A stretch of 64,000 bases of DNA, taken from NCBI GenBank assembly GCA_009781315.1, contig WQYI01000003.1, positions 1-64,000 on the forward strand. Direction: 5' to 3'. A program made the position numbers and the translations under genes. Of this stretch, positions 1 through 64,000 are shown piece by piece (the stretch's first letter is position 1; every line of letters starts with the position of its first letter). The notes beneath the pieces are model-generated. The model had not been told where the DNA came from and did no database searches. It worked only from the letters and a program-made list of their open reading frames with translations. The DNA comes from Candidatus Endomicrobium embiratermitis. GTDB lineage: Bacteria > Elusimicrobiota > Endomicrobiia > Endomicrobiales > Endomicrobiaceae.

Positions 1-42
1 CTGTTTCCTGCTTTGTCCGTAAAAGCTTTTTACATATTGCAT
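1..42 (-). CDS. Possible 5' end of a gene running out of the window
   Basis: Reading leftwards from an ATG at 42-40 there are 14 open codons (beginning MQYVKSFYGQ) to the window edge. A plausible ribosome-binding site, AAAGGA, lies about 7 nt upstream. Nothing in so short a piece identifies a family, and a chance open frame is possible. Confidence 0.28.
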   Translation of the reverse strand, partial: MQYVKSFYGQSRKQ

Positions 43-55
43 GCTAAATCCTTTT

Positions 56-83
56 AATAATTCTGTTTTTATACAGAATTATT
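56..83. repeat. Perfect inverted repeat (11-bp arms, 6-nt loop)
   Basis: AATAATTCTGT at 56-66 is the exact reverse complement of ACAGAATTATT at 73-83. It sits between the leftward partial gene and the rightward Fic remnant. It could be an operator for divergent transcription or an AT-rich hairpin. No T-run follows that would make it a clear terminator. Confidence 0.5.
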
Positions 84-103
84 CTAGTAATTTAGTCTAA
101 CAT

Positions 104-640
104 GTGTTTGAGATTTTTCACTCCATGATAAACCAGCTTCTTTTAATACCTTGTTTTATCTTAGATTTTTTATGCATACATCCGTTTTCCGACGGTAACG
201 GCAGAATATCAAGATTATTATCATTACTGCTTCTATATCAAAACGGTTTTGACGCCGGAAAATATATTTCCTTTGAAGAACAGATAAATAAAAATAAAAG
301 CGCTTATTACGCCGCTTTGCAAAAATCCTCTATTGATTGGCACGACGGAAAGAATGATTATATCCCGTTTATAGAAAACTTTATTTTCACATTGCTTGTT
401 TGTTACAAAGAATTAGACAAACGTTTTGCCCTTATCAGCGAAAAACGTTTGCCTAAAAGAGAAAGAGTAGAAGTAACCGTGCTAAACAGCCTAGTACCTG
501 TCGGTAAAAAAGAAATAAACTATATTTTGCCTGATGTCAGCGCAAGGACTATAGAAGTGGTTTTGTCGCAAATGTTAAAACAAAATAAAATAAAAAAACT
601 AGGCACTTTTAAAGATGCTAAATATGTGAAAGTGAAATAA
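104..640 (+). pseudogene. Fic-domain protein, 5'-truncated (C-terminal part only)
   Basis: The frame contains the complete Fic active-site motif HPFSDGNGRISR (His26 to about residue 37), preceded by the hydrophobic IPCFILDFLCI helix typical of Fic proteins. A helical and winged-helix-like tail follows to residue 178. Fic proteins usually transfer AMP from ATP to target proteins. Full-length relatives of this type are about twice as long and carry an N-terminal helical region before the motif; here an in-frame stop lies directly upstream (98-100). The only available start is a GTG without a convincing ribosome-binding site. I read it as a remnant whose 5' half was lost, although the catalytic motif is untouched and a short translated form cannot be excluded. 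Confidence 0.75.
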
Positions 641-681
641 CCAGCATTTCCATATTTATTAAGCCGCCGCCAATATGGCCC

Positions 682-696
682 TGGTTAAGGGGACGT
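682..696 (+). repeat. 15-bp motif shared with the IS3 right flank (copy 1)
   Basis: TGGTTAAGGGGACGT matches TGGTCAAGGGGACGT, found on the minus strand just outside the right end of the IS3 element (8301-8315), with one mismatch. A weaker copy is at 6947-6961. The copies flank the accessory genes and may be the termini of a larger or older mobile element. Confidence 0.4.
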
Positions 697-761
697 AGTG
701 TTTGACAGAAAAACTATTATTATGTCAGTTACTACATCCACTTGACATTACTGCTTACCGT

Positions 762-1394
762 TTATTTCATACTGCTTATAACATCTGTATTAAACACTTC
801 ATTAAGCCATACGACTACATCATTTTTTGATACTTTGTTTTTTGTTCCGCGCCCGATTCGCCTTTCTATTTGATTGCTGCCTCTGGCTGTAAATCCGGGT
901 TTTACCTCGCTTGCGCCTATAGCATTTTTTATTATATCGTCGTAAAAGTTCCCGGCTCCGCCGCCGCCGTGAGTGCAGAACGGAACAATAATCTTGCCTT
1001 CGAAGCTATTGTTCGCCAAAAACGTTGCAACCGGCGGAGCATAAGTATTGAACCAAATCGGAGAACCTACAAATATGATGTCATAATCCACGATATTTTT
1101 TTCAAAAGGCTTGATTTCAGGATGAATGTTGTTTCTAAATTCTTCCCTTGCTCTGTTCAATATTTGCCTATAGCTGCCAGAATAAGAATTAACCGGTTCA
1201 ATTCCCTGAATATCTCCGCCAAGCACCTCGTGAATCCATGTTGCCACGGTTTGAGTGTTTTTATTAGGGGATTCGGAAAAATAAACCACAAGAACTTTTC
1301 TTTCAGGTTTATTTGTCAGTTCGACTTTTTTTATACTGCCGCTGCCGCAAGCGGCAACAAATAATGCCAAAACGACATATAATATTTTCTTCAT
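762..1394 (-). CDS. Flavodoxin-family lipoprotein
   Basis: This is a 210-residue protein with a lipoprotein signal (MKKILYVVLALFVAAC, lipobox Cys16), so it is probably anchored in a membrane facing the periplasm. A flavodoxin fold follows: the FMN phosphate loop lies around residues 36-51 (VVYFSESPNKNTQT), then GSPIWFNTYAPP and FCTHGGGGAGN, which usually contact the isoalloxazine ring. Flavodoxin-like exported proteins bind FMN and transfer electrons; the partner is unknown. I chose the start at 1394 because GGAG sits 7 nt upstream and it gives a clean signal peptide; a longer frame to 1487 adds 31 residues that would bury the signal. It is transcribed in the same direction as the methyltransferase operon, about 160 nt further on, and may belong to the island. 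Confidence 0.85.
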   Translation of the reverse strand: MKKILYVVLALFVAACGSGSIKKVELTNKPERKVLVVYFSESPNKNTQTVATWIHEVLGGDIQGIEPVNSYSGSYRQILNRAREEFRNNIHPEIKPFEKNIVDYDIIFVGSPIWFNTYAPPVATFLANNSFEGKIIVPFCTHGGGGAGNFYDDIIKNAIGASEVKPGFTARGSNQIERRIGRGTKNKVSKNDVVVWLNEVFNTDVISSMK

Positions 1395-1553
1395 GTTTGA
1401 CTCCGAAAAGCTCCTTTTATAACTATTGCTTTTTGTCTGCTCCGCCATACAGGAATATCCTGCATGGCATACAAAATTGGGGAGCACCTAAAATAATAGC
1501 CGGTGTAAGTAGCTTCTTAAGCTTACCTCACAGACTTTATACAAACATAGGTA

Positions 1554-1820
1554 TTAAATTATTTCCCAAACCCCTTTAGGACTCATGTTTAATCCGTGAG
1601 GATTTTCTTTTTTTGATGCTGGTTTCATTCTTTTTTGCTTGCGTAATTCTGTAGCTGCCCATCTTATATCATAATTCCAAGTATAAAATAAATCTCCAGA
1701 TTTCTTTAACTCTTCAGAATAAAGTTTCCAAAATTTTTTGAAAATATCTATCATTACTGCCTTACTACCAAGAGATTTTATGGTTTTATATAACAAATTG
1801 GGTAAATCTTGACGAATCAT
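1554..1820 (-). CDS. Small winged-helix-like protein (Mrr N-terminal-like)
   Basis: This is an 88-residue basic protein with a strong ribosome-binding site (GGAGG, 4 nt before ATG). It begins with a helical segment (LPNLLYKTIKSLGSKAVMIDIFKKFW in two turns), continues with WNYDIRWAATELRKQKRMKPA, and ends in SPKGVWEI. The last two blocks resemble the recognition helix and the G-x-W-x-I wing strand of the winged-helix domain at the N-terminus of Mrr-type restriction proteins. The family link is my inference from pattern. It lies 78 nt downstream of the receiver-domain gene on the same strand and is probably the last gene of that operon, where it could act as DNA-binding adaptor or repressor. No nuclease motif is visible. 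Confidence 0.6.
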   Translation of the reverse strand: MIRQDLPNLLYKTIKSLGSKAVMIDIFKKFWKLYSEELKKSGDLFYTWNYDIRWAATELRKQKRMKPASKKENPHGLNMSPKGVWEII

Positions 1821-1898
1821 AGTACCTCCATTAGGATAATAACTTACGTTTCTATTAAAGGGTTATATCTGATTTTTGTGTTAAAGAGCAAGAATTGC

Positions 1899-3155
1899 TT
1901 AGGTATTGGTGGTGGTGTCGGCAAATAATTCTTCAGGGACTGGCATTACACCCTGTCTTACTATATACTGCGAAAATTTTTGTTGAATTTGATTAATATG
2001 AGGTGCTAATATTCGTCCAAGTATATTGTCTTTAAGTTCACTAAATTTTCTGACTTCAAATTGTGTAAAATCAAATTTAATAAACTTACTATCAATAGGC
2101 CCTATGATTTTTTCGTTTGCTTTTTCTATAAATGTTCCATGTAGAAATAAAGTTTTTTTATAGTGTTTTTTAATAATAGTACATGTCTTTTGCAGCTGCA
2201 CATTGTCAGTTATATCAGTTATAATTGATTTCAAGCAATCTGGGGTTATATCCTTAGTTCTTATAGTATTTTCTTCAATTTTTTCTCCTTCAATCAAGTA
2301 TAAAATAGGATCACTTTCTCGTGCTATGTCACATTGAGCCCTTATATTTAAAAGATATTTATTATTGTGACTGCTAAATAAATCTCCTGTATATGCATTT
2401 TCAGTAGGATTATCTTCATTATGTTTCATATATCTCTCACATTCTAAAACTTTACTTAATTCTCGCGGATGACATTCATGTCCATCACATTCAAGTATAT
2501 TGCTTTCAAATTTATAATTTTGGAGCCTAGTATTAAAATTTTTGGATATAAAATCGCCAAAACTAAATATGGCGCCATGTTCATTATCAAGTTTCATTTT
2601 TTTCCATATTTTTTGTACCCAACCTGGAGAATGTTCGTATAACTCAATAAACATATTATGCATTGTTCTATTAGCTAAACTTTCCCATTCTTTAAAAACA
2701 TAAGCTGATGGTGCACTCTCTATCCAAACTTTGAGGCAATCGAATAAACCATTTGCTTCTATGTCTGCCTTTTTTTTGATAAAAATTCTTTTGTTGCTTT
2801 GTAAATCGTCATCCAATTCATCTCTTGCTTCATCTTCTTCTTTAGTGGTAAATATAAAAACAGGGCAGAAAGTTTTCTTCAATATTTGCCTTACGAACTC
2901 TTGTTTGTTTTCATTAAAAGTTATCGGTGGTATGCCTGCTGCGGGAATCAAATTCCAATCCATTACTATAAAAGAAGCGTTTAAAAATGAATCAATAATT
3001 ACCTGTGACGGGATTGTTTTATACTCAACCACTGGAAAATCATTGGTTTTAAAATTCTCTTTGATTCTGTAAATTTCAGAATCTTCATTTTCAATTTCGT
3101 CATCAATGATTACAATGAAACCTTTTAACAGTCTCTTTAGTTCATTGATATCCAT
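1899..3155 (-). CDS. Receiver-domain protein with a long unknown output region
   Basis: This is a 418-residue protein. Residues 10 to about 130 have the landmarks of a response-regulator receiver: acidic pair D18-D19 after a hydrophobic strand (FIVIIDDE), candidate phospho-acceptor Asp66 (IVMDW), hydroxyl position Thr103/104 (VFIFTTK), and a lysine strand (RIFIKKK) near 123-129. An insertion after Asp66 makes it atypical. The remaining ~290 residues match no output domain I recognise; they contain a Cys/His patch (CDGHECHPRE) near the middle and end in an SQYIVRQGVMPVPEEL-type helix. The ATG directly follows the stop codon of the kinase gene, so the two are almost certainly co-translated and are probably cognate. 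I see neither a helix-turn-helix nor a nuclease motif. Confidence 0.7.
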   Translation of the reverse strand: MDINELKRLLKGFIVIIDDEIENEDSEIYRIKENFKTNDFPVVEYKTIPSQVIIDSFLNASFIVMDWNLIPAAGIPPITFNENKQEFVRQILKKTFCPVFIFTTKEEDEARDELDDDLQSNKRIFIKKKADIEANGLFDCLKVWIESAPSAYVFKEWESLANRTMHNMFIELYEHSPGWVQKIWKKMKLDNEHGAIFSFGDFISKNFNTRLQNYKFESNILECDGHECHPRELSKVLECERYMKHNEDNPTENAYTGDLFSSHNNKYLLNIRAQCDIARESDPILYLIEGEKIEENTIRTKDITPDCLKSIITDITDNVQLQKTCTIIKKHYKKTLFLHGTFIEKANEKIIGPIDSKFIKFDFTQFEVRKFSELKDNILGRILAPHINQIQQKFSQYIVRQGVMPVPEELFADTTTNT

Positions 3156-5384
3156 TTATTCGCCATCCTCTTTTACAAACTCCATTACAAAGTTTGCTCC
3201 ATCTAAAAGTTTGTCTTTTGAAAACTCAGCTAATTCAATCGTGTAATCATAGCGGTCTAACAATTGCCTTGCAATATATAAACCCAGTCCTCGGCCGGAT
3301 TCACCTTTACCCGAATAAAACGCTTCAAAAATATAATCTTTGTCTTCAGGTTGAATACCTGGGCCGTTATCGGAGAAAATTAAACGATTATGCTCTCCGT
3401 CTAATGTAATCAATATCTGCTTGTTTTCCATGTCTATTGTTTTCAACCAATAGTATGCATTATCAAACAAATTTATAAATAATTGTAACAAGACAGCATC
3501 TGTTGTTTTAACAATCAAAGATTGTTTAGTAGAATCTATATTACAAGTTATTTTGTTATCTTTTAGTGGATTTTTATAGAAACTATATACCTTATCAATA
3601 ATATCTTTAACATTTATATTTTTTGTCCGTTGTTTTGATGACGGGAAAAGTTTTTGTATATCTTTAAATTGCGCTTTTATAATACCCAATGTACCTAAAA
3701 TAGATAAAATTTCATCATTATAATAGCTTTTGTTAATTTCGCCAGATTGCGACAATGATTTTATTACATCCTGAGCGCGTTTTATTGTTCCGTCTAGTAA
3801 AATATTAATATCGTGAGATGCTGTTTCTATTGATAATCCAACCGCGGCTAAATCTTCTGTTTTTTTAATTCTGTCGTCATATATTTTGACTTCTTTTTCA
3901 TAAATATTTTCTAATTTACTTACATTATCGAGTAAAATTTTGTCATTAGGGTAAGTTTTTTCCACATACTGCTTCATATTACTTATCAATCCTTTAGGCT
4001 TACCAACTTTATCAAATTCTTCTTTCTTTTTTTCATTTATCAAGTATTGTGCATAATCTTTCATCCTTATATATCTTAATAATATCTGAATTATGGCTAT
4101 AAATCGTCCAAATGTACCATCTTCATCAATCAGGCCTTCTCGATTTGTTTTATCCTTAAGTTTATGATTTTTTTCTTGTGTTATGTAGATACATCCTACC
4201 ACTTGATCATTGCTTAAAAACTCATCTGCTTTTTTTGTGCCTCTTATCATATCTATTTTTAGCCAATCGTCGTTTGCATCACCATAGGGCATAACCCGAA
4301 CATCATCTCTATACAAATACACTCTATGTGGTTTTACTAAGTCTATATCACTTTTATCCAAAACACATTTCCCACGTTTAGTATTAAGGTCAAAAATGTA
4401 AAATTCAAAATTAAAATCTCCGAAGTTTGTTATGTCTTGATTAGGAAAAGCTTCTTTATAATATGTCATTCCTTTTATTTCAGAGGATGACAACTCAACC
4501 GTGCGTTCTTTACCATTCAGATTAAATACAAACTTTTGTTCTTGTTCTTTGTAAATACCGTCTTTGATTTTAAGCACAGGGCTATTGTCTAACAGATTAT
4601 GCAATCTCTCCGCACTATCGTTTACACAAGGACGTGAATTACCGTTAAAAAATATGCTTACATCAAAATCAGACTGCTTATTATGTCTAAAAATCGGTTG
4701 CATTTTACTTATTTCTCTTTGCACATTTTCTATCTTTTTTTTGCTCCAATTGCTTTTTAAATTTGTTATTTCAATTCTTGTGCCATACTGTAACCCTTTT
4801 TTACTAGTTCCACCAAATGAAACTTTTCTATCAACAAACACTTTAGGCGTGTCATGCGAAAAATTAACTTCTAAGTCGTCAATAAAAAGTTCCTTCTTAA
4901 TATTATCCTCTGAAAGAAAATCATCGTCATATTTACCGAAATTATATTCAATGCTATACTCAAACTTTCCGCCTTTCAAATCTGAAGTTTTTTTTCGTGT
5001 TGTTACTGTTACGTCTTTGCCTAACTTAAATATAGCAAACCGTCCAATACCCTTTTCACCTTGAATAAACCGCCCTTTGGGAGTTCTAGGTTTTAGGCTT
5101 TTGCCCTTTAGCTTCACAGGTGTTGCAGGATTAAGCCAAGATTTTTTTATTGTTCTTCTAGCCATCCCAAAGCCATCATCTTCAATAATAATTTTCGATG
5201 TTTCTTTGAGTGAATAGTCTTCATTGAAATCTATAAAACTAACTTTAACCCAAGAAGCATCTGCATCATACGAATTTTTAATAAGTTCAATTAAAGCAAC
5301 AGTTTCATTCGTTATTAACTGTTCACCCAACATTGTTATTAGGCGCGCATAAGGCCTTATACGTAATGGCAATGGTTTATTCAT
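3156..5384 (-). CDS. Dual-GHKL ATPase: MORC/Hsp90-like N-terminus plus histidine-kinase C-terminus
   Basis: This is a 742-residue protein with two separate GHKL (Bergerat-fold) ATP-binding modules. The first has its N box at residues 33-43 (ELIKNSYDADA), G1 box DDGFGM at 69-74 and a GEKGIGRFA lid motif at 109-117, which is the pattern of Hsp90, MutL and MORC-type ATPases. A middle region of roughly 300 residues follows, then a coiled segment, a DHp-like helix with candidate phospho-acceptor His524 (ETASHDIN), an N box near 636-643 (FINLFDNAYYW), DNGPG at 672-676 and GRGLGL near 697. It therefore combines a conformational clamp ATPase and a sensor kinase in one soluble chain with no membrane segment. 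It overlaps the methyltransferase stop by 1 nt and abuts the receiver gene, so all three form one operon. The role in defence or DNA-damage sensing is inferred. Confidence 0.85.
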   Translation of the reverse strand: MNKPLPLRIRPYARLITMLGEQLITNETVALIELIKNSYDADASWVKVSFIDFNEDYSLKETSKIIIEDDGFGMARRTIKKSWLNPATPVKLKGKSLKPRTPKGRFIQGEKGIGRFAIFKLGKDVTVTTRKKTSDLKGGKFEYSIEYNFGKYDDDFLSEDNIKKELFIDDLEVNFSHDTPKVFVDRKVSFGGTSKKGLQYGTRIEITNLKSNWSKKKIENVQREISKMQPIFRHNKQSDFDVSIFFNGNSRPCVNDSAERLHNLLDNSPVLKIKDGIYKEQEQKFVFNLNGKERTVELSSSEIKGMTYYKEAFPNQDITNFGDFNFEFYIFDLNTKRGKCVLDKSDIDLVKPHRVYLYRDDVRVMPYGDANDDWLKIDMIRGTKKADEFLSNDQVVGCIYITQEKNHKLKDKTNREGLIDEDGTFGRFIAIIQILLRYIRMKDYAQYLINEKKKEEFDKVGKPKGLISNMKQYVEKTYPNDKILLDNVSKLENIYEKEVKIYDDRIKKTEDLAAVGLSIETASHDINILLDGTIKRAQDVIKSLSQSGEINKSYYNDEILSILGTLGIIKAQFKDIQKLFPSSKQRTKNINVKDIIDKVYSFYKNPLKDNKITCNIDSTKQSLIVKTTDAVLLQLFINLFDNAYYWLKTIDMENKQILITLDGEHNRLIFSDNGPGIQPEDKDYIFEAFYSGKGESGRGLGLYIARQLLDRYDYTIELAEFSKDKLLDGANFVMEFVKEDGE

Positions 5385-6655
5385 TAGTGTTTTCTCCCAC
5401 TAATCAATAATTCTTCATGGTATATTTGACGCTGTTCCTTATCAGTAGTAAACTTACCATTACTATCCCTATAAGGTGTCAATAATTTATTAGATATTTT
5501 ACGTCTATCAATTTTAATATCGTCTAAGCCACAGTCCATCATTGCTTCCACCAAATGTCTAGAATTTTCAATTTTTATACCTTTGAATTCTGTATTACCT
5601 ACTACAAAAAATACCATGCCATTTTTTTTCAACATTTTAGTGCACTTTTTTACTACTTTCTGCATATCTTCATAGTAACGAGCCACAGATTTCACTCTTG
5701 ATTTGCTTTTCATAACTTCAATTAAATCTTTAACTATTTGTTGTCCTTTTGAGTTCAACTTTAGGCCTTCAAGTTTTAAATTTTCGCTATTATGCATACT
5801 TCCAATAGTACCTTTTCTATAAGTTTTATAGTCGTCGGTATAATCTAACCATAGGGTTGATAATTGATGCAAATCCGCATATTCATAGGATGTTGCATAT
5901 GGCGGACTACTTACTATTAGATCTACCTTGGGAATATTTTTTAATGTCAAAAAATTTCCTGTTTGTATATTATATGTTTTAGACTGTTCTTTATCGCTGT
6001 TGTTTTCACTTGATTTGACAAATTTATTATATTGCTTCTTGAAAGCATCTTCAGGATTCATTGGTATTTTATTTGGATCTATTTGTGGCTTAATAGATTT
6101 AGATAACCATCTTGAGGTTGATTTCAAAATAGCTGAAAAAATACAAAGAAAAGCATCTCTATATTTACCTTTTGGTACGTTATTTATGGCATTTTTTATT
6201 TTTAGCAAACTCAAATATTTATGTTCGTCAAACCAGTACTGTAGACGTTCATTGGCATTAATGTAAGATTCTGGGCTGCAGTCTGCTTCTACAATTGTTT
6301 CAAGGATTCTTGTATAGTACTTATTTAAAACATTAATATTGTAATTTCCACTTTTTACACGAGCTATCAGGGTAGCAACAGGATTTATGTCACATCCCCA
6401 AAAACTATAATTATGTAATTTGGCTTCCAATGCCACCGTACCGCAACCACAGAAGATATCTGCAACTGATTTCACATCAACATTCTCTTTTCTTGCATAA
6501 TCAAATACTTTTGAGGCAATAAAGGCAGGAAATTTCGCAGGATATGCGTGTATGTTGTGCATATTGTTTTCTTTTTCATTACCAAAATTCCAATCAGCAT
6601 TTATTTCAACTTGAAAAGAATCTTGGTTAACATATTCTTTGCCAACTTTATTCAT
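5384..6655 (-). CDS. DNA methyltransferase (amino-MTase, SPPY type)
   Basis: This is a 423-residue soluble protein. SAM-binding motif I (ADIFCGCG, residues 66-72) precedes catalytic motif IV SPPY (250-253), and a conserved N-terminal block HNIHAYPAKFPAF (33-45) is typical of this group of site-specific DNA methyltransferases. SPPY is most often found in cytosine-N4 enzymes, but adenine-N6 activity is possible. The region between motif I and SPPY (about 90-245) probably holds the target-recognition part. It is the first gene of the operon (GAGG 6 nt before ATG) and overlaps the kinase gene by one base. No adjacent restriction endonuclease is recognisable, so this is either a restriction-modification-like system with an unrecognised effector or a marking system read by the kinase/receiver pair. 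Confidence 0.85.
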   Translation of the reverse strand: MNKVGKEYVNQDSFQVEINADWNFGNEKENNMHNIHAYPAKFPAFIASKVFDYARKENVDVKSVADIFCGCGTVALEAKLHNYSFWGCDINPVATLIARVKSGNYNINVLNKYYTRILETIVEADCSPESYINANERLQYWFDEHKYLSLLKIKNAINNVPKGKYRDAFLCIFSAILKSTSRWLSKSIKPQIDPNKIPMNPEDAFKKQYNKFVKSSENNSDKEQSKTYNIQTGNFLTLKNIPKVDLIVSSPPYATSYEYADLHQLSTLWLDYTDDYKTYRKGTIGSMHNSENLKLEGLKLNSKGQQIVKDLIEVMKSKSRVKSVARYYEDMQKVVKKCTKMLKKNGMVFFVVGNTEFKGIKIENSRHLVEAMMDCGLDDIKIDRRKISNKLLTPYRDSNGKFTTDKEQRQIYHEELLISGRKH

Positions 6656-7072
6656 ATTACCTCAAATTATGCCTAGGATATGTTTTTACAAAAACAATTG
6701 AATTATGTTTCTACATGATATCAAAAATATAGAAAATATTAAACACCGAGTTGCTTGCAAATACTTTTTGCCATATAAGCGAGAGATAATACACAGAAAT
6801 ATTGTATAAAATTTTATGCGATTATGTTAAATTTTGTAGAAGTTCACAACATATTAGACATTTTGCTTTTTAGCAAGGATAGTGAATAATGAAGCGGCGT
6901 TTGATAATTTAATGATTTATGTCGGATTTTGTTGATATTGGTCATTGGTCATTGGGGACGGGGGTATTGACCAGAAGAAAATGATTAAAATATTAAAAAA
7001 TTACAAAAAAAATGCCCTAATAAATAGACTTTTCTTGGTTTACTCAAACAGAGTGTGTGGTCAACACCCCCG
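6656..7072. other. Gene-free spacer between the methyltransferase operon and the IS element
   Basis: These 417 bases are AT-rich and hold no convincing gene. The methyltransferase promoter must lie near 6660-6720 (CATAAT is visible on the minus strand just upstream of the start). At 6941-6961 there is a tandem GGTCATT followed by GGGGACG, part of a motif shared with 682-696 and 8301-8315. The stretch 6980-7060 is featureless apart from an outer copy of the IS flank motif (GTGGTCAA, 7057-7064). Confidence 0.6.
6947..6961 (+). repeat. 15-bp motif shared with the IS3 right flank (copy 2)
   Basis: TGGTCATTGGGGACG resembles TGGTCAAGGGGACGT at the IS3 right flank and TGGTTAAGGGGACGT at 682, with a one-base shift in the spacing between the TGGTYA and GGGGACG blocks. 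Confidence 0.3.
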
Positions 7073-7107
7073 TGAACTGAACCCCATTTGGTAAAGTTGT
7101 AGAAGTG

Positions 7108-7960
7108 TCACTGCGGTATTTGTTCAGGTGTTCCATTGTATTTTAATATCACTCTTTGCCTATTGTAATATAACGCATATTCATCTATTAAATCTTTTGT
7201 TTCTTGTAATGTCTTTGGTTTTCTTGCATACAAACATTCTGTCTTTAATGAACTAAAAAAACTTTCTATTGGCGCATTGTCTTTTGGCATCGCTGGTGCT
7301 GACATTGACAAGTCTATCTTATTCTCTCGTGCAATTTTCGCATATGCTAATCCGCTATATTGAAATCCTCGGTCGCTATGTAATAACGTTTCTTTCTCTT
7401 CCTTCTTTTGCCGTAATGCTGATTTTATCGTCTCTAATACCAAATTAACATTATTGTTCGTTGAATATTTATAACTTACTAATTCTCTCCTATGACAATC
7501 TAGTAATGCTGATATATATATATTACTCCTTCTTTACACTTATACTCTGTTATGTCCGTTAGCCACACTTTGTCCTGTTCTTTTTGGTCAAACTTTCTAT
7601 TTAGCTTATTCTCGTATATGTTTATGAACTTTTCACCAAAACTTTTGTAATTACTGCTCTTTTTCCTTCTTATCTTGCTTAATAAATTATATTTTACCAT
7701 CACCCTATATATCTTCTTATGGTTTATCTTTTTTTCTCTTCCTCTATTTATCTCAAAACTTACTTTCCTATATCCGTAACTCTCTTTAAACCCTTTCTTT
7801 ATCTCTTTTATTTCTTTATATAATTCTTCGTCGCATTCTTCTTTCTTTTCTATATTCTTATGCTTGTAATATCCACTCTCAGATACTCCCAATTCTTTAC
7901 ATAAATCTCTTACTCTATACTTCTCTCTTAACTTCTCTTTACCTGCAAATTTTACTTTTT
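7108..7960 (-). pseudogene. IS3 transposase orfB (DDE integrase core), frameshifted
   Basis: Two frames join into one IS3 orfB product. The upstream part contains SESGYYKH, SYGYRKV and the first catalytic Asp in VWLTDITEY. The downstream part contains the second Asp in LLHSDRGFQYSG and the Glu in PIESFFSSLK, ending near YYNRQR. The break lies at 7510-7522, in a (TA)n run of the codons for VIYI: a 2-nt change shifts the frame and creates a stop. With those 2 nt removed the reading continues through a normal ISALLDCHRRELVSY stretch. Upstream, orfB lies in the -1 frame relative to orfA and would be expressed by slippage on the A9 run at about 7957-7965. Confidence 0.85.
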
Positions 7961-8233
7961 TTTTGACAATTCACTTAATACCTTCTGAATATCCCTCAAC
8001 ATCTTGTTCTCTCTCTCTAATCTCTTTATCTTCTCTTCTATACACTCTTTTCCCTTTTTCTTACTTTCAAAACTTTCTATTCCTCTTTCTCTATATCTGT
8101 TACTTATTCTCACTATTGTCCTTTGGCATACTCCATACTCTCTCGCCAATTCATTTGTTGACTTACCTTCTTCAAACCTTTTTACACATACTTCTTTCTT
8201 TTTTTCGTTACTTAACTTCTTTGCCTCTTTCAT
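7952..8233 (-). CDS. IS3 transposase orfA (DNA-binding subunit)
   Basis: This is a 93-residue basic protein with a ribosome-binding site AAAGGAG about 8 nt before ATG. It has a helix-turn-helix (STNELAREYGVCQRTIVRI, about residues 25-43) and a C-terminal heptad-like segment (IEEKIKRLERENKMLRDIQ), the usual IS3 orfA architecture for binding the terminal repeats and dimerising. It ends in KKK-stop on the A-rich slippery site, where -1 slippage would fuse it to orfB. It appears intact, but its partner frame is broken. Confidence 0.85.
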   Translation of the reverse strand: MKEAKKLSNEKKKEVCVKRFEEGKSTNELAREYGVCQRTIVRISNRYRERGIESFESKKKGKECIEEKIKRLERENKMLRDIQKVLSELSKKK

Positions 8234-8312
8234 GTGGTTTCTCCTTTTTTCATTATACCACATGACTCTTTCTATTCTCTACTTTCTTGGGGGCAGTTCA
8301 ACGTCCCCTTGA

Positions 8313-8609
8313 CCACTAGGCAGTTTTTACAATCAGAATGCTACCAAAAATGAAACTTTAATAAATGCCCTTGTTACAAGTCATAAATGGAATAAAGAAG
8401 TTTTGTATGAAAAGAAATCGGTAAGAGAAATAATGACTAGAGAAAAGCTTACCAAACGCTTTGTAGCGCGAATGATAAACCTATCATTTTTGTCGCCAAA
8501 CATAGTAACCGCAATACTGCAAGGTAAACAACCGCCTGATTTAACCGTAAGAAAACTGCTGGAGATTAATACAGCTGATTGGCAAAAACAAGAAGAGCAA
8601 ATATTTTAA
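8313..8609 (+). pseudogene. Serine recombinase, C-terminal remnant
   Basis: The open stretch reads NQNATKNETLINALVTSHKW..., then KLTKRFVARMINLSFLSPNI and VTAILQGKQPPDLTV. It matches the extreme C-terminus of large serine (resolvase-type) site-specific recombinases, where a helix-turn-helix is followed by a conserved LAFLAPDIVEAIL-GxQP block. The catalytic N-terminal domain and recombinase domain are absent: the in-frame sequence stops at 8310, right at the border of the IS3 element. No matching 5' part is visible on the other side of the IS, so more than a simple insertion has happened. It indicates that an integrative element once sat here. Confidence 0.75.
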
Positions 8610-9406
8610 TATTTTTCTTCAATATATCCTTTTTCTTTCATCTCTTTATATTTTTTTAGTACTTCTTTTGAAACTACCAAAGCTGTACTTATTGCACATA
8701 ATTCATCGTAAGGACTAAACTCTTTTTTCCAATATTTAAACTCTGGATATTGAATGTTATTATTAAGGTGATGATGTTTTACATGACAGTATTTTGCATA
8801 TACTACTTTCATAATCTTTTCTTCTACAAACTCATCAACCATAGACTGTACTGTGCATTTTCGTTTTGGGAACTCTTTATATGATTCTCGTAATATTTTG
8901 ATTTTACCTGTGTAATTATTCTTTTCTGATTTTAAGAAATTTATAACATCAGTATAGTTTTGCCCTAGCTTAATATATTTATTTCCAAACTTTTCCAGTA
9001 TGTTTACGTAAACTTCTATTTGTTTCGGGTTAGGAGCTCCTAACTCGGCTTCTCTATATTCTAGTGCCAAGCCATTTATTGTTAAGAAATCGATATAATA
9101 TTCCGCTTTATTATTCTTTATACAATAAAGCATTAAAGACATACCTTCGACCATCATACCAGCTAAGGTTATTATTTCTGCCTCAAAATATTTTAGAGAT
9201 AGTAGATATATAGCTTCCGCCGTTATTGTTAAGTTTTCCAAAAAATTAGCTACTAATAAAGTATCATAAGTTTTATATTTACGAGGTTTTCTTTGCATTT
9301 GCTGCATTTCCAAGATTACACTTCTTAAATGAGCTAAATTCTTTTCCTTCCATCTCAAAGTGTATTCTGGTGTTGGTAAGTCACGGGGTATGTCATTATC
9401 TGTCAT
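8606..9406 (-). CDS. Helical protein, possibly DUF5677-like
   Basis: This is a 266-residue, mostly alpha-helical soluble protein with AAAGGA upstream of the ATG. Segments such as LLVANFLENLTITAEAIYLL and EIITLAGMMVEGMSLMLYCI, and a late Tyr-His cluster (YAKYCHVKHHHLNNN), resemble DUF5677-type proteins, in which a conserved His/Tyr region follows helical repeats. The match is a recollection of pattern, not a computed hit. It lies 35 nt downstream of the DUF2971 gene on the same strand, so the two probably form an operon. Its last 4 nt overlap the end of the recombinase remnant on the opposite strand. The function is unknown; the island context suggests defence or stress. Confidence 0.5.
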   Translation of the reverse strand: MTDNDIPRDLPTPEYTLRWKEKNLAHLRSVILEMQQMQRKPRKYKTYDTLLVANFLENLTITAEAIYLLSLKYFEAEIITLAGMMVEGMSLMLYCIKNNKAEYYIDFLTINGLALEYREAELGAPNPKQIEVYVNILEKFGNKYIKLGQNYTDVINFLKSEKNNYTGKIKILRESYKEFPKRKCTVQSMVDEFVEEKIMKVVYAKYCHVKHHHLNNNIQYPEFKYWKKEFSPYDELCAISTALVVSKEVLKKYKEMKEKGYIEEKY

Positions 9407-9441
9407 TTGGAATCCTTTAAATTACTTATAAGCTATAACAT

Positions 9442-10458
9442 TTATATGTAAGATGCTGAAGATTTTCTGACAGCAATATCTTGTATATTAAAGCCATTAG
9501 TAATCAAGAATTTATGAATATTTGGTATAGCAACACTGCACTTTGGCCCTAAAATTATTTCATTGATTAGATTACCATGTTTTGAATTAGTGCTTAATGG
9601 ATATTTATAATAAGAAACTATGTCTCTGCCGTTATAGTAGTAATCATAATTTAACGTACATTTATCTTTTTTGAGACATTTGTCTTTTTCATTACATTCA
9701 GCGCCAATATTGTAATACATGCGCCATTCCAATTCTTCTTTAAATGCCGGGTTTTTATATATTTTCATTTTTTCTAATAAAATATCTAACAGGGCTTTGT
9801 TATCAATATTTAAAAGTATATTCATTAAAAATTTGTCGAGAATATCTCCGATATCATTATTAAGATCTTTGTTTGCATCAACATATAACATTTCTACAGA
9901 TTGTATCTTTTTGTTTTCTGTATCCAATAATGACTTAGTATTGAAACCAATAGACACACCCTTCCCATCATCAGCATATGCTCTCCATTGGCTTAATATA
10001 TCTCCTGTAAGTGAAAAACAAGCAATATGTCCAATACTTACATTTTTTATTAATGTTTCTTTAATATAACTGTAAAAATTTTTATGCATTTGTATTTTTT
10101 GATTTTTATATTGATCAAATGTTGTCGGAAATGAGCTTTTATATAATTTAGCCTTAGTAATAAATTCATTGAATGCTTCTTTTTGAATACCTAACTTATC
10201 AAATTCTTCTTTTATATTGTCTTCAAAATTTTCGCTTAAGATAATTTTATTACTGTTTTCGTATTCTGTCTTTAGAATTTCCGGATTTTTCTCTATATTA
10301 TTTATCGCATCACTAATAATAATCATAATAATTTTGATTGTATAAATTAATTCTTCAGAGTCATTTGTCGTAAGCATATTTGTCAACCACAATTCACGAC
10401 TTTTTATTATTTTCATAAAATTATCCACGCTACAATAATGATAAACAGTATTTGTCAT
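9442..10458 (-). CDS. DUF2971 family protein
   Basis: This is a 338-residue soluble protein with GGGAG 8 nt before ATG. It opens with VYHYCSVDNFMKIIKSRELWLTN, in which the YHY/W pattern is typical of DUF2971. The middle holds the diagnostic block ACFSLTGDILSQWRAYADDGKGVSIGF and the end has EIILGPKCS. The family has a fold related to ADP-ribosyl-type or toxin-like domains and is frequent in defence islands; its biochemical activity is not established. A Cys-rich stretch (CNEKDKCLKKDKC) near residue 265 is unusual and could bind metal. It probably forms an operon with the DUF5677-like gene downstream. Confidence 0.8.
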   Translation of the reverse strand: MTNTVYHYCSVDNFMKIIKSRELWLTNMLTTNDSEELIYTIKIIMIIISDAINNIEKNPEILKTEYENSNKIILSENFEDNIKEEFDKLGIQKEAFNEFITKAKLYKSSFPTTFDQYKNQKIQMHKNFYSYIKETLIKNVSIGHIACFSLTGDILSQWRAYADDGKGVSIGFNTKSLLDTENKKIQSVEMLYVDANKDLNNDIGDILDKFLMNILLNIDNKALLDILLEKMKIYKNPAFKEELEWRMYYNIGAECNEKDKCLKKDKCTLNYDYYYNGRDIVSYYKYPLSTNSKHGNLINEIILGPKCSVAIPNIHKFLITNGFNIQDIAVRKSSASYI

Positions 10459-10785
10459 TTCGCTAACTCCCAGTATCTAAAATTGCAAACCTTTAATAAG
10501 GATATTATAATATATACGCAATAGATAAACAAAGAACAGAAGATATCAAACTTTTTATTTAATTTTTCCTGAATTTTTCAATTTACTCTACACTGTAGAG
10601 CAAATTTCAATTATGATATTATACTATTATAATCAATTGTATTCTTCTGCGAGTTCTTGTAAATATAATTCAAGAATTTTCAATTTAGCAGGCGCTGCCT
10701 GCTAAATTAAATTCATCCATTAAGTTGATCTTGGATCAACACAATATGACTACACTAACGTATCAAAATATTGTAATATGTATGT
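10459..10785. other. Divergent intergenic region with three palindromes
   Basis: These 327 bases separate two divergent units. The DUF2971 side has an AT-rich promoter-like stretch (10500-10530) with TATAAT reading leftwards. The middle and right hold the three palindromes listed separately. On the right, TAATAT at 10774-10779 ends 6 nt before the ATG of the DUF488-fusion gene and could be its -10 box. Confidence 0.6.
10586..10740. promoter_or_regulatory. Three palindromes upstream of the DUF488-fusion cassette
   Basis: CTCTACA-c-TGTAGAG is at 10586-10600 (7-bp arms). AATTTAGCAGGC-gct-GCCTGCTAAATT is at 10682-10708 (12-bp perfect arms). GTTGATC-ttg-GATCAAC is at 10724-10740 (7-bp perfect arms). 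None is followed by a T-run. Their tight clustering before an operon that starts with an antitoxin-like domain suggests operators for autoregulation; an RNA-level role is the alternative. Confidence 0.45.
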
Positions 10786-11670
10786 ATGTTCTACAGAAAA
10801 AAAATATTATTAAATTTGCTTGACGCCTTTGGCGGCAAATTGGATAAAATTTCTTTTACAAAACTCTTATTTCTCTTTTGTGTATCCAATGAAAAAAATC
10901 GGCAGTATGAATTTGTTCCGTATCAATACGGAGCTTTTTCTTTTACTGCGTATTCCGATATAAATGGACTAAAAAGAGAAGGTATGGTTTATGAAGGCGA
11001 TAATTATTTTGCATTGCAGCAATTTGATAAGCAATCCTATAAAATAACTGAAGATGATAATGAAAGAATTGACAGCCTTTACCGGCAGTTTAATGGTAAA
11101 ACTTCTGATGATTTGATGGAAATAACCTATGCAAATTATCCATACTATGCCAAAAATAGTAAAAAGAAAGATCTAATAACGGCAGAAATAAAAAATGCTA
11201 TTAAGACCGCTATTTCAGAAGATAATAGTACAACTTTGTTTGATATTGGTTATGAGGGCAAAAGTCTGGAAGCATATCTGAATTTATTGATAACAAACAA
11301 TATAAAAACTCTTGTTGATGTAAGAAAAAATCCTATAAGTATGAAATACGGGTTTTCTAAAGGCTTTTTGTCAAAAAGAACCAACGACTTAGGTATTGAA
11401 TACCTCCATGTTCCCGAACTTGGTATAGAATCAGACAAGAGGCAATCTTTAAACTCTTTTGAAGATTATCAAAATCTATTTGCAAATTATGAAGACACTA
11501 CATTAAAAAGAAATATTAAAAGCGTAGAAAAAGTTCACGACATTTTAATGCAAGATAGAAGAATTGCGCTTACCTGCTTTGAGGCTGATAAAAATTACTG
11601 TCATAGATATAGAGTGGTCAATTGTATAAATAATCTTTATCCTAATGAATTTGAAACGGAACATTTATAA
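10786..11670 (+). CDS. Panacea-like / DUF488 fusion protein
   Basis: This is a 294-residue protein in two parts. Residues 1 to about 110 (KISFTKLLFLFC, FVPYQYGAFSF, LKREGMV) resemble Panacea/DUF4065-type antitoxin domains. Residues about 150-290 form a DUF488 domain: LFDIGYEGKSLEAYLNLL, LVDVRKNPISMKYGFSK, then ALTCFEADKNYCHRYRV, the conserved C-x-E-x(6)-CHR signature. DUF488 function is unproven; the Cys and His pattern suggests a catalytic or metal site. No ribosome-binding site is evident and a TAATAT box is only 6 nt upstream, so the mRNA may be leaderless. It is followed without a gap by the KTYP-motif gene. Family calls are from motif memory. Confidence 0.75.
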   Translation: MFYRKKILLNLLDAFGGKLDKISFTKLLFLFCVSNEKNRQYEFVPYQYGAFSFTAYSDINGLKREGMVYEGDNYFALQQFDKQSYKITEDDNERIDSLYRQFNGKTSDDLMEITYANYPYYAKNSKKKDLITAEIKNAIKTAISEDNSTTLFDIGYEGKSLEAYLNLLITNNIKTLVDVRKNPISMKYGFSKGFLSKRTNDLGIEYLHVPELGIESDKRQSLNSFEDYQNLFANYEDTTLKRNIKSVEKVHDILMQDRRIALTCFEADKNYCHRYRVVNCINNLYPNEFETEHL

Positions 11671-12456
11671 ATGAAAGAAACAAAGAAAATCCTTATAACC
11701 GTTAAAACCTATCCGACTCCTTCAAAAAAATATGATGAACTTGTCTGTACAGCTGGTATTACTGAAGATGGCAAATGGATTAGATTATATCCAATAGAAT
11801 TTAGAAAACTTCCTTATGATAAACAATATAAAAAGTATGATTGGGTTGAAGTTGTAGTAGAAAGAAATGATTCTGATTTCAGAAAAGAAAGTTTTAGACC
11901 TATAAGCGAATGTAAGATAGTGAAAAGTATTGGGACTGAAAATAATTGGGCTGAAAGACGTGCAGTTTTAAAGAACGTAAAAACCTATACAAATCTAAAA
12001 AAGTTGATTGCTGATTCAAAAACGCCAAACTTTAAATCTTTAGCATTATTTAAACCAACAAAAATAATAGATTTTATTTATGAAGAACAAGACCCTAATT
12101 GGAGCAGAGAAGAAAATAAGCAACTTGAGCTGTTTTTTTCAAAAGATTTTAAACGCGTAGAAAAATTACCGTTTAAGTTTAAGTATGTCTTTGAAGACGA
12201 TGAAGGTAAAACATCTAAACTATCTATTACAGATTGGGAAATTGGTGCGTTGTTTTTAAAATATAAGAAAGACCATAAATTAGCTTGTCAAAAAGTCAAA
12301 GAAAAATATTTTGATGACTTTGCTCACAAGAAAGATTTACATTTCTTTTTAGGCACAACAAAAGACCATCACAATACCGCAAGAAATCCATTCATTATCA
12401 TCGGTACTTTTCATCCAAACAAAACTGTAGAAGATAAGCAGGGAATATTGTTTTAA
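11671..12456 (+). CDS. KTYP-motif protein of the DUF488 cassette, unknown function
   Basis: This is a 261-residue basic soluble protein whose ATG immediately follows the stop codon of the DUF488-fusion gene, so translation is coupled. The N-terminus has KKILITVKTYPTPSKKYDELVCTAGI and GKWIRLYPIEFR, a small barrel-like region that I have seen associated with DUF488 partners but cannot name. Further on come WAERR, FKPTKI and a C-terminal FFLGTTKDHHNTARNPFIIIGTFHP, whose conserved-looking His residues could be functional. No helix-turn-helix or nuclease motif is obvious. I infer that the two proteins act together. Confidence 0.6.
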   Translation: MKETKKILITVKTYPTPSKKYDELVCTAGITEDGKWIRLYPIEFRKLPYDKQYKKYDWVEVVVERNDSDFRKESFRPISECKIVKSIGTENNWAERRAVLKNVKTYTNLKKLIADSKTPNFKSLALFKPTKIIDFIYEEQDPNWSREENKQLELFFSKDFKRVEKLPFKFKYVFEDDEGKTSKLSITDWEIGALFLKYKKDHKLACQKVKEKYFDDFAHKKDLHFFLGTTKDHHNTARNPFIIIGTFHPNKTVEDKQGILF

Positions 12457-12458
12457 CT

Positions 12459-12477
12459 CGGGGCACACTGTGCCCCG
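12459..12477 (+). terminator. GC-rich hairpin after the DUF488 cassette
   Basis: CGGGGCAC-act-GTGCCCCG forms a perfect 8-bp stem (9 bp on DNA) starting just after the stop codon. There is no T-run, so it is either a weak or Rho-assisted terminator or an mRNA 3'-end stabiliser. Confidence 0.5.
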
Positions 12478-12594
12478 AAGCTTCTTGAGATGAGGCAATT
12501 GTGCACACAGTGTGTTCACTTTTCTAAATTTGACCTTTCCCTCGAAAGAAGTTCCATTTCCAAGTTAATGAAAACGTGGTAAAATACCAACAAA

Positions 12595-12626
12595 AAAACC
12601 GGTATTTTGTTTTAAATATCGGTTTT
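12595..12626. terminator. Bidirectional terminator between the DUF488 cassette and the cold-shock gene
   Basis: Stem AAAACCGGTATTT (12595-12607) pairs with AAATATCGGTTTT (12614-12626), with one wobble. It is flanked by an A-run on the left and a T-run on the right, so it can terminate in both directions. It lies between convergent genes. Confidence 0.75.
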
Positions 12627-12644
12627 TAAATTAAAATTAAAAAA

Positions 12645-12848
12645 CTATATTTTTCTAATTTTAGTTGCTTTGGGGCCTTTGTCTGAAGATGAAACTTCAA
12701 ATTCTACTTCCTGACCTTCCGCTAAAGATTTAAAGCCATCACTCTGGATTTCCTGAAAATGCGCGAAAAGATCCGCAGAACCGTCATCCGGTGTTATGAA
12801 GCCAAAGCCTTTTTGATCGTTAAACCACTTTACTTTACCTTTTGCCAT
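12645..12848 (-). CDS. cspA: Cold-shock protein (CspA family)
   Basis: This is a 67-residue single-domain OB-fold protein with the RNA-binding motifs KGFGFI (RNP1) and LFAHF (RNP2) and the usual start [11 protein letters not shown]. It binds single-stranded RNA and DNA and acts as an RNA chaperone. A GGGAG ribosome-binding site lies 9 nt before ATG. It follows the 81-residue basic protein by 65 nt on the same strand; a TACAAT-like box in the gap (12902-12907) may give it its own promoter. A second paralogue lies at 52755-52958. Confidence 0.95.
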
Positions 12849-12913
12849 GTTATACTACTCCCTTTTTTAATTTACAGCTCTTTGAGAAAGCCGCTGCATG
12901 CATTGTATCATTT

Positions 12914-13159
12914 TTAAAAACGATTTCTTTTTTTATTTTTAAAGTTAAAATTTTTACCGTCAGCAACTACTTTTGGTTTCCTGTCGGCATTAAAGTGAGG
13001 CTTGCGGTCAAAATCTCTTCCGTCGCTCTTGTTGAAAGGATTTCTGCCTGGAAAAGAATCTCTCCTTGGCGGAAAAGATTTTTTCTTTTCAAGCAGGTTA
13101 GTGATTTTTTCCAATTGCATACTTATGTTTTTTAGCTGCGCCAATATTTCATTATCCAT
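12914..13159 (-). CDS. Small basic RG/NF-rich protein upstream of cspA
   Basis: This is an 81-residue protein with a strong ribosome-binding site (AAGGAG, 7 nt before ATG). It starts with an amphipathic helix (EILAQLKNISMQLEKITNLLEKK, likely a short coiled coil) and continues with a low-complexity tail rich in Arg, Lys, Asp, Phe and Asn (PPRRDSFPGRNPF, DFDRKPHF, KNKKRNRF). Such tails often bind RNA. I recognise no family. Its placement directly before a cold-shock gene suggests a role with RNA, by inference only. Confidence 0.6.
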   Translation of the reverse strand: MDNEILAQLKNISMQLEKITNLLEKKKSFPPRRDSFPGRNPFNKSDGRDFDRKPHFNADRKPKVVADGKNFNFKNKKRNRF

Positions 13160-13203
13160 TGCCGGCTCCTTAGTATCTATCTAATTTCTAAGCTGATTTC
13201 AAA

Positions 13204-13296
13204 AGGGGAGCTTTTAAAATCAAAACAGAGAATGCTTTGTTTATTTTCGGCAAAATCCGGCTGATTAGCGCCTTTATTCGTGTTCTCTGCTCCCCT
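13204..13296. repeat. Interrupted inverted repeat in the 13.2-kb spacer
   Basis: AGGGGAGC (13204-13211) and CAGAGAA (13226-13232) are mirrored by TTCTCTG and GCTCCCCT at 13283-13296. The left arm carries a 14-nt insertion. The result is a long imperfect hairpin between the tRNA-Ser and the basic-protein gene; it may be a leader structure or a decayed repeat. Confidence 0.35.
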
Positions 13297-13363
13297 AAAT
13301 AGAAAATCCCCGACGTGGTTATACTAAATCGGGAGATATTTAAAACAGAGAAAAACTAGGATA

Positions 13364-13450
13364 CGGAGAGATAGGGATTCGAACCCTAGTTACCCTTTCG
13401 GATAAACAGTCTTTCCAGGACTGCGCCTTAAACCGCTCGGCCATCTCTCC
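13364..13450 (-). tRNA. tRNA-Ser (anticodon GGA)
   Basis: On the minus strand GGAGAGA pairs with TCTCTCC as acceptor stem with discriminator G. The D arm is GCC...GGC, the anticodon stem is CAGTC/GACTG with loop CTGGAAA (anticodon GGA), the long variable arm is typical of class II tRNAs, and the T arm carries GGTTCGAATCC. CCA is not encoded. It reads UCC and UCU codons. Confidence 0.97.
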
Positions 13451-13510
13451 GTTGACATCAATATGTAAAACTACAACTATATTGCGCTTCTAAATATTTT
13501 TATAAACTTT

Positions 13511-13612
13511 TAACTGTGCCAGGAGTCGGTTCCGGGGCGCTCACCATCTCGCGCCCGCGGCAAACTTGTCCTCGTTATTCCTCGGACTGCCGCCCACTCG
13601 GCCATCTCTCCG
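13511..13612 (-). other. Degenerate tRNA-Ser-like structured sequence
   Basis: The first 16 nt plus 6-7 nt of upstream flank repeat the adjacent tRNA-Ser almost exactly: CTCGGCCATCTCTCCG occurs at both loci on the plus strand, followed by yTGACAT. A D arm GCC...GGC can still form, but the anticodon arm is distorted and no T arm or matching 3' acceptor strand follows. Instead there is a GC-rich hairpin GGGCGC...GCGCCC (13535-13540 with 13551-13556). This GC-rich patch in an AT-rich spacer looks like a decayed duplicate tRNA or a small RNA derived from one. Confidence 0.5.
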
Positions 13613-13682
13613 CTGACATATTCAATTAAAAATTTTACAACGAGAGGCTATTTTACAATATTATCTCTCTTTATTCAACGGC

Positions 13683-15476
13683 CTATCGTCCGCCTCCTCC
13701 GCCCCCTCCCGATCCGCCGCCAGAGCTGCCTCCTCCTCCGGAGCCGCTTCCGCTGCTTCTGCTTCTTGGAGCGGACGAATTTATCGCGGAAATAAGGAAA
13801 CTTCTTGTAAGAGCTCTCGTTCCGCCTATATTATACGTATAGTAGTCCATAGTTTGCCGTGAAAGCGTTTTTTTAAATCGTTTCATCCATTTATTTTCCA
13901 TGCCGAAAGCAAAAGCATAAGGGATATAATCCGCGAATATTTTTGCATTATCAATCGGAACAGAAGCGGCGACTCTGTGCTTTTCCGCGATTGTCATATA
14001 TCTGTGAAAGCCTTTAATTTTCTTAAAAAGTTCCCGTCCTTCGTATGTTAGATTACCTATTATATTAATATAAATAAGAAACGCCCAAAATGATAATAGA
14101 AAAAATATCTCAATGGTCGCAGCTGCCATTCCCGAACCCGCGCAAATCCCGAAAAAGAACAAAGAATAAAACAAGTTGAGAAGTATAAAAGCTATAATTT
14201 TCAATACTTTGTTTTTCGCTACCAGCCCTACAAATACTAAAACAAATATTGAGTAATGCAAGTTTACAAATATAAATGCCAGCGCGATAAAGCCGAACGG
14301 AATGAGAAGAAGCTGAAACAAAACCAGCATTAAAGCTGCCGGCAGAACATATTTTTTGTTGGACAATATATATTTTTTTCTTTCTAAATTGAAATTTTTT
14401 TCAATGTATTGTATGCATGACGAAATTCGCGACCAGTTAGATTGGTTTATTTTAAATTCTTCTTTTGAAGAGAACAGAAAGTCGATAATATATCTTTCTT
14501 CTTCCGGAAGCCCTGCAACACTTCTGTCTTTTAATTTCAGCACTGCCGTTTTTTGTTCTTCGGAGATTTCTATCTTATTTTTCATTGCCAGGCTTATTAA
14601 GGCGACGGCAAACATTTTCCTGTCGTTACCTCTGTTCCATAAACTGCGCATGAAAGCCGGAGAGATTCCTTTCGGAGGAGTAAATTCGGTTACTATTGCG
14701 TCTTTCGGATCTCTTCCTACCGCCAGCCATGTGCCAATGATGTATTTAAAAAAGAAAACAAAAAGAATAAGTCCCGCGGCCATAAGCATTAAACTTTTTG
14801 CGCTTAGAGCCGACAAAGACGTAAAGAAAGTTTTTTTATACGATTTTACTATGCCTTTTTCAAAAGGCACGGCGACGGTAAAACCTTCTCCTGCGTATAA
14901 ATCTTCTGTCGTCTCATAAAAATATGTTTCTGTTTTTACCGCGTTTGAACCTTTCGAGCCTTTCCTTCCTGTGTATAATGAAACAAGAGAGTCTTTAATA
15001 TCAGCGTCTTCCGGAAGCAATATGAGAAATGACGCGCGTTCTATGGTAAAATCCCAGTTATTTCCCGTCACGTTCCAGTAAACTTCGTCATAATCCGGAA
15101 AATCTTTTACGACATTCTTAACGGAATACGTAAGCCTGTAAGTATGTATTCCTTTTGGTATATAGTTGTCGTCGCCGAAGTTGATTCTCAGGTTTTTGCC
15201 GGATGTTTCAGTAAAAGAAGGGTGCGGCTCATTGTTCATATAGAGGCTTATGAATTCTACAGGCTCGGTTTCCGGATTTGGAATATCTCTGTACAAACCG
15301 CGCCTTATTTTAATATTCTCGGCGTTAACGGTGATAGTTTCTTCGACAATAACCGAGCCGTCTTTTTGCACCTGCATAGACGAAGCAAAGTTTAGTATTC
15401 TTTCTTCGGCAAAAGCCGCATGCGAGAACGCAAAAGAAAAAAATGCCGCGGATAAAAAAAGGAAAAACTTTCTCAT
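13683..15476 (-). CDS. DUF2207 membrane protein
   Basis: This is a 597-residue protein with GAGGTG 4 nt before ATG. It begins with a signal peptide (FLFLSAAFFSFAFSHAAFA), followed by an extracytoplasmic beta-rich DUF2207 domain (about 25-215: VQKDGSVIVEETITV, RGLYRDIPN, YWNVTGNNWDF). A membrane helix near 230-250, a cytoplasmic segment, a cluster of helices around 375-470 and a C-terminal tail of Gly/Ser repeats follow, ending in GGGGGGGR. The order and glycine tail are typical of YciQ/DUF2207 proteins. The function of the family is unknown; it is an envelope protein, probably inner-membrane. Confidence 0.85.
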   Translation of the reverse strand: MRKFFLFLSAAFFSFAFSHAAFAEERILNFASSMQVQKDGSVIVEETITVNAENIKIRRGLYRDIPNPETEPVEFISLYMNNEPHPSFTETSGKNLRINFGDDNYIPKGIHTYRLTYSVKNVVKDFPDYDEVYWNVTGNNWDFTIERASFLILLPEDADIKDSLVSLYTGRKGSKGSNAVKTETYFYETTEDLYAGEGFTVAVPFEKGIVKSYKKTFFTSLSALSAKSLMLMAAGLILFVFFFKYIIGTWLAVGRDPKDAIVTEFTPPKGISPAFMRSLWNRGNDRKMFAVALISLAMKNKIEISEEQKTAVLKLKDRSVAGLPEEERYIIDFLFSSKEEFKINQSNWSRISSCIQYIEKNFNLERKKYILSNKKYVLPAALMLVLFQLLLIPFGFIALAFIFVNLHYSIFVLVFVGLVAKNKVLKIIAFILLNLFYSLFFFGICAGSGMAAATIEIFFLLSFWAFLIYINIIGNLTYEGRELFKKIKGFHRYMTIAEKHRVAASVPIDNAKIFADYIPYAFAFGMENKWMKRFKKTLSRQTMDYYTYNIGGTRALTRSFLISAINSSAPRSRSSGSGSGGGGSSGGGSGGGGGGGR

Positions 15477-15622
15477 TTACACCTCTTCGCGCCGGTTAAT
15501 ATTTCCGGTTGCGCATATGACCATCGCAAAGCCGGCAAACAAACTGACAGAACCGACGATTTACAATTTACAATATTGCGTAAAAATTGGCAAACTGACA
15601 AAAGCATGTCTTTATCCTTTCT

Positions 15623-15750
15623 TTTGTCATACCGGCACCCGATTTAGGCGTTCGAGTGTAAACTCCAGCCGGTATCCGCGTTTAACTATAAACTAAAATG
15701 GATTCCGTTCCTTCGGCTTCGCTCAGGACAAGCTTTCAACGGAATGACAG
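15623..15750. repeat. Dispersed hairpin repeat, TGTCATwCyG/GAATGACA family
   Basis: TTGTCATACCGGC at the left and GGAATGACAG at the right bracket two imperfect hairpins: CCGGC...CCGGT, and GGATTCCGTT...AACGGAAT around the core CTTCGGCTTCGCTCAGGACAAG. Related copies lie at 22492, 45664, 53017 and 63838. Confidence 0.6.
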
Positions 15751-15804
15751 ACAAGAGACAATAATAACTTAATTGCAGATTTTACACAACCATATGTAGT
15801 TAGC

Positions 15805-15810
15805 TATAAT
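15805..15810 (+). promoter_or_regulatory. -10 box of the YgiQ-type gene, possibly leaderless
   Basis: TATAAT lies 7 nt before the ATG, with TTACAC 17 bp further upstream as a weak -35. There is no Shine-Dalgarno sequence in the gap, so transcription would begin at or next to the start codon. Confidence 0.5.
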
Positions 15811-15817
15811 AATCAAT

Positions 15818-17566
15818 ATGTTTTTACCTACAACAAAAGAAGAAATGCAAAAACTCGGCTGGGAAAAGCCCGATATTATTTTAGTATCGGGCGACGTTTA
15901 TATTGACAGTCCTTTTATAGGCGCTGCCGTTATAGGAAATTGGCTTACGGCGCATGGTTTTAAAGTCGCCGTAATTGCCCAGCCCGATATAACAACCGAT
16001 GACATTGCAAGGCTTGGGGAACCCGCCTTATTTTGGGGAGTTTCCGCAGGCGCAATGGATTCTTTTGTGTCAAATTATACTTCTTTAAACAAATTTAGAA
16101 ATGACGATGATTTAACCCCCGGAGGTATTAACAACAGACGTCCTGACAGGGCGAGTATGGTTTATACAAACATCATAAGAAAACATTTTAAAAACACTAA
16201 ACCTATTGTTTTGGGCGGCGTTGAAGCAAGTTTAAGAAGAATTGTTCATTATGATTTTAAAGATAACGATTTAAGACGGTCTATACTTTTTGACGCGAAA
16301 GCAGATATCATCTCTTACGGTATGGGCGAAAAATCAATGCTTGAACTTGCCCGAAACATTAAAGAGGGCAAAGACTGGCGCGGCATAAAAGGCATATGTT
16401 ACATATCAAAAGAAAAACCTGAAAACGCTTTAGAAATCCCATCTTTTGAAGAATGCAGAGACAATAAAGACAAATTTTTTGAAGCATTCGCTTCTTTTTA
16501 TAAAAATACATGCAGCAAAAATGAAAAAATTCTATGCCAAAAACACGCCGAAAGATATTTAGTCCAAAATCCTAAACAGCCGGCTTTGACTTCAAAAGAA
16601 TTAGACGAAATTTACGATTTAGACTACACAAGGGAAGTTCACCCTTATTACGCAAAACTCGGAAAAGTTAAAGCGCAGGATACAATAAAATTTTCCATTA
16701 CAACGCACAGAGGATGTTTCGGGGAATGTAATTTTTGTTCCATTGCGGTTCATCAGGGAAAAGAAGTTGTTTCAAGAAGCGAAGAATCCGTTTTAAACGA
16801 AGCACGGAAAATAACAAAATTAAAAGATTTCAAAGGTTATATAACGGATTTAGGCGGACCCACCGCAAATATGTACAAAACCCAATGCAAAGTAAATACA
16901 AACGCCGGAAGTTGTGAAAATAAGCGATGCCTGTTTCCGAAAACCTGCGAAAATCTTGTTGCGGGACATGATAAACAGATTGAATTGTTAACCAAAGTTT
17001 CAAAAATAGAAGGTGTTAAAAAAGTATTTATTTCTTCGGGAATAAGATACGATATGATTTGCGCGGACGTTGCAAACGGACAAAATTATCTTGATACTTT
17101 ACTGGAAAACAATATTTCGGGACAAATGAAAATCGCGCCTGAACATATTGACGATAAGGTTTTGGCTTTGATGGGAAAACCTAATTCCGCTGTTTTGAAA
17201 CATTTTATAAAAATGTTTCAAAACAGCAAGAGTGAAAAGTTAAGAGTGAAAAGTGAAGATACGGCTGAAAAAAAAGACAGTTTTCCGGCAACTGCACTTG
17301 GGAATGACAAACTATCCAAACTGTTTCTAACGTATTATTTTATAGCCGCGTATCCGGGCTGCGGCGAAGCTGAAATGCGCGCCCTGCGCGGTTTTATAAA
17401 CACAAACTTAAAAACCAGACCCGAACAGATTCAGATTTTTACCCCTACCCCTTCCACAATCGCCACAATGATGTATTATACCGAAAAAGATTTAAACGGA
17501 AACAAAATTTTTGTTGAAAAAGACAGAAACAGCAAGCAAAAACAAAAAAGAATAATCTGCGCATGA
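15818..17566 (+). CDS. YgiQ/UPF0313-type radical SAM protein
   Basis: This 582-residue protein begins like YgiQ family members (FLPTTKEEMQKLGW, DIILVSGDVYIDSPF) and has a B12-binding-like N-terminal half. The radical SAM cluster motif CxxxCxxC is in HRGCFGECNFCSI, near residue 300. A second Cys group follows (GSCENKRCLFPKTC) and the family end block QIQIFTPTPSTIATMMYYT is present. The substrate of the family is unknown. Around residues 471-498, between the HFIKMFQ and LFLTYYFIAAYPGC blocks, there is an in-frame stretch (KSEKLRVKSEDTAEKKDS...) translated from a dispersed intergenic repeat, which makes it longer there than usual. It has no ribosome-binding site and a TATAAT 7 nt before ATG. Confidence 0.9.
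   Translation: MFLPTTKEEMQKLGWEKPDIILVSGDVYIDSPFIGAAVIGNWLTAHGFKVAVIAQPDITTDDIARLGEPALFWGVSAGAMDSFVSNYTSLNKFRNDDDLTPGGINNRRPDRASMVYTNIIRKHFKNTKPIVLGGVEASLRRIVHYDFKDNDLRRSILFDAKADIISYGMGEKSMLELARNIKEGKDWRGIKGICYISKEKPENALEIPSFEECRDNKDKFFEAFASFYKNTCSKNEKILCQKHAERYLVQNPKQPALTSKELDEIYDLDYTREVHPYYAKLGKVKAQDTIKFSITTHRGCFGECNFCSIAVHQGKEVVSRSEESVLNEARKITKLKDFKGYITDLGGPTANMYKTQCKVNTNAGSCENKRCLFPKTCENLVAGHDKQIELLTKVSKIEGVKKVFISSGIRYDMICADVANGQNYLDTLLENNISGQMKIAPEHIDDKVLALMGKPNSAVLKHFIKMFQNSKSEKLRVKSEDTAEKKDSFPATALGNDKLSKLFLTYYFIAAYPGCGEAEMRALRGFINTNLKTRPEQIQIFTPTPSTIATMMYYTEKDLNGNKIFVEKDRNSKQKQKRIICA
17229..17311 (+). repeat. GTGAAAAGT-type repeat inserted in the YgiQ-type coding sequence
   Basis: The segment begins with AAGAGTGAAAAGTTAAGAGT, the same unit that builds the left arm of the intergenic repeats at 28776, 56768 and 60928. 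It ends with GGGAATGACAA, resembling the end of the second repeat family. It lies in frame and replaces a normally short linker. Confidence 0.65.
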
Positions 17567-17602
17567 TACATTTTAAATAGCCGCTAAAGGCACATGACAA
17601 CC

Positions 17603-18304
17603 TTATTTTTTCTTTTTCGCCGGTTTTTTGGCTTTAGCTTTAGGTTTAGCCTTTGTTTTTGTTTTCAATTTCGGTTTCGACTTTTTAACAAGCGTTTTAC
17701 TAAACGCCTCTATTCCTTTTCCTACGGCCTTTACCGTTCTTTTGGCTTTTTTAACTTTATCGCCCGCCGATTTTAGTTCTTCTTTAATTTTCTTTTTCGC
17801 GGCGGCAAATTTTTTAGACGCGGCTTTAGAAAGCTTTCTTGAAATTTTATCCGCCGATTTAATTATTATTTTCTTTTCTTTATTTACGATTTCAGATAAT
17901 TTTTCCGCGTATTCCTTCACTTTTTCGGAAGCGTTAACTTTTAAAATCTCAATCGTATCAATTTTCACGGTTTTAGCGTCTTTCCAAAGTCTTTCCAGAT
18001 TGTATGTTTCTCTCACGGAAGGCAGCATAACGTGTATTACAACCCCTCCGTAATCCGTAACACGCCAGGAAGCGGAATCAATCCCTTCTCTTCTCACGAC
18101 CGTTATGCCTTTTTCTTTAAAAATCTTTTCAATTTCTCCGCATATCGCGTTTATCTGTGTGTTTGATTCGGCTGTCGCGATTACAAAATAATCCGCTATA
18201 GCGGTTAAATCTCTTATGTCCAGAATAATGGTATTTACCGCTTTTTTATCGTCCGCAATTTTTGCCGCTTCCTTAGCCAAAGCAAGAAAATCAATTTTTT
18301 CCAT
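17603..18304 (-). CDS. rsfS: Ribosomal silencing factor RsfS with long basic tail
   Basis: This is a 233-residue protein. Residues 1 to about 112 are a complete RsfS/Iojap domain (DDKKAVNTIILDIRDLTAIADYFVI, TQINAI, GIDSASWRVTDYGGVVIHVML), which binds ribosomal protein L14 and blocks subunit joining under starvation. The remaining ~120 residues are an added Lys/Ala/Val-rich helical tail ending in KAKAKKPAKKKK; normal RsfS proteins stop at about 110-130 residues. The start at 18304 is chosen for the ribosome-binding site GAGGAGG 6 nt upstream. It overlaps the LytR_C gene by 14 nt and is last in the nadD-yqeK-lytR_C-rsfS run, a common order. Confidence 0.9.
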   Translation of the reverse strand: MEKIDFLALAKEAAKIADDKKAVNTIILDIRDLTAIADYFVIATAESNTQINAICGEIEKIFKEKGITVVRREGIDSASWRVTDYGGVVIHVMLPSVRETYNLERLWKDAKTVKIDTIEILKVNASEKVKEYAEKLSEIVNKEKKIIIKSADKISRKLSKAASKKFAAAKKKIKEELKSAGDKVKKAKRTVKAVGKGIEAFSKTLVKKSKPKLKTKTKAKPKAKAKKPAKKKK

Positions 18305-19421
18305 TACCGGCCTCCTCAACATTATCAAGCTTATCGTAAATCACGCAGTCTTTGCCGATAAAAACGCTGATATCATGAAAAGACTGAGCGTTATATGTAA
18401 TTACAATCTTACCGCATCCTAAAACCTGCGCGGCTCTTAAACTTTCGTCGTAATATCCTTTATAATCTTTTATTAAAGTTCTATTGTAACGCAAAGGCGA
18501 AGTACCCCACTCCATAACGTCAAATCCGTTAGCCCTTAAGACCCATGCCGCTTTTTCGGCCATACGGGGTCTTCCCGACGCATTTTTTACATCCACAACC
18601 GCTTTTTTAGTTCTGATTTCTTCATTTAGTCCGAGATAATACACCGGCAGCAAATTTAAAATATTTTTTTTATCGGGTACAACTCTCTTCTTAGTATATT
18701 TTGCCGGCAAATCGAAAAATATAACAAAGGGATTATATTTTTTATTAAACTTTAACATCCGCACATAAGCGGTTTTTGAAATATTTGAATCTATAAGCTT
18801 AAGTTTTTTATTAGCCCGGGTTTTAAATGAACCGTAATTATTCTTAACAAGATTTAAAAACGTTTCGGTAATTTCAATTTGATTCATAAGTTTTTCGTCT
18901 CTGGTCTTGAAATCTTTTTTCAAAACAAGTTCTTTTATTTTCTCGTCTCCGTCGCAAAATTCCAAAAAAGCGCTATAAGTCGCCGAAATATAAAAATCCA
19001 GCATGAGATTGTTTTCGGTAAGTTCAAAAATATCCGTATATAAATTCGTAATCGCAAGCTGCAAATCTTTCTTTGAAGTTTCGTTAAAAGATTTCCTAAA
19101 GCTTAAAGCTTTGTTTTTTTTCCTGATAACCACCATATCGGTATTTACCGAAAGCACTTTAAAAACATTATTGCGCCTTTCGTAAGTTATAAAAAAAACA
19201 TTGAGATCTCCGGGATTTATCTTTTCGTCTCCGTAAAGCAATACGGAAAATCTCACGGGCTCATAATTTGAAATGTTTTTTACAATCGAATCTTTCCCAA
19301 TCTTGTGTCTAAACACGTTAAAATATAAAGAAATGGAAGTCATGACGCAAATCGTAAAAACAACCGCGGCAATTTTAAGAATTTTTTCTTTTTTCGGAGA
19401 CATCGGAGACAGTTGAGACAT
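18291..19421 (-). CDS. LytR_C-domain membrane protein
   Basis: This is a 376-residue protein with one N-terminal membrane helix (ILKIAAVVFTICVMTSISLYF, about residues 14-34) and an extracytoplasmic remainder. The central region (RFSVLLYGDEKINPGDLNVFFITY, SVNTDMVV) is a diverged LytR-CpsA-Psr-like domain. Residues about 270-360 are a LytR C-terminal domain (AVVDVKNASGRPRMAEKAAWVLRANGFDV). LCP enzymes attach anionic polymers to peptidoglycan, but the catalytic Arg/Asp set is not obvious here, so enzymatic activity is doubtful. It overlaps yqeK by 47 nt (a later in-frame ATG would shorten this) and rsfS by 14 nt. Confidence 0.75.
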   Translation of the reverse strand: MSQLSPMSPKKEKILKIAAVVFTICVMTSISLYFNVFRHKIGKDSIVKNISNYEPVRFSVLLYGDEKINPGDLNVFFITYERRNNVFKVLSVNTDMVVIRKKNKALSFRKSFNETSKKDLQLAITNLYTDIFELTENNLMLDFYISATYSAFLEFCDGDEKIKELVLKKDFKTRDEKLMNQIEITETFLNLVKNNYGSFKTRANKKLKLIDSNISKTAYVRMLKFNKKYNPFVIFFDLPAKYTKKRVVPDKKNILNLLPVYYLGLNEEIRTKKAVVDVKNASGRPRMAEKAAWVLRANGFDVMEWGTSPLRYNRTLIKDYKGYYDESLRAAQVLGCGKIVITYNAQSFHDISVFIGKDCVIYDKLDNVEEAGNGKN

Positions 19422-19986
19422 AATAATTCCTCGCGTCTACAACCTGCGGACAGAGCCATTCTTCTTTGTCAAGAACATACTGGATTTTTTTTGTCATAAC
19501 TTTTAAGAAGGCTTTTTCAATTTTTTTTACCGCAAGTTTTTGTATTTTTGATAATTCTTTGGATTTTCTGTCAAAAACCGACCCGTCCGCCACAAATATT
19601 ATTTTTTCAAGAAGGCTCATATTTTGTCTGCCTAAAGTGTGGTTTCGGACGGCGTTTAAAATATCTTTATCTGTTACGCCTAATTTTTCTTTCGCGATAA
19701 TCGCGCCCGCGTAAGAATGAAGAAGCTTCGGAGAATATTTTTTCATTTCGTTAAAATATTTAAAATCCGCTTTACGGTTTTCAAAAAAAGATATCAGTTG
19801 TTTGTCTGTTTTGGATTTCGCGCAATCGTGAAGCAGTCCCGCGGTCTGGGCTTTTAAAATATCAACGCCGTATATTCCCGCAAGTTCCACGGCAAACCTT
19901 GCCACATTATACGAATGCTCAAAACGTTTCGGGCTTAAATTTTTTTGAAGATACTCGAAAATATTTTTTTCTAAATCTTTTCGCAT
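19375..19986 (-). CDS. yqeK: YqeK-type HD hydrolase (Ap4A hydrolase)
   Basis: This is a 203-residue soluble protein with the HD-domain metal residues His24 (RFEHSYNVAR), His53-Asp54 (LLHDCAKS), later HSYAGA and a downstream Asp. YqeK proteins cleave diadenosine tetraphosphate symmetrically to two ADP. It starts one nucleotide after the nadD stop codon; the nadD-yqeK-rsfS order is conserved in many bacteria. No additional domain is visible. Confidence 0.9.
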   Translation of the reverse strand: MRKDLEKNIFEYLQKNLSPKRFEHSYNVARFAVELAGIYGVDILKAQTAGLLHDCAKSKTDKQLISFFENRKADFKYFNEMKKYSPKLLHSYAGAIIAKEKLGVTDKDILNAVRNHTLGRQNMSLLEKIIFVADGSVFDRKSKELSKIQKLAVKKIEKAFLKVMTKKIQYVLDKEEWLCPQVVDARNYYVSTVSDVSEKRKNS

Positions 19987-19987
19987 A

Positions 19988-20581
19988 TTATAATCCGCCC
20001 GAATACAGCTTTTGTTTTTTTATATAATCGTACACTTTTTCATCTGTAAAATCCGCCGCCAAACCGTTATTTTTGCTTACCAAATCCCGTATTTCCGTAG
20101 ATGAAATATCCCGCATTTCTTTATCTATAATCAAACATCTCTCAAGGAACTTCGTTCCTCTTTCTATTACGGCTCCCGGACGTTTGGCGACTATAAATTT
20201 ATACTGCGACGCGAGATATTCTATATTTTTCCAGTTCGGCAAATCTAAAAGCGAATCGGAACCTATTATCATAAATATTTCGTCGTCGGGATAAATCTTC
20301 TTAAAATGATCCAGAGTTTCGTAAGAATAAACTTTTCTGCCCTGTTCGACTTCGTAATAACCGATTTCCGTTTTCTCCGGACTTTCCGATTCAAGGGCAA
20401 GTTTAAGCATTGCGATTCTGTCGGAAATATCCGCGTATAATTTTACTTTGTGCGGCGGAGCGTAAGCGATGACAAATATGATTTTTTTTAAATCAAAAGA
20501 CGATAACGCTTCCTTCGCTATTTGAATATGCGCTTTATGCGGCGGATCAAAAGAACCGCCGAAAACAGCGATTTTCCCCAT
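19988..20581 (-). CDS. nadD: Nicotinate-nucleotide adenylyltransferase
   Basis: This is a 197-residue Rossmann nucleotidyltransferase with GGSFDPPHKAH at 8-18 (the T/HxGH region), SDRIAMLKLAL, IGSDSLLDLPNW and the C-terminal ISSTEIRDLV. It adenylates nicotinic acid mononucleotide to deamido-NAD in NAD synthesis. The length is normal. It is the first gene of the nadD-yqeK-lytR_C-rsfS unit, 16 nt downstream of proA. Confidence 0.95.
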   Translation of the reverse strand: MGKIAVFGGSFDPPHKAHIQIAKEALSSFDLKKIIFVIAYAPPHKVKLYADISDRIAMLKLALESESPEKTEIGYYEVEQGRKVYSYETLDHFKKIYPDDEIFMIIGSDSLLDLPNWKNIEYLASQYKFIVAKRPGAVIERGTKFLERCLIIDKEMRDISSTEIRDLVSKNNGLAADFTDEKVYDYIKKQKLYSGGL

Positions 20582-20596
20582 CGGATTTTTCCTGTT

Positions 20597-21865
20597 TTAT
20601 TCTCTGGTATTTCCGTTTCCGCGGACAATATATTTTGTCGTAGTCAGCTCTTTTATTCCCATTGCGCCGCGGGCATGGAGTTTTTGGGTTGAAATCCCTA
20701 TTTCGCAGCCTAACCCGAACACTGCGCCGTCATGAAGTCTTGTGGAAGCGTTCACAAAAACCGCCGCGGAATCAACCTGCGCCAGAAACCTGTCGGCGGT
20801 TTCTTTGTTTTCCGTAATTATCGCGTCGGAATGATGCGAACCGTACTTATTTATATGCGTTATCGCTTCTTCTAAAGAATTTACGACTTTTATTGAAATT
20901 TTCAAATCGTGATATTCGGTATTATAGTCTTGTTCCGCAGCCGGAATAATATTTTTGGCAAGACCCGACGTTATATGGCAGCCTCTTATTTCGACTCCCG
21001 CTTCATAATACAGTTCGCAGAGTTTAGGCAAAATTTGGGGCGCCGCGTCTTTATGGACAAGCAACGTTTCCATAGCGTTGCAAACCGCGGGGCGCTGGCA
21101 TTTCGCGTTTATGGCTATTTTTACCGCCATATCCAAATTTGCGTCCATATCTATATACGTATGGCACAAACCTTTGCCGTGCGATAAAACCGGAATAAGC
21201 GAATTTTTACGTATGGAATTTACAAGTTCTTCGCTTCCGCGGGGAATAAGCAAATCGATATATTTGTCGAGCGTAAGCAGTTCGCTGACCGCCGCTCTGT
21301 CCGCAGTGTCTATAAACTGTACGGCTCCCGCAGGCATACCCGCCTGCGCGCCGGCTTCGGAGATTATTTTCGCAAGAAACTTATTTGAATTTAACGCTTC
21401 GGACCCGCCTTTTAAAATAACGGCATTACCCGCTTTTAAACACAAAGCTGCCGCGTCTACGGTAACGTTCGGGCGGGCTTCGTAAATCATCATTATTACG
21501 CCAAGCGGCACTCTTATTTTTTTAACGTCCAAATCTTTAACAGGCGATTTTAAATCTTCGACAAGAGTTCCGACAGGATCGGGCAAGGCAGCGACGTCTC
21601 TCACGCCTTGTATCATCGCGTTTATACGGGACTGGTTTAAAGTAAGCCTGTCTGTTAAAACGGGAGAAAGTCCCGATGATTTTGCCGCCTCTACGTCGAT
21701 TTCGTTATGAAAAAGTATTTCTTTTGCGTTTTTTTCCAATGCTTCGGCCATAGCGGCAAGCATGCTGTTTTTTTGCTCCGAAGTAACGGAATTAAGCAAA
21801 AGCGCGGCGTCCTTTGCCGCCGCGGCTTTAAGCAAAACCGCCTGTTTTATTTCATTGTTTTCCAT
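20597..21865 (-). CDS. proA: Gamma-glutamyl phosphate reductase
   Basis: This is a 422-residue aldehyde-dehydrogenase-fold enzyme that reduces gamma-glutamyl phosphate with NADPH in proline synthesis. Seen are VPLGVIMMIYEARPNVT, the catalytic Cys in KCQRPAVCNAMETLLVH, DAIITEN and a C-terminal LHARGAMGIKELTTTKY. I start at 21865 (MENNEIKQ). The frame extends 36 codons further, but those codons are read through the hairpin repeat at 21881-22013 and cannot be native protein. GGGG about 8 nt upstream serves as ribosome-binding site. The partner proB is 10.5 kb away. Confidence 0.95.
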   Translation of the reverse strand: MENNEIKQAVLLKAAAAKDAALLLNSVTSEQKNSMLAAMAEALEKNAKEILFHNEIDVEAAKSSGLSPVLTDRLTLNQSRINAMIQGVRDVAALPDPVGTLVEDLKSPVKDLDVKKIRVPLGVIMMIYEARPNVTVDAAALCLKAGNAVILKGGSEALNSNKFLAKIISEAGAQAGMPAGAVQFIDTADRAAVSELLTLDKYIDLLIPRGSEELVNSIRKNSLIPVLSHGKGLCHTYIDMDANLDMAVKIAINAKCQRPAVCNAMETLLVHKDAAPQILPKLCELYYEAGVEIRGCHITSGLAKNIIPAAEQDYNTEYHDLKISIKVVNSLEEAITHINKYGSHHSDAIITENKETADRFLAQVDSAAVFVNASTRLHDGAVFGLGCEIGISTQKLHARGAMGIKELTTTKYIVRGNGNTRE

Positions 21866-21880
21866 ATTATACCCCATTAA

Positions 21881-22013
21881 AGACAAAGTGGAAAGTTGAA
21901 AGTTAAAAGTGAAATAAAAGTCTTTTTGCTTCGCAAAAACCTGTAATTCAATTTCGGCAAAGCCGAAATTCATTGTTTACACTCTTCACTTTACACTTTT
22001 AACTTTGCCTTTA
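21881..22013. repeat. GTGAAAAGT-type long hairpin repeat
   Basis: The left arm AAAGTGGAAAGTTGAAAGTT is mirrored by ACTTTACACTTTTAACTTT at the right. Between them are two small palindromes, TTTTTGCTTCGCAAAAA (about 21924-21940) and AATTTCGGCAAAGCCGAAAT (21950-21969). It fills the whole proA upstream spacer. Other members are at 28776, 56768 and 60928. Confidence 0.75.
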
Positions 22014-22469
22014 TTATATTTTACCCGAAACAACTTCAAACTGTCCGTTATAATATTTATATTCTTTTGCAGAAAACTTCAAAATCGCATAATCCGGGTC
22101 GTCAGCGCCACCCTTATAGTACATTGTCCAGCCGTCCTGCCAGAAACTTCGTTTAGTTTTTATGTCTTTTACAATTTCGATTTTACCGGTGAAAAGCAAA
22201 CCGCCGAAACTGTTTTCTTTTACAAAATAAACCGACGCATTATCGTTTAAAGATATTTGTTGCATTTTCTGCGATGAAGTATTGGTTGTAAAATAAAAAG
22301 TAAAATCATCGGTAAAAAGTTTTTGAAGTTTCAAAAACATCTCGGGATTTCGCAAATTAAGCATGGCGCGCGTTTCCGGATAACCGTCCGGATTTACAGT
22401 GGCAAGATTTACGAAATTGCTCGTTTTGATAATTTCTTTGAATATTTTCAATAACGATTTATCTTTCAT
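22014..22469 (-). CDS. Pyridoxamine 5'-phosphate oxidase-family protein
   Basis: This is a 151-residue split-barrel flavin-binding protein. NFVNLATVNPDGYPETRAML near residues 18-37 and FYFTTNTSSQKMQQI, VYFVKEN and GKIEIVKD are characteristic of the FMN-binding general-stress-protein 26 group. The substrate is unknown; family members bind FMN, F420 or heme. It stands alone between repeats. Confidence 0.85.
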   Translation of the reverse strand: MKDKSLLKIFKEIIKTSNFVNLATVNPDGYPETRAMLNLRNPEMFLKLQKLFTDDFTFYFTTNTSSQKMQQISLNDNASVYFVKENSFGGLLFTGKIEIVKDIKTKRSFWQDGWTMYYKGGADDPDYAILKFSAKEYKYYNGQFEVVSGKI

Positions 22470-22491
22470 TTTTTATTCCTCAATATAATTA

Positions 22492-22574
22492 CGAGCGCCA
22501 CGCCCCCGTATTACGAATCTACGGGGCAGGGTATTAATGAATAACTTCTTATTAATAGCGGCTCGCAATGACGG
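22492..22574. repeat. Dispersed hairpin repeat (GCAATGAC end)
   Basis: CGAGCGCC at the left and GGCTCGCAATGAC at the right bracket CCCCGTA...TACGGGG and ATTAAT...ATTAAT hairpins. The GCAATGACgGC end matches the copies at 53017 and 63838. Confidence 0.55.
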
Positions 22575-22599
22575 CAAAAAACTTCTTATATATTACATT

Positions 22600-24546
22600 T
22601 TACCGATTACTTGTAGTTTTAATCCAGTTTAAAAGCCCGCCGGCAAGAAGAATCTCTTTCTGCCTTTGGGTCAAATCGTATTTTGCTTTGAATTTTGAAC
22701 GCGGGAATATAGGCGTCTTGTCTTTGCTTTCTATTAAAATTTCGAAATCCTCTCCTTTCTCCAAAATCTCTTTTGCGTTCGGGAAAGAGAAATTGTGTCC
22801 CTGTTCTATTCTGTCGTAGTCGGCAGGATTTTCAAAAGTCAGCGGAATAATTCCGAAATTTATTAAATTTGCCAGATGTATTCTTGCGAATGATTTTGCC
22901 AAAACTATTTTTATATTTAAAAATCTGGGAGCGAGCGCCGCATGCTCTCTTGAAGAACCTTGCCCGTAATTGTCTCCGCCGACTATTATTCCGTCCGGTA
23001 TTTCTTTTGCTCTTTTTGCAAAATCCGGGTCAACCGCGCCGTATGTAAATTCGGCGATTTTCGGCAAATTTGAACGGAACGGCAAAATTGTTGCTCCCGC
23101 CGGCAAAATATGGTCGGTGGAAATATTATCTCCTACTTTTAAAGCGACGGTCGCATTGTTTTTTAAATCAAACGTAAAACGCTTTAAAGAAACGATATTG
23201 GGTCCTTTTATGACTTTCACTATCGAGCCGTCCGCCGCGGGCTGCTGGAACTGCGCGTCGTCAACTAAAAATTTTTCCGGCATTGTTATTTTCGGTTTTT
23301 TGATAAAGTATTTTGACGGATCCGTGATTTTTCCGGTCAAAGCCGCGGTAGCCGCGACTTCAGGCGAACACAAATAGACCTGTGCGTCTTTTGTCCCGCT
23401 TCTGCCTTCAAAATTTCTGTTAAAAGTTCTAAGCGACACGGCTCCGCTTTTCGGAGCCTGTCCCATGCCTATGCAAGGCCCGCACGCGCTTTCTAAAATT
23501 CTCGCGCCGCTTTCAATAATATCGGACAATGCGCCGCTTCGGCTAAGCATCGTAAGAACCTGCCTTGATCCGGGAGATACCACAAGGCTTACGTTTTTGT
23601 TTATTTTTTCCCCTTTTAATATTTCCGCGACCAAAAGCATATCTGCAAGCGACGAATTCGTGCACGAACCTATGCCGACCTGATCAACTTTAACGTCTTT
23701 GAGGCTTGCAACCTTAACCACCTTGTCCGGCATATGAGGACATGCTATTAAAGGTTCAAGAACGTTTAAATCTATGATTATTTCTTCGTCGTATTTAGCG
23801 TCATTGTCGGGAAGTATTTCAGTCCATACGTCCGCGCGATCCTGACTTTCAAGAAATTTTTTTGTTATATCGTCGGACGGGAAAATGCTCGTAGTCGCGC
23901 CGAGTTCCGTTCCCATGTTTGTTATAGTGGCTCTTTCGGGAACTGACAAAGTCTGTACGCCTTCGCCCGCAAATTCGTATATTTTACCTCTTCCGCCCCT
24001 AACGCTTTCTATCCGGAGAAGCTCAAGAATGATATCTTTAGCGCTGGTCCAGCCTTTCAATCTTCCTTTGAGTTCCACTTTAACTATTTTCGGCATTGTT
24101 ATATAAAAAGGCTGTCCCGCCATGGCGCACGCCACATCCAGACCGCCTGCTCCGAAAGCAAGCATGCCTATACCGCCGCCGGTCGGAGTGTGCGAATCGG
24201 AGCCTATCAAAGTCTTTCCCGGAACGCCGAATCTTTCCAAATGCACCTGATGACATATTCCGTTGCCTGCAGGAGAAAAAATTATTCCGTATTTTGCCGC
24301 TATAGTCTGCAAAAATTTATGGTCGTCGGCATTTTCAAAACCGGATTGCAGAGTATTGTGGTCAATATAACTCACGGAAAGTTCAGTTTTTACTTTAGGG
24401 ATGCCCATTGCTTCAAACTGCAAATATGCCATGGTTCCCGTAGCGTCCTGCGTAAGAGTTTGGTCAATTTTTAAGCTTATTTCAGCGCCTTTTTCCATTT
24501 CCCCGCTAAGTAAATGTTTTTTGATGATTTTTTCCGAGACATTCAC
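22600..24546 (-). CDS. Aconitate hydratase (monomeric, ~650-residue type)
   Basis: This is a 648-residue enzyme interconverting citrate and isocitrate through a [4Fe-4S] cluster. Cluster cysteines are in GIGSCTNSS and ACGPCIGMGQAP. The N-terminal catalytic part has FSPAGNGICHQVHLERF and GSDSHTPTGGGIGM; the swivel domain has GDNYGQGSSREHAAL. The start is set at GTG 24546, because AGAGGTGG ends 4 nt before it; an upstream ATG frame would add 28 residues containing the ribosome-binding site itself. The length fits the short archaeal/bacterial aconitase class, not AcnA (~890). An isopropylmalate or methylcitrate relative is less likely. Confidence 0.9.
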   Translation of the reverse strand: MNVSEKIIKKHLLSGEMEKGAEISLKIDQTLTQDATGTMAYLQFEAMGIPKVKTELSVSYIDHNTLQSGFENADDHKFLQTIAAKYGIIFSPAGNGICHQVHLERFGVPGKTLIGSDSHTPTGGGIGMLAFGAGGLDVACAMAGQPFYITMPKIVKVELKGRLKGWTSAKDIILELLRIESVRGGRGKIYEFAGEGVQTLSVPERATITNMGTELGATTSIFPSDDITKKFLESQDRADVWTEILPDNDAKYDEEIIIDLNVLEPLIACPHMPDKVVKVASLKDVKVDQVGIGSCTNSSLADMLLVAEILKGEKINKNVSLVVSPGSRQVLTMLSRSGALSDIIESGARILESACGPCIGMGQAPKSGAVSLRTFNRNFEGRSGTKDAQVYLCSPEVAATAALTGKITDPSKYFIKKPKITMPEKFLVDDAQFQQPAADGSIVKVIKGPNIVSLKRFTFDLKNNATVALKVGDNISTDHILPAGATILPFRSNLPKIAEFTYGAVDPDFAKRAKEIPDGIIVGGDNYGQGSSREHAALAPRFLNIKIVLAKSFARIHLANLINFGIIPLTFENPADYDRIEQGHNFSFPNAKEILEKGEDFEILIESKDKTPIFPRSKFKAKYDLTQRQKEILLAGGLLNWIKTTSNR

Positions 24547-24704
24547 GTTTCCACCTCTTTGCATACGATATTTACCCCGTTTAATGATATCATTTTTTAA
24601 TTCAAAATTAAACGGGTATAATGACTGCAAATAAATATTTTATTTCCTTACGAAAAGTCTTAAATAAAAGATGTTTTTGACCGGTCGCGCAAGATGGGTA
24701 TTGT

Positions 24705-26105
24705 TCATTTATTTTGCTGCAGCAGTTTTATATATTCGTCAATTCCGCCTGCTTTTCTTATTTCATTAATCTTTTCAAGATTATCTCTGTTTTTCTTATC
24801 GCCGTACATTTCAAAAGCTTTTTTCAGATATATTTCAGCTTTGTCTATGTCTAGCTCGTTTTCAAGATATACTCTTCCGAGGTTATTGTACACGGCATGA
24901 TACGACGGCGCGGACAATAAGGCTTTCTGCCAAAAAACCAGCGGAGATTCGAAAGTTTTGGAATAGCTGAACGTTATAACGCAAAACAGTAAAATTAATG
25001 CCGCAAAAGCCGAAGTTTTTATTTTTTCAGATACGGATTTTAATTGAGGAATATATATTTGGCTAAGAGATATTATTAAGCCCGCAAACGGCAGATATAT
25101 CCTGGGCTCAAGCATTATGGACTGCAGCGTTATAAGCGACGGGATTAAAAACAGCGCAAACCAAGCCAGACCGAAATAAAATAAACGTTTATTTTTTATT
25201 TTGAAAACGAAAATTAGCAATACAGCCAAAATTACAATAACCGACAGCCCGTAAATTATATTCTCGTCAGGCAGATAAGGTATCGGAGAAAGATTCAGCG
25301 GCATAAAAATTTTGCCGATATATATTATAAGAATTTTCGGTATGTTTAATATTATTTCAACGTAATTGATTTTAGGCGTAAATTTTCCCAAAACGTTTGT
25401 TCTCATCATTGTAAATAAAATCAAAATTATTGAGATTAATACTGAAAAAACAATCCCTTTTTTTAAACTTATTTTCTTGCGGACCGCAAATAAATAAAAA
25501 ATAAACAGCAATGGCATAACGATCGCGTTTTCTTTCGTAAATAACGCAAGCGCCCAAAATAAAACGCATAAAAACATATCAAACGTTTTTCCGTTCAATG
25601 CTTTTGCGTAGAATATAAAAGATAATATGGCAAACACAAAAAGAATCGAATCGTTTCTTCCGGGAATCCACGCCACGGCCTGCGTTAAAACGGGATGGCA
25701 GGCAAAGACAAGAGTCCAGGCTAAAGCCTCTTTTTTTGAAAGAAAATTTTTGTTTAAAAAATAAAATAACAATGATGCCGAAAACATATGAAGCAGTATG
25801 TTTGTAAGATGATAAAAAACAGGAGACATTGTTTGATTCGAAATGAAAAAGTCCGTAAAAAAAGATACTATTAATATCGGACGGTAGTAGCAGTATTCCC
25901 ACGGAATGATATTGTAAGAAAATACTTTAAGCAGATTTATTTTTTCCGAATAATAAGAAGATTGCGTTAAAACAAGCCAGTCATCGTCAAACCATGTAAA
26001 ACCGAAATATAAAGTTTGGCTGTAAAGCAGTAAAATAACCGCGGCGATAAATAAATAAACGTAAAAATCATTTTTAAAATATTTGTTTTCAACGAGGTTT
26101 TTCAT
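24705..26105 (-). CDS. Multi-pass membrane protein with TPR tail (TMTC/GT-C-like)
   Basis: This is a 466-residue integral membrane protein with about 9-11 hydrophobic helices, the first at residues 15-33. The loop after helix 1 has an acidic motif (FTWFDDDWLV) in the position of the catalytic Asp of GT-C glycosyltransferases. HPVLTQAVAWIPGRND is typical of TMTC-like proteins. The last ~60 residues (AVYNNLGRVYLENELDIDKAEIYLKKAFEMYGDK) form one or two TPRs. It could transfer a sugar from a lipid-linked donor; this is inferred from architecture. It is divergent from pcrA. Confidence 0.75.
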   Translation of the reverse strand: MKNLVENKYFKNDFYVYLFIAAVILLLYSQTLYFGFTWFDDDWLVLTQSSYYSEKINLLKVFSYNIIPWEYCYYRPILIVSFFTDFFISNQTMSPVFYHLTNILLHMFSASLLFYFLNKNFLSKKEALAWTLVFACHPVLTQAVAWIPGRNDSILFVFAILSFIFYAKALNGKTFDMFLCVLFWALALFTKENAIVMPLLFIFYLFAVRKKISLKKGIVFSVLISIILILFTMMRTNVLGKFTPKINYVEIILNIPKILIIYIGKIFMPLNLSPIPYLPDENIIYGLSVIVILAVLLIFVFKIKNKRLFYFGLAWFALFLIPSLITLQSIMLEPRIYLPFAGLIISLSQIYIPQLKSVSEKIKTSAFAALILLFCVITFSYSKTFESPLVFWQKALLSAPSYHAVYNNLGRVYLENELDIDKAEIYLKKAFEMYGDKKNRDNLEKINEIRKAGGIDEYIKLLQQNK

Positions 26106-26158
26106 AGAAGGATATTAGCATTAAATATGCGTATTTTCAAATATTTTAAAGTATATGA

Positions 26159-26164
26159 TATAAT
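26159..26164 (+). promoter_or_regulatory. -10 box of pcrA, possibly leaderless
   Basis: TATAAT lies 8 nt before the ATG of pcrA and the gap (AGGTCGTT) is too short for a normal leader. The AGG could only act as ribosome-binding site if transcription started upstream. Confidence 0.45.
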
Positions 26165-26172
26165 AGGTCGTT

Positions 26173-28458
26173 ATGAATGAAATTTTAACGCAAAATTTAA
26201 ACCCCGCGCAAAAAGAAGCGGTTTTGTGCACGCAAGGCCCTCTTATAATTTTCGCGGGAGCCGGAACCGGCAAAACAAGAGTAATAACCCACAGAATAGC
26301 TTATCTTCTCTCAACAGGCGTAGCGCCGTGGTCAATTCTTGCCGTCACGTTTACCAACAAAGCCGCGCAGGAAATGCAAAAAAGGGTGAACGATTTGGTT
26401 CCGGGAATCGGCGCAAACGTCTTTGTTTCCACTTTCCATTCGTTTTGCGCGTATTTTTTGCGCGTTGAAGCTTTGAAAATAAATTTAAGTCCCGACTTTC
26501 TTATATACGATTACGCGGACCAGAAAAATATTATTAAAGACTGTTTAAAAGAATTAAACTACGACGAAAAAAAATATAAGCCTTCGACTGTTGCCGACAG
26601 AATAAGCCGCGCTAAAGACGATTTAAAATCCCCTTCAGACATGGCTGCGGACGCTGAACATATCAGGGATTTGGAAATTGCAAAAATATACGAGTTATAC
26701 CAGAAAAAACTCGAAACGGCTCAGGCTTTGGATTTCGGCGATTTAATAATGCGAACCGTAATATCGCTTCAGCAATATCCCGCGATTCTTGAACATTATC
26801 AGGAAAAATTCAAATACATTTTAGTTGACGAATATCAGGATACCAACCACGCGCAGTATATGCTTGCCAAACTTTTAGCAGGCAAACACCGTAACATATG
26901 CGTGGTGGGCGATGACGATCAAAGCGTTTATTCATGGCGCGGTGCCGACATTAATAATATTTTAGATTTTGAAAAAGATTATCCGCAGGCAAAATCCGTA
27001 AAGCTTGAACAGAATTACCGTTCCACGCCGAAAATACTTTTGACCGCTCATCAGGTAGTAAAACACAATGCCGGCAGAGTTGAAAAGAAACTTTGGACGC
27101 AAAATCCGGACGACGGTTCCGTATCCGTATTGAAAGCGGCAAATGAAAACGACGAAGCTTTAAAAGTCGTTGATATTATTTCTTTAAATACCGTAAAAAA
27201 CAAATACAACTTATCAGACTTTGCCGTATTTTACCGCACCAATGCCCAGTCGCGCGTTTTTGAAGACGCGTTCAGAAGAGCCGGCATGCCTTATATTGTC
27301 GTAGGAACTCTTAAATTTTACGACCGCGCCGAAATAAAAGACATTACCGCTTATTTAAAACTCATTCTTAACCGCAATGACAATATAAGTTTTAAAAGAA
27401 TAATAAATATTCCGCGGCGGGCAATAGGTAAAACTTCTATTGAAAACCTTGAAAAAGAAGCGATAAAAAGAAATATTTCTATTTGGCAGGCTATAGAATT
27501 TGCAAAAGAAGCAGGATTAAACAAGGGCGCTATAGCGGCTTTAGGAAACTTCGTTTCCCTTATTAACGGTTTAGCTCAATTGAAAGAAACCGAAACCGTA
27601 AAAACCATAGCTGAAAAAGTTATAATCCATTCAGGGTATCTTAAAGAGCTTGAAACCGAAAATACGCCGGAATCAAGAACAAAAATAGAAAACATTCAGG
27701 AATTGATATCGGCAATAGACGATTTTGAACGGCGTTCCCCGGATAAATCCCTTTTGGGATACCTTACGCAAGTAGCGTTAATAAGCGACTCGGATTCCGT
27801 TGACGATTCAAAAGGCAAAGTTACGCTGATGACATTGCATCTTGCAAAAGGTTTGGAATTTGATAATGTCTTTATATGCGGTTTGGAAGACGGACTGTTT
27901 CCTATAGGAGAATCGGCTTTCAACCCCGAAGAGCTTGAAGAAGAAAGAAGGCTTATGTATGTGGGAATGACAAGAGCGAGAAAAAATCTTTATTTGTGCT
28001 GGGCTTCGGAAAGAACAGTTTACGGAAAAACAAGGTGGAATATGGCGTCCCGTTTTTTAGCCGAAGCCGGTTTTAAAGACGAGTTTGCCGACAGGGAACA
28101 AAGTACTTTTAAACAAAATTCTTTTGCATCATCATTTAACAAAACAAAATGGAGTAAGAATTACGCTAAAGAACAAAAATACGCTAAATCAAAAGCGGAA
28201 TATAAATACGTTAACAATGATTCTTACGATTATATCCCAAGCGACGACGAAATAATAAAAGACGAGCCTTTGTATGTACCGTCAACAGACCAAAGTCCTT
28301 ATAAAATAGGAACTGTCGTTTCGCATCCTGTTTTCGGAAACGGAAAGATTATCGAAAAATCCGGCGCGGGCAATGATTTAAAGCTTGTGGTTTTGTTTGA
28401 AAACGGGCAATGGAAAAAACTTCTGGCAAGAGTATCAAATCTGACAATTATCAATTAG
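26173..28458 (+). CDS. pcrA: UvrD/PcrA-type ATP-dependent DNA helicase
   Basis: This 761-residue superfamily 1A 3'-5' helicase is used in excision repair and clearance of replication obstacles. Q-motif LNPAQKEAV is at 9-17, Walker A GAGTGKT at 29-35, then FTNKAAQEM, DEYQDTN, GDDDQSVYSWRGAD, LEQNYRS and, near the end, TLHLAKGLEFDNVF and YVGMTRAR. The C-terminal KIGTVVSHPVFGNGKI...FENGQWKKL module is the Tudor-like RNA-polymerase-binding tail of PcrA. The length is normal. Confidence 0.95.
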   Translation: MNEILTQNLNPAQKEAVLCTQGPLIIFAGAGTGKTRVITHRIAYLLSTGVAPWSILAVTFTNKAAQEMQKRVNDLVPGIGANVFVSTFHSFCAYFLRVEALKINLSPDFLIYDYADQKNIIKDCLKELNYDEKKYKPSTVADRISRAKDDLKSPSDMAADAEHIRDLEIAKIYELYQKKLETAQALDFGDLIMRTVISLQQYPAILEHYQEKFKYILVDEYQDTNHAQYMLAKLLAGKHRNICVVGDDDQSVYSWRGADINNILDFEKDYPQAKSVKLEQNYRSTPKILLTAHQVVKHNAGRVEKKLWTQNPDDGSVSVLKAANENDEALKVVDIISLNTVKNKYNLSDFAVFYRTNAQSRVFEDAFRRAGMPYIVVGTLKFYDRAEIKDITAYLKLILNRNDNISFKRIINIPRRAIGKTSIENLEKEAIKRNISIWQAIEFAKEAGLNKGAIAALGNFVSLINGLAQLKETETVKTIAEKVIIHSGYLKELETENTPESRTKIENIQELISAIDDFERRSPDKSLLGYLTQVALISDSDSVDDSKGKVTLMTLHLAKGLEFDNVFICGLEDGLFPIGESAFNPEELEEERRLMYVGMTRARKNLYLCWASERTVYGKTRWNMASRFLAEAGFKDEFADREQSTFKQNSFASSFNKTKWSKNYAKEQKYAKSKAEYKYVNNDSYDYIPSDDEIIKDEPLYVPSTDQSPYKIGTVVSHPVFGNGKIIEKSGAGNDLKLVVLFENGQWKKLLARVSNLTIIN

Positions 28459-28468
28459 AAGCTTTCTT

Positions 28469-28759
28469 TTACATCGCTTCGTCGGCTTTTAAATTGCTGC
28501 CATTGTCAAGAGCTGCGTCTTCATCTTTTATTTCCTGCCTCAAATCAATCTGTTTCTGCTGATCGGGAAGAGTATTTTGGTCAAGAGCCATCTGCTGGGG
28601 AGTAGTATCTTTGTACTTAACCTGTTCTTTTTTTTGCTGAATCTTTTTAGGATTTTTTAACAATTTATCCGGAGACGCCGTCAAATACATTCCTAACAAA
28701 AGACCTATAACTACTATAAAAACCGCGAACGTTACCCATAATTTATTGCTGTCGTGCAT
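28469..28759 (-). CDS. Small single-pass membrane protein, unknown
   Basis: This is a 96-residue protein with a strong ribosome-binding site (AAGGAG, 7 nt before ATG). One membrane helix (LWVTFAVFIVVIGLLLGMYL, about residues 7-26) is followed by a hydrophilic, Gln/Lys/Asp-rich tail without Cys. I recognise no family. It is convergent with pcrA, whose stop codon is 10 nt away. Confidence 0.65.
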   Translation of the reverse strand: MHDSNKLWVTFAVFIVVIGLLLGMYLTASPDKLLKNPKKIQQKKEQVKYKDTTPQQMALDQNTLPDQQKQIDLRQEIKDEDAALDNGSNLKADEAM

Positions 28760-28775
28760 GTTTAACTCCTTTTTA

Positions 28776-28906
28776 ACGGCAAAGTGGAAAGTTAAAAGTG
28801 AAAAGTTGAAATGATGTGTTTTTGCAAAGCAAAAACTAAAAATCCGTTTCGGCTTTGCCGAAACACAATATTTTCACTTTACACTTTTCAATTTTCACTC
28901 TTTTTT
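28776..28906. repeat. GTGAAAAGT-type long hairpin repeat
   Basis: The left arm GGCAAAGTGGAAAGTTAAAA is mirrored by TTTTCACTTTACACTTTTCA at the right. Two internal palindromes are TTTTTGCAAAGCAAAAA (28819-28835) and GTTTCGGCTTTGCCGAAAC (28846-28864). The central palindromes match those at 21881 and 60928. Confidence 0.75.
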
Positions 28907-28954
28907 ATATAAGTATTATATAAAAAAATTTCAAATTTTTATAAAATATTATTT

Positions 28955-29632
28955 ATGAAATTTAAAGAATATTTCGGCATTTCTCCCAAAGACGTTCAGG
29001 AAACGTGCATAATATGCCAAAGTTATGACGCGGCGCTTTTTTCACGGGAAACAAAAAACGGTTTTTTCGTTAAAACGGCAAACGCAAAAAACGCGACGGT
29101 TATCGCTTTAAAAAACAATTTCCTTGCCGGCGATACGGTTTTATATTTAAGAGAAACAAAATGTAAAAAAATTCTTCTTTTCGGAAGCTGCGGAGGGTGC
29201 GGAGACGTCGAATCCGGAGATTTGGTAATAATAGACAAAGCGTACAATCTGGAAAGCTTTTCCTCAATGCTGTCTTTTGACAAGGACATAAAATATAAAA
29301 CTTTTTCGCAGGAATTATTTTTATCTTTTTACGGCAAATACCCGTATGAAGATTTGATAAAAACAAATTCCGCCTGCGTAAGCTCGCTGGTTTTGGAAAA
29401 CAGCTATGCGGATTGGTTTAAAGAAAAAGAGGTCTGCGCTATAGACATGGAATCGTCGATAGTTCTTTCCGCGGCAAACGAAACAGGCATTAAATCCGTT
29501 TGCCTTATGTACGTTGCCGACCATATTGAAAAAAATCCTCCGGGAAACAATCTTGAAGAACATACGAAATCAAAAATTTCGTCGGCAAGAAAAAAACTCG
29601 CGAAAATGATTTTGGATTTTATAAATGAATAA
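28955..29632 (+). CDS. Nucleoside phosphorylase/nucleosidase-family protein
   Basis: This is a 225-residue protein of the PNP/UDP phosphorylase superfamily. The glycine-rich strand ILLFGSCGGCGDVESGDLVI (about 71-90) and the nucleoside-binding VCAIDMESSIVL (about 160-171) are diagnostic. Such enzymes cleave N-glycosidic bonds of purine or pyrimidine nucleosides or of MTA/SAH/futalosine; the exact substrate cannot be read here. Its stop overlaps the start of the SPL-type radical SAM gene by 8 nt, so the pair is translationally coupled, perhaps in processing of damaged nucleosides. An AT-rich -10-like TAAAAT 7 nt upstream of the ATG again suggests a leaderless start. Confidence 0.8.
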   Translation: MKFKEYFGISPKDVQETCIICQSYDAALFSRETKNGFFVKTANAKNATVIALKNNFLAGDTVLYLRETKCKKILLFGSCGGCGDVESGDLVIIDKAYNLESFSSMLSFDKDIKYKTFSQELFLSFYGKYPYEDLIKTNSACVSSLVLENSYADWFKEKEVCAIDMESSIVLSAANETGIKSVCLMYVADHIEKNPPGNNLEEHTKSKISSARKKLAKMILDFINE

Positions 29633-30974
29633 TACCGCGGAAACCGCTTTTGCAAACCGTTTCCAAAATTTCGGAATAAACAAAAACCGCGAAATTTTCA
29701 GGCTTATTTCGGAAATCGCAAAAATAGAAAAATGCAATTTCACCGCCGTTTTAAATTCCATACCGTCTAATGATTATGAAACCGTAAAGAAAATTCTTTT
29801 GCAAAGAAGATACCCGGCGACTTTTTCTAGAGTGCCTTTAAATTCTTTTTTCCTGCCGAAGTACAAAATAGACCCGGAATTGAAAGCAGATACCGAAACC
29901 CGGGATTTTTATCCGAAAAATATATATTTCGAACGCGAATCTCAGAATACTTCCGTATATGACAATTTAAAAAATCTTTTCCCGAAAGCGGATTTCAGGG
30001 AAATTTTATCATTAAAAGATTTTACGGAAACCGTGCGTTTCGGAATTAAAGATTACAACAACCGCGCGGACAACTTATTTCTTGTAAAAGAAAAATACGA
30101 TTTCTTTAAAAAGTGCCCCTGTACATCGGGCGTCGTAAACTGCGGCTATTCCATTATGAATCTCGGCATGGGCTGCCCTTATGAATGTTCGTACTGTTTT
30201 TTACAAGGGTATCAAAATATCCCGGGTATTGTTATACCTTATAATATTTCCGATTATCTGGATGATGAAAAGCTTACGGCTTCAACTTCCGGATTTTTTA
30301 ATTATAAAAGAATAGGAAGCGGCGAGTTTACCGATTCTTTGGTTTTCGATCATATAACAGAATTTTCAAAGCAGATTGTTGATTTTTTTAAAAAACAGGA
30401 CGATGTCCTGTTTGAATTTAAAACAAAAAGCGTAAACATAAAAAACCTTATTGAAAGCGGCGGAAAAGAAAATATAGTGGCGGCATGGAGCGTCAACTCT
30501 TTAAAAATGAGCGAAGAAAACGAATTTAAAGCTCCTTGCGTTATTGAAAGGCTTAAAGCCGCAAAAGAATGCGCCGAGGCAGGTTTTAGCACGGCATTTC
30601 ATTTTGACCCGGTAATTTTTTACGACGGATGGCAAAACGGGTATAAAGAAATCGTAAATATGATTTTTGACACTGTGCCTGAAAAAAGCGTGAAATGGAT
30701 AAGCATAGGAACTTTAAGAATGCCTTCCGCCCAAAAAACAATTATCGAAAACCGTTTTCCTGATAATTCTTTAACGGACGGAGAACTTATTTTGGGAAAA
30801 GATTATAAATTGAGATATTTTAAGGATTTACGCATAGAAATGTATAAAACCATAATAGAAGCGATAAAATCGAAGAAAACAAAAGCAACGGTTTATCTGT
30901 GCATGGAAGAAAGAGACGTATGGAAACAATTAACAATTTACAAAAAAATAAATGCGGTTTTCCGCAATTGTTAA
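29625..30974 (+). CDS. Spore photoproduct lyase-family radical SAM protein
   Basis: This 449-residue protein has the radical SAM cysteines in GMGCPYECSYCFLQGYQ (CxxxCxxC, near residue 185). SPL-family features follow: RIGSGEFTDSL, FEFKTKS, AWSVNS, ECAEAGFSTAFHFDPVI and a C-terminal VYLCMEERDVW. Spore photoproduct lyase repairs thymine dimers; members in non-sporeformers are of unknown substrate. The final ~16 residues after VW (KQLTIYKKINAVFRNC) are translated from a palindromic intergenic repeat, which also supplies the stop codon. It overlaps the nucleoside phosphorylase gene by 8 nt. Confidence 0.85.
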   Translation: MNNTAETAFANRFQNFGINKNREIFRLISEIAKIEKCNFTAVLNSIPSNDYETVKKILLQRRYPATFSRVPLNSFFLPKYKIDPELKADTETRDFYPKNIYFERESQNTSVYDNLKNLFPKADFREILSLKDFTETVRFGIKDYNNRADNLFLVKEKYDFFKKCPCTSGVVNCGYSIMNLGMGCPYECSYCFLQGYQNIPGIVIPYNISDYLDDEKLTASTSGFFNYKRIGSGEFTDSLVFDHITEFSKQIVDFFKKQDDVLFEFKTKSVNIKNLIESGGKENIVAAWSVNSLKMSEENEFKAPCVIERLKAAKECAEAGFSTAFHFDPVIFYDGWQNGYKEIVNMIFDTVPEKSVKWISIGTLRMPSAQKTIIENRFPDNSLTDGELILGKDYKLRYFKDLRIEMYKTIIEAIKSKKTKATVYLCMEERDVWKQLTIYKKINAVFRNC

Positions 30975-31000
30975 TTGAAAATTGTAATTTGTTAATTGTC
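30925..31000. repeat. Palindromic AATTGT-type repeat across the end of the SPL gene
   Basis: ACAATTAACAATTTAC at the left is mirrored by GTAATTTGTTAATTGT at the right, around GCGGTTTTCCGC. It covers the last codons of the radical SAM gene and reaches into the end of the convergent MORN-protein gene. Short relatives lie at 15557, 56045 and 57747. Confidence 0.65.
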
Positions 31001-32356
31001 GTATAGGAATTCAAATTCCACAAAACCGTCTTTTGAATATTGAATGCTTTTGCAAACTTTGCCTTGCTTAAACTCTATTAAATATTTAAGTTTTTTGTCT
31101 TCGGGAAAATAATATCTCAATTGTCCCACGGGAATACCGTCCGAAAAATAAGCCGCAAAACAAAGCTCGCCGGATTCATAAAAAACTTCAAGCGTGCCGT
31201 GCATTAAACCGTTCCTGTAATTGACATCGGTTATAAGAGAACCGTCTTTTTTATAAACGTTAGATTTTCCGTTTAACTTGCCGTTATCGTAGCTAAACTC
31301 CGCAAACTTTTCTCCGCTTGCATAATACATGATTGAAGTTCCTGTAAGTTTTCCGTCCGAATAGGTATCGGTCGCAATAATTTTACCTTCCGGCGAATAC
31401 GTTTTAAAAACTCCGTTAGGCTTATTGTTTAAAAAACTCCCTTCGTAATGAATCTGCCCGTTTCTGTATTTAACGTAATATTTCCCGTTTAAGTTTTTAT
31501 TTTTGGCAAAAAACCTGAGTTCGTTCAGAACTCGGCCGCTGTCTATTAAATGTACTTGAGCCGGACCGGACCATATAACCGGATGGTCTGTTTGTTTTTG
31601 TCCGGACGCGGATGATTTGAAATTTTTCAAATCTTTTTTTTCAAGTTCCTGCATATTGCTTATTTCTTTTCCGTCCCTATACAATAACGTGTTTACCTCA
31701 TATCCTTTTTCATCGTAATGCCTGACGTATCCGTCGAGTTTGCCGCGAACATATTCCATTTCGGATTTTATAGAACCGGAAAGGTAGTATTTTTTCGTAG
31801 CGCCTTCCAGAATATTATTTTTATAATTCGAGCTTTCAATAAGCCTGTTGTTTTTATCGTATAAATACGACACTCCGTTAAGCTTATTGTCTTTATAAGA
31901 ATATCTGTAGCAATTCCCGTTTTTTAAATAAGCTTCCGCGGTCTGAATGTTTCCTTTTTCGTATAATACTTTTTCCTCGAGAGTTCCGTCTTCGTAAAAT
32001 TTTTTGGCCGTACCGTCCAGCTCGTTGTTTTTGTAATTTAACACGTAAAGCTTTTCTCCGGAAGGATAAAATTTGTACGTCGCACCGTTAAGCTCGTTGT
32101 CGTCGTAATTCCATATATAAGCAAGCTTTCCGTCTTCATCGAATTCTTTTACTTCGCCGCTTATTTTAACGCCCGACACGAATTGGGTTTTACCGTCTTT
32201 TAAAATCTTTTCTTTTGCTATTTGCACGCCTTTTTCGTCGGTATAAATAAAAAAAGACTCCTTTTCGGAATCTGCTTTCTTTTTATAAATAACTCCAAAG
32301 AGAGAAACGGCAAAAAACGGCATAATCAAAAACAGCAATATTGTTTTTTTTATCAT
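30992..32356 (-). CDS. Exported MORN/YwqK-repeat protein
   Basis: This is a 454-residue protein with an N-terminal signal (TILLFLIMPFFAVSLFGVIY) and about 15 copies of a ~23-residue repeat of the form LNG-x-x-Y-x-x-G-x(7)-Y-x-[ND]-G/N. It resembles MORN repeats and the YwqK antitoxin family; a less regular linker interrupts the run near residues 235-285. Such repeats form extended beta-ladders that bind lipids or proteins; no catalytic domain is present. It overlaps the end of proB by 4 nt (ATGA), an odd partnership without functional explanation. Confidence 0.8.
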   Translation of the reverse strand: MIKKTILLFLIMPFFAVSLFGVIYKKKADSEKESFFIYTDEKGVQIAKEKILKDGKTQFVSGVKISGEVKEFDEDGKLAYIWNYDDNELNGATYKFYPSGEKLYVLNYKNNELDGTAKKFYEDGTLEEKVLYEKGNIQTAEAYLKNGNCYRYSYKDNKLNGVSYLYDKNNRLIESSNYKNNILEGATKKYYLSGSIKSEMEYVRGKLDGYVRHYDEKGYEVNTLLYRDGKEISNMQELEKKDLKNFKSSASGQKQTDHPVIWSGPAQVHLIDSGRVLNELRFFAKNKNLNGKYYVKYRNGQIHYEGSFLNNKPNGVFKTYSPEGKIIATDTYSDGKLTGTSIMYYASGEKFAEFSYDNGKLNGKSNVYKKDGSLITDVNYRNGLMHGTLEVFYESGELCFAAYFSDGIPVGQLRYYFPEDKKLKYLIEFKQGKVCKSIQYSKDGFVEFEFLYDN

Positions 32357-33441
32357 AAAATTACTAAATTATCCCTGTGTATAATTTCATCGTCGGTTAC
32401 TTCTATTATTTTTTTCATTTCTGAAGTTTTTTTGCCTTTAATTTTCTCTAAATCCCCGCAGTCGTAATTGACGAGTCCTCTGGCAAAATCTTTTCTTGTA
32501 TCATAATCCGACACGCTGACCGTGTCGCCTCTCTTAAAATTTCCGGTTATCTTCACTATACCCGCGGCAAGGAGGCTTTTTCCTTTTCCTGTAAGAGCTT
32601 CGCACGCTCTTTTATCTACAAAAATATTTCCTTTGGGTTTCTTGCTGAAAGCTATCCATGTTTTTTTAGCTTCAAGAAAACGCTTTCTTGCGTTAAAAAC
32701 AGTGCAAATTCCGTTTCCCGTTATCATTTCTTTAAGGGAACCGAGCCTTGTTCCGTTGGCGATAATCGTATCCGTTCCCGAAGCGGAAGCGATTTTTGCC
32801 GCAATTATTTTCGTTTTCATTCCGCCCGTGCCTTTTCCGCTTGCGGAATTGCCGGTCGCAAAACTTTCTATTTCCCCGGTAATTTTTTCCACTCGGGGAA
32901 TAAGGTTTGACTTTGAAGGATGCCCGTTGTAAAGACCGTCCACGTCCGTAAAAATAACAAGTTTATCCGCGTCAACGGCCGCCGCGACCAAAGCCGCCAA
33001 AGTATCGTTATCGCCGAAATTTATTTCTTCAACCGCCACGGTGTCGTTTTCGTTTATAACGGGAATTATTCCGCGTTCCGTCAATTCGCGCAGAGTATTT
33101 CTTGCGTTGATGTATTTCATTCTGTCTTCGAAATCGTCTCTTGTTAAAAGAAGCTGGGCTACGGTTTTTCCGTATTTTGCAAACGCTTCGGAATAAGCGT
33201 CCATTATTATAGGCTGCCCGACGGCGGCCAAAGCCTGTTTTTCGCGTAAAATTTTAGGCCTTTCTTTTAAACTTAAACGCCCTTGCCCCGCGCCTATAGC
33301 TCCGGAACTGACAATTAAAATCTCATTATTGTCGTTCTGCAGTCCGACAATTGTTTTAGCAAGCTCGGATATATAATCTTTGTTTAATAATCCGTTTTTA
33401 TCGGTAAGCGTGCTTGTGCCTACTTTAATGACTATTTTCAT
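32353..33441 (-). CDS. proB: Glutamate 5-kinase with PUA domain
   Basis: This 362-residue enzyme phosphorylates the gamma-carboxyl of glutamate, the first step of proline synthesis. The amino-acid-kinase domain has IKVGTSTLTD, IVSSGAIGAG, INENDTVAVEE and NFGDNDTLAALVA. Residues about 280-360 form a C-terminal PUA domain (LLAAGIVKITGNFKRGDTVSV). Transcription likely starts from TATAAT at 33488-33493. The stop overlaps the MORN-protein start. Confidence 0.95.
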   Translation of the reverse strand: MKIVIKVGTSTLTDKNGLLNKDYISELAKTIVGLQNDNNEILIVSSGAIGAGQGRLSLKERPKILREKQALAAVGQPIIMDAYSEAFAKYGKTVAQLLLTRDDFEDRMKYINARNTLRELTERGIIPVINENDTVAVEEINFGDNDTLAALVAAAVDADKLVIFTDVDGLYNGHPSKSNLIPRVEKITGEIESFATGNSASGKGTGGMKTKIIAAKIASASGTDTIIANGTRLGSLKEMITGNGICTVFNARKRFLEAKKTWIAFSKKPKGNIFVDKRACEALTGKGKSLLAAGIVKITGNFKRGDTVSVSDYDTRKDFARGLVNYDCGDLEKIKGKKTSEMKKIIEVTDDEIIHRDNLVIL

Positions 33442-33487
33442 TTTTATCTCTTAAGCCGGTAAAATATTTAAAAATTACATTTTCCAT

Positions 33488-33493
33488 ATTATA
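33488..33493 (-). promoter_or_regulatory. -10 box of proB
   Basis: ATTATA on the plus strand (TATAAT reading leftwards) lies 46 nt upstream of the proB ATG, giving a leader of about 40 nt. No clear -35 is seen. Confidence 0.4.
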
Positions 33494-33520
33494 CTATTTT
33501 TAAATGTAAATTAACCGTAA

Positions 33521-33566
33521 AAAAAGAGCGGGACTTTAATCAGCTCAAGTCCCGCTCTTTTTATTT
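33521..33566. terminator. Terminator of the GGGtGRT operon (bidirectional)
   Basis: AAAAAGAGCGGGACTT and AAGTCCCGCTCTTTTT form a perfect 16-bp stem (33521-33536 with 33547-33562) around a 10-nt loop. Flanking A and T runs allow action in both directions. Confidence 0.85.
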
Positions 33567-33583
33567 ATAAAAATTTTATTAAT

Positions 33584-34585
33584 TTACTTTGAAGACTCTT
33601 CTATAGCTACGGCAACCGCTACCGACGCGCCTACCATAGGATTATTGCCCATGCCTATAAGACCCATCATTTCCACGTGCGCCGGAACCGAAGACGAACC
33701 CGCAAACTGCGCGTCGCCGTGCATGCGCCCCATAGTGTCGGTCATACCGTAAGAAGCCGGTCCTGCCGCCATATTGTCGGGATGGAGCGTTCTTCCGGTA
33801 CCGCCGCCCGAAGCGACGGAGAAATATTTTTTGCCGTTTTCAACAGCCCATTTTTTATACGTGCCGGCAACGGGATGCTGAAATCTTGTAGGATTTGTTG
33901 AATTTCCGGTAATGGAAACGTCAACGCCTTCTTTAATCATTATGGCAACGCCTTCGCTTACGTCGTCCGCTCCGTAAACCCTGACTTTTGATTTGTCGCC
34001 TTCGGAAAATTTCGTTTCTTTTGTAATATTAAGTTTTCCGGAAGAATAGTCGTATTCCGTTTCAACATGGGTAAAGCCGTTTACGCGGCTTATAATATAA
34101 GCGGCGTCTTTTCCCAAACCGTTGAGAATAACTTTAAGCGGTTCTTTGCGGACTTTGTTTGCGGTTTTTGCTATGCCGATTGCGCCTTCGGCGGCAGCAA
34201 AGCTTTCATGTCCCGCCAAAAAACAAAAACATTTTGTCTGTTCCCTCAAGAGCATAGCCGCGAGATTTCCGTGTCCCAAACCTACTGCGCGCTGATCTGC
34301 GACAGATCCGGGTATGCAGAAAGACTGCAAGCCTATTCCTATGGCTTCAGCCGCTTCGGCTGCCGTTTTAATACCTTTTTTAATCGCTATGGCGGCGCCG
34401 GCAATATATGCCCAAACCGCATTTTCAAAAGCTATCGGCTGTATGTCTCTGACTATTTTTTCAACGTCAACGCCTTTATCAAGGCAGACTTTTTTCGCGT
34501 CTTCCAAATCTTTAATTCCGTATTCTTTTAAAGCTGCTTCTATCTGTTTTATTCTTCTATCATAACTTTCAAATGTTACTGACAT
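33584..34585 (-). CDS. GGGtGRT family protein
   Basis: This 333-residue soluble protein contains the family's namesake motif, read here as SVASGGGTGRTLHPDN near residue 270. Other conserved-looking blocks are RDIQPIAFENAVWAY, GHGNLAAMLLREQTKCFCFLAGHESFAAAEGAIGIAK and GNSTNPTRFQHPVAGTY. The family occurs in anaerobes next to an iron-sulfur scaffold-like gene, as here (43 nt upstream), and has no established function. The start is at 34585 (AAGGAG 6 nt upstream); a longer frame to 34612 would run through a GTGAAAAGT repeat arm. Confidence 0.9.
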   Translation of the reverse strand: MSVTFESYDRRIKQIEAALKEYGIKDLEDAKKVCLDKGVDVEKIVRDIQPIAFENAVWAYIAGAAIAIKKGIKTAAEAAEAIGIGLQSFCIPGSVADQRAVGLGHGNLAAMLLREQTKCFCFLAGHESFAAAEGAIGIAKTANKVRKEPLKVILNGLGKDAAYIISRVNGFTHVETEYDYSSGKLNITKETKFSEGDKSKVRVYGADDVSEGVAIMIKEGVDVSITGNSTNPTRFQHPVAGTYKKWAVENGKKYFSVASGGGTGRTLHPDNMAAGPASYGMTDTMGRMHGDAQFAGSSSVPAHVEMMGLIGMGNNPMVGASVAVAVAIEESSK

Positions 34586-34597
34586 TTTTTTCTCCTT

Positions 34598-34630
34598 ATT
34601 TTCACTTTCCACTTCTCACTTTGTCTTTTT
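34598..34630. repeat. Single arm of the GTGAAAAGT-type repeat
   Basis: TTTTCACTTTCCACTTCTCA, then CTTTGTCTTTTT, equals one pyrimidine arm of the long hairpin family. The opposite arm and core are missing. It fills the spacer between the two genes of the GGGtGRT operon. Confidence 0.6.
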
Positions 34631-35348
34631 ATTCTTTTCTGGGATCTATTTTTTTCACAGCTTCGTCGTATCTGCCATAAGTCTTTGTATTTTTTTCAAA
34701 CGCGTCTTTATGAGGAACGCCTTTTTTAATATCGTCCATAACTTTGCCCAAATGAACGAATTTATAACCTATGACTTCGTCATTTTTATCAAGTCCCATT
34801 TCAAGCACGTAACCTTCGGCCATCTCAAGATAACGTACGCCTTTGGCTTTTGTGCCGTACATAGTGCCGACCTGCGAACGCAAGCCTTTGCCCAAATCTT
34901 CAAGACCGGCGCCTATAGGAAGTCCTCCTTCGGAAAACGCAGTCTGTGTTCTTCCGTAAACTATCTGAAGGAAAAGTTCTCTCATCGCGGTATTTATGGC
35001 GTCGCAGACTAAATCCGAATTAAGAGCTTCCAGTATTGTTTTTCCGCTTAAAACTTCGGCAGCCATAGCGGCGGAATGGGTCATACCGCTGCAGCCGATT
35101 GTTTCAACCAATGCTTCCTCTATAATACCGTTTTTAACGTTAAGCGTAAGTTTGCAGGTTCCCTGCTGAGGGGCGCACCAGCCTACTCCATGCGTCAAAC
35201 CGCTGATATCGGTAATTTCTTTGGCTTTTACCCATTTTCCTTCTTCGGGAATCGGCGCTGGACCGTGTTTTGCGCCTTTTGCCACGCACGTCATCTGCTG
35301 CACTTCATGAGAACACTCATAAGCGCATTTTTCTTTAGAACAACTCAT
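34629..35348 (-). CDS. Iron-sulfur cluster scaffold-like protein (NifU/IscU-N-like)
   Basis: This is a 239-residue protein. A Cys-rich N-terminus (SCSKEKCAYEC, then MTCVAKG) precedes a NifU-N-like domain with GWCAPQQGTCKLTLNVKNGIIEEAL, ETIGCSGMTHSAAMAAEVLSGK and LVCDAINTAMRELFLQI. Family members are predicted to hold or transfer Fe-S clusters. The start at 35348 has AAGGAG 8 nt upstream. It is the first gene of a two-gene operon with GGGtGRT; the conserved pairing suggests one pathway, probably anaerobic Fe-S or redox maturation, but this is inference. Confidence 0.85.
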   Translation of the reverse strand: MSCSKEKCAYECSHEVQQMTCVAKGAKHGPAPIPEEGKWVKAKEITDISGLTHGVGWCAPQQGTCKLTLNVKNGIIEEALVETIGCSGMTHSAAMAAEVLSGKTILEALNSDLVCDAINTAMRELFLQIVYGRTQTAFSEGGLPIGAGLEDLGKGLRSQVGTMYGTKAKGVRYLEMAEGYVLEMGLDKNDEVIGYKFVHLGKVMDDIKKGVPHKDAFEKNTKTYGRYDEAVKKIDPRKE

Positions 35349-35389
35349 TTCTTTTCTCCTTATCATAGTGATTGAACATAACGGGTTTG

Positions 35390-35395
35390 ATTATA
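35390..35395 (-). promoter_or_regulatory. -10 box of the scaffold-GGGtGRT operon
   Basis: TATAAT reads leftwards about 42 nt upstream of the ATG at 35348, leaving a leader with a good Shine-Dalgarno sequence. Confidence 0.45.
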
Positions 35396-35439
35396 CAAAA
35401 TTTGAATGTTCTTTCCTAACAGACAAACGGCAGAAGATT

Positions 35440-35505
35440 TGATGCATAGACGCATAGATGCATGGCAAAGACAAAAGTCGTTACCATGCATCTATACATC
35501 CGCAT
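35440..35505. repeat. GATGCAT-type hairpin repeat
   Basis: GATGCATAGACGCATAGATG is mirrored by CATGCATCTATACATCCGCA on the right, around GGCAAAGACAAAAGTCGTTACC. It has the same plan as the GTGAAAAGT and GAGAAGTT repeats (repeated 8-9-nt units forming two arms) but an unrelated unit sequence. Confidence 0.55.
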
Positions 35506-35509
35506 CGCT

Positions 35510-35537
35510 TTGACAGGTTTATACAATTTGTTATAAT
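35510..35537 (+). promoter_or_regulatory. Sigma-70-like promoter of the lipoprotein-eno-ftsB-nikR operon
   Basis: TTGACA (35510-35515) is 16 bp from TATAAT (35532-35537). The ATG of the lipoprotein follows after 7 nt with no Shine-Dalgarno sequence, so the first gene is probably translated from a leaderless mRNA. Confidence 0.7.
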
Positions 35538-35544
35538 AAAAAAC

Positions 35545-35946
35545 ATGAAAAAAGTTCTATTCTTGTTCTTATTGCCGTTTATAATGATTTCCTGTTCCGT
35601 TTTTGACTATCCAGCCAGAATAGCGGGTTTTTCCACACAAAAATTCGAAAACGAAAAATCCGGACGGTTTGAAGAAACTTTTAATATGTCCAAAAAGGAC
35701 GGTTTCAATAAAACGCTTGAAATTATAAGCAAGTTAAAAGCAAGAGCCACGCATAAAAGTTTCAGGAAAGGTTTTATTGTGGCTTTTGATTTTTCAAAGA
35801 GTTTTGATTATTGCCTGGATTCTACAGAAGCTGCGGTTTTTTTCGACGAAATTGACGCTAATACCGTAAAAGTTTCCGTTGTATGTAACAACAGCTTGCT
35901 GGCAAAAAATCTGTCTGAAAAAGTTTTCGCAAAGCTTCGCGATTAG
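35545..35946 (+). CDS. Small lipoprotein, unknown function
   Basis: This is a 133-residue protein with a lipoprotein signal ([16 protein letters not shown], Cys near residue 17). The mature part has a beta-alpha pattern ([37 protein letters not shown]) without a family I can name. I start at 35545, where the signal begins; the frame extends further only through a hairpin repeat and the promoter. It is first in an operon with eno, whose ribosome-binding site overlaps this stop codon (ttAGGAG). Confidence 0.75.
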
Positions 35947-35957
35947 GAGTCGTAAAA

Positions 35958-37271
35958 ATGGCAAAAATCGTAAAAATTTCAGGAAGAGAAATAATAGATT
36001 CCCGAGGAAACCCCACGGTCGAGGCGGACGTTATTCTTGACGACGGGACTTTAGGCAGGGCTGCCGTGCCGTCCGGGGCTTCGACAGGTTCAAGGGAAGC
36101 TTTGGAACTAAGAGACAACGACAAAAAACGTTTCAACGGAAAAGGCGTTTTAAAAGCCGTTGAAAACATAAATAAAATACTTGCTCCCGAACTTACAGGC
36201 ATGGAAATAACGCGACAATCCGAAATAGACGATAAAATGCTCAAACTCGACGGTACGGATTTTAAAAGTCGTTTAGGCGCAAACGCGATACTCGGCGTTT
36301 CGCTGGCAGCATGCAAAGCGGGCGCGCAGTCAAAAAATCTTCCGGTTTACGAATACGTAAGAGAAATTTACGGTTTAAAAAGCGATAAATATGTTTTACC
36401 GGCTCCTTTGATGAACATAATCAACGGCGGAGAACACGCGGACAACAACGTCGATTTACAGGAATTTATGATTGCTCCGGTCAATGCCCCGGACTTTGGC
36501 GAAGCGTTAAGAACCGGCTGCGAAGTTTTTCATAGCCTGAAAAAAGTCTTAAATTCCAAAGGCTATTCAACGGGCGTAGGCGACGAAGGAGGCTTTGCCC
36601 CAAATTTAAAATCCAATTCAGAAGCTTTGGAAGTTATATGCGAAGCAATTAAAGAAGCGGGTTATGAAACGGGGAAAGATATTGTCTTTGCTTTAGACGC
36701 CGCGGCAAGCGAATTTTACAAAGACGGGAAATACGTTCTTGAAGGCGAAACGGAAAATAAAATAAAATCGTCCCGCGAAATGATTTCTTATTACGAAAAT
36801 CTTTTGAAAAAATATCCGGTTATATCTATTGAGGACGGTTTAAGCGAAAGCGACTGGGACGGCTGGAAAATTCTTACAGGCGAATTAAAGTCAAAAATCC
36901 AGCTTGTAGGAGACGATCTTTTTGTCACAAATCCGAAAATTTTTAAAGAAGGGATAGACAAAGGCATAGCTAATTCCATACTTATTAAAGTGAACCAAAT
37001 CGGAACTCTTTCCGAGACTGTCGACGCGGTACAAATGGCTTATAAAAACGGATACACGGCAATTATGTCGCACCGCTCCGGAGAAACAGAAGACACGATT
37101 ATAGCGGACTTGGCTGTCGCTCTTAATACGGGGCAGATAAAAACAGGGTCGGCGTCAAGAACGGACAGAATATGCAAATATAACAGACTTTTAAGAATCG
37201 AAGAAGAACTGAAAAGCAAAGGAAACAAAATTTCTTTTTTGGGAAAAGCGGCTTTTTCGTCAATAAAATAA
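35958..37271 (+). CDS. eno: Enolase
   Basis: This is a 437-residue glycolytic enzyme (2-phosphoglycerate to phosphoenolpyruvate). Seen are [46 protein letters not shown], the catalytic Lys strand [14 protein letters not shown] and [10 protein letters not shown]. The length is normal. TAGGAG lies 9 nt before ATG. The stop codon overlaps the ATG of the ftsB-like gene by one base. Confidence 0.97.
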
Positions 37272-37573
37272 TGAAAAAATTTAAAATAAAAATACGTTAT
37301 ATAATATTAGCCGTGGCTTTAGCTTTTTTATTTTTAAACGACGGAGCCCGTACTCTTGCGCGTCATTTCGTAGAAATTCAAAGGCTTAACAACGATATAA
37401 AAAAAGCCGAAGCCCAAAACGAGCTTTATAAATCGAGGATAAACAGGCTTGAAAATGTTCCGGAATATATGGAACGCGAAATAAGAGCGGAATTGAAAGT
37501 TATAGCTCCCGGAGAAATAGAATACAGATTTCTGTCTGAAGACGAAGAGAAGAAAAAGGCAAAAGAGAAATGA
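37271..37573 (+). CDS. ftsB: FtsB/DivIC-type septum protein
   Basis: This is a 100-residue bitopic protein. A short basic N-terminus leads into one membrane helix (YIILAVALAFLFLN, about residues 11-24), then a coiled coil (EIQRLNNDIKKAEAQNELYKSRINRLENV) and the conserved region EYMEREIRAELKVIAPGE. Those features and its position directly after eno are typical of FtsB/DivIC. It would form the FtsQLB-type divisome subcomplex. It overlaps nikR by 4 nt. Confidence 0.85.
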   Translation: MKKFKIKIRYIILAVALAFLFLNDGARTLARHFVEIQRLNNDIKKAEAQNELYKSRINRLENVPEYMEREIRAELKVIAPGEIEYRFLSEDEEKKKAKEK

Positions 37574-37986
37574 ACATGAAAAAATCGGCTTTATCGCGTT
37601 TCGGAGTATCGGTCAACAAAAACCTGCTCGACAAATTCGACAAGCTTATCGACGATCAGGAATACCCTACCCGTTCTAAAGCCATTGAGGATTTGATAAC
37701 GCATTATATATCAAACGATACGCTCACCGAAGACAGCGCAAACGTCATAGGCTCAATCAATATAGTTTACGATCACCACAAAAGAGAACTGCTTAAAAAA
37801 CTTACCGATATACAGCATGATTTTCAGGAAATTATTCTCTCGTCGCAGCACATACATTTGGACCATCATAACTGTTTTGAAATTATTATAGTAAAAGGCC
37901 GGAAAAAAGAAGCGGAAAAACTTTATTGCATGATAAAAGGCACAAAAGGCATACGCAACGCTTCGCTGACGGTATTTTCCCGCTAA
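37570..37986 (+). CDS. nikR: Nickel-responsive regulator NikR
   Basis: This is a 138-residue ribbon-helix-helix and ACT-domain regulator. Residues 5 to about 48 form the RHH DNA-binding part (SRFGVSVNKNLLDKFDKLI, TRSKAIEDLI). The nickel site is complete and has the family's spacing: His83, His94, His96 and Cys102 (HIHLDHHNC). It therefore should bind Ni(II) and control nickel uptake or nickel-enzyme genes. It is last in the eno operon, an unusual place, and faces the end of the TonB-ABC transporter operon 7 nt away, the likely regulon. Confidence 0.95.
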   Translation: MNMKKSALSRFGVSVNKNLLDKFDKLIDDQEYPTRSKAIEDLITHYISNDTLTEDSANVIGSINIVYDHHKRELLKKLTDIQHDFQEIILSSQHIHLDHHNCFEIIIVKGRKKEAEKLYCMIKGTKGIRNASLTVFSR

Positions 37987-37992
37987 AACAAT

Positions 37993-38583
37993 TTACTTTC
38001 TGCAAACCGCCGCAAAATATTTCTCTTCGTCAAAAATTTCTATGCTTTCAAAACCCGCGCCTCCCGCAAGCAAAGTTATTTCTTTGTTTGAGGGTATCAT
38101 ATCTTCGCATACGGCTTTGTGGCATTTTTTATGAAAATCGTCGACTTCTTTTTTATTCAAATCGTGGGAAATAAGCAAAATTCCGCCTTTTTTTAAGACT
38201 CGTCCGCATTCTTTAAAAGCTTTTTCTTTATCTTCTATATGAGGCAAAGCGTTATGGCATATCGCTTTATCAAAAGCTTCGCTTTCAAACGGTATATTTT
38301 CAATATTCCCCGCTATAAATTCGGCGTCTTTACCGTGAAGTTCGCGGGCTTTGTCTATCATTTTTTGCGAATAATCAATCCCCGCTATCAAAACCCGGAA
38401 TTCTTTTAAAACAGGCGTTAATATCCCGGTACCGCAGCAGGCGTCTAAAACTTTTTCGCCTTTTTTAAGTTCAAGCAAAGGCGTAATTTTTTCTTTTATC
38501 AAATCGTATTTGCAAGGTTTGAGCGCTTCCCAGTCTTTGCTGCAGTCGTCAAAAAAATCCTTTTTTAAAAACTTCTCTTTCAT
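37993..38583 (-). CDS. Class I SAM-dependent methyltransferase
   Basis: This is a 196-residue protein with the SAM motif KVLDACCGTGILTPVL near residue 40, GIDYSQKMIDKAREL, AICHNALPHIEDKEKAF and LKKGGILLISHD, a UbiE/Methyltransf_11-type small-molecule methyltransferase. The N-terminus (FFDDCSKDWEAL) matches this group. The start overlaps the permease gene by 4 nt, so it is the last gene of the metal-uptake operon. A substrate cannot be deduced. Confidence 0.85.
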   Translation of the reverse strand: MKEKFLKKDFFDDCSKDWEALKPCKYDLIKEKITPLLELKKGEKVLDACCGTGILTPVLKEFRVLIAGIDYSQKMIDKARELHGKDAEFIAGNIENIPFESEAFDKAICHNALPHIEDKEKAFKECGRVLKKGGILLISHDLNKKEVDDFHKKCHKAVCEDMIPSNKEITLLAGGAGFESIEIFDEEKYFAAVCRK

Positions 38584-39389
38584 TGTTTCCCCGCAATCAT
38601 TTTCTTTAACAAAAAGCTCAATGCAAAAATAACGGAAGCGATAATTATTACTGAAGCGCCTACAGGCAAATCAAAAAAATACGAGGCAAACAAACCGGCC
38701 GCGCATGAAAAAACCGAAAATATCGACGATAAAACATACAAAGAACTTAAATTGTTCGCAAATCGCGACGCGGCGGCCGGGGGAATGGTTATCAACCCGT
38801 ATATTAAAAGGCCTCCTACCGTTCTTATATTAAAGCTCACCGTAAGCGCGCATAAAATCAAAAGCGAATAAAAAATAAATTTTTCGGGTATTCCGCACGC
38901 CAGCGCCACTTCCCTGTCGTAAACCACAGCCGTAATCCATTTCTTAAATACCAAAAAAAACGCAAAAATCACAAATGTTACAGCCGCAAGAAAATAAATG
39001 TCTTTAACGCTCACTATCAAAACGTTTCCCCACATTAAAGATAACGCTTCGTAAGAGCTTATTCCTGTTTTGGCTATAAGCAAAAAAGCCAATGCCAGCA
39101 TAAAAGAAAATAAAATTCCCATAAAAATATTAGGCGAAAAACCGCCTTTTTCCGCGGCAGGACCTATAAAAAACGACGAAGCGACGCAAAGCAGCGCGGC
39201 GGATAAAACGGGATTAATACCGACGGATAATCCCAGTATCGCTCCGGCAAACGCGGCGTGCGCCATAGCCACTCCCACAAAAGGAATGTTAAGAAGATAC
39301 ACCCATGTTCCTATTATTCCGCAGGCCAGTCCCGTAAAAAGCAGCGCTATAAAGGCTTTTATAAAAAAATAATCCGTTAAGAATCCCAT
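38580..39389 (-). CDS. Metal ABC transporter permease (ZnuB/MntB type)
   Basis: This is a 269-residue integral membrane protein with about 8 helices. Typical ABC-3 family blocks are GTWVYLLNIPFVGVAMAHAAFAGAILGLSVGINP, WITAVVYDREVALACGIPE and FNIRTVGGLLIYGLITIPPAAASR. It forms the channel of a zinc/manganese/nickel-type importer with the ATPase upstream (gap 24 nt) and overlaps the methyltransferase gene by 4 nt. Confidence 0.9.
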   Translation of the reverse strand: MGFLTDYFFIKAFIALLFTGLACGIIGTWVYLLNIPFVGVAMAHAAFAGAILGLSVGINPVLSAALLCVASSFFIGPAAEKGGFSPNIFMGILFSFMLALAFLLIAKTGISSYEALSLMWGNVLIVSVKDIYFLAAVTFVIFAFFLVFKKWITAVVYDREVALACGIPEKFIFYSLLILCALTVSFNIRTVGGLLIYGLITIPPAAASRFANNLSSLYVLSSIFSVFSCAAGLFASYFFDLPVGASVIIIASVIFALSFLLKKMIAGKQ

Positions 39390-39413
39390 ATTTATAAATT
39401 TTCCCTATATTTT

Positions 39414-40070
39414 TTATGTCTCTGATATCTCCGAATTTTCAAGTTTTAAGATTTTTTTGCAAAAAGACGGAATATCGTCCAAATCATGCGTAACCATAAC
39501 GCAGGTAAATTTAAATTTTTTGTAAAGTCTTTCCGTCAAATTTAAAAAGTCTTTTTTGGATTCCATATCAAGCCCTGCCTGCGGCTCGTCTAAAAAAATT
39601 ATGCGCGGACGCTGGACTATTACGCGGGCTATTGAAATTTTTTGCGACTGCCCGCCGGAAATTTTACCGACAAGTGAATCTTTTATGTTTTCTATTCCTG
39701 AAATTTTCAAGGCGTTTCTTACGATTTTTCCGTCTTTTTCGGAAAATTTCTTTAACAGACCGTTTTTTGCGTGTCTTCCTATGGATACGGCTTCAAAAAC
39801 AGAAAGCGGGCAAGTCCTTTCCGAAACGTTGTTCTGCGGCACGTATCCTATGACGCTTCTGTCGGTTTTTTTCAAATCGCGTCCTAAAATTTTTACGGCT
39901 CCCGAGTATTTTTGAAGACCGCATAAAGTTTTTATCAAAGTGCTTTTTCCGGTCCCGTTAGCTCCGGTAATAACCGTAAAACTTCCGTCTTCTATTTTTA
40001 AATTTATGTTTTTTAATATTGTTTTTCCGGAGAGAACTACGGAGAGATTTTTAATTTCCGCGGCAAACAT
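39414..40070 (-). CDS. Metal ABC transporter ATPase (ZnuC type)
   Basis: This is a 218-residue ATPase with Walker A GANGTGKST (about 36-44), Q-loop YVPQNN, signature ISGGQSQKISIARVIVQRP, Walker B IIFLDEPQAGLD and H-loop VTHDLDD. It energises the adjacent permease. Its first base overlaps the last base of the binding-protein gene. Confidence 0.95.
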   Translation of the reverse strand: MFAAEIKNLSVVLSGKTILKNINLKIEDGSFTVITGANGTGKSTLIKTLCGLQKYSGAVKILGRDLKKTDRSVIGYVPQNNVSERTCPLSVFEAVSIGRHAKNGLLKKFSEKDGKIVRNALKISGIENIKDSLVGKISGGQSQKISIARVIVQRPRIIFLDEPQAGLDMESKKDFLNLTERLYKKFKFTCVMVTHDLDDIPSFCKKILKLENSEISET

Positions 40071-40885
40071 TATAAAGCTGCCTGTTTAATTCTTTCAACA
40101 TTATCTCTGAAGGTATTTATGTAAGATTTGCCTAAAATAAAATTGCTTATAACCGCGTGGTTTGCTCCCAGATTAAGCGCAAGTTCCCTTCCGGTCGAAG
40201 TTCCGCTCTGCAAATTGTCTATGACAATTTTCACGTCTTTCTTTTTACCGACGTCTATAAGATAAGCCAGTTTTTTTGCGGTCAGTTCTTCGGATCTCCC
40301 GTAAACGGCCACGACGTCAAAGCCGAAACTTTCAAGAACATCTCGTATTTTATCGTTGCAAATAACCTTTTTGCCGTAAACTCCGTCAAGTTCTTTAATT
40401 ATTCTTTCCGACATAAAATTGACATTATAAGCGTGCCTGGCATAGTTTTGATCGTAATATTTCGCGTTTTCAGCGTCCATGTAAGAAAGCATATTTTTTA
40501 CTTCTTCGGCCGCACGCGCGTGAATATAAGGTATCATCCAATTTCCTTCGGTTTGCATAACTTTATAAATTTTACCTCTATCGCCCGCTTCAATCTTTAG
40601 TTTTCTTACCCATTTTTCCCATTTGTTGCTTAATACCAGATTGCTTTTCATTACTCTTTCTATTACGGAAGGAGAAGGGTCATAACTGACAGAGCATGAA
40701 ATCGGAGGAACAATTATTTCAACGTCAACCTTATCCCCGCCTATGATTTTAACCAGCTCGCCTATATTCGAATTAGTAGCCGTAATAATTATTTTTGTTT
40801 TATTGGGATCCGAGAAAGGCGCGGCAAAAACAACGGGTAACAAGTAAAATATAAAAAACAATATACATAAAGCGATTTTTTTCAT
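40070..40885 (-). CDS. Metal-binding protein of the ABC importer (ZnuA-like, altered ligands)
   Basis: This is a 271-residue exported protein with a signal peptide (KKIALCILFFIFYLLPVVFA) and a ZnuA-type fold (IIITATNSNIGELVKIIGGDKVDVEIIVPP). The canonical metal loop PGxDPHxYEPSP reads PPISCSVSYDPSPS here: the first His is absent and a Cys is nearby. The second site keeps His in IPYIHARAAEEV and the last has an Asp (VIDNLQSGTS). The metal is therefore probably not typical zinc; nickel is plausible given NikR next door. TATAAT is 6 nt before ATG, suggesting a second, leaderless promoter within the operon. Confidence 0.85.
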   Translation of the reverse strand: MKKIALCILFFIFYLLPVVFAAPFSDPNKTKIIITATNSNIGELVKIIGGDKVDVEIIVPPISCSVSYDPSPSVIERVMKSNLVLSNKWEKWVRKLKIEAGDRGKIYKVMQTEGNWMIPYIHARAAEEVKNMLSYMDAENAKYYDQNYARHAYNVNFMSERIIKELDGVYGKKVICNDKIRDVLESFGFDVVAVYGRSEELTAKKLAYLIDVGKKKDVKIVIDNLQSGTSTGRELALNLGANHAVISNFILGKSYINTFRDNVERIKQAAL

Positions 40886-40891
40886 AAGCAT

Positions 40892-40897
40892 ATTATA
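40892..40897 (-). promoter_or_regulatory. -10 box directly before the metal-binding protein gene
   Basis: TATAAT reads leftwards and is followed by ATGCTT and then the start ATG. It would give a leaderless transcript starting inside the TonB-ABC operon. Confidence 0.5.
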
Positions 40898-40944
40898 CCA
40901 AAACGGCAAAGAATAGCTACAGCTATGTATCTATATATATGTCT

Positions 40945-42729
40945 TTAAAACTTGTATTTCGCGCCTAAAGTATATGACGCGCCGGGCATTTCATATATCG
41001 CGGCCTGTCCGAAATTAACTATAAACATATCGTATTTTTGATCGGTAAAATTATCAGCCGCCGCAAACATCGAAAATTCGTCGGTAAAATTATAATTTAT
41101 TTTTGCGTTAAAAATATTGAAATCTTTTAGTTTATTATTAAAATTATTCGCGGCGTAATAATCAAAAGCGAACATTCCCGACACATAAAAATTAAGCTTG
41201 CCTGTTTTATAATTAAAGGACAAATCTATTTTATTTTGTGCCAAGCCTTGCGTTAAATTTCCGGGATCAAGATACGAATACCCCGTGAAAATTTTTAAAT
41301 CTTTAATGATTTCTTTATCCGCAGACGCTTCAAAACCTTTAAATTCGTAAGACCCGGAATTTTGAAATTTTCCTCCGATAACCTGAATCATGTTTGCGCC
41401 TTTTGATATAAACCCGGAAACGTCAAAATTTATATCAAAATATTTCGAAGCTGCGCCTATCTCATAAGAATCCTGAATCTGCGGTTTTAAATCTTTATTG
41501 CTTACCGGCAGGCTGTAAAGCTCGTTTATATAAGGAGTCCTAAAATTTCTGCCGTAAACGGCTCTTGCTAAAAGACGGCCCGTAACAGCATAAGAAACTC
41601 CTGTTTTCGCTCCGAAAACGCCTCCGGAAGCTTCGTCATAGTTATATCTGGCTCCCGCGGTAAACACGGTTTTTGCGTTAAGAGAATATTCATCTAAACC
41701 GTAGACTGCAATTTCATTTTTAGACCATTGCCCTATTTTCGGGTTTCCGGATATAAGGTCGGCATACGAGTATCTGTATTCCGCTCCGTACTTAAAAAGA
41801 TTGTTTGAAAACGACATATTTTCAAAATGCGCGAAAATCCCGAACATTGCGTCTTTGGAATGAAATCCGTTTGAAAATGAGTGCTCTCCGAAATCCCCGA
41901 AAGTAAGAATTTCAACTGTGCTTTCGGAAAAAATTTTATCGTATTTAGCGCCTATCCCGCTGCGCTTATATTCGTAAGAAGACGGAGCTAAAGTTATTAT
42001 TTGCCCCAGATTGTCAAACCCCGCGGCTTGCGGGGTGTTGTCTTTGCCGCTAAAATATTTTCCGTTTACGATTATTTTGCTTGTATCGTCGATTATATAG
42101 CCGAATTTTCCGTAAAAATCGTTCATATCGTATCCGGAATTTTCCAGATGTCCGTCGCTTGAAACCCTGTTTAAAGAAATTTGGTATAAAATATTATCTA
42201 TGGCTTCGCTGACATTGGCATAATAACTTTGAGAGTTATAAGAACCGTATGAAAAAGATAATTCCGTTTCCAAAGGACGCGAAGGGTCATGAGTCTTCAC
42301 GTTTACGACTCCGCCGAAACCGTCGCTGCCGTAAATAACGGAATCGGGCGTTTTTATAACTTCAATGCTTTTTATATTTCCGGCAAGAACAGTCTGCGAA
42401 ACGGCGCACCCGTAAACCGCGACTTTTTCGGGACGGCCGTCTATAAACAAACCTATGTTTCTGAAACTGTCCCCAAGCCCTCTTATATTTACGTCGGCTC
42501 TTACCGCCGTCGCGCCTTTTGCGACAAAAACGCCTGGAATAGATGAAATCAAATCAAGCATTACAGGAGTATTTTGATTTTCAATCTCTTCTTTGGAAAC
42601 TATTGTCCGGGATGAAAAATCTCCCGTTCCGCCCGCGCCTATTTTTTCAAGCGACAGATAGGCGTCCTGCGCAAACGATATCGAATTTAATATAAAAAAA
42701 GAAACAAAAACCGCAAAAATTTTACGCAT
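40945..42729 (-). CDS. TonB-dependent outer-membrane receptor
   Basis: This is a 594-residue outer-membrane beta-barrel. A signal peptide (KIFAVFVSFFILNSISFAQ) is followed by the plug domain (about 35-150: VSKEEIENQNTPVMLDLISSIPGV, DVNIRGLGDSFRNIGLFIDG, IEVIKTPDSVIYGSDGFGGVVNV). The barrel ends in LGAKYKF with the C-terminal Phe needed for assembly. BtuB-like size suggests a small substrate such as a metal chelate or cobamide. It starts at 42729 with GGGG 8 nt upstream; an extension to 42753 adds 8 doubtful residues. It precedes the ABC importer genes on the same strand (59-nt gap), so outer- and inner-membrane steps are probably coupled. No TonB/ExbBD genes are in the window. Confidence 0.9.
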   Translation of the reverse strand: MRKIFAVFVSFFILNSISFAQDAYLSLEKIGAGGTGDFSSRTIVSKEEIENQNTPVMLDLISSIPGVFVAKGATAVRADVNIRGLGDSFRNIGLFIDGRPEKVAVYGCAVSQTVLAGNIKSIEVIKTPDSVIYGSDGFGGVVNVKTHDPSRPLETELSFSYGSYNSQSYYANVSEAIDNILYQISLNRVSSDGHLENSGYDMNDFYGKFGYIIDDTSKIIVNGKYFSGKDNTPQAAGFDNLGQIITLAPSSYEYKRSGIGAKYDKIFSESTVEILTFGDFGEHSFSNGFHSKDAMFGIFAHFENMSFSNNLFKYGAEYRYSYADLISGNPKIGQWSKNEIAVYGLDEYSLNAKTVFTAGARYNYDEASGGVFGAKTGVSYAVTGRLLARAVYGRNFRTPYINELYSLPVSNKDLKPQIQDSYEIGAASKYFDINFDVSGFISKGANMIQVIGGKFQNSGSYEFKGFEASADKEIIKDLKIFTGYSYLDPGNLTQGLAQNKIDLSFNYKTGKLNFYVSGMFAFDYYAANNFNNKLKDFNIFNAKINYNFTDEFSMFAAADNFTDQKYDMFIVNFGQAAIYEMPGASYTLGAKYKF

Positions 42730-42751
42730 TTCATTATCCCCGTTCAACGGC

Positions 42752-42767
42752 AATATTACGTAATATT
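42752..42767. promoter_or_regulatory. 16-bp perfect palindrome in the TonB-receptor promoter
   Basis: AATATTACGTAATATT is self-complementary and lies 22 nt before the receptor start, where it would overlap a -10 element (TAATAT). It is a good candidate operator. NikR of the neighbouring operon is the obvious regulator, but the sequence is not the E. coli-type NikR box, so Zur/Fur-like control is possible. Confidence 0.5.
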
Positions 42768-42809
42768 ACAAAATTAAAATTCGTGACACAAGAAAAACAA
42801 AAAAAATTA

Positions 42810-45620
42810 TCAGCGGCAGATGTAAAAGTATTTGCAGCCGGCGCAGTTTTCTTTGTCGTTCTTGTCAAATTCAAAACTTTCACCGGAATTAATTTCGCTT
42901 AAAATTTCCTTTATCGCGTTAACGCAGTCTTCATATATTTTATTATCTTGAGGAAATTCGATTATTTTGGCTCTTTTTACGTCATAGAGGGCGGTTTGCG
43001 AGACTTTAAAAGACCCTGAATTTTCAAATATATACCTGTATAAAGGCAATTGGAACGATTTTACGGCTTTTTTTATATTTTTTCTGTTTCCCGCGTCCGC
43101 AATTAAATCGTCAAATTTTGACGACACGATGGAATCTCCGACATTTCCCGTTTTATAATCGTATATATTATACGCGTCTTGTAATTTATCTATTCTGTCT
43201 ATAAAACATTCGATTTTATATTTTCCCGAGTCCGTTTCAATTTCAGAAGCATATTTTTCCTCGCATTTAAAAATTACGCCGTAATCTCTTGTTTTCTCAT
43301 AATCAAGAAGCCTTTCCATTCTGTATGTTAAAACTTTTTTTATCAAAAAAGAGTCTTCCCTGGACTTTAAGTCAACCGAGTTGTCAAAATTATTCTCAAG
43401 CTTTTTAAGGTAGCTCTCTTTAAACTTTTCCGAACGGATTTGCCCGGCTGACAGATCTTCATAAAAAACTTCTTTCAAAAACCCGTGTATGAAAATTCCG
43501 ATATTGCTCGGCGAAGCTTCTTTGCCGACTCCTATGTTCTCGTCAAGCCCTAAAACGTATCTGAAATAAAATTCCAGATGGCAGCGCAAATACGCGTCTA
43601 TTTTCGTATAGGAATACGTCATATTTTTTAAAAACTTTTTTATTGGGACAGTTTTTTCGTAACTGTGTTTCTTCAGGTCCCCTGCCGGCGGTTTTGACAA
43701 AATAAATTTTCGCGCGTCGACGCAGTTTATATCTTTGTTTAAAAGCTGTTTTTGCCATATTAAATCTTCTATAAACCTGCTTCTTTCGTGTTTTTCGTCG
43801 TCAGAGTATATCAGGTTTAGTTTCTTTGAACACGCTATAAGCCTTTGAAAATGATAAGACTGGATCTCAAACTCTTTTTTTGCCATTTCTATGCCGAGCG
43901 AAAACATTATGTCTTTCGGTATAAGGGGAAATTCTTTTGTTATGGCGGGAAAAGAAGAATCGTTCATCGCCGCGATATACACGTTGTCAAATGGCAGATT
44001 TCTTGATTCAAGCAAACCTAATATCTGAAGTCCTTTAAGCGGCGATCCCGGCAAGGCGATTTTTTTATTTTTTAACATATCTTCAAAAATATTCAGCATT
44101 TCTTCACGGCCAAAACGCGCCTTTGAAACTTTTCCGTATTTCAATTCCCGAGCGGCGGATATTAAAATATCCAAAGCTTTCATGTCCAGCGGATAACTTT
44201 GGATTATGCTTAAATTTACGACTTTTTCCAGAAATCCCGAAACTATTTCTGATAAATCGTATAAAGTTGCGGCTTTTTCCCAATCAATAAACAAAGTCTT
44301 AAAAATACCGCCCAAAACATTTTTCAACTTCTCTGTCGGCAGCGGCTTCCATGCTCCGGCAATAGTATCGCTTGTATCATTCAAAAATCCGTTGTCGTTT
44401 AATATATCGTTAAAATCAATAAAAAGTTTTCCCGAAAGAACGCCGTCCGAAGACGAATCCAAAGCTTTTTCAATTTTATGCGCGACAATTCTTGAAACGG
44501 AAGAATCTCCGAAAAATCTCATATTCTTGACCAGCGGGTTTGTCAAAACGTCTACAACATCTTTCGCGTAATAATCTTTGCCTTTTTGGGACAACTGCGC
44601 GCGTATTACGGATTTTATCAGCGAAAAAACAGCGGTTTTAGACGCGGGATACCCAGCGGAAACGTTATAATTATCGGTAATAGCCGAAATTTCGGAAACC
44701 ACGGACTGAATCATCTCGGATTTCGGAACAATAACCGCGGTTTTGTCGAGTTCTTTTTCAGGAATGTCTTTTATAAGGTTTTTAAGTAAAACCGCCTGCG
44801 ATTGATCGTCGTAAGCGGAATAAACATTTAAATCGAATTTGTTTTCGGCTTCTTTTACTTCGGGAACGGGATAATTAAAATATTCGTATATTTTTTTTAA
44901 AGTTTCAAAACGCGCCGGGCTTCCTTGCGTAAATACGGTAAGTTTTCCCGAATCATATATTTTTTTATATATTTCGAGCTCGGTTTTATAAAGGTAAAAC
45001 GGCACGGCTAAAATAATTTCGTCAAACCGGCCGCACAAAATATCCGCCTGCATTTTTGAGCATTTAAGGAAAGAATACCCTTTTGTTATTTTCAGCGAAC
45101 TTTCAAGAGTATCATGAAATTTTCTTCTTATTTTAAAAATATTTTTTAAGAGTTCGTTTATGTTTTCGGGAACGGCGTACCCTATTTGCGCGTTAGCCGT
45201 AAGGTTTTGAAGCTTGTCTTCGGTTACGCTTTCCAAATCCGATTGTTCTATAAAAAATAAAATCTCATACGCCCACTGTAAAAAACTCTCGAACGTTTTT
45301 GAGTCTTTTAACAGCTGCGGAGCTTCCGAAGAAACCGTTTCATATAAAATATAAGCGGCTTCCAAATCCGGAATTTTTTCAAAATCAGCGTTGTCAAATA
45401 TAATCTGTTCTATAAAATCGTCGTTCGAGAAAAAGCGCGGGCTGTAAAAAGCTTTTTTGTTTCTTAACGCCAATTCCTTTTTTATAAAAAGAAACGGCCG
45501 TTTTCCTCCGCTTATAACTGCGGTTTTTCCATAATCCCTGTCTTGCGGACGCGAAATATATTCGCAAATACGGTTTATAATATTTTCATTTACCGGAATA
45601 TTTATTATTTTTGAAGACAT
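42810..45620 (-). CDS. AddB-like nuclease/inactive helicase
   Basis: This 936-residue protein has the AddB plan. The N-terminal region is a degenerate UvrD-like helicase without a clear Walker A. Then come LPFDNVYIAAMNDSSFP and a C-terminal RecB-like nuclease domain with FIDRIDKL and YDYKTG (PD-(D/E)XK core). A Cys in AYLRCHLEFYFRYVLGL and a final CAGCKYFYIC would bind the [4Fe-4S] cluster characteristic of AddB nucleases. With the AddA-like protein upstream it should process double-strand ends for recombination. The start at 45620 is the first Met before a normal N-terminus; the longer frame reaches into a repeat spacer. Confidence 0.85.
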   Translation of the reverse strand: MSSKIINIPVNENIINRICEYISRPQDRDYGKTAVISGGKRPFLFIKKELALRNKKAFYSPRFFSNDDFIEQIIFDNADFEKIPDLEAAYILYETVSSEAPQLLKDSKTFESFLQWAYEILFFIEQSDLESVTEDKLQNLTANAQIGYAVPENINELLKNIFKIRRKFHDTLESSLKITKGYSFLKCSKMQADILCGRFDEIILAVPFYLYKTELEIYKKIYDSGKLTVFTQGSPARFETLKKIYEYFNYPVPEVKEAENKFDLNVYSAYDDQSQAVLLKNLIKDIPEKELDKTAVIVPKSEMIQSVVSEISAITDNYNVSAGYPASKTAVFSLIKSVIRAQLSQKGKDYYAKDVVDVLTNPLVKNMRFFGDSSVSRIVAHKIEKALDSSSDGVLSGKLFIDFNDILNDNGFLNDTSDTIAGAWKPLPTEKLKNVLGGIFKTLFIDWEKAATLYDLSEIVSGFLEKVVNLSIIQSYPLDMKALDILISAARELKYGKVSKARFGREEMLNIFEDMLKNKKIALPGSPLKGLQILGLLESRNLPFDNVYIAAMNDSSFPAITKEFPLIPKDIMFSLGIEMAKKEFEIQSYHFQRLIACSKKLNLIYSDDEKHERSRFIEDLIWQKQLLNKDINCVDARKFILSKPPAGDLKKHSYEKTVPIKKFLKNMTYSYTKIDAYLRCHLEFYFRYVLGLDENIGVGKEASPSNIGIFIHGFLKEVFYEDLSAGQIRSEKFKESYLKKLENNFDNSVDLKSREDSFLIKKVLTYRMERLLDYEKTRDYGVIFKCEEKYASEIETDSGKYKIECFIDRIDKLQDAYNIYDYKTGNVGDSIVSSKFDDLIADAGNRKNIKKAVKSFQLPLYRYIFENSGSFKVSQTALYDVKRAKIIEFPQDNKIYEDCVNAIKEILSEINSGESFEFDKNDKENCAGCKYFYICR

Positions 45621-45663
45621 TTTATGACCTTTTCCGTTTGTTGTCTCTAAAGTTAAGCAAGCC

Positions 45664-45732
45664 TTGTCATTCTGCACAAAGTTGCAGAATCTATAAATAT
45701 TTATAGACTCTGCGACTACGCGCAGAGTGACA
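45664..45732. repeat. Dispersed hairpin repeat, TGTCATTCTG/AGTGACA family
   Basis: TTGTCATTCTGC at the left and GCAGAGTGACA at the right bracket three perfect palindromes: ATTCTGCA...TGCAGAAT, CTATAAATATTTATAG, and ACTCTGCG-acta-CGCAGAGT (with a one-base offset). It fills the spacer between the addA-like and addB-like genes, so it is transcribed within an operon. Confidence 0.7.
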
Positions 45733-45733
45733 A

Positions 45734-48700
45734 TTAAACTCTTCTAATGTTCTTTAAATCTATATCCACAATATAACCTTGAACTTTTTTATCCGTATAA
45801 ATTTCAGACATGTATTTTACGTATTCTTTTACCTGTTCAACGCCGGAACCGGTATTATTTGAACTTTTAAAATCAAAAATTAAAACTTCTTTTTCTCCGG
45901 CTATAAGTTTATCCATTCTGAAAGTTTCGCCGTTACTTGTTATTATCTCTTTTTCATTAAAGACTTCGCTGCTGTCATAGTTAAATATTCCGGAAATATC
46001 TTTATTCTCAAGCAAAGCCTGCAGGTTTTCTTTTACCCAGCGCGTATCGTCGTGTATAAATTTTCTTTTCGTAAAACTTACGGCTTTATCGATCTCTTCG
46101 CCTGTATTTTTATTTTTTAGAGTTATTATTTTTGAAAGGGCAAAATGAATTATAACGCCTCTTTTTAAAGCATCGTCTACGGGAGAGGGGCCAACGCCTC
46201 TTTTTATGTTATATTGAACGCTTTTATATCCCGCCGAAACGATATTTTCGACATTTTGTATATTTTCTTTACTTTCTATACGGTATTTTTCTTTTGAACC
46301 GCATTTTAAACTTTCGTTTCCGATTAAAACCATAATCGCATTTTTTTTAGTCTCGCTTTTCTGAGACATTATCCCGTAAAGCTCGTATTCGGCTCTTGTC
46401 ATGGCCACATACAATATGTTTATTTCGGAAAGCAAAGCTTTCGCTTTTTCACCGTTATAAACATTCTTTAAATCTTTGGAAAACTCAGACATTTCTTTGT
46501 TAACATAAACAAGCTTTATTTTTTCCCGCGAATTGTCAAAATACGGGTTTTCGAATTTTTTATCCGACAATTTTAAAAAAGGAAGTATCACTACGGGAAA
46601 TTGGAGCCCTTTGGCTTTATGCATAGTCATTATCTTTATGCCGTTATTTGACGGGCTTTTCACGTAAAGCGTTTCGTCGTCGTCTTTCAAACCGTTAAAA
46701 TACGCCAGGAAATTTCTTATTCCGGAATCTTCTTTTTCAAAATTCTTTATGAGTTCAAGAAATCTTATAATAAAAATTTCAGAATCTTTAAAATTTTCGG
46801 CTATATTAAATTTTTCAAGCATGGAAATGACAAGTTCGTAAACGGGCGTAAATCCGGCTTTTACAAAAAAATCTTCAAAGTACTCGTTCCAAAATCTCTC
46901 GTAACTGTTTTGGAAATCTTTATAAAACACCTCGTTTCTGTTGTTTTTATTATGTTCAAACAAAAAATTCTCGATTTCGCCTTTGGCAAGCCCTGAAGAT
47001 TTTTGAAATATTTCTCCTGAAATAAACGATGCAAAAGACAAAGCGTCTATCGGCGAATCTATAAAAGCCAGCAAAGATATTATTTGTTTTATGACATTGT
47101 TATTTTTGAGACTGAGCGTATGCGAGGATTCGATATTTAAACCTTCGTCAATAAGCCACGCGCCGGCTTTTAAAACTTCCTCGTTTGTCCTGCACAGCAC
47201 GGTTATGTTTTCGCCGGCAAACCTTTCCAAAGCCTGACGCGCAAATTCCAGAAACTTCAACCTGACTTTCTCATCGTCATCGCCGTTCTCGGCCGCGACC
47301 GTTTCTATTTCGACATATCCTTTATCTTTTCCTTCCAAAGGCTTTTGAAACGACGACGAATAAACCGAAATCAAATCTTTATATGCGTTTAAGTCCAAAT
47401 CATCTTTATACATTTCTCCGAGATATCTTTCCAGATTCTCTTTTGAAAATATTTTATTGTTAAAATCCACTATCGTTTTTTGGCTTCTGTAATTTTTATC
47501 AAGAATTTCTTCGGTATGCGAAAACACGGAAAACTCTTCGCCTGTATTATAAAACAGTCCGGCATTTCCGCCTCTGAAATCATATATGGACTGTTTAGGA
47601 TCGCCCACGTAAAACAGCGTTCCGCCGTTTGCAAGACTCTCTTCAAGAAAATTTTTCAGGCCCGCCCACTGCACAAAATTCGTATCCTGAAATTCGTCTA
47701 TAAGAAAATGTTTGTATTTTTCGGACAATCTGTAATATACTTCCGGCATTATAAGTTCGCCGGAGGTTTTCGCGTTAAAAAACCTCATTGTCTTTCTGTT
47801 TATTTCATTTAAAAAAACAATCTCTTCTTTTTTCGCCAGAATTTCAAATTCGTCGTTGATTTTTGAATATATTCCGCAGTACACGCCGTAATAATTTTCG
47901 GCGTAAAATTCGTATAAATCTTTTACGTCTTTGCATATTTCAGACCAAAATTCATCCGCTTCCGGGTTTATTTGGGCTGATTTATTGTACCTTAAAACGT
48001 CTTTGGAAAATATTGACGGCGCTTTTAACCTTAAAAACGCTTTTTCGCCTTTTTCAGCCGCGTTTTTTACGGAATTAAGCAAATTGCCGTTTAAACCGAG
48101 CTTTGAGTATTTCTCATAAAAAGTTTTGACCTTTGCCGCGATTTTGACGCTTTTTGAAACGATTTCTTCGTGAAAAAAGTTTGAACCCCGGACTATATCC
48201 TTCCCGTTATAACCGGCTTTTCTGAAAACATTTTCGACTTCATTATAGATATCGTTTCTCGGAAACCAGCCGGTTTTTTCTGAAATCAAATACTGTAATA
48301 TGTAATCGCCGAGCAAATCCCGATATTCTTTTGAACGGGCGGCGTTTTGAAGAAAAGAATCCAAAGCGAAATTAAGATATTTTGACGCGTCTTTTTCAAT
48401 GCTGAAATTCGGCGATACGCCGGCATTTATCGCGCAGGACTTTAATATATGGTTTATAAAACTGTCTATTGTGCTTATATTAAAACCGTCGTAATTGCGC
48501 AGAATATAATTTAAGTTTCTTAAACTTCTCGACGAAATTTCTTTTTCGGATAAATTTATCCCCTCAAAAATCCCGTCGGTATCGAGATTTAAAGCCGCTT
48601 TTTTTAAGTAATCTATAACTCTGCGTTTCATTTCAACCGCGGCTTTATTGGCAAAAGTAACGGCAATAACGGAATTTACGGCAAAGTCATCCCCGGAAAG

Positions 48701-48793
48701 CAAAAGCCTGATATAGCGTTTCGCGAGATTATAAGTTTTTCCTGAACCCGCGGAAGCCTGCATAGAGATGATTTGATGGTTTTCTTTTTTCAT
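45734..48793 (-). CDS. AddA-like UvrD-family helicase/nuclease
   Basis: This is a 1019-residue protein with Walker A QASAGSGKT (12-20), VIAVTFANKAAVEM, LIDEFQDTNFVQW, YVGDPKQSIYDFRGG, ILDKNYRS, MTMHKAKGLQFPVVIL and YVAMTRAEYELYG, an active superfamily 1 helicase. A PD-(D/E)XK-like C-terminus (MDKLIAGEKEVLIFDFKSS) is present. It pairs with the AddB-like gene downstream. TATAAT lies 7 nt before the ATG and there is no Shine-Dalgarno sequence, so it is probably leaderless. Confidence 0.88.
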   Translation of the reverse strand: MKKENHQIISMQASAGSGKTYNLAKRYIRLLLSGDDFAVNSVIAVTFANKAAVEMKRRVIDYLKKAALNLDTDGIFEGINLSEKEISSRSLRNLNYILRNYDGFNISTIDSFINHILKSCAINAGVSPNFSIEKDASKYLNFALDSFLQNAARSKEYRDLLGDYILQYLISEKTGWFPRNDIYNEVENVFRKAGYNGKDIVRGSNFFHEEIVSKSVKIAAKVKTFYEKYSKLGLNGNLLNSVKNAAEKGEKAFLRLKAPSIFSKDVLRYNKSAQINPEADEFWSEICKDVKDLYEFYAENYYGVYCGIYSKINDEFEILAKKEEIVFLNEINRKTMRFFNAKTSGELIMPEVYYRLSEKYKHFLIDEFQDTNFVQWAGLKNFLEESLANGGTLFYVGDPKQSIYDFRGGNAGLFYNTGEEFSVFSHTEEILDKNYRSQKTIVDFNNKIFSKENLERYLGEMYKDDLDLNAYKDLISVYSSSFQKPLEGKDKGYVEIETVAAENGDDDEKVRLKFLEFARQALERFAGENITVLCRTNEEVLKAGAWLIDEGLNIESSHTLSLKNNNVIKQIISLLAFIDSPIDALSFASFISGEIFQKSSGLAKGEIENFLFEHNKNNRNEVFYKDFQNSYERFWNEYFEDFFVKAGFTPVYELVISMLEKFNIAENFKDSEIFIIRFLELIKNFEKEDSGIRNFLAYFNGLKDDDETLYVKSPSNNGIKIMTMHKAKGLQFPVVILPFLKLSDKKFENPYFDNSREKIKLVYVNKEMSEFSKDLKNVYNGEKAKALLSEINILYVAMTRAEYELYGIMSQKSETKKNAIMVLIGNESLKCGSKEKYRIESKENIQNVENIVSAGYKSVQYNIKRGVGPSPVDDALKRGVIIHFALSKIITLKNKNTGEEIDKAVSFTKRKFIHDDTRWVKENLQALLENKDISGIFNYDSSEVFNEKEIITSNGETFRMDKLIAGEKEVLIFDFKSSNNTGSGVEQVKEYVKYMSEIYTDKKVQGYIVDIDLKNIRRV

Positions 48794-48800
48794 TTGCTTT

Positions 48801-48806
48801 ATTATA
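48801..48806 (-). promoter_or_regulatory. -10 box of the addAB-like operon, leaderless
   Basis: TATAAT reads leftwards and ends 7 nt (AAAGCAA) before the ATG at 48793. Confidence 0.5.
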
Positions 48807-48811
48807 TCAAT

Positions 48812-48843
48812 AAAAAAAGACTTCGGAAGAGAATCCCGAAGCC
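48812..48843 (-). terminator. Terminator of the accB-accC operon
   Basis: Reading leftwards, GGCTTCGGGA and TTCCGAAGTC form a stem with loop TTCTC, followed by TTTTTTTA. It lies just after accC and before the addAB promoter. Confidence 0.8.
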
Positions 48844-48868
48844 TTTTAATTTATTTTCAATTGAAATA

Positions 48869-50218
48869 TTATCTTCCGAAAACGTACTTAGGCAGGAAAT
48901 CCGTGGCTACGCTGCCTTTGCGGAAATGTTCGTTTGCCATAATTCTGCTGTGAAGCGTAGAAGTGTTTTTTATCCCTTCAATTTCAACTTCTTTCAAAGC
49001 TCTCGACATTCTGGCAATGGCTTCAGCCCGGTCTTCCCCGAAAGAAATAAGTTTCGCTATGAGACTGTCGTAAAAAGGCGGTATAGTATATCCCGAGTAA
49101 ACATGAGAATCAACTCTTATTCCGGGACCGCCGGGAAGATATAACTTTTCAATTTTCCCCGGTGAAGGAATAAAATCTTTATCCGGATCTTCGGCGTTAA
49201 TTCTGCACTCTATGGCGTGCCCTAATATTTTAACTTTTTCGGAATCAACCGAAAGTTTTTCGCCCGCCGCAAGTTTTATCTGCTCTTTTACAAGGTCAAT
49301 GCCCGTGACCATTTCGGTTACAGGGTGTTCCACCTGAATTCTCGTATTCATTTCCATAAAATAGAAGCTGCCTTTTTTATCAACAAGGAACTCCACTGTT
49401 CCCACGGTAACATATTTAACCGCGGCGGCCGCGTTTTTCGCGGCTTTACCCATCTTCTTTCTTAACGCTTCGCTAAGCAAAGGCGAAGGACTTTCTTCAA
49501 CAAGTTTCTGATGTCTTCTTTGTATGGAGCAGTCTCTTTCCGGCAAATAAGCGACTTTGCCGAACTTGTCTCCCATTATCTGAAATTCTATGTGGTGAGG
49601 TTCTTCAATATATTTTTCCATATAAACGTCCGGGTTTCCAAACGCGGCTTTCGCTTCGGTCTGAGCCATAACGATCGCGTTTTTAAGAGTTTCCTCGGAA
49701 ACTACTATTCTCATGCCTTTTCCGCCGCCGCCCGCCGTGGCTTTTATTATCACGGGATATCCGATTTTTTTCGCCAGAGTAAAAATTTTCGGGTCTTCGG
49801 AGTTGACAGGTCCGTTAGAACCGGGAACAACCGGAACGCCGGATTTTTTCATAAGTTCTATAGCGGCGATTTTGTCGCCCATTTTTTCGATGGATTCTTT
49901 TTTCGGTCCTATAAAATGAATCTTACAGGCTTCGCAGACTTCGGCAAAATATGTGTTTTCGGCAAGGAAACCATAACCCGGGTGAATCGCGTCCGCGCCT
50001 GAAATTTCGGCGGCGGCGATGATGCTCGGAATATTGAGATAACTTTCCGATGCGCTTGCCGGACCCACGCATATTGCCTGATCGGCAATTTTTACGTGCA
50101 TACTTTCTTTGTCGGCTTCGGAATGGATAGCGACCGTCTTGACGCCCAATTCCCTGCACGCTCTTATTATTCTGCAGGCGATCTCGCCTCTGTTTGCTAT
50201 TAAAACTTTTTTAAACAC
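48869..50218 (-). CDS. accC: Acetyl-CoA carboxylase biotin carboxylase subunit
   Basis: This 449-residue ATP-grasp enzyme carboxylates biotin on AccB. Seen are FKKVLIANRGEIACRIIRA, HPGYGFLAEN, ATAGGGGKGMRIV, EKYIEEPHHIEFQI, MEMNTRIQVEHPVTEM and HAIECRINAEDP. The length and motifs are normal. It lies 122 nt downstream of accB with a hairpin repeat in between. Confidence 0.97.
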   Translation of the reverse strand: MFKKVLIANRGEIACRIIRACRELGVKTVAIHSEADKESMHVKIADQAICVGPASASESYLNIPSIIAAAEISGADAIHPGYGFLAENTYFAEVCEACKIHFIGPKKESIEKMGDKIAAIELMKKSGVPVVPGSNGPVNSEDPKIFTLAKKIGYPVIIKATAGGGGKGMRIVVSEETLKNAIVMAQTEAKAAFGNPDVYMEKYIEEPHHIEFQIMGDKFGKVAYLPERDCSIQRRHQKLVEESPSPLLSEALRKKMGKAAKNAAAAVKYVTVGTVEFLVDKKGSFYFMEMNTRIQVEHPVTEMVTGIDLVKEQIKLAAGEKLSVDSEKVKILGHAIECRINAEDPDKDFIPSPGKIEKLYLPGGPGIRVDSHVYSGYTIPPFYDSLIAKLISFGEDRAEAIARMSRALKEVEIEGIKNTSTLHSRIMANEHFRKGSVATDFLPKYVFGR

Positions 50219-50236
50219 AATGAAATCTCCGATTTT

Positions 50237-50339
50237 AGAAGACGAGAAGCTGGGATGTTGAGATGTTGAGAGGAGCTGTGGCCGTTTAAGTCGTTGCTGT
50301 TGCTCATCTTCTCAGCTTCCCATCATCCCACCCTCATCC
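50237..50339. repeat. GAGAAGTTGAGA-type long hairpin repeat
   Basis: GACGAGAAGCTGGGATGTTG, then AGATGTTGAGAGG, is mirrored by CTCATCTTCTCAGCTTCCCA and TCATCCCACCC. The arms consist of ~9-nt units. It is the accB-accC spacer. Relatives are at 58408 and 59061. Confidence 0.7.
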
Positions 50340-50340
50340 G

Positions 50341-50760
50341 TTATTTTGTATCTACCAAAAACAGTTCCTGTCCGTACTCTACGGATTCGCCGTTTGAGAC
50401 TTTGACTTTTACAATTTTACCTTTAACTTTCGAAATAACGTCTTTAATAATTTTCATCGCTTCGATATGCCCTACTTTTTGTCCCGGCAAAATTTCCATG
50501 CCTTCTTTTACAAAAGGCGGTTTATCGTTGCTCGGAGCGCTTGAAAAAGTGCCGACCAGCGTAGATTTTATCGCCACAACGGTTGGTTTTACTTCAATGG
50601 GCTTTTCTTTAACTATAACTTCCTGTTTGACTTCCGGAATGTCCGCCTCAACATCGCTCTTTTTAAAATACAGAGAATCGCCGCCGGTCTCGTACTGGAG
50701 CTCTTCAATATCCGTCTCTCTTATGGATTTTAAAAACTCTTTAATTTCCTGTGGATTCAT
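50341..50760 (-). CDS. accB: Biotin carboxyl carrier protein of acetyl-CoA carboxylase
   Basis: This is a 139-residue protein with an N-terminal helix (EIKEFLKSIRETDIEEL), a linker and a C-terminal biotinyl domain with the biotin Lys in HIEAMKII and GKIVKVKVSNGESVEYGQELFLV. The biotinyl motif reads EAMK as expected. It lies between efp and accC in the pepP-efp-accB-accC operon. Confidence 0.95.
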   Translation of the reverse strand: MNPQEIKEFLKSIRETDIEELQYETGGDSLYFKKSDVEADIPEVKQEVIVKEKPIEVKPTVVAIKSTLVGTFSSAPSNDKPPFVKEGMEILPGQKVGHIEAMKIIKDVISKVKGKIVKVKVSNGESVEYGQELFLVDTK

Positions 50761-50778
50761 AAAACCCCTTAACTAAAG

Positions 50779-50876
50779 TTAGGAGGTAGGAAGGAGGAGG
50801 GAAGAGGTGTCGAGTTTTCGCTTTGCGAAAAAACATTACTTTCTCCTTCCTACCTTCTACTTCCTACCTGTCTCTT
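50779..50876. repeat. AGGAGGTAGGAAG-type hairpin repeat
   Basis: AGGAGGTAGGAAGGAGGAGG is mirrored by CCTTCCTACCTTCTACTTCC, around the core TTTTCGCTTTGCGAAAA. The core is shared with the GTGAAAAGT family although the arm unit is different. It is the efp-accB spacer; note that the arms contain Shine-Dalgarno-like AGGAGG. Confidence 0.65.
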
Positions 50877-51435
50877 AGCTGACTCTTTCTACGTACTCGC
50901 CTGTTCTGGTATCTACTTTTATTCTGTCGCCCTCTTTAATAAAAAGAGGCACTCTTATATCGGCGCCGGTTTCAAGTTTTGCCATTTTTGTCAAGTTTGA
51001 AACTGAATCGCCCTTTATTCCGGGTTCGGCTTCCGCAATAGCCATCTCTATAATTATCGGAAGATCTATGCCTATAAGCTCATTTTCAAGATATACGGCT
51101 TCAACTTCAAGATTTTCTTTTAAGAAATTAGACATTTCGCCCAAAAGTTCCGGTTCTACGCTTATTTGCTCATACGTGTTCATATCCATGAAGTTAAACT
51201 TTTCGCCTTCTTTATATAAAAACTGCTTTTTCTGCCTTGTAACGCTTAACGCCTCAAATTTTTCGCCGGATTTGAAAGTGCGCTCTATTGTGCCGCCCTT
51301 TTTAAGGTGTCTGAGCTTTACGCGCATTACGGCCCCGCCTTTGCCGGGTTTATGGTTTTGAAACCAGGTAATCTGGTAAGGTTCCCCGTCAACTAAAATA
51401 TTAAGTCCGTTTCTAAAATCCGATGTCGAAATCAT
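50875..51435 (-). CDS. efp: Translation elongation factor P
   Basis: This 186-residue three-domain protein relieves ribosome stalling at polyproline. The KOW-like domain has FQNHKPGKGGAVMRVKLRHL with the Lys that is modified in many species; the end has GDSVSNLTKMAKLETGADIRVPLFIKEGD. It lies 16 nt downstream of the M24 peptidase gene, a very common order. Confidence 0.97.
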   Translation of the reverse strand: MISTSDFRNGLNILVDGEPYQITWFQNHKPGKGGAVMRVKLRHLKKGGTIERTFKSGEKFEALSVTRQKKQFLYKEGEKFNFMDMNTYEQISVEPELLGEMSNFLKENLEVEAVYLENELIGIDLPIIIEMAIAEAEPGIKGDSVSNLTKMAKLETGADIRVPLFIKEGDRIKVDTRTGEYVERVS

Positions 51436-51451
51436 ATGTCAAATCTCCGTT

Positions 51452-52501
51452 TTAATATGCGGCTGAAGTTAAAACTTCACAGCCGTTTTCATTTACTATT
51501 ATAGTGTCTTCTATTCTTACGCCGAACTCGCCTTCCAAATATATACCCGGTTCAACCGTAATTGCCGTATTTTGCAAAAAAACACCTTCGGCATTTGATG
51601 AAAGCGAAGGCATTTCGTGAATTTCTATACCTACCCCGTGTCCGGTAGTATGAATGAATTTGTCTTGATATCCGTATGAACTTATTATGTCTCTTGCCGT
51701 TTTATCGGCCCAGGAAAACGCCAGCCCTGCTTTTATATTGCTTATAACCGCTTCATGCGATTTCCGGACAATATCGCGGATTTGGGCGAATTTAGGGTTA
51801 ATTTTACCTAAAAAATATGTTCGTGTCAAATCCGAGCAATAACCTTTATAGGCACAGCCGAGGTCTATCATAACTATATCGTTTTCCCCTATTTTACGGT
51901 TTGAGCTTGCATGATGAGGGTTTGCGCTGTTGTTTCCGGACGCCACTATAGGGGTAAAACTTTCCTTAACTTTATTTATGGCAAAGAGTTCCATTATCCT
52001 GTAATGAATATCAAGTTCTGAAATCCCGGGTTTAAGCTCGCTTTTGATTATATCGCAAACTTTTGAAACGATTTTGCAGGATTCTTTAAGGTTTTCTATT
52101 TCCTCCGCGGTTTTTACCATCCTTAAATCGTTTAAAATTCCGTTTTCCCGTAAAAGATTCATATTTATGCTTTTCAAGTTATCGCTTAATGTAAAAAAAT
52201 CGCCCGCGTTTATATAGTTTGCGTCAACAGTAACGTTTTCATTTTTTTTATTCTGCAAAATTTCAGCCGCGCTTTTGGCAAAAGAAACGCCCGTATACGT
52301 ATGGATGTCTTTCGTCCCGAAATATTCTTTTACCTGATTTTCAATCATTTTAGGGCATATAATAAATATTTCGTCTTTCACCGGTAAAATCCAAAAACCG
52401 TCAAACTGCGCTCCGGACAAATAAAAAGTTTCGGTTTTGTTTGTAAAAATAAAAGCATCGGTTTTATATTTCGAATAGAGTCTTTTTATTTTTTCTTTCA
52501 T
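51452..52501 (-). CDS. Xaa-Pro aminopeptidase-type M24 metallopeptidase
   Basis: This is a 349-residue protein with a creatinase-like N-terminal domain (AFIFTNKTETFYLSG) and the pita-bread catalytic domain. The dimetal ligands are seen as Asp in MIDLGCAYKGYCSDLTRT (two Asp), His in HTTGHGVGIEIHE, Glu in TVEPGIYL and Glu in GVRIEDT. It removes N-terminal residues before proline. It is the first gene of the pepP-efp-accB-accC operon. Confidence 0.92.
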   Translation of the reverse strand: MKEKIKRLYSKYKTDAFIFTNKTETFYLSGAQFDGFWILPVKDEIFIICPKMIENQVKEYFGTKDIHTYTGVSFAKSAAEILQNKKNENVTVDANYINAGDFFTLSDNLKSINMNLLRENGILNDLRMVKTAEEIENLKESCKIVSKVCDIIKSELKPGISELDIHYRIMELFAINKVKESFTPIVASGNNSANPHHASSNRKIGENDIVMIDLGCAYKGYCSDLTRTYFLGKINPKFAQIRDIVRKSHEAVISNIKAGLAFSWADKTARDIISSYGYQDKFIHTTGHGVGIEIHEMPSLSSNAEGVFLQNTAITVEPGIYLEGEFGVRIEDTIIVNENGCEVLTSAAY

Positions 52502-52551
52502 AACATTTTATCCCTCATTCTCCGTGCATAACGCCTGCGCCGAAAAAACTG

Positions 52552-52580
52552 TTGACATAAAAAAGCCGATGCTGTATATT
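52552..52580 (+). promoter_or_regulatory. Strong sigma-70-like promoter upstream of a short GC-rich hairpin
   Basis: TTGACA (52552-52557), a 17-bp spacer and TATATT (52575-52580) form the best-matched promoter I see in the window. It points right, but the next gene has its own promoter, so this one may serve a short RNA. Confidence 0.6.
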
Positions 52581-52587
52581 ATACCTG

Positions 52588-52646
52588 CAGGGGGCGCCGC
52601 CGACGTAATAAACACAGAGGCCGCGCTCCTTTTCTTTTTTTTTCAT
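52588..52646 (+). ncRNA. Candidate ~60-nt small RNA or attenuated leader
   Basis: Starting about 8 nt after the TATATT box there is GC-rich sequence: GGGGGCGCCGCC pairs imperfectly with GGCCGCGCTCC across CGACGTAATAAACACAGA. A pyrimidine run, TTTTCTTTTTTTTT, follows. Promoter, GC hairpin and T-run in 60 nt make an autonomous small transcript likely. The alternative is an attenuator of the cold-shock gene that follows. Confidence 0.45.
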
Positions 52647-52652
52647 ACGCGC

Positions 52653-52682
52653 TTGACATTTGTTTAATTATTTTACTACAAT
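52653..52682 (+). promoter_or_regulatory. Promoter of the second cold-shock gene, with structured leader
   Basis: TTGACA (52653-52658), an 18-bp spacer and TACAAT (52677-52682). The ~65-nt leader carries two perfect hairpins, GTTCAC-aag-GTGAAC (52691-52705) and ATCTGC-gaaat-GCAGAT (52716-52732). AGGAG (52741-52745) and the ATG follow. A leader of this type can sense temperature, as in other cspA genes. Confidence 0.65.
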
Positions 52683-52754
52683 AATCAAGCGTTCACAAGG
52701 TGAACGGAAATTAGTATCTGCGAAATGCAGATGAAAAACAAGGAGTTGCAGCAA

Positions 52755-52958
52755 ATGGCACAAGGCAAAGTGAAGTGGTTTAACGACCAAAAAGGTTACG
52801 GATTCATTTCCAACGATGACGGTTCAGGCGATGTATTTGCACACTATTCGGCTATTCAGTCGGATGGTTTCAAATCTTTAGCAGAAGGCGACAGCGTTGA
52901 ATTTGAAGTTGTTAATTCAGACAAAGGTCCCAAAGCAGCGAACATAAAAAAGATCTAA
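52755..52958 (+). CDS. cspA: Cold-shock protein (CspA family), second copy
   Basis: This 67-residue protein is closely similar to the one at 12645 ([47 protein letters not shown]), with RNP1 and RNP2 motifs intact. I start at 52755 (AGGAG 9 nt upstream); an ATG-like frame 10 codons earlier runs through the leader hairpin. It has its own promoter and terminator, so it is monocistronic. Confidence 0.95.
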
Positions 52959-52975
52959 CTCTAACAAAACAACTT

Positions 52976-53008
52976 AAAGCCCCCGTTGAATTTTCAACGG
53001 GGGCTTTT
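52976..53008 (+). terminator. Terminator of the cold-shock gene
   Basis: AAAGCCCCCGTTGAA and TTCAACGGGGGCTTTT form a 15-bp perfect stem with a very small TT loop, followed by T-rich sequence. Confidence 0.9.
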
Positions 53009-53016
53009 CATTTTTC

Positions 53017-53070
53017 TGGATTGCTTCCCTTCGGCTACGCTCAGGGCAGGTTATCCTCGCAATGACAGGC
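53017..53070. repeat. Dispersed hairpin repeat (GCAATGACAG end)
   Basis: CTGGATTGCTTCCCTTCGGC, then TACGCTCAGGGCAGG and CTCGCAATGACAG. The CTTCGGCTwCGCTCAGG core is shared with the copy at 15623 and the end with 22492. Confidence 0.6.
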
Positions 53071-53078
53071 TGTCAATG

Positions 53079-55010
53079 TCACTTCTGTATTGCTATTTTT
53101 TTGACTTTCTTTCCGCTTGCCGGAGTATTTATGGTCACGAAATAAATTCCGGGAGCAATTTGAGAGCCGTTTTGGTTTTTAAGATTCCACGTTATAGTTC
53201 TTCTGCCGTTAGAGTCGGCTTGAGCGTCATCCGGTCCGAAAGATTTTACGAACTCGCCCATAACCGTAAACACATTAACTTCTATGAGTCCGGTATTAAA
53301 CGGAAAATTCGTAAATTTTATATAGCCTTTTTTGCTTATGCTTGCGGGATTGGGGTAACATATAATATCGCCCGCATTGTCATAAGGCAAATCTGAAACG
53401 TCCAATACAAGTTTGCCTCTGCCGTAAGTATTATCCGGAGACGAAGCCACTTGTTTTGCAAATCCGAGAACATAGTTTTTAAATTTTCCATTGGCCGTAT
53501 TTGTGGAAAGAGTCGTATCTAAAGACAACAAAAGCGCCGCGGCTCCCGCGATATGCGGTGTAGCCGCCGAAGTGCCTTCAAAGTTCTTCGGTCCGTAAGA
53601 AACAGTTGTGACTCCGTCAGGACCGCAAATGTCCGGTTTCTGAACGGAAGGAAAAGCATAAGAGAAAGCGCTGTTTGCCATCGTAGGACCTCTAGAGCTG
53701 AAAACTTGTATCGGACCATTTCCCCAGTTGGCAACATTAATCGCGCCTACAGTCAGGGCTGTTCTGGCATCTCCGGGAGAAGAGAGGCTTGACTGTGAAT
53801 TTCTGTCTAAAGAATTATTTACCGGACTGTAATATCCCGATTGCAGCGGACTGTTAAACAACAGCCTTAAAGCCACATTGTTATAATTGTTGTTTTTCTT
53901 TATTTTAAATCTCAGCGAAGTGTAGCCGGTATCATTATAGAAATAAACAACCGGAGGATATCCCGGAATCCAAACGCCTTCCGTAGATTCTATAAACGTT
54001 CCGTTTTGATCGTATATATACAACGCGTAATCTTTGTCCATAGCATTAAAATCGTCCCAAACAAAAACCACATCGGGTATACTCAGGCTGATATTATACG
54101 GAACAGAAACGTCTATGTAATCATTTCCGCTGCCGAATTTCATCCAGCCGGTAGTAGACCCGCTGACTTCATAATCTTCAAACATACTCATCCACGAAAT
54201 CTGAGCTTCGTTACCGGCCGCTACTACGGACAAAATATTATTTGCCGTTCCGGTGCTGTCTAAAATGTCAGCCGCGAAGCTTGTGCCGTCAACAAAGCTG
54301 TCGCCCGTAAAAGACCAGCCGATGGAAGCCGTTATAATATGAATGCCCGTTGATACGCAGTAATCGTAAGCTTCCTGAAATGAAGCTTCATCTCCGACCT
54401 TTAACAGATAAAGTTTAGCTCCGGGAGCTATATCATACACTATCTCGGCGCAGGCGCTTCCGTGTATATCGGATTCAAAAGGCTCAGCGGGAGCGCTGGT
54501 AAAATTTTGCGTGCTTACGTTTACGGGAAGTTCTCCCGAAGCTATAAGATTTCTATATCCCTGAAAACCGACGTCTACTACGGCTATTTTAACTCCTTGT
54601 CCCGTAACATTGTTAAAAAGATACTTTGAAGCGTTTATCGCGTTCGCGCCTTCGGAAATTACCCCCATGGGTTTAGCGTTAAAAGATAAATCCGCAAACC
54701 TTACTCCTCTGATTTTATTGATACCGTCAATAAGCCTTAGCGGGATTTCCGCCGTCAAAAAACTCCTTGATTTTGCATAGTCTATATTATTCGCGTGAAA
54801 AAACGATAAATCTATATTATCGCTGTTTTTATCTTCAGGATAAAATAAAACTCTTATCTTAGCGTCGGAAACGGACTTTGCGAGTTTTGAAGATCTCTCG
54901 GCGGCGCGTTTCAGGTTCGGACTTATCACAGACGAATTTTGCGCAAACGCCGCAGCGCAAAAGAGTAAAAGTAAAACGGGAATGATTTTTAATATTTTAA
55001 AAAGTTTCAT
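53079..55010 (-). CDS. Secreted subtilisin-like protease with type IX-like C-terminal domain
   Basis: This is a 643-residue exported protein with a signal peptide (PVLLLLFCAAAFAQ). The S8 peptidase domain has the triad Asp146 (KIAVVDVGF), His193 (SDIHGSACAEI) and Ser491 (EGTSAATPHIAGA), with a ~150-residue beta-rich insertion between the oxyanion region and the Ser block. The last ~90 residues (CYPNPASI, VNVFTVMGEFVKSF, WNLKNQNGSQIAPGIYFV, KKVKKIAIQK) look like a type IX secretion C-terminal sorting domain or FlgD-like Ig domain. It lies 53 nt downstream of the PorV-like gene. Surface or secreted proteolysis is expected. Confidence 0.9.
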   Translation of the reverse strand: MKLFKILKIIPVLLLLFCAAAFAQNSSVISPNLKRAAERSSKLAKSVSDAKIRVLFYPEDKNSDNIDLSFFHANNIDYAKSRSFLTAEIPLRLIDGINKIRGVRFADLSFNAKPMGVISEGANAINASKYLFNNVTGQGVKIAVVDVGFQGYRNLIASGELPVNVSTQNFTSAPAEPFESDIHGSACAEIVYDIAPGAKLYLLKVGDEASFQEAYDYCVSTGIHIITASIGWSFTGDSFVDGTSFAADILDSTGTANNILSVVAAGNEAQISWMSMFEDYEVSGSTTGWMKFGSGNDYIDVSVPYNISLSIPDVVFVWDDFNAMDKDYALYIYDQNGTFIESTEGVWIPGYPPVVYFYNDTGYTSLRFKIKKNNNYNNVALRLLFNSPLQSGYYSPVNNSLDRNSQSSLSSPGDARTALTVGAINVANWGNGPIQVFSSRGPTMANSAFSYAFPSVQKPDICGPDGVTTVSYGPKNFEGTSAATPHIAGAAALLLSLDTTLSTNTANGKFKNYVLGFAKQVASSPDNTYGRGKLVLDVSDLPYDNAGDIICYPNPASISKKGYIKFTNFPFNTGLIEVNVFTVMGEFVKSFGPDDAQADSNGRRTITWNLKNQNGSQIAPGIYFVTINTPASGKKVKKIAIQK

Positions 55011-55063
55011 AGTTTTTTAAATTGCAAAAAAAATATTTTCAGACAGACAACGCGGTTTTGCCG

Positions 55064-55990
55064 CTAAAAACTTATGTTCAGCGAAAACATGTTTGTATTT
55101 CCTAAATCGCCGAAAGGAAGCCACGCGTAATCTATAGAAACAAAACCATATTCGAAACCGAAACCGAATGACAAATTCCTCTGATACAATTCTCCCAAAG
55201 ATTCGTTGTCATTGGTTACCGGAAGGCTGTAACCCGCTCTTAAAAAAAACATTTCGTTAAACGCATATTCGCCGGCGGCCTTAAGCCATACGGTATTGTC
55301 AAAATACGCTTTAATTCCTAAAGCGTAAATAAACGGTTCTTCTTCATGAGTATTTACAAAATCTATATAAAAACTCGACGGCAGAGGATAACCTTCAACG
55401 TCGGCTCCTACATTTTCAAAACCGCCCGAAACATACCATGTCGTATCCGCATTGCCGGGAATATACGCCCCGGAAAAATTAAAAGCCGCGCCCGCGATAC
55501 TGCTGTCGTATATTTTCTGCCATACGTATTTCACCGAGATTCCCAAAGAAACGTCCCGGAATATTTCTTTTCCCAAGCCTATGCTTACGTAAGCGTCGTT
55601 TGCGTCAAAACTTCCGTTAGGCAGATAATTTCCGGAAGAATCTTCAATATATGAATCTATTTTGCCGTAATTCATGCCGGCATAAGAAACGTTTATTCCG
55701 AAATTTTTGAAAGGCGAGGTAAAACTTAAAGAATTATAATTTACATCCTGGAAATGCGAGGCGTAAGCGGCGGAAAGCACGGGTTTTTCAACAGACGGAA
55801 TCATTGACGGATTTGAAACCGAAGCGGATACAAACAGAGAAGATATTCCAGCCATTGAGGCGACTTGGGCGTTAAAAGGCATTTTCAAAAAATTAAATGC
55901 CGTAGTACCGGCGGCGTTTTCCGCAAAAACCGGAGACGTAAAAAAAATTACCGACAGGCAACAGATTAACGTTTTTCTTGTAATCGGCAT
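55064..55990 (-). CDS. PorV/PorQ-like outer-membrane beta-barrel protein
   Basis: This 308-residue protein has a signal peptide (TLICCLSVIFFTSPVFA) and a beta-barrel pattern. GTTAFNFLKMPFNAQVASMAG at the start of the mature part is the typical PorV/PorQ (UPF0164) opening; it ends MFSLNISF with terminal Phe. In Bacteroidota PorV helps deliver type IX cargo at the cell surface. The start at 55990 is chosen because TATAAT lies 6 nt before this ATG, and the nominal upstream start would use the promoter box itself as codons. It forms an operon with the subtilase. Confidence 0.8.
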   Translation of the reverse strand: MPITRKTLICCLSVIFFTSPVFAENAAGTTAFNFLKMPFNAQVASMAGISSLFVSASVSNPSMIPSVEKPVLSAAYASHFQDVNYNSLSFTSPFKNFGINVSYAGMNYGKIDSYIEDSSGNYLPNGSFDANDAYVSIGLGKEIFRDVSLGISVKYVWQKIYDSSIAGAAFNFSGAYIPGNADTTWYVSGGFENVGADVEGYPLPSSFYIDFVNTHEEEPFIYALGIKAYFDNTVWLKAAGEYAFNEMFFLRAGYSLPVTNDNESLGELYQRNLSFGFGFEYGFVSIDYAWLPFGDLGNTNMFSLNISF

Positions 55991-55996
55991 TGAAAG

Positions 55997-56002
55997 ATTA
56001 TA
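55997..56002 (-). promoter_or_regulatory. -10 box of the PorV-like/subtilase operon, leaderless
   Basis: TATAAT reads leftwards, then CTTTCA, then ATG. It lies immediately after the aquaporin terminator hairpin. Confidence 0.55.
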
Positions 56003-56008
56003 CAAAAT

Positions 56009-56044
56009 AAAGAACGGCGATGCTTAAACGCATCGCCGTTCTTT
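56009..56044. terminator. Bidirectional terminator after aqpZ
   Basis: AAAGAACGGCGATGC and GCATCGCCGTTCTTT form a perfect 15-bp stem with loop TTAAAC. A and T ends are on both sides. It insulates the aquaporin operon from the PorV-like promoter. Confidence 0.9.
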
Positions 56045-56078
56045 ATCGGTAATTGGTAATTTGTATTACGTAATTTCT

Positions 56079-56753
56079 TTATGCAGTTTTCTCGTCGGTG
56101 CTGACAAGTTTCCATAAATACGCGCCAAGGAACGCGCCGGCCGTAGGAGCTAATAAGAAAAGCCACAGCTGCAATATTGCTTCTGCCGACCCTGTAAATA
56201 ACATCATTAACGCAGGCCCTATGCTTCTTGCCGGATTAACGGATGTGCCGGTTATGGGAATGCAAACAATGTGAATAAGCACAAGAGCCAAACCTATTGC
56301 AAGACCCGCGAATTTAACGTTGGCTTTAGCGCTTGTCGCTCCCAAAATGACAAAAATGAAAAGCGCGGTAAAAACAGTTTCAGCGGTAAACGCTACGGGT
56401 ATATTGCTGAAAGAATTTTGACCCAGAGAAGCAATTTTTACCGTAAAAAATTTTGAAGCAAGAAGACAAAGTATCAACGCGCCGATAAACGCGCCGGCAG
56501 TTTGATAGATCATGTAGTTAATTGCGTCTTTTTTGTCGATTTTGCCGCTGAACCACATAGCCGTAGTAATGGCGGGATTAATATGGCATCCGGAAATCGG
56601 CCCTATCGCATAAACCATAACAAGAACAGTAAGACCAAAAGCAAATGCTATGCCGAGATACCCGACATAACTGCCCGCAAAAACCGCGCTTCCGCAGCCC
56701 ATCAAAACTAAAAACATCGTTCCCAAAAGTTCCGCGACATACTTCTTGTTCAT
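56079..56753 (-). CDS. aqpZ: Aquaporin (AqpZ/MIP family)
   Basis: This is a 224-residue six-helix channel with both NPA motifs (HINPAITTA and TSVNPARSIGP) and the N-terminal AELLGTMFLVLMGCGSAVF. It conducts water, possibly also small neutral solutes. GGGGGAG 2 nt before ATG is an unusually close ribosome-binding site. It is the last gene of the metV-metF direction, after a hairpin repeat. Confidence 0.95.
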   Translation of the reverse strand: MNKKYVAELLGTMFLVLMGCGSAVFAGSYVGYLGIAFAFGLTVLVMVYAIGPISGCHINPAITTAMWFSGKIDKKDAINYMIYQTAGAFIGALILCLLASKFFTVKIASLGQNSFSNIPVAFTAETVFTALFIFVILGATSAKANVKFAGLAIGLALVLIHIVCIPITGTSVNPARSIGPALMMLFTGSAEAILQLWLFLLAPTAGAFLGAYLWKLVSTDEKTA

Positions 56754-56767
56754 TACTCCCCCTTTTT

Positions 56768-56880
56768 AAAGACAGAGTTGAAAGTGAGAAGTGAAAAGTG
56801 GAAATAGCGGAAAACGACCTACAAATCCGAATTTTTCACTTTCCGCTTTTAACTTTTCACTTTTCACTTTTCACTTTGTC
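56768..56880. repeat. GTGAAAAGT-type long hairpin repeat reaching into metF
   Basis: GACAGAGTTGAAAGTGAGAA, then GTGAAAAGTGGAAA, is mirrored by TTTTCACTTTTCACTTTTCA and CTTTGTC. The right arm contains the metF stop codon and last codons (QSEK-stop). Confidence 0.75.
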
Positions 56881-57724
56881 GTATTATTTCCGGTATATAT
56901 TCTTCCATACCTATTGCCATTATATGCACGCCGTCTGCAAAGGAACGAAGTTCCTTTATAGTTTCGGAGCAAATCTTTATTCCTTCGGATAACGGATCTG
57001 CGGCCGAATTAATCCTGTCCTGAATTTTTTGCGGAATGTTTACTCCCGGCAGTTTTTGCAAAAACTGCATAAACTTTACGGACTTTATCAGAGTCACGCC
57101 GGGCAAAACTTTAACTTCCAGTCTTTTTATTTTATCAAAAAAAACTTTGAACCCGGCCGCGTCAAAAATTGTCTGGGTCTGAAAAAATTCAGCCCCCGCG
57201 CTGACTTTTTTCTCAAACATAAGAGCCTGCAAATCGTCGGGATGCGCCGAAGGATTTACGACCGCTCCTACGCAAAATTTCGGCGCGCCCTGAAGTTTTT
57301 TTCCTGCCAAATCCACGCCGGTTTCAAGAAGCCTTGCGGTTTTTATAAGCTGAACGGTATCCAAATCATAAACGGTTTTTGTTCCGGCGTATTCGCCGGC
57401 ATTAGGATGGTCGCCGCTGATAATTAAAACGTTTTCTATGCCTAAAATATTCGCGCTTAAAAGTTCGGACTGCAGCGCTATCCTGTTTTTATCCCTTGCG
57501 GCAAGCTGCATTATGGGTTCTATGCCGGTTTCAAGTAAAAGCCTGCTCATGGCAAGCGACCCTGCGCGCATTGAAGCGCGCTGATTATCGGTTACGTTAA
57601 CGGCATCCAAGCTTTTTAGGCTCGCAGCCCTGTTTAAAAACGACGAAACGTCCGTCCCTTTAGGAGGAAATAGTTCCGCGGTTATTAAAAACTTGTCTGA
57701 TTTTAATTTTTCTTTGAATTTCAA
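56864..57724 (-). CDS. metF: Methylenetetrahydrofolate reductase
   Basis: This 286-residue TIM-barrel flavoprotein reduces methylene-THF to methyl-THF. The N-terminal catalytic Glu is in LITAELFPPKGTD, with NVTDNQRASMRAGSL, LLSANILGIENVLIISGDHP and GAEFFQTQTIFD. The MetV-like gene lies directly upstream, as in acetogens, where MetFV acts in one-carbon metabolism. The final residues (RQSEK) and stop are read from the GTGAAAAGT repeat arm. Confidence 0.93.
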   Translation of the reverse strand: MKFKEKLKSDKFLITAELFPPKGTDVSSFLNRAASLKSLDAVNVTDNQRASMRAGSLAMSRLLLETGIEPIMQLAARDKNRIALQSELLSANILGIENVLIISGDHPNAGEYAGTKTVYDLDTVQLIKTARLLETGVDLAGKKLQGAPKFCVGAVVNPSAHPDDLQALMFEKKVSAGAEFFQTQTIFDAAGFKVFFDKIKRLEVKVLPGVTLIKSVKFMQFLQKLPGVNIPQKIQDRINSAADPLSEGIKICSETIKELRSFADGVHIMAIGMEEYIPEIIRQSEK

Positions 57725-57778
57725 AAGCTTCGCTTTCCTTTTGTTTTTGATTCGTCATTCGTAATTTGTAATTGTTTA

Positions 57779-58396
57779 TCAGTACTCTTTGTTTTGCTTA
57801 GGCTGTATATATTGTTTCAAAAATTTATCAAGTTTGCCGTTTTTCTTTAATTTTTCATATATTAAAACCCAGGCGCAGTCTTTTGTCTGATCGGTTTCGC
57901 ATTTTCCGTTGACAAAACCTCCGCACGGTCCGTTGACAAGACTTTTCGGACATCTGGTACGCGGGCAAATCCCCTGCGTTTCAATCAGAATACATTCGCC
58001 GCAAATACCGCAAAACTTTTTATATACGCCTATTCTTTCCGTCGAACCTACATATCTCGAATTTAACGCGGGAATAATAACTTTTTCGGATATTTTTTCT
58101 ACGGATTGGCTGCCCGCGCCGCAAGAAAGCATTATAACGGCGTCCGCTTTTTGGAAACATTCGTTTTTCAATAAGTCTTTTTTTGCAAGACGCATATCGC
58201 ATGCAGATTCTAATTCTGTGTTTCCTAAAACCGTTTTGCCGTTTTTTTCAAGAAATTCTTTGAGTTCCGATACGGCTTTTTGGTCGCCGGTGCCGCACTT
58301 TGCCGCGCAACTGCCGCACGACACTATAAACAGAGTGTTTGCTCCGCTTACGCTTTTAAGAATTTCGTCTAAAGGTTTTTTTACGGTTATTATCAT
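57779..58396 (-). CDS. MetV-like zinc/Fe-S protein (MTHFR C-terminal domain family)
   Basis: This is a 205-residue protein with many cysteines: SCGSCAAKCGTG near residue 27, MLSCGAGSQ, and the C-terminal cluster FCGICGECILIETQGICPRTRCPKSL plus NGPCGGF. This corresponds to the zinc-binding MetV subunit that partners MetF in acetogens; extra Cys residues could hold Fe-S clusters. It is the gene before metF (54 nt), so a MetFV complex is likely, with an electron donor unknown. Confidence 0.88.
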   Translation of the reverse strand: MIITVKKPLDEILKSVSGANTLFIVSCGSCAAKCGTGDQKAVSELKEFLEKNGKTVLGNTELESACDMRLAKKDLLKNECFQKADAVIMLSCGAGSQSVEKISEKVIIPALNSRYVGSTERIGVYKKFCGICGECILIETQGICPRTRCPKSLVNGPCGGFVNGKCETDQTKDCAWVLIYEKLKKNGKLDKFLKQYIQPKQNKEY

Positions 58397-58407
58397 AGTT
58401 TAACTGC

Positions 58408-58498
58408 CGAAGATGAGAAGTTGAGAGGTTGAGAAGCTGAGCAACTGCTTTGCCTTTGTTTTTGCTCAACTTCTCAACTTCCCAGCTTCACAACTTCC
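58408..58498. repeat. GAGAAGTTGAGA-type hairpin repeat reaching into pth
   Basis: AGATGAGAAGTTGAGAGGTT, then GAGAAGCTGAGCAA, is mirrored by TTGCTCAACTTCTCAACTTC and CCAGCTTCACAACTTCC, around TTTGCCTTTG. The right arm encodes the last ten or so residues and the stop codon of pth. Confidence 0.75.
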
Positions 58499-59050
58499 TT
58501 TTGAAATTGCTTTTTCAAGTCCTGTTTTATTTATCTCGTCAAACAGCATAAGAGCTTTTTGTTTCACTGCTGCGATTTTTTCTTTATCTTCGTCGCGAAA
58601 TTTGGAAAGAACATAATCCGCCGTTGGAATAAATTCCGGCAAAGGCCCTATACCAAGTTTCATTCTCGGAAAATTTTGGGAATTGATATGGCTTATTATT
58701 GAACTTATGCCGTTATGCCCGCCGGCGGAACCCGAAAGCCTTAAACGGAACTCGCCTAAGGCAATAGAAAAATCGTCGTAAAAAACAAAAATTTCGTCCG
58801 CGTTTATTTTATAATATCTTGCGAAATTTGAAACGGCAATGCCCGAATTATTCATAAACATAGCCGGTTTTAAAAGCGCGATTTTTGCGCCGTCATAATC
58901 GTAAAAAGAAATATCCGCCATATCAGACCAAGTTTTAAATTCCAAACGCTTGTTTTCAGCAATTTCATCTAAAACCATAAAGCCTAAATTATGGCGGGTA
59001 TTTTCATATTTATTTCCGGGATTTCCCAATCCGACAAAAAGTTTAATCAT
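58466..59050 (-). CDS. pth: Peptidyl-tRNA hydrolase
   Basis: This 194-residue enzyme recycles peptidyl-tRNA. Seen are KLFVGLGNPGNKYENTRHNLGF with the catalytic His, PAMFMNNSG, VFYDDFSIALGEFRLR and GSAGGHNGISSI. The C-terminal tail (KGSCEAGKLRS) differs from the usual family end and is translated from the adjacent GAGAAGTT repeat. It belongs to the conserved glmU-prs-rplY-pth run. Confidence 0.95.
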   Translation of the reverse strand: MIKLFVGLGNPGNKYENTRHNLGFMVLDEIAENKRLEFKTWSDMADISFYDYDGAKIALLKPAMFMNNSGIAVSNFARYYKINADEIFVFYDDFSIALGEFRLRLSGSAGGHNGISSIISHINSQNFPRMKLGIGPLPEFIPTADYVLSKFRDEDKEKIAAVKQKALMLFDEINKTGLEKAISKGSCEAGKLRS

Positions 59051-59060
59051 TTTTTAACAA

Positions 59061-59144
59061 CCGAGGGTGAGATGGTCAGAAGTTGAGCAACAACAAAAAT
59101 CTTTGCCTTTGCCCAGCTTCCCATCCTCCCACCTTCTCATCATC
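59061..59144. repeat. GAGAAGTTGAGA-type hairpin repeat between rplY and pth
   Basis: GAGGGTGAGATGGTCAGAAG, then TTGAGCAAC, is mirrored by GCCCAGCTTCCCATCCTCCC and ACCTTCTCATC, around CAAAAATCTTTGCCTTTG. It shares its plan and partial unit sequence with 50237 and 58408. Confidence 0.65.
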
Positions 59145-59148
59145 TAAA

Positions 59149-59835
59149 TTATTTTTTCGCTCCTGCTGCCGGCGCCGCGGCGCCTTCTTCGCCTTCTTTA
59201 TCTTTCTTGCCTTTGGATATAACTTCAGGCTGCGCTGCTTCCGCTCCTACCGCCGCCGCTTCCGCGGGTTTTTCTTCCTCAACTTTTATCGTTACTATGT
59301 GAACTATAAGCGTGGATGGAGCCTGCAGATATTCAACGCCGTCCAGTTTAGGCAAATCGCCCACGGTAATTCCCTGCCCTATGCCCAAAGGAGAAACGTC
59401 AACGCTGATTTTCTGCGGAATATTTGTAGGAAGAGCTTTTACCTGAACTTCTCTTACTATAAATTCCATAAGCCCGCCGAAATTCTTAACACCGTCCGCA
59501 ACGCCTTCAATATGAATAGGAACAAGAACTTCAATTTTGTCTTTAAGCGAAATGGCTTTAAAATCTATGTGTATCGGATCCTGAGTTAAAATGTCTCTCT
59601 GGAGAGATTTTACAATAGCTGTTTTCTTGCCGTCTTTAAACTTCAAATTGATAACTACGTTTGCTCCGTTGGCTTCTATGAGCGACAAAAACGCTTTTGA
59701 ATCTACGACTATGGATTCCGCCTTAATGTCTTTTCCGTAAAGCACCGCGGGAACTTTTCCGCTTTTTCTCATTGCGGCAAGTTCGCTTTTCTTGCCAAGA
59801 TTTCTGCTCTCTGCGTCCAAAATTACTTCCTTCAT
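59149..59835 (-). CDS. rplY: 50S ribosomal protein L25 (CTC type)
   Basis: This is a 228-residue protein. The L25 domain (about 1-95: EVILDAESRNLGKKSELAAMR, VPAVLYGKDI, IHIDFKAISL) binds 5S rRNA and is followed by the CTC beta domain (about 96-185). The C-terminal tail is rich in Glu, Ala and Lys. It lies between prs and pth, the usual order. Confidence 0.95.
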   Translation of the reverse strand: MKEVILDAESRNLGKKSELAAMRKSGKVPAVLYGKDIKAESIVVDSKAFLSLIEANGANVVINLKFKDGKKTAIVKSLQRDILTQDPIHIDFKAISLKDKIEVLVPIHIEGVADGVKNFGGLMEFIVREVQVKALPTNIPQKISVDVSPLGIGQGITVGDLPKLDGVEYLQAPSTLIVHIVTIKVEEEKPAEAAAVGAEAAQPEVISKGKKDKEGEEGAAAPAAGAKK

Positions 59836-59976
59836 TTAAATCTCCTTGCGATAAGGTAATAGATAAACCGTTTAAGGTTTTCTAAAACTTCTCTTTGTAA
59901 CTATGCACAGTTACTTTATGTATTTATAACGCGGAGTATTTTAAGATACATATACTTAAAAGACAAGCGTCATATT

Positions 59977-60912
59977 TTATAAAAACAGAGCCGATATCGA
60001 CTCGTCGTTTGATATACGCATTATCGCTTCCGCTAAAATCGAAGCAATGCTTAAAACCACTATTTTGTCCGTCGGCCCGTCATTCTGTTTAAGAGGAATC
60101 GAATCGGTTATTACGAGCTCCTCTATGCATGAATCCTGTATTTTTTGTTTAGCGCTGCCCGACAAAACTCCGTGCGAAGCGGTCGCAAAGACTCTTGATG
60201 CGCCTTTAGCTTTTATGGCGTCCGCGACTTTTGTCAAAGTTCCCGCGGTATCTACAAGGTCGTCCAATATTATACAAGTTTTATCTTTAACTTCACCTAT
60301 AATATTCATAATCGCGGCTTCATTGGGACGAGGCCTTCTTTTATCAACAATAGCCAAATCCGCGTTAAAATGTTTCGCAAAAGCCCTCGCTCTTTCCACG
60401 CCGCCCGCGTCCGGCGAAACCACGACTACGTCGCTTAACTTTTTTTCCTGAAAATAACTCAGCAAAACCGGCATTCCGTAAAGGTGGTCGACGGGAATAT
60501 CAAAAAATCCCTGAATTTGCCCAGCGTGCAAGTCCATAGTCAAAACCCTTGTTATTCCCGAAGAAGCAAGAAGATTTGCGACAAGCCTTGCCGTAATCGG
60601 AACTCTCGGCTCGGCTTTCCTGTCCTGTCTGCCGTAACCGTAATAAGGCATAACCGCGGTAACTCTTTTTGCCGAAGCCCTTTTAAGCGCGTCGGCTATA
60701 ATAAGAAGCTCCATTAAATTTTCATTTACCGGAAAACTCGTAGGCTGTATTATATAACAGTCGGCTCCGCGGACATTGTCGACTATTTTTACCTGTATTT
60801 CGCCGTCGCTGAAACGGCCGACTTTAGCTTCGCTGAGATCCACTCCGAGTTTCTGTACAATCTGTTTTGAAAGCTCGATATTTGCGTTGCCAGAAATAAT
60901 TTTGAGTTTCAT
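59977..60912 (-). CDS. prs: Ribose-phosphate pyrophosphokinase
   Basis: This 311-residue enzyme makes PRPP from ribose 5-phosphate and ATP. Seen are FSDGEIQVKI, YYGYGRQDRK, MDLHAGQIQGFFDIP, the PRPP loop CIILDDLVDTAGTL and the flexible-loop region VDKRRPRPNEA. The length is normal. It is downstream of glmU with a hairpin repeat in the spacer. Confidence 0.97.
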   Translation of the reverse strand: MKLKIISGNANIELSKQIVQKLGVDLSEAKVGRFSDGEIQVKIVDNVRGADCYIIQPTSFPVNENLMELLIIADALKRASAKRVTAVMPYYGYGRQDRKAEPRVPITARLVANLLASSGITRVLTMDLHAGQIQGFFDIPVDHLYGMPVLLSYFQEKKLSDVVVVSPDAGGVERARAFAKHFNADLAIVDKRRPRPNEAAIMNIIGEVKDKTCIILDDLVDTAGTLTKVADAIKAKGASRVFATASHGVLSGSAKQKIQDSCIEELVITDSIPLKQNDGPTDKIVVLSIASILAEAIMRISNDESISALFL

Positions 60913-60927
60913 AAAAATCCCTTTTTA

Positions 60928-61058
60928 ATGGCAAAGTGGAAAGTTGAAAGTGCAAAGTGCAAATATTGTATTTCGGCTTTGCCGAAATCTACTATAGGTT
61001 TTCGCAAAGCGAAAACACGACATTTCCACTCTTCACTCTTCACTTTTAACTTTGTCTT
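60928..61058. repeat. GTGAAAAGT-type long hairpin repeat reaching into glmU
   Basis: GGCAAAGTGGAAAGTTGAAA, then GTGCAAAGTGC, is mirrored by CACTCTTCACTCTTCACTTT and TAACTTTG. The two cores are ATTTCGGCTTTGCCGAAAT (60971-60989) and TTTTCGCAAAGCGAAAA. The right arm supplies the glmU stop codon and last codons. Confidence 0.75.
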
Positions 61059-62409
61059 TTCTTTGTTTCACTTCCTGTCTGGCTCTTGCTATGGCAAGTT
61101 TTCCAGATGGAATATCGTGCGTTATTGTTGAACCTGCCGCTATAAGCGCGCCTTTGCCTATTTTAACGGGCGCGACAAAATTCACGTTTGAACCCACAAA
61201 AGAACTGTCGCCTATATGCGTTTGATGTTTTTTCCGACCGTCATAATTGCAGGTTATTGTTCCCGCTCCGATATTTACGTTTACGCCGACAATTGCGTCG
61301 CCTATATACGAAAGATGATTGACTTTTGAACCTGTTGAAACAACGGATTTTTTTATCTCGCTGAAATTGCCGACCCTGACATTATCTTTTAAAACAGAAT
61401 CGGGTCTTATATGCGAAAAAGGACCAATTTTAACGTTTTTGTTTATAATTGCGCCGTTTACATAAGAATAAGAAATTTCACAGTTGTCGCCGATTTGAGA
61501 ATTTTTTATAAAACTTGTTCCTTGTATAACGCAGCTTTTGCCTATTGACACGCCGTTTGATATAAATGCGCCGGGATATATAACTGTGTCAGACCCGATT
61601 TTTGCGTCGTAAGAAACATATGTGTTTTCGGGATTTATCAGCATCACGCCGCTTTCCAAAAGGCCTTGAATTTTTCTTTCCTGAAAAATACGTTCCGCCT
61701 GCGCAAGTTCTTTGCGGTTATTGACGCCTTTAACCTCAAAAGAATCCCGCGTAACTATAAACGACGCTTTTTTGCCGGACTTTTTTAATATTTCAACCGT
61801 ATCGGTAAGATAATATTCTTTTTTTGCGTTATCGGGTTTAACTTTTGAAAGAGCATTCCATATATTTTTATCAAAGCAGTATATCCCGCCGTTGATTTCT
61901 TTTATAAGCTTTTCTTTGTTAGACGCGTCTTTTTCTTCGACTATTTTTTCAAGGACGCTTCCTGTCTTTATTATACGTCCGTAGCCGAAAGGATTTTCGA
62001 CCTGAGACGCCAAAACAGTAATTGAAGCGTTATTTTTTTTGTTTTGCTTTAAAAGAGCCGACAAAGTCGAAGACTTTACAAACGGAACATCGCCGCTTAC
62101 AACTAAAATTTCGCCGTTGTAGTTTTTAAGTTCTTTTTGCGCCTGCATTAAAGCGTGAGCAGAGCCAAGCTGTTCTTTTTGATATACGATTTTTATTTTG
62201 GGATTTTCAAGGCTTTTTAAATATTCTTCAACTATTTCGGCTTTATGTCCCAAAACAACTACTATATTTTCCGGATTTAATTTCTCAACGGAGCTTATAA
62301 CCCAATTTATGATCGGTTTTCCGGAAAGTTTATGCATAACTTTAGGCAAGGCCGACTTCATTCTTGTGCCGGCGCCCGCCGCAAGTATTACCGCAGAAAA
62401 ATTTTTCAT
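61033..62409 (-). CDS. glmU: Bifunctional UDP-GlcNAc pyrophosphorylase / GlcN-1-P acetyltransferase
   Basis: This is a 458-residue protein. The N-terminal uridylyltransferase has LAAGAGTRMKSALPKVMHKL and VVSGDVPFV. From about residue 240 a left-handed beta-helix of hexapeptide repeats (VRVGNFSEIKKSVVSTGSKV, GAGTITCNYDG) carries acetyltransferase activity. The start at 62409 matches the usual N-terminus; the upstream 13 codons are not family-like. The last residues (KDKVKSEE) are translated from the GTGAAAAGT repeat. Confidence 0.95.
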   Translation of the reverse strand: MKNFSAVILAAGAGTRMKSALPKVMHKLSGKPIINWVISSVEKLNPENIVVVLGHKAEIVEEYLKSLENPKIKIVYQKEQLGSAHALMQAQKELKNYNGEILVVSGDVPFVKSSTLSALLKQNKKNNASITVLASQVENPFGYGRIIKTGSVLEKIVEEKDASNKEKLIKEINGGIYCFDKNIWNALSKVKPDNAKKEYYLTDTVEILKKSGKKASFIVTRDSFEVKGVNNRKELAQAERIFQERKIQGLLESGVMLINPENTYVSYDAKIGSDTVIYPGAFISNGVSIGKSCVIQGTSFIKNSQIGDNCEISYSYVNGAIINKNVKIGPFSHIRPDSVLKDNVRVGNFSEIKKSVVSTGSKVNHLSYIGDAIVGVNVNIGAGTITCNYDGRKKHQTHIGDSSFVGSNVNFVAPVKIGKGALIAAGSTITHDIPSGKLAIARARQEVKQRKDKVKSEE

Positions 62410-62579
62410 ATATAACCCGCTTAATGATAAAGTAAAACACTCACCCAATATTGTTAATCAGGTGAGGAAATTAAAATTTACATATAAATGATACAAAAAA
62501 TAGACTAATTTTTCAATTGGCTGCAGAACCTCACAGCATATCGGACTTTTTGGCATTTAAGAGCGCCATAGAAAGAAAG

Positions 62580-62987
62580 TTATATGCCGCTGGCATCGTT
62601 CAATTCAAACAAATTGCCTTCAGGATCTCTAAAATAAACACACCGCATACCCCAGTTTTCGATACGCTGCGGTTCGCCTAAAAATTGAACGCCAGCTTCT
62701 TTCAGACGGCTGTAATCTTTATCCAAGTCGTTTGAAGGTATAACAGCTACAATAGTGTCGGGCTGAGTGCTTCCGGACGGCTGTTCATATCCCTTAAACA
62801 TAGTCATATTGGTTCCTGCAAAGATGGCAAAGCATGGCGGCTCACCTTCTTTTACGGCAAAGGAAGTATAAGGACCGTTTCTGTCTCCCCAAATCGGCAC
62901 CAATCCTATTGTGCGTGTGTAAAAATCAAAGCATGCGCCATAGTCTTTGCGCACCAAAATTCGTATTGTTGTTTCATTAAACCGCAT
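62580..62987 (-). CDS. VOC-family (glyoxalase/bleomycin-resistance-like) protein
   Basis: This is a 135-residue protein with paired beta-alpha-beta-beta-beta units: TTIRILVRKDYGACFDFYTRTIGL at the start and GMRCVYFRDPEGNLFELND at the end, the latter with the metal-binding Glu. It could be a metal-dependent lyase, dioxygenase or a binding protein; the substrate is unknown. The start at 62987 has GAGGT 7 nt upstream. With the next lipoprotein gene it separates glmU from tRNA-Gln and ispE, so it may be a later insertion into this conserved block. Confidence 0.85.
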   Translation of the reverse strand: MRFNETTIRILVRKDYGACFDFYTRTIGLVPIWGDRNGPYTSFAVKEGEPPCFAIFAGTNMTMFKGYEQPSGSTQPDTIVAVIPSNDLDKDYSRLKEAGVQFLGEPQRIENWGMRCVYFRDPEGNLFELNDASGI

Positions 62988-63071
62988 TTTATTACCTCTG
63001 ATATCACTGTTATGGTCAAGGATGGTAACTCCTCCCGTGACCAAATATAATGAATGATGAATAATCCCGCT

Positions 63072-63479
63072 TTAAGCTCTTCTTAATACTTTTATTTTTA
63101 TTTCTTCTAAATTTTGAAATTTTGGAGCCAGTTTTGCCGTTTCAACAACCAGACGTACTTGCTCTCCATCTTTAATCAAATTATCAAAGATATCACTTTC
63201 TCCAAACTTTACACCTTGCTCATCATAGAAAATAGCTCTTATACCGTCTACCACTTTCTCCTTGCCTTTTTTATTTACCCGTAAAGTTATATAGTACGCA
63301 TCCAGTTTGTATCCAAATACATTACTAATATTGCCCTTTTTTACACGATAATTTATAACTTCATACCGTCTTAAAAAATCATCCGAGAATGTGACTTCAG
63401 CTTTAGTAGTGTTAAAAATATCGCAAGCATTAAAAAACAACAGCGGGATTATCATTAAGAATGTATAAAGTTTTTTCAT
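63072..63479 (-). CDS. Small lipoprotein, unknown function
   Basis: This is a 135-residue protein with a lipoprotein signal (KKLYTFLMIIPLLFFNAC, Cys near residue 19) and a mature beta-sandwich-like part (VFGYKLDAYYITLRVNKKGKE, GIRAIFYDEQGVKFGES, QVRLVVETAKL). The fold pattern resembles immunoglobulin-like domains, but I recognise no family. It is on the same strand as the VOC gene, 84 nt upstream of it. Confidence 0.75.
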   Translation of the reverse strand: MKKLYTFLMIIPLLFFNACDIFNTTKAEVTFSDDFLRRYEVINYRVKKGNISNVFGYKLDAYYITLRVNKKGKEKVVDGIRAIFYDEQGVKFGESDIFDNLIKDGEQVRLVVETAKLAPKFQNLEEIKIKVLRRA

Positions 63480-63612
63480 TTTACCTCCGACAAATTTTTA
63501 ATACATTGTACAAAATTATTCTTTAAAGTTCGAATTGGTGTAAAAAATTCGAATGTTAAAACTGATTAGTTTAAATTTTTTACATAAAACAAAAACACAT
63601 TGGTTTTTCAAT

Positions 63613-63647
63613 AAAAAAAAGCCCTTTGACAAGGCTGCCAAAGGGCT
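63613..63647 (-). terminator. Terminator downstream of tRNA-Gln
   Basis: Reading leftwards, GAGCCCTTTG...CAAAGGGCT forms a 9-bp stem with a 10-nt loop, followed by TTTTTTTT. It closes the ispE/tRNA-Gln transcript before the lipoprotein gene. Confidence 0.85.
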
Positions 63648-63752
63648 CAACTTTTTATAAAGTATTTTAAATTTAGACAAGGAAGTGTGCGCACAAAGGT
63701 AAATGACCGCTGCTTCTGACGCAGTATAAATTTAAAAGACGAAATAAAAAAA

Positions 63753-63823
63753 CTCCGGGACTAGGATTCGAACCTAGACAAAGGGATCCAAAATCCCTTG
63801 TGCTACCATTACACAATCCCGGA
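63753..63823 (-). tRNA. tRNA-Gln (anticodon UUG)
   Basis: On the minus strand the acceptor stem is TCCGGGA/TCCCGGA with discriminator G. The D arm is GTGTAATGGTAGCAC, the anticodon stem AGGGA/TCCCT with loop TTTTGGA (anticodon TTG), and the T arm AGGTTCGAATCCT. CCA is not encoded. A tRNA-Gln next to ispE is a common arrangement. Confidence 0.97.
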
Positions 63824-63837
63824 ATTGACGCGAAATG

Positions 63838-63875
63838 ACTGGATTCTTCGGCGCTTTGCGCCTCAGAATGACGGC
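63838..63875. repeat. Dispersed repeat (CAGAATGACGGCAG end) across the ispE stop codon
   Basis: ACTGGATTCTTCGGCGCTTTGCGCCTCAGAATGACGGC, written here as units: ACTGGATTCTTC, the core GGCGCTTTGCGCC, and TCAGAATGACGGC. It shares the GAATGAC end with the copies at 15623 and 22492. The ispE stop codon (63863-63865) lies within it. Confidence 0.6.
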
Positions 63876-64000
63876 AGAGTTTCTACAAACCAATACGACC
63901 AACTATATTTTTTTAATTCTGTTTCTATTTTTTCCCTGTCTTCAGATTGATAAATCCCGAAAACCGTTGCGCCTGAGCCGGACATAAAGCTTGCGCAGTC
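63863..64000 (-). CDS. ispE: 4-diphosphocytidyl-2-C-methyl-D-erythritol kinase, C-terminal end (partial)
   Basis: The last 45 codons of a gene entering from the right edge are visible. CASFMSGSGATVFGIY is the conserved GHMP-kinase motif near the C-terminus of IspE, which phosphorylates CDP-methylerythritol in the MEP isoprenoid pathway. The last residues (ETLPSF) and stop fall in a dispersed repeat. Other GHMP kinases share part of this motif, but the tRNA-Gln/glmU/prs neighbourhood supports ispE. Confidence 0.85.
   Translation of the reverse strand, partial: DCASFMSGSGATVFGIYQSEDREKIETELKKYSWSYWFVETLPSF

What the first reader, a model, noticed from the sequence alone, without database searches (positions are those of the whole stretch)
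1899..3155. Receiver domain fused to ~290 residues without a recognisable output domain
The N-terminal 130 residues have the acid pair, phospho-acceptor Asp, Thr and Lys of a receiver. The rest, with a CDGHECHPRE patch and a conserved-looking C-terminal helix, matches no DNA-binding, nuclease, NTPase or membrane output I know. In a defence operon this would be the place for a new effector fold.
Basis: partly seen in the sequence, partly recalled or inferred. Interest (0 to 1): 0.6.

Follow-up and report, generated by a model that had tools for sequence, protein, structure and literature searches.

The report
MazF-fold response regulator in methylase operon
A bacterial signalling protein, switched by phosphate transfer, carries an output domain with the predicted shape of the MazF/CcdB cell-poisoning toxins and sits in a conserved operon with a DNA methylase and a double-ATPase sensor kinase, so it is probably the trigger of an unrecognised phage-defence system that senses whether DNA is methylated.

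Summary
The 418-aa protein (3155..1899, - strand) is a receiver plus about 280 residues that no Pfam, NCBIfam, PADLOC or PHROGs model recognises. It is the last gene of a tight operon: DNA methylase, kinase with two GHKL ATPase domains, receiver protein. I collected 60 homologous loci from many phyla. All 53 loci not cut by a contig end (window included) carry the same three genes in the same order; no fourth gene is conserved. Receiver D18, D66, K129 and kinase H524 are invariant. AlphaFold2 (pLDDT 92) places residues about 252-402 in the MazF/Kid/CcdB toxin fold (Z 12.2, rmsd 2.5 A, 100 of 106 residues; all top-50 PDB entries are MazF, Kid or CcdB). The output fold is thus known, but it is a toxin/effector fold. 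The same domain occurs in receiver proteins of related operons on IMG/VR contigs and, by motif, in Response_reg_2 (PF19192) proteins, where it is unannotated. Likely function: methylation-gated two-component defence with a MazF-fold effector. Enzymatic activity is not shown, and MazF's catalytic pair could not be mapped.

The parts
5384..6655 (-). DNA methylase, 423 aa (N6_N4_Mtase type; FCGCGT and SPPY motifs)
   Evidence: Pfam PF01555 E 6e-14; PADLOC MTase_II E 4e-40; motifs invariant in 49 homologues
3156..5384 (-). Soluble kinase with two GHKL ATPase modules, 742 aa
   Evidence: HATPase_c_3 and HATPase_c; 53 homologues with invariant ATP-site motifs
4983..5303 (-). N-terminal GHKL (HATPase_c_3) domain, residues 28-134; proposed DNA clamp/sensor
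   Evidence: Pfam E 4e-20; residues 17-244 resemble BbrUII/HgiDII restriction enzymes E 1.2e-17, below the model's cut-off
3813..3815 (-). H524, predicted phosphorylated histidine (SHD motif)
   Evidence: invariant in 53 kinases
3216..3491 (-). C-terminal histidine-kinase ATPase domain, residues 632-723
   Evidence: Pfam E 4e-17; profile matches solved histidine kinases
1899..3155 (-). Response-regulator-like protein, 418 aa (the finding)
2748..3155 (-). Receiver domain, residues 1-136
   Evidence: model and VIA-align matches to CheY/PmrA
2958..2960 (-). D66, predicted phospho-acceptor
   Evidence: invariant 56/56
2403..2747 (-). Helical linker, residues 137-251 (W144, W157, W179 conserved)
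   Evidence: model m110004729ba2; conservation
1902..2402 (-). MazF/CcdB-fold output domain, residues 252-418
   Evidence: VIA-align Z 12.2-12.3 to MazF-mt3; Foldseek top hits all MazF
2328..2348 (-). NxRxxCD motif, residues 270-276
   Evidence: C275 and D276 56/56, N270 55/56, R272 54/56

Best explanation
The three genes form a restriction-modification-like defence system in which a two-component phosphorelay replaces the restriction enzyme. The methylase marks the host's own DNA. The kinase uses its N-terminal MutL/MORC-type GHKL module as an ATP-driven clamp on DNA and fires its C-terminal histidine-kinase module when it meets DNA lacking the mark, for example incoming phage DNA. Phosphate passes from H524 to D66 of the receiver. 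Phosphorylation releases or dimerises the MazF-fold domain, which acts as the effector, most likely a nuclease on RNA that stops growth and phage production, using a pocket built from GD257-258, N270/R272, C275-D276 and R400. Shown here: gene order and operon, invariant phosphorelay residues, both ATP-binding sites, the MazF fold (as a prediction). Inferred: DNA sensing, phosphotransfer, effector activity, RNA as target, phage defence.
For: Obligatory three-gene operon in 53/53 complete loci with no conserved fourth gene, so the harmful activity must sit in the kinase or the receiver protein. Invariant His-Asp relay residues and ATP sites. MazF/Kid/CcdB fold of the output. Related kinase-receiver pairs sit beside C5, Eco57I-type N6 or N4/N6-like methylases: the methylase chemistry is exchangeable, as expected if the mark is what is read. 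N-terminal kinase module resembles HgiDII/BbrUII restriction enzymes. Patchy spread over many phyla, plasmid and IMG/VR carriage, low-GC island with PADLOC candidates.
Against: No activity has been shown. No sequence similarity to PemK/MazF, and the MazF catalytic Arg/Thr could not be mapped. CcdB shares the fold without nuclease activity. Foldseek E-values are weak (0.02-0.2). DNA sensing by the kinase rests on analogy only.
Confidence: 0.42

Rival explanations
1. It is a true restriction enzyme split over two genes: the kinase clamps and recognises unmethylated sites and the phosphorylated MazF-fold domain cuts or nicks that DNA directly, so only foreign DNA is harmed.
For: Methylase always present, a second methylase in at least nine loci as in type II systems with asymmetric sites (own knowledge); kinase N-terminus resembles the HgiDII/BbrUII restriction family; paraMORC ATPases work in R-M operons (PMC2292703).
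Against: No known DNase motif in either protein; MazF relatives cut RNA (own knowledge); phosphorelay is an odd way to target cleavage in cis.
Confidence: 0.25
2. The MazF-fold domain is a non-catalytic poison, like CcdB, that binds a host or phage target (for example gyrase or polymerase) when the receiver is phosphorylated.
For: CcdB structures match almost as well as MazF (Z up to 11.4); no PemK sequence signature; the residue after C275 varies to N, E or H in more distant relatives.
Against: Strict conservation of a compact polar set (GD, NxRxxCD, R400) in 56 diverse proteins looks more like an active or binding pocket for a small group such as a nucleotide.
Confidence: 0.16
3. It is a conventional regulator: the output domain binds nucleic acid or protein to tune expression of the methylase operon or other genes in response to a signal.
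For: Most response regulators are transcription factors (own knowledge). Bellieny-Rabelo et al. 2021 report up-regulation of a related gene pair under stress (PMC8011034).
Against: No HTH or other DNA-binding domain found. Patchy spread on plasmids and IMG/VR contigs fits defence or addiction better than housekeeping regulation.
Confidence: 0.12

Closest known systems
Response_reg_2 (PF19192) / HEF_HK (PF19191) two-component-like pair next to R-M genes (Bellieny-Rabelo et al. 2021, PMC8011034)
   Same: Soluble kinase with N-terminal HATPase_c_3 and C-terminal HATPase_c, adjacent receiver protein, DNA methylase neighbour; the receiver proteins share the C-terminal GxxF...CD...RxG motif.
   Different: Window receiver and kinase are not recognised by PF19192 or PF19191; methylase is N4/N6 type, not C5; receiver protein is shorter (418 against 570-629 aa). 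The paper found no domain on the receiver protein besides the receiver.
MazF/PemK (PF02452) and CcdB toxins
   Same: Predicted fold of residues 252-402 (Z 12, about 2.5 A over 100 residues).
   Different: No detectable sequence relation; fused to a receiver; different conserved residues; no antitoxin gene recognised.
Detocs (defensive two-component system)
   Same: Three-gene defence operon using a histidine kinase and a receiver-linked effector (PMC11249213).
   Different: Best-described Detocs uses a PNP effector that degrades ATP; here there is no PNP domain, and a DNA methylase is an obligatory partner.
paraMORC / GHKL restriction-associated ATPases, incl. BbrUII/HgiDII and GHKL-Shedu (PMC2292703, PMC12137116)
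   Same: N-terminal GHKL ATPase module placed beside DNA methylases and thought to sense or manipulate DNA.
   Different: Here the GHKL module is fused to a histidine kinase and signals to a separate effector; those act through fused or neighbouring nucleases.

Membership tests
Canonical phospho-receiver (response regulator) | Acidic pair, phospho-acceptor Asp, Thr/Ser, Lys | tested here: met
   D18, D/E/N19, D66, T/S103, K129 in 56 homologues
Canonical phospho-receiver (response regulator) | CheY-like (beta-alpha)5 fold | tested here: met
   Z about 11.9 to PmrA/CheY structures
Response_reg_2 / HEF_HK system | Receiver recognised by PF19192 | tested here: not met
   No hit for the window protein at E 0.1; one homologue at E 0.012, below cut-off
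Response_reg_2 / HEF_HK system | Kinase recognised by PF19191 | tested here: not met
   Window kinase hits only HATPase_c_3 and HATPase_c at E 0.1
Response_reg_2 / HEF_HK system | HATPase_c_3 + DHp + HATPase_c kinase adjacent to a receiver gene | tested here: met
Response_reg_2 / HEF_HK system | Shared C-terminal output domain | tested here: inconclusive
   Profile comparison aligns the CD motif, E 2e-4 but probability 45%; motif present in all three plasmid proteins
MazF/PemK toxin family | MazF/CcdB fold | tested here: met
   Top-50 PDB entries all MazF, Kid or CcdB; predicted model only
MazF/PemK toxin family | Recognised by PF02452 / sequence profile | tested here: not met
MazF/PemK toxin family | Catalytic Arg and Thr of MazF | tested here: inconclusive
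   No residue-level structural alignment available; conserved set differs
MazF/PemK toxin family | Adjacent antitoxin gene | tested here: inconclusive
   No conserved fourth gene, but ORFs under 80 aa were not clustered
Detocs | Receiver-linked PNP effector | tested here: not met
   No PNP domain; fold is MazF-like
Type II restriction-modification | DNA methylase | tested here: met
Type II restriction-modification | Recognisable restriction endonuclease | tested here: not met
   No nuclease family hit above cut-off in kinase or receiver protein
Anti-phage defence system | Protects cells from phage | not testable with these tools
   needs plaque assays

The most novel reading that the evidence does not exclude
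A widespread, mobile class of restriction systems in which methylation status is read by a dual-GHKL kinase and relayed by His-Asp phosphotransfer to a MazF-fold effector: a toxin fold held in check by phosphorylation state and DNA methylation instead of an antitoxin, with the methylase chemistry (C5, N6, N4/N6) and the output domain exchanged between lineages.
Probability: 0.4. Interest if true: 0.82.

Novelty: new variant of a known kind. Interest (0 to 1): 0.64.

Why it matters
Two-component-like pairs (Response_reg_2/HEF_HK) have been reported beside R-M genes since 2021 with no recognised output. A MazF/CcdB fold on the receiver protein gives a concrete, testable output: it predicts phosphorylation-triggered toxicity that the methylase suppresses. 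If true, it joins three systems usually kept apart (restriction-modification, two-component signalling and toxin-antitoxin) and identifies an unannotated effector domain in many genomes and mobile elements.

Tried and rejected
(a) The CDGHECHPRE patch as an active site: rejected, no conservation. (b) HEPN, TIR, NADase, PglZ or PD-(D/E)xK output: none appeared among the best Foldseek or VIA matches of the C-terminal model; PorX (a PglZ response regulator) appeared only through its receiver. Absence from those lists does not exclude them. (c) Pfam Tox-ODYAM1 hit (E 0.06, below cut-off, residues 151-196): treated as chance. (d) Sequence-level homology to PemK: tried twice with profiles from 14 PemK proteins, no support. 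One iteration of the domain profile drifted into the receiver and was redone domain-only. (e) PF19192 search in the window's phylum and eight homologue genomes found nothing, though the controls rang nowhere either; members were found in the order of Luteimonas. (f) A scan of viral contigs with the single protein found nothing; the alignment query did. (g) A conserved fourth gene such as a nuclease: none (ORFs under 80 aa not clustered). (h) No paper describing a MazF-fold response regulator was found.

Full report
Observation. The ORF 3155..1899 (- strand) encodes 418 aa. It is the last gene of a run transcribed together: 6655..5384 DNA methylase (N6_N4_Mtase, E 6e-14), 5384..3156 kinase with HATPase_c_3 (residues 28-134) and HATPase_c (632-723), then this protein. 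Genes overlap by 1 nt or abut. No Pfam, PADLOC, NCBIfam or PHROGs family covers the protein.

Homologues. tblastn found one plasmid copy (Allorhizobium), one human-faecal contig and two copies in the window's own family (contigs matching these two are titled Elusimicrobia and Endomicrobium, so the window is probably from that lineage). A five-sequence profile then found 56 loci among one genome per species and 2 in IMG/VR. Record titles cover Clostridia, Bacilli, Bacteroidota, Alpha-, Beta- and Gammaproteobacteria, Deltaproteobacteria, Verrucomicrobia, Planctomycetota, Holophagales, Nitrospirales, Patescibacteria, Actinomycetes, Cloacimonadota, Omnitrophota, Dadabacteria, Binatia, Gastranaerophilales and one Euryarchaeota MAG.

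Operon conservation. 53 of 61 distinct loci (window included) have methylase, kinase and receiver protein in the same order and strand; the 8 incomplete ones are cut by contig ends. In most loci the genes overlap or lie within 10 bp. Clustering of neighbours gave no conserved fourth gene; the commonest extras are C5 methylases downstream (L015, L048, L051, L059). At least nine loci, mostly Alpha- and Gammaproteobacteria, carry a second methylase nearby on the opposite strand.

Receiver and kinase chemistry. In 56 receivers D18, D66, W67 and K129 are invariant, position 19 is D/E/N and position 103 T/S. In the kinase H524-D525, the N and G boxes of the C-terminal ATPase and the N-terminal GHKL motifs are invariant. 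The kinase half matches solved histidine kinases (LvrB 2e-19 over residues 476-707). The N-terminal half resembles the BbrUII/HgiDII restriction-enzyme family (E 1.2e-17 over residues 17-244, far below that model's equivalog cut-off). A working phosphorelay is therefore well supported by sequence, though not shown.

Output domain. AlphaFold2 with 56 homologues gave pLDDT 91.6 and pTM 0.83; residues 137-418 alone gave 91.8 and 0.81. VIA-align on the full model lists MazF at Z 12.1 (2.8 A, 102 residues) along with CheY-type receivers. On the C-terminal model every one of the best 50 entries is MazF, Kid or CcdB: best Z 12.3 (2.5 A, 99 of 105 residues), CcdB up to 11.4. Foldseek puts the same family at the top with probability about 1.0, but E-values of only 0.02-0.2. 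The viral library gives PemK-like proteins. Sequence profiles show no relation to PemK, so this is a fold-level statement about a predicted model.

Conserved residues of the output domain. G257, D258, C275, D276, P385, R400 and P407 are invariant in 56 sequences; N270 (55), R272 (54), R378 (54; I in the window copy) and R381 (52) nearly so. The CDGHECHPRE patch is variable. I could not obtain model coordinates, so whether these residues form one pocket is unknown; the idea that they replace the MazF active site is inference.

The domain is wider than this family. A profile of the domain alone, iterated over 5130 ORFs, also recovered receiver proteins of clearly different operons (L111, L127, L139, L143, L144, L149; E 1e-10 to 1e-20). 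A simple motif count (C-[DNEH] plus a terminal R-x-G/A) flags 27 of the 60 genes found downstream of such kinases on IMG/VR contigs, with a few doubtful cases, and all three Response_reg_2 plasmid proteins tested. Profile comparison with five Response_reg_2 proteins aligns exactly this motif (E 2e-4, probability 45%). Other receiver genes next to such kinases are short (209-228 aa) or carry another C-terminal region with a Trp-Trp motif.

Wider system. A kinase profile scan of IMG/VR gave 65 loci; 60 have a same-strand gene directly downstream. Upstream methylases tested are C5 (L106, L143), Eco57I-type N6 (L130, L133, L160) and N4/N6-like (L139, weak); one upstream gene (L129) had no hit. The kinase-receiver pair is thus kept while the methylation chemistry changes, which fits a device that reads the presence or absence of the mark. 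IMG/VR membership suggests carriage by prophages, but I did not verify phage genes on those contigs.

Context in the window. Positions 1-12 kb have about 28-35% GC against about 36-43% beyond 13 kb. The stretch holds IS3-like transposase fragments (8263..7108, by reading), a DUF2971 protein related to PADLOC PDC-S31 and a convincing PDC-M19A/M19B pair (10786..12456; E about 1e-104). This is a small, probably acquired island with candidate defence genes.

Literature. The nearest description is Bellieny-Rabelo et al. 2021 (PMC8011034; [quoted passage not shown] Iyer et al. 2008 (PMC2292703) placed GHKL paraMORC ATPases in R-M operons. A figure legend of DefensePredictor 2026 (PMC13092281) lists HATPase and REC domains among predicted but unvalidated systems. 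Searches for a MazF-fold response regulator returned nothing relevant; the library is limited to open-licence papers.

Mechanism and verdict. Best reading: a methylation-gated two-component defence in which the MazF-fold domain is the effector; RNase-type growth arrest is favoured (0.42) over direct DNA restriction (0.25), non-catalytic poisoning (0.16) and plain regulation (0.12). The anatomy (receiver, helical linker, MazF-fold domain in a strictly conserved three-gene operon) I hold at about 0.95.

Noticed in passing
L099-L163 (IMG/VR contigs): 65 loci encode relatives of the dual-GHKL kinase, most with a methylase-type gene upstream and a receiver-like gene downstream. Methylases are C5, Eco57I-type N6 or N4/N6-like.
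   Followed up: partly
L130, L147, L152, L154, L160 and L145, L161 (downstream receiver genes): A second class of receiver proteins beside such kinases lacks the MazF-fold motif and has another unannotated C-terminal region, in several with a Trp-Trp motif. A third class is short, 209-228 aa.
   Followed up: partly
L005, L044, L052-L054, L056, L057, L060, L098: A second, divergent methylase of about 390-420 aa lies on the opposite strand next to the operon, hinting at an asymmetric recognition site.
   Followed up: partly
window 1554..1820 (-): 88-aa ORF just downstream of the receiver gene, by eye like a winged-helix protein; its only relative in the fetched loci is L154 8407..8655, near another operon of this kind (E 6e-17). 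No Pfam hit above cut-off.
   Followed up: partly
window 10786..12456 (+): Complete PDC-M19A/M19B pair (PADLOC phage-defence candidate, E about 1e-104), including a DUF488 domain.
   Followed up: no
window 9442..10458 (-): DUF2971 protein, weakly similar to PADLOC PDC-S31.
   Followed up: no
window 7108..8263 (-): Pieces of what looks like an IS3-type transposase split over three ORFs, probably a broken insertion sequence.
   Followed up: no
window 1-12000: GC falls to about 28-35% against about 36-43% beyond 13 kb, consistent with an acquired island.
   Followed up: no

Follow-up and report, generated by a model that had tools for sequence, protein, structure and literature searches.

Two adjacent genes, here called A and B, lie on the forward strand at positions 10786-12456 of the window, the whole 64,000-nucleotide stretch of DNA that was analysed. 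The features of the pair are the following.

10786..11670, forward strand: gene A, 294 amino acids, a Panacea-like domain fused to DUF488 (PADLOC PDC-M19A; PHROG 14939)
10786..11220, forward strand: Panacea-like N-terminal domain of A, approximately residues 1-145 (from SocA_Panacea, hhalign and Foldseek)
11266..11619, forward strand: DUF488 domain of A, residues 161-278 (Pfam PF04343, E 4.3e-23)
11575..11607, forward strand: putative active-site motif of A, C264-x-E266-x(5)-C272-H273-R274, invariant in 43 relatives
11671..12456, forward strand: gene B, 261 amino acids, a predicted tandem OB-fold protein (PADLOC PDC-M19B; PHROG 25907)
11677..12087, forward strand: first OB-like half of B, boundaries approximate, with C26-x-A-G, R38, P41 and D69-x-R71-x-E73-S74 invariant
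12166..12417, forward strand: second OB-like half of B, boundaries approximate, with D188, E190 and G228 invariant
12458..12478, no strand: perfect 10-bp inverted repeat with a 1-nt loop and without a T-run, just 3' of the B stop codon; possibly a transcription end

The genes and their surroundings

The two reading frames of the first-pass annotation, in which B starts directly after the stop codon of A, were confirmed from the sequence. At the junction (11668-11673) the TAA of A is followed straight away by the ATG of B, with zero spacing. In a PADLOC profile search A matches PDC-M19A over residues 1-294 (E 1.5e-103) and B matches PDC-M19B over nearly its full length (E 2.8e-104), so that neither gene is a chance open reading frame. 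Each also has a match among the functionally uncharacterised phage families, A to phrog_14939 (E 3.7e-67) and B to phrog_25907 (E 3.9e-69). A search of NCBIfam gave a model for neither. With both profiles matched and the genes adjacent, the window pair is a member of the PADLOC candidate defence pair PDC-M19, from which no difference was found. Because of these full-length matches the pair is a catalogued one, though mechanistically undescribed. The PDC-M19 models give neither fold nor mechanism, and a literature search found no paper naming PDC-M19 and no biochemical or phage-challenge study of the DUF488/B family. The PADLOC candidates were collected by guilt-by-embedding and the majority are unvalidated (PMC12988326).

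The pair had been described as standing at the end of an island containing DUF2971, Fic and methyltransferase-type genes. These genes are present, the Fic gene as a fragment, but the contig starts at window position 1 and the left edge of the island is thus not visible. The Fic fragment, whose N-terminal part is missing, is found right where the contig begins (104-640, forward strand). It is followed on the reverse strand by three tightly packed genes, overlapping or abutting one another (1899-6655), which perhaps form a methyltransferase-GHKL defence or restriction system:

5384-6655, reverse strand: N6/N4-type DNA methyltransferase
3156-5384, reverse strand: protein with two GHKL/HATPase domains
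1899-3155, reverse strand: 418-amino-acid partner protein

A broken IS3-type transposase, read from the sequence, occupies 7108-8263 on the reverse strand (orfA at 7952-8263, pieces of orfB at 7500-7892 and 7108-7443). On the same strand, at 8606-10458, lie genes for a DUF2971 protein (9442-10458; a weak match to PADLOC PDC-S31) and a DUF5677-like protein (8606-9406). A perfect 12-bp inverted repeat with a 3-nt loop (10682-10708) precedes A by about 80 nt. This 27-bp palindrome was considered as a conserved operator and rejected, since it occurs only once in the genome and five relatives lack it in front of A.

Folds and motifs of the two proteins

The DUF488 domain of A, already recognised in the first-pass annotation, scores 82.7 bits against PF04343, well above the cut-off of 22.2. 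Among the aligned relatives of A, PF04343 is matched by 43 of 43 and PF22751, the "Active DUF488-N3 subclade", by 42 of 43, counting matches at E up to 0.1. Residues G155, Y156, D178, R180, G213, C264, E266, C272, H273 and R274 are invariant in the 43 relatives. The cysteine signature had been given as C-x-E-x(6)-CHR, which is off by one: the sequence reads C264-F-E266-A-D-K-N-Y-C272-H-R, that is C-x-E-x(5)-C-H-R, and the conserved motif is intact in A.

Structure prediction, which had been proposed as a check on both proteins, gave AlphaFold models with a pLDDT of 96.7 for A and 92.7 for B (pTM 0.90 for B). In the model of A, C264 ends the strand 259-264 and H273 starts the helix 273-284. A cysteine at a strand end with CHR at the start of a helix, as modelled here, is how active sites of the cysteine-phosphatase or rhodanese type are arranged. 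The Foldseek matches of A to PTP folds are weak (4kyr, 3ro1), and no solved structure related to DUF488 by sequence was found. Burroughs, Aravind and co-workers (2023) reportedly assigned DUF488 to the rhodanese-phosphatase superfamily, and are said to have predicted from comparative genomics that it has DNA-end-processing roles in virus-host conflict.

The N-terminal domain of A had been called antitoxin-like. Its score against SocA_Panacea (PF13274) is 18.7 bits, under the Pfam cut-off of 25.7, which does not support membership of the Panacea family. The likeness itself held: hhalign against true Panacea proteins from the phylum to which the window belongs gave a probability of 55.8% (P 1.1e-4; at most 0.3% in 38 shuffled controls), which moderately supports a remote homology. 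In addition, the N-terminal model matches chain D of the Mycobacterium tuberculosis DarTG complex (7yk3_D) with a Foldseek probability of 1.00 and a TM-score of 0.54 over the target. "Panacea-like" is therefore a fair label. The same domain also matches the C-terminal end of the PADLOC model of type I specificity subunits (E 6.9e-6), which hints that some HsdS proteins may carry Panacea-like tails.

A Pfam search of B gave nothing credible, neither a family nor a match to DuOB, and B belongs to no known housekeeping family, an identity that would have spoken against the first reading. The AlphaFold model of B, compared by Foldseek with the PDB, resembles the OB-fold arrays of RPA, Teb1 and HIN-200 domains (E down to 2.4e-5) and, in a viral structure library, baculovirus LEF-3 (E 5.6e-5). 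On this basis B is predicted to be a tandem OB-fold protein and to bind single-stranded DNA. The whole chain superposes loosely onto solved structures, with TM-scores over the query of about 0.2-0.47; the assignment is thus one of fold class, two OB folds, and of no particular family or function. The second OB-like half has modelled strands at 168-175, 181-186, 224-229 and 241-247.

Independent evidence came from hhalign, which aligns B with the Pfam "Dual OB-containing domain" DuOB (PF22557) at 90.5% probability (P 1.4e-6; at most 0.5% in 40 shuffled controls). The C-T-A-G...W-I-R-L of B falls on the C-V-x-G...R of DuOB (its CVxGxD...R motif), and the first OB-like half is the region aligned with this motif. 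The best relatives of B reach 18.7 bits against DuOB, under the Pfam cut-off of 27. By profile-profile comparison B is a distant relative of DuOB and, by Pfam's cut-off, not a member. The residues invariant across the relatives of B include C26, R38, P41, D69, R71, E73, R96, D188, E190 and G228. Of the two sequence blocks singled out in the first-pass annotation, KTYP is nearly conserved among these relatives, with P15 invariant. The other, DHHNTARNP, is a loop restricted to one clade and missing from much of the family, which rules it out as a catalytic motif.

DuOB genes keep similar company. One or two DUF488 genes adjoin them in eight of nine loci inspected, in two phyla. In loci L151-L158 DuOB has one or two in-line DUF488 genes, the order being DUF488-DUF488-DuOB in L151-L153 and DuOB followed by two DUF488 genes in L157 and L158. 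These operons (PF22557 with PF04343/PF22751) are like the window pair in that the gene of a dual-OB protein adjoins DUF488 and in the common C-x-x-G...R motif. They differ in usually having two DUF488 genes where the window has one, and B is longer than DuOB and below its cut-off, while A has the Panacea-like domain. No DuOB relatives were found in viral contigs, and PF22557 had no match in 30 pair-carrying genomes.

Pairing and mobility in relatives

The expectation that the two genes would not usually be found apart held. A DUF488 gene adjoins B in 127 of 128 loci whose B protein has at least 230 amino acids, counting from B towards A; many DUF488 proteins occur without B. The sole exception is a Sulfolobus plasmid, and in its Saccharolobus relative a ParB-HTH-DUF488 fusion gene lies directly upstream of B. 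The order is A-B in 101 of the paired loci, B-A in 3 and tail-to-tail in 23. A quick tree of B made with FastTree shows about five switches of gene order, with the adjacency retained. In genomic A-B loci B mostly starts -4 to +9 nt from the stop codon of A, a spacing that would suit translational coupling. The 3' ends of convergent pairs range from 8 nt apart to 62 nt overlapping in 25 of 26 cases (overlaps up to 62 nt occur, among others, in loci L017, L022, L026 and L045-L059), an unusual antiparallel arrangement that is conserved.

Two Sulfolobales plasmid loci (L164, 2936-5352; L018, 4001-5361) carry a small gene 3' of the B homologue. To the eye it shows a D...ExK pattern like that of PD-(D/E)XK nucleases, and it has no Pfam or PDB match. 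In L164 a ParB-HTH-DUF488 fusion precedes the B homologue.

The front domain of A is exchangeable. In its place the counterpart on a Streptomyces plasmid has an XRE-type HTH, those in two viral contigs have HTH_59, and that on the Saccharolobus plasmid has ParB with HTH as the N-terminal module. The partners of B in proteobacteria, actinobacteria and Calothrix are DUF488 proteins of about 150 amino acids in which the N-terminal domain is absent. The conserved core is thus DUF488 together with the dual-OB protein B. Archaeal ParB-CTPase/DUF488 fusions (PMC12704722) resemble A in combining DUF488 with an N-terminal module, and on the Saccharolobus plasmid a B homologue adjoins; their module is ParB with HTH, whereas that of A is Panacea-like. 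CTP binding has been reported for an archaeal DUF488-HTH ParB fusion (PMC12704722).

Homologues of B occur in 7 Gordonia phage records, on 23 bacterial and archaeal plasmids, some of them conjugative, in 43 viral contigs and, in representative genomes, at over 570 places; the 80 best-scoring of these, mostly from Bacteroidota, were retained. Within its own phylum the pair is patchy, being present in 10 of 295 genomes, and it was found in none of the three same-genus genomes searched. The nearest named relative of B is from an Endomicrobium MAG. Mobility, a further point raised for checking, was borne out. Of 17 neighbouring window genes sought in four same-phylum relatives, whose B proteins are 60-85% identical, none accompanies the pair and only A and B match; nor is there synteny with the right-hand neighbours in the relatives compared. 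As read from the sequence, the pair lies amid phage-like replication genes in a prophage-like region in one genome (G007) and amid housekeeping genes in two others (G132, G122). Copies in two more (G136, G170) contain stop codons, as repeated gain and loss of the genes would lead one to expect.

In the Gordonia phages B begins where the immunity repressor gene ends, with the DUF488 gene tail-to-tail to B and an integrase close by. The same region of other Gordonia prophages holds lysogenically expressed defence genes, among them the unrelated system of CarolAnn (PMC6426606). The CarolAnn gp43/gp44 defence was considered as a tested homologue and rejected: CarolAnn gp43 is a proposed membrane ion channel, Nymphadora is among the phages under attack, and nothing but the gene numbers coincides (PMC6426606).

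Type I restriction genes are present in the flanks of 15 of the 80 best-scoring genomic loci. In 13 of the 80 they are immediate neighbours, within about 0.5 kb and always co-directional with the pair, lying before it, after it or on both sides. Pfam identifies representative neighbours as HsdR, HsdM and HsdS. A random spread of hsd genes across the flanks would bring few of them into contact with the pair. The adjacency agrees with the guilt-by-embedding origin of the PADLOC candidates (PMC12988326).

Proposed role and alternatives

The pair is, with a probability of about 0.5, a mobile two-component nucleic-acid-processing module of DUF488 and a dual-OB protein. It would most likely serve as an accessory against phages or mobile elements, the OB protein bringing the enzyme to DNA. 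The two OB folds of B would bind single-stranded DNA or DNA ends and bring to them the catalytic-cysteine DUF488 domain of A, with its predicted phosphatase/rhodanese-like fold. There A may act on a terminus, the DNA end as substrate being taken from the reported prediction of Burroughs, Aravind and co-workers (2023), or it may take off or transfer a group such as a nucleotide, sugar or phosphate. Its front domain, which is exchangeable and here Panacea-like, could serve as a sensor or a protein-docking part.

This reading is supported by the survival of the pairing (127/128) through about five changes of gene order, by the resemblance of B to DNA-binding tandem OB proteins in two structure libraries together with its homology to DuOB, and by the invariance of C264, E266, C272, H273, R274, D178 and R180. 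It is also supported by the type I restriction genes at 13 of 80 loci, the phage, plasmid and prophage copies, the patchiness and the PDC-M19 listing. The pairing, the mobility, the fold and homology of B, the intact cysteine motif, the exchange of domains and the restriction neighbours come directly from the computations; we infer DNA binding, catalysis, substrate and defence role from them.

The first-pass annotation had suggested a toxin-antitoxin or two-component effector arrangement. The conserved, mobile two-gene unit of effector type in a defence-like setting agrees with the second part of this suggestion. The first part, a Panacea-like domain that keeps either B or the DUF488 domain fused to it neutralised, with released toxicity aborting phage infection, we consider unlikely. 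In its favour, Panacea domains are known to neutralise many toxins unrelated to one another and are found near mobile elements (PMC8832971), and the genes of A and B abut; the reading thus keeps some weight. The window pair is like the PanAT systems (PMC8832971) in its Panacea-like N-terminus, its two adjacent genes and its mobility, and like DarTG in the structural match to a chain of the 7yk3 complex. However, the domain in A is fused to an enzyme-like domain, lies under the Pfam cut-off and is dispensable across relatives, and its partner is no recognisable toxin; nor does a Pfam search of the pair find the macro domain or the DarT-like ADP-ribosyltransferase of DarTG. The antitoxin domain of a type II system would be kept wherever its partner occurs, whereas many partners of the same B family lack the Panacea-like domain or have HTH or ParB instead. 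The domain is thus outside the conserved core, and this dispensability is why the toxin-antitoxin reading was set back. Moreover, the 25 of 26 convergent pairs that meet within a few bases or overlap are unlike an antitoxin-toxin operon, and B, a predicted tandem OB-fold protein of 261 amino acids, is no typical small toxin.

A little less likely again is that the pair is an accessory of type I restriction, working on the ends or intermediates that HsdR produces from DNA or guarding the host, its lone travel elsewhere being incidental. The co-directional hsd genes, amid, before or after which the pair stands, are what would be expected of such an accessory, but 67 of the 80 loci and the window have no adjacent hsd genes, and phage and plasmid copies stand alone. 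It is improbable that the pair serves mobile elements in counter-defence, protecting or repairing their single-stranded DNA during entry. Its frequency on conjugative plasmids and in phages, the tandem OB fold and the single-stranded DNA-binding protein genes nearby in two plasmids would suit this role; against it, very many loci are chromosomal, several within restriction operons, and the phage copies lie beside lysogeny genes, a known site of prophage defence genes (PMC6426606). An ordinary regulatory or metabolic pair with no part in conflict, as the HTH and ParB fusions might suggest through DNA binding or regulation, is very improbable in view of the patchy, mobile and stop-codon-degraded copies in relatives and the restriction neighbours.

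The nucleic-acid-processing module, as preferred here, might be extended further. DUF488 with a dual-OB protein would then be a general DNA-terminus-processing immune core of bacteria and archaea with exchangeable modules (Panacea-like, HTH, ParB-CTPase), and its Panacea-type version would back up type I restriction from within as a second line, processing cut phage DNA so as to make it unrejoinable. This extension is doubtful.

To what is catalogued for the pair the present analysis adds that B is a predicted dual-OB protein linked to DuOB, that A has a front domain which can be exchanged, that gene order has changed repeatedly and that type I restriction genes adjoin some of the loci. A vague toxin-antitoxin guess is thereby turned into a testable claim, in which an OB-fold partner brings a cysteine enzyme to DNA. 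Should this be true, the nesting of the pair in restriction operons would be explained, and bacterial immunity would gain a chemistry that modifies DNA or processes its ends.
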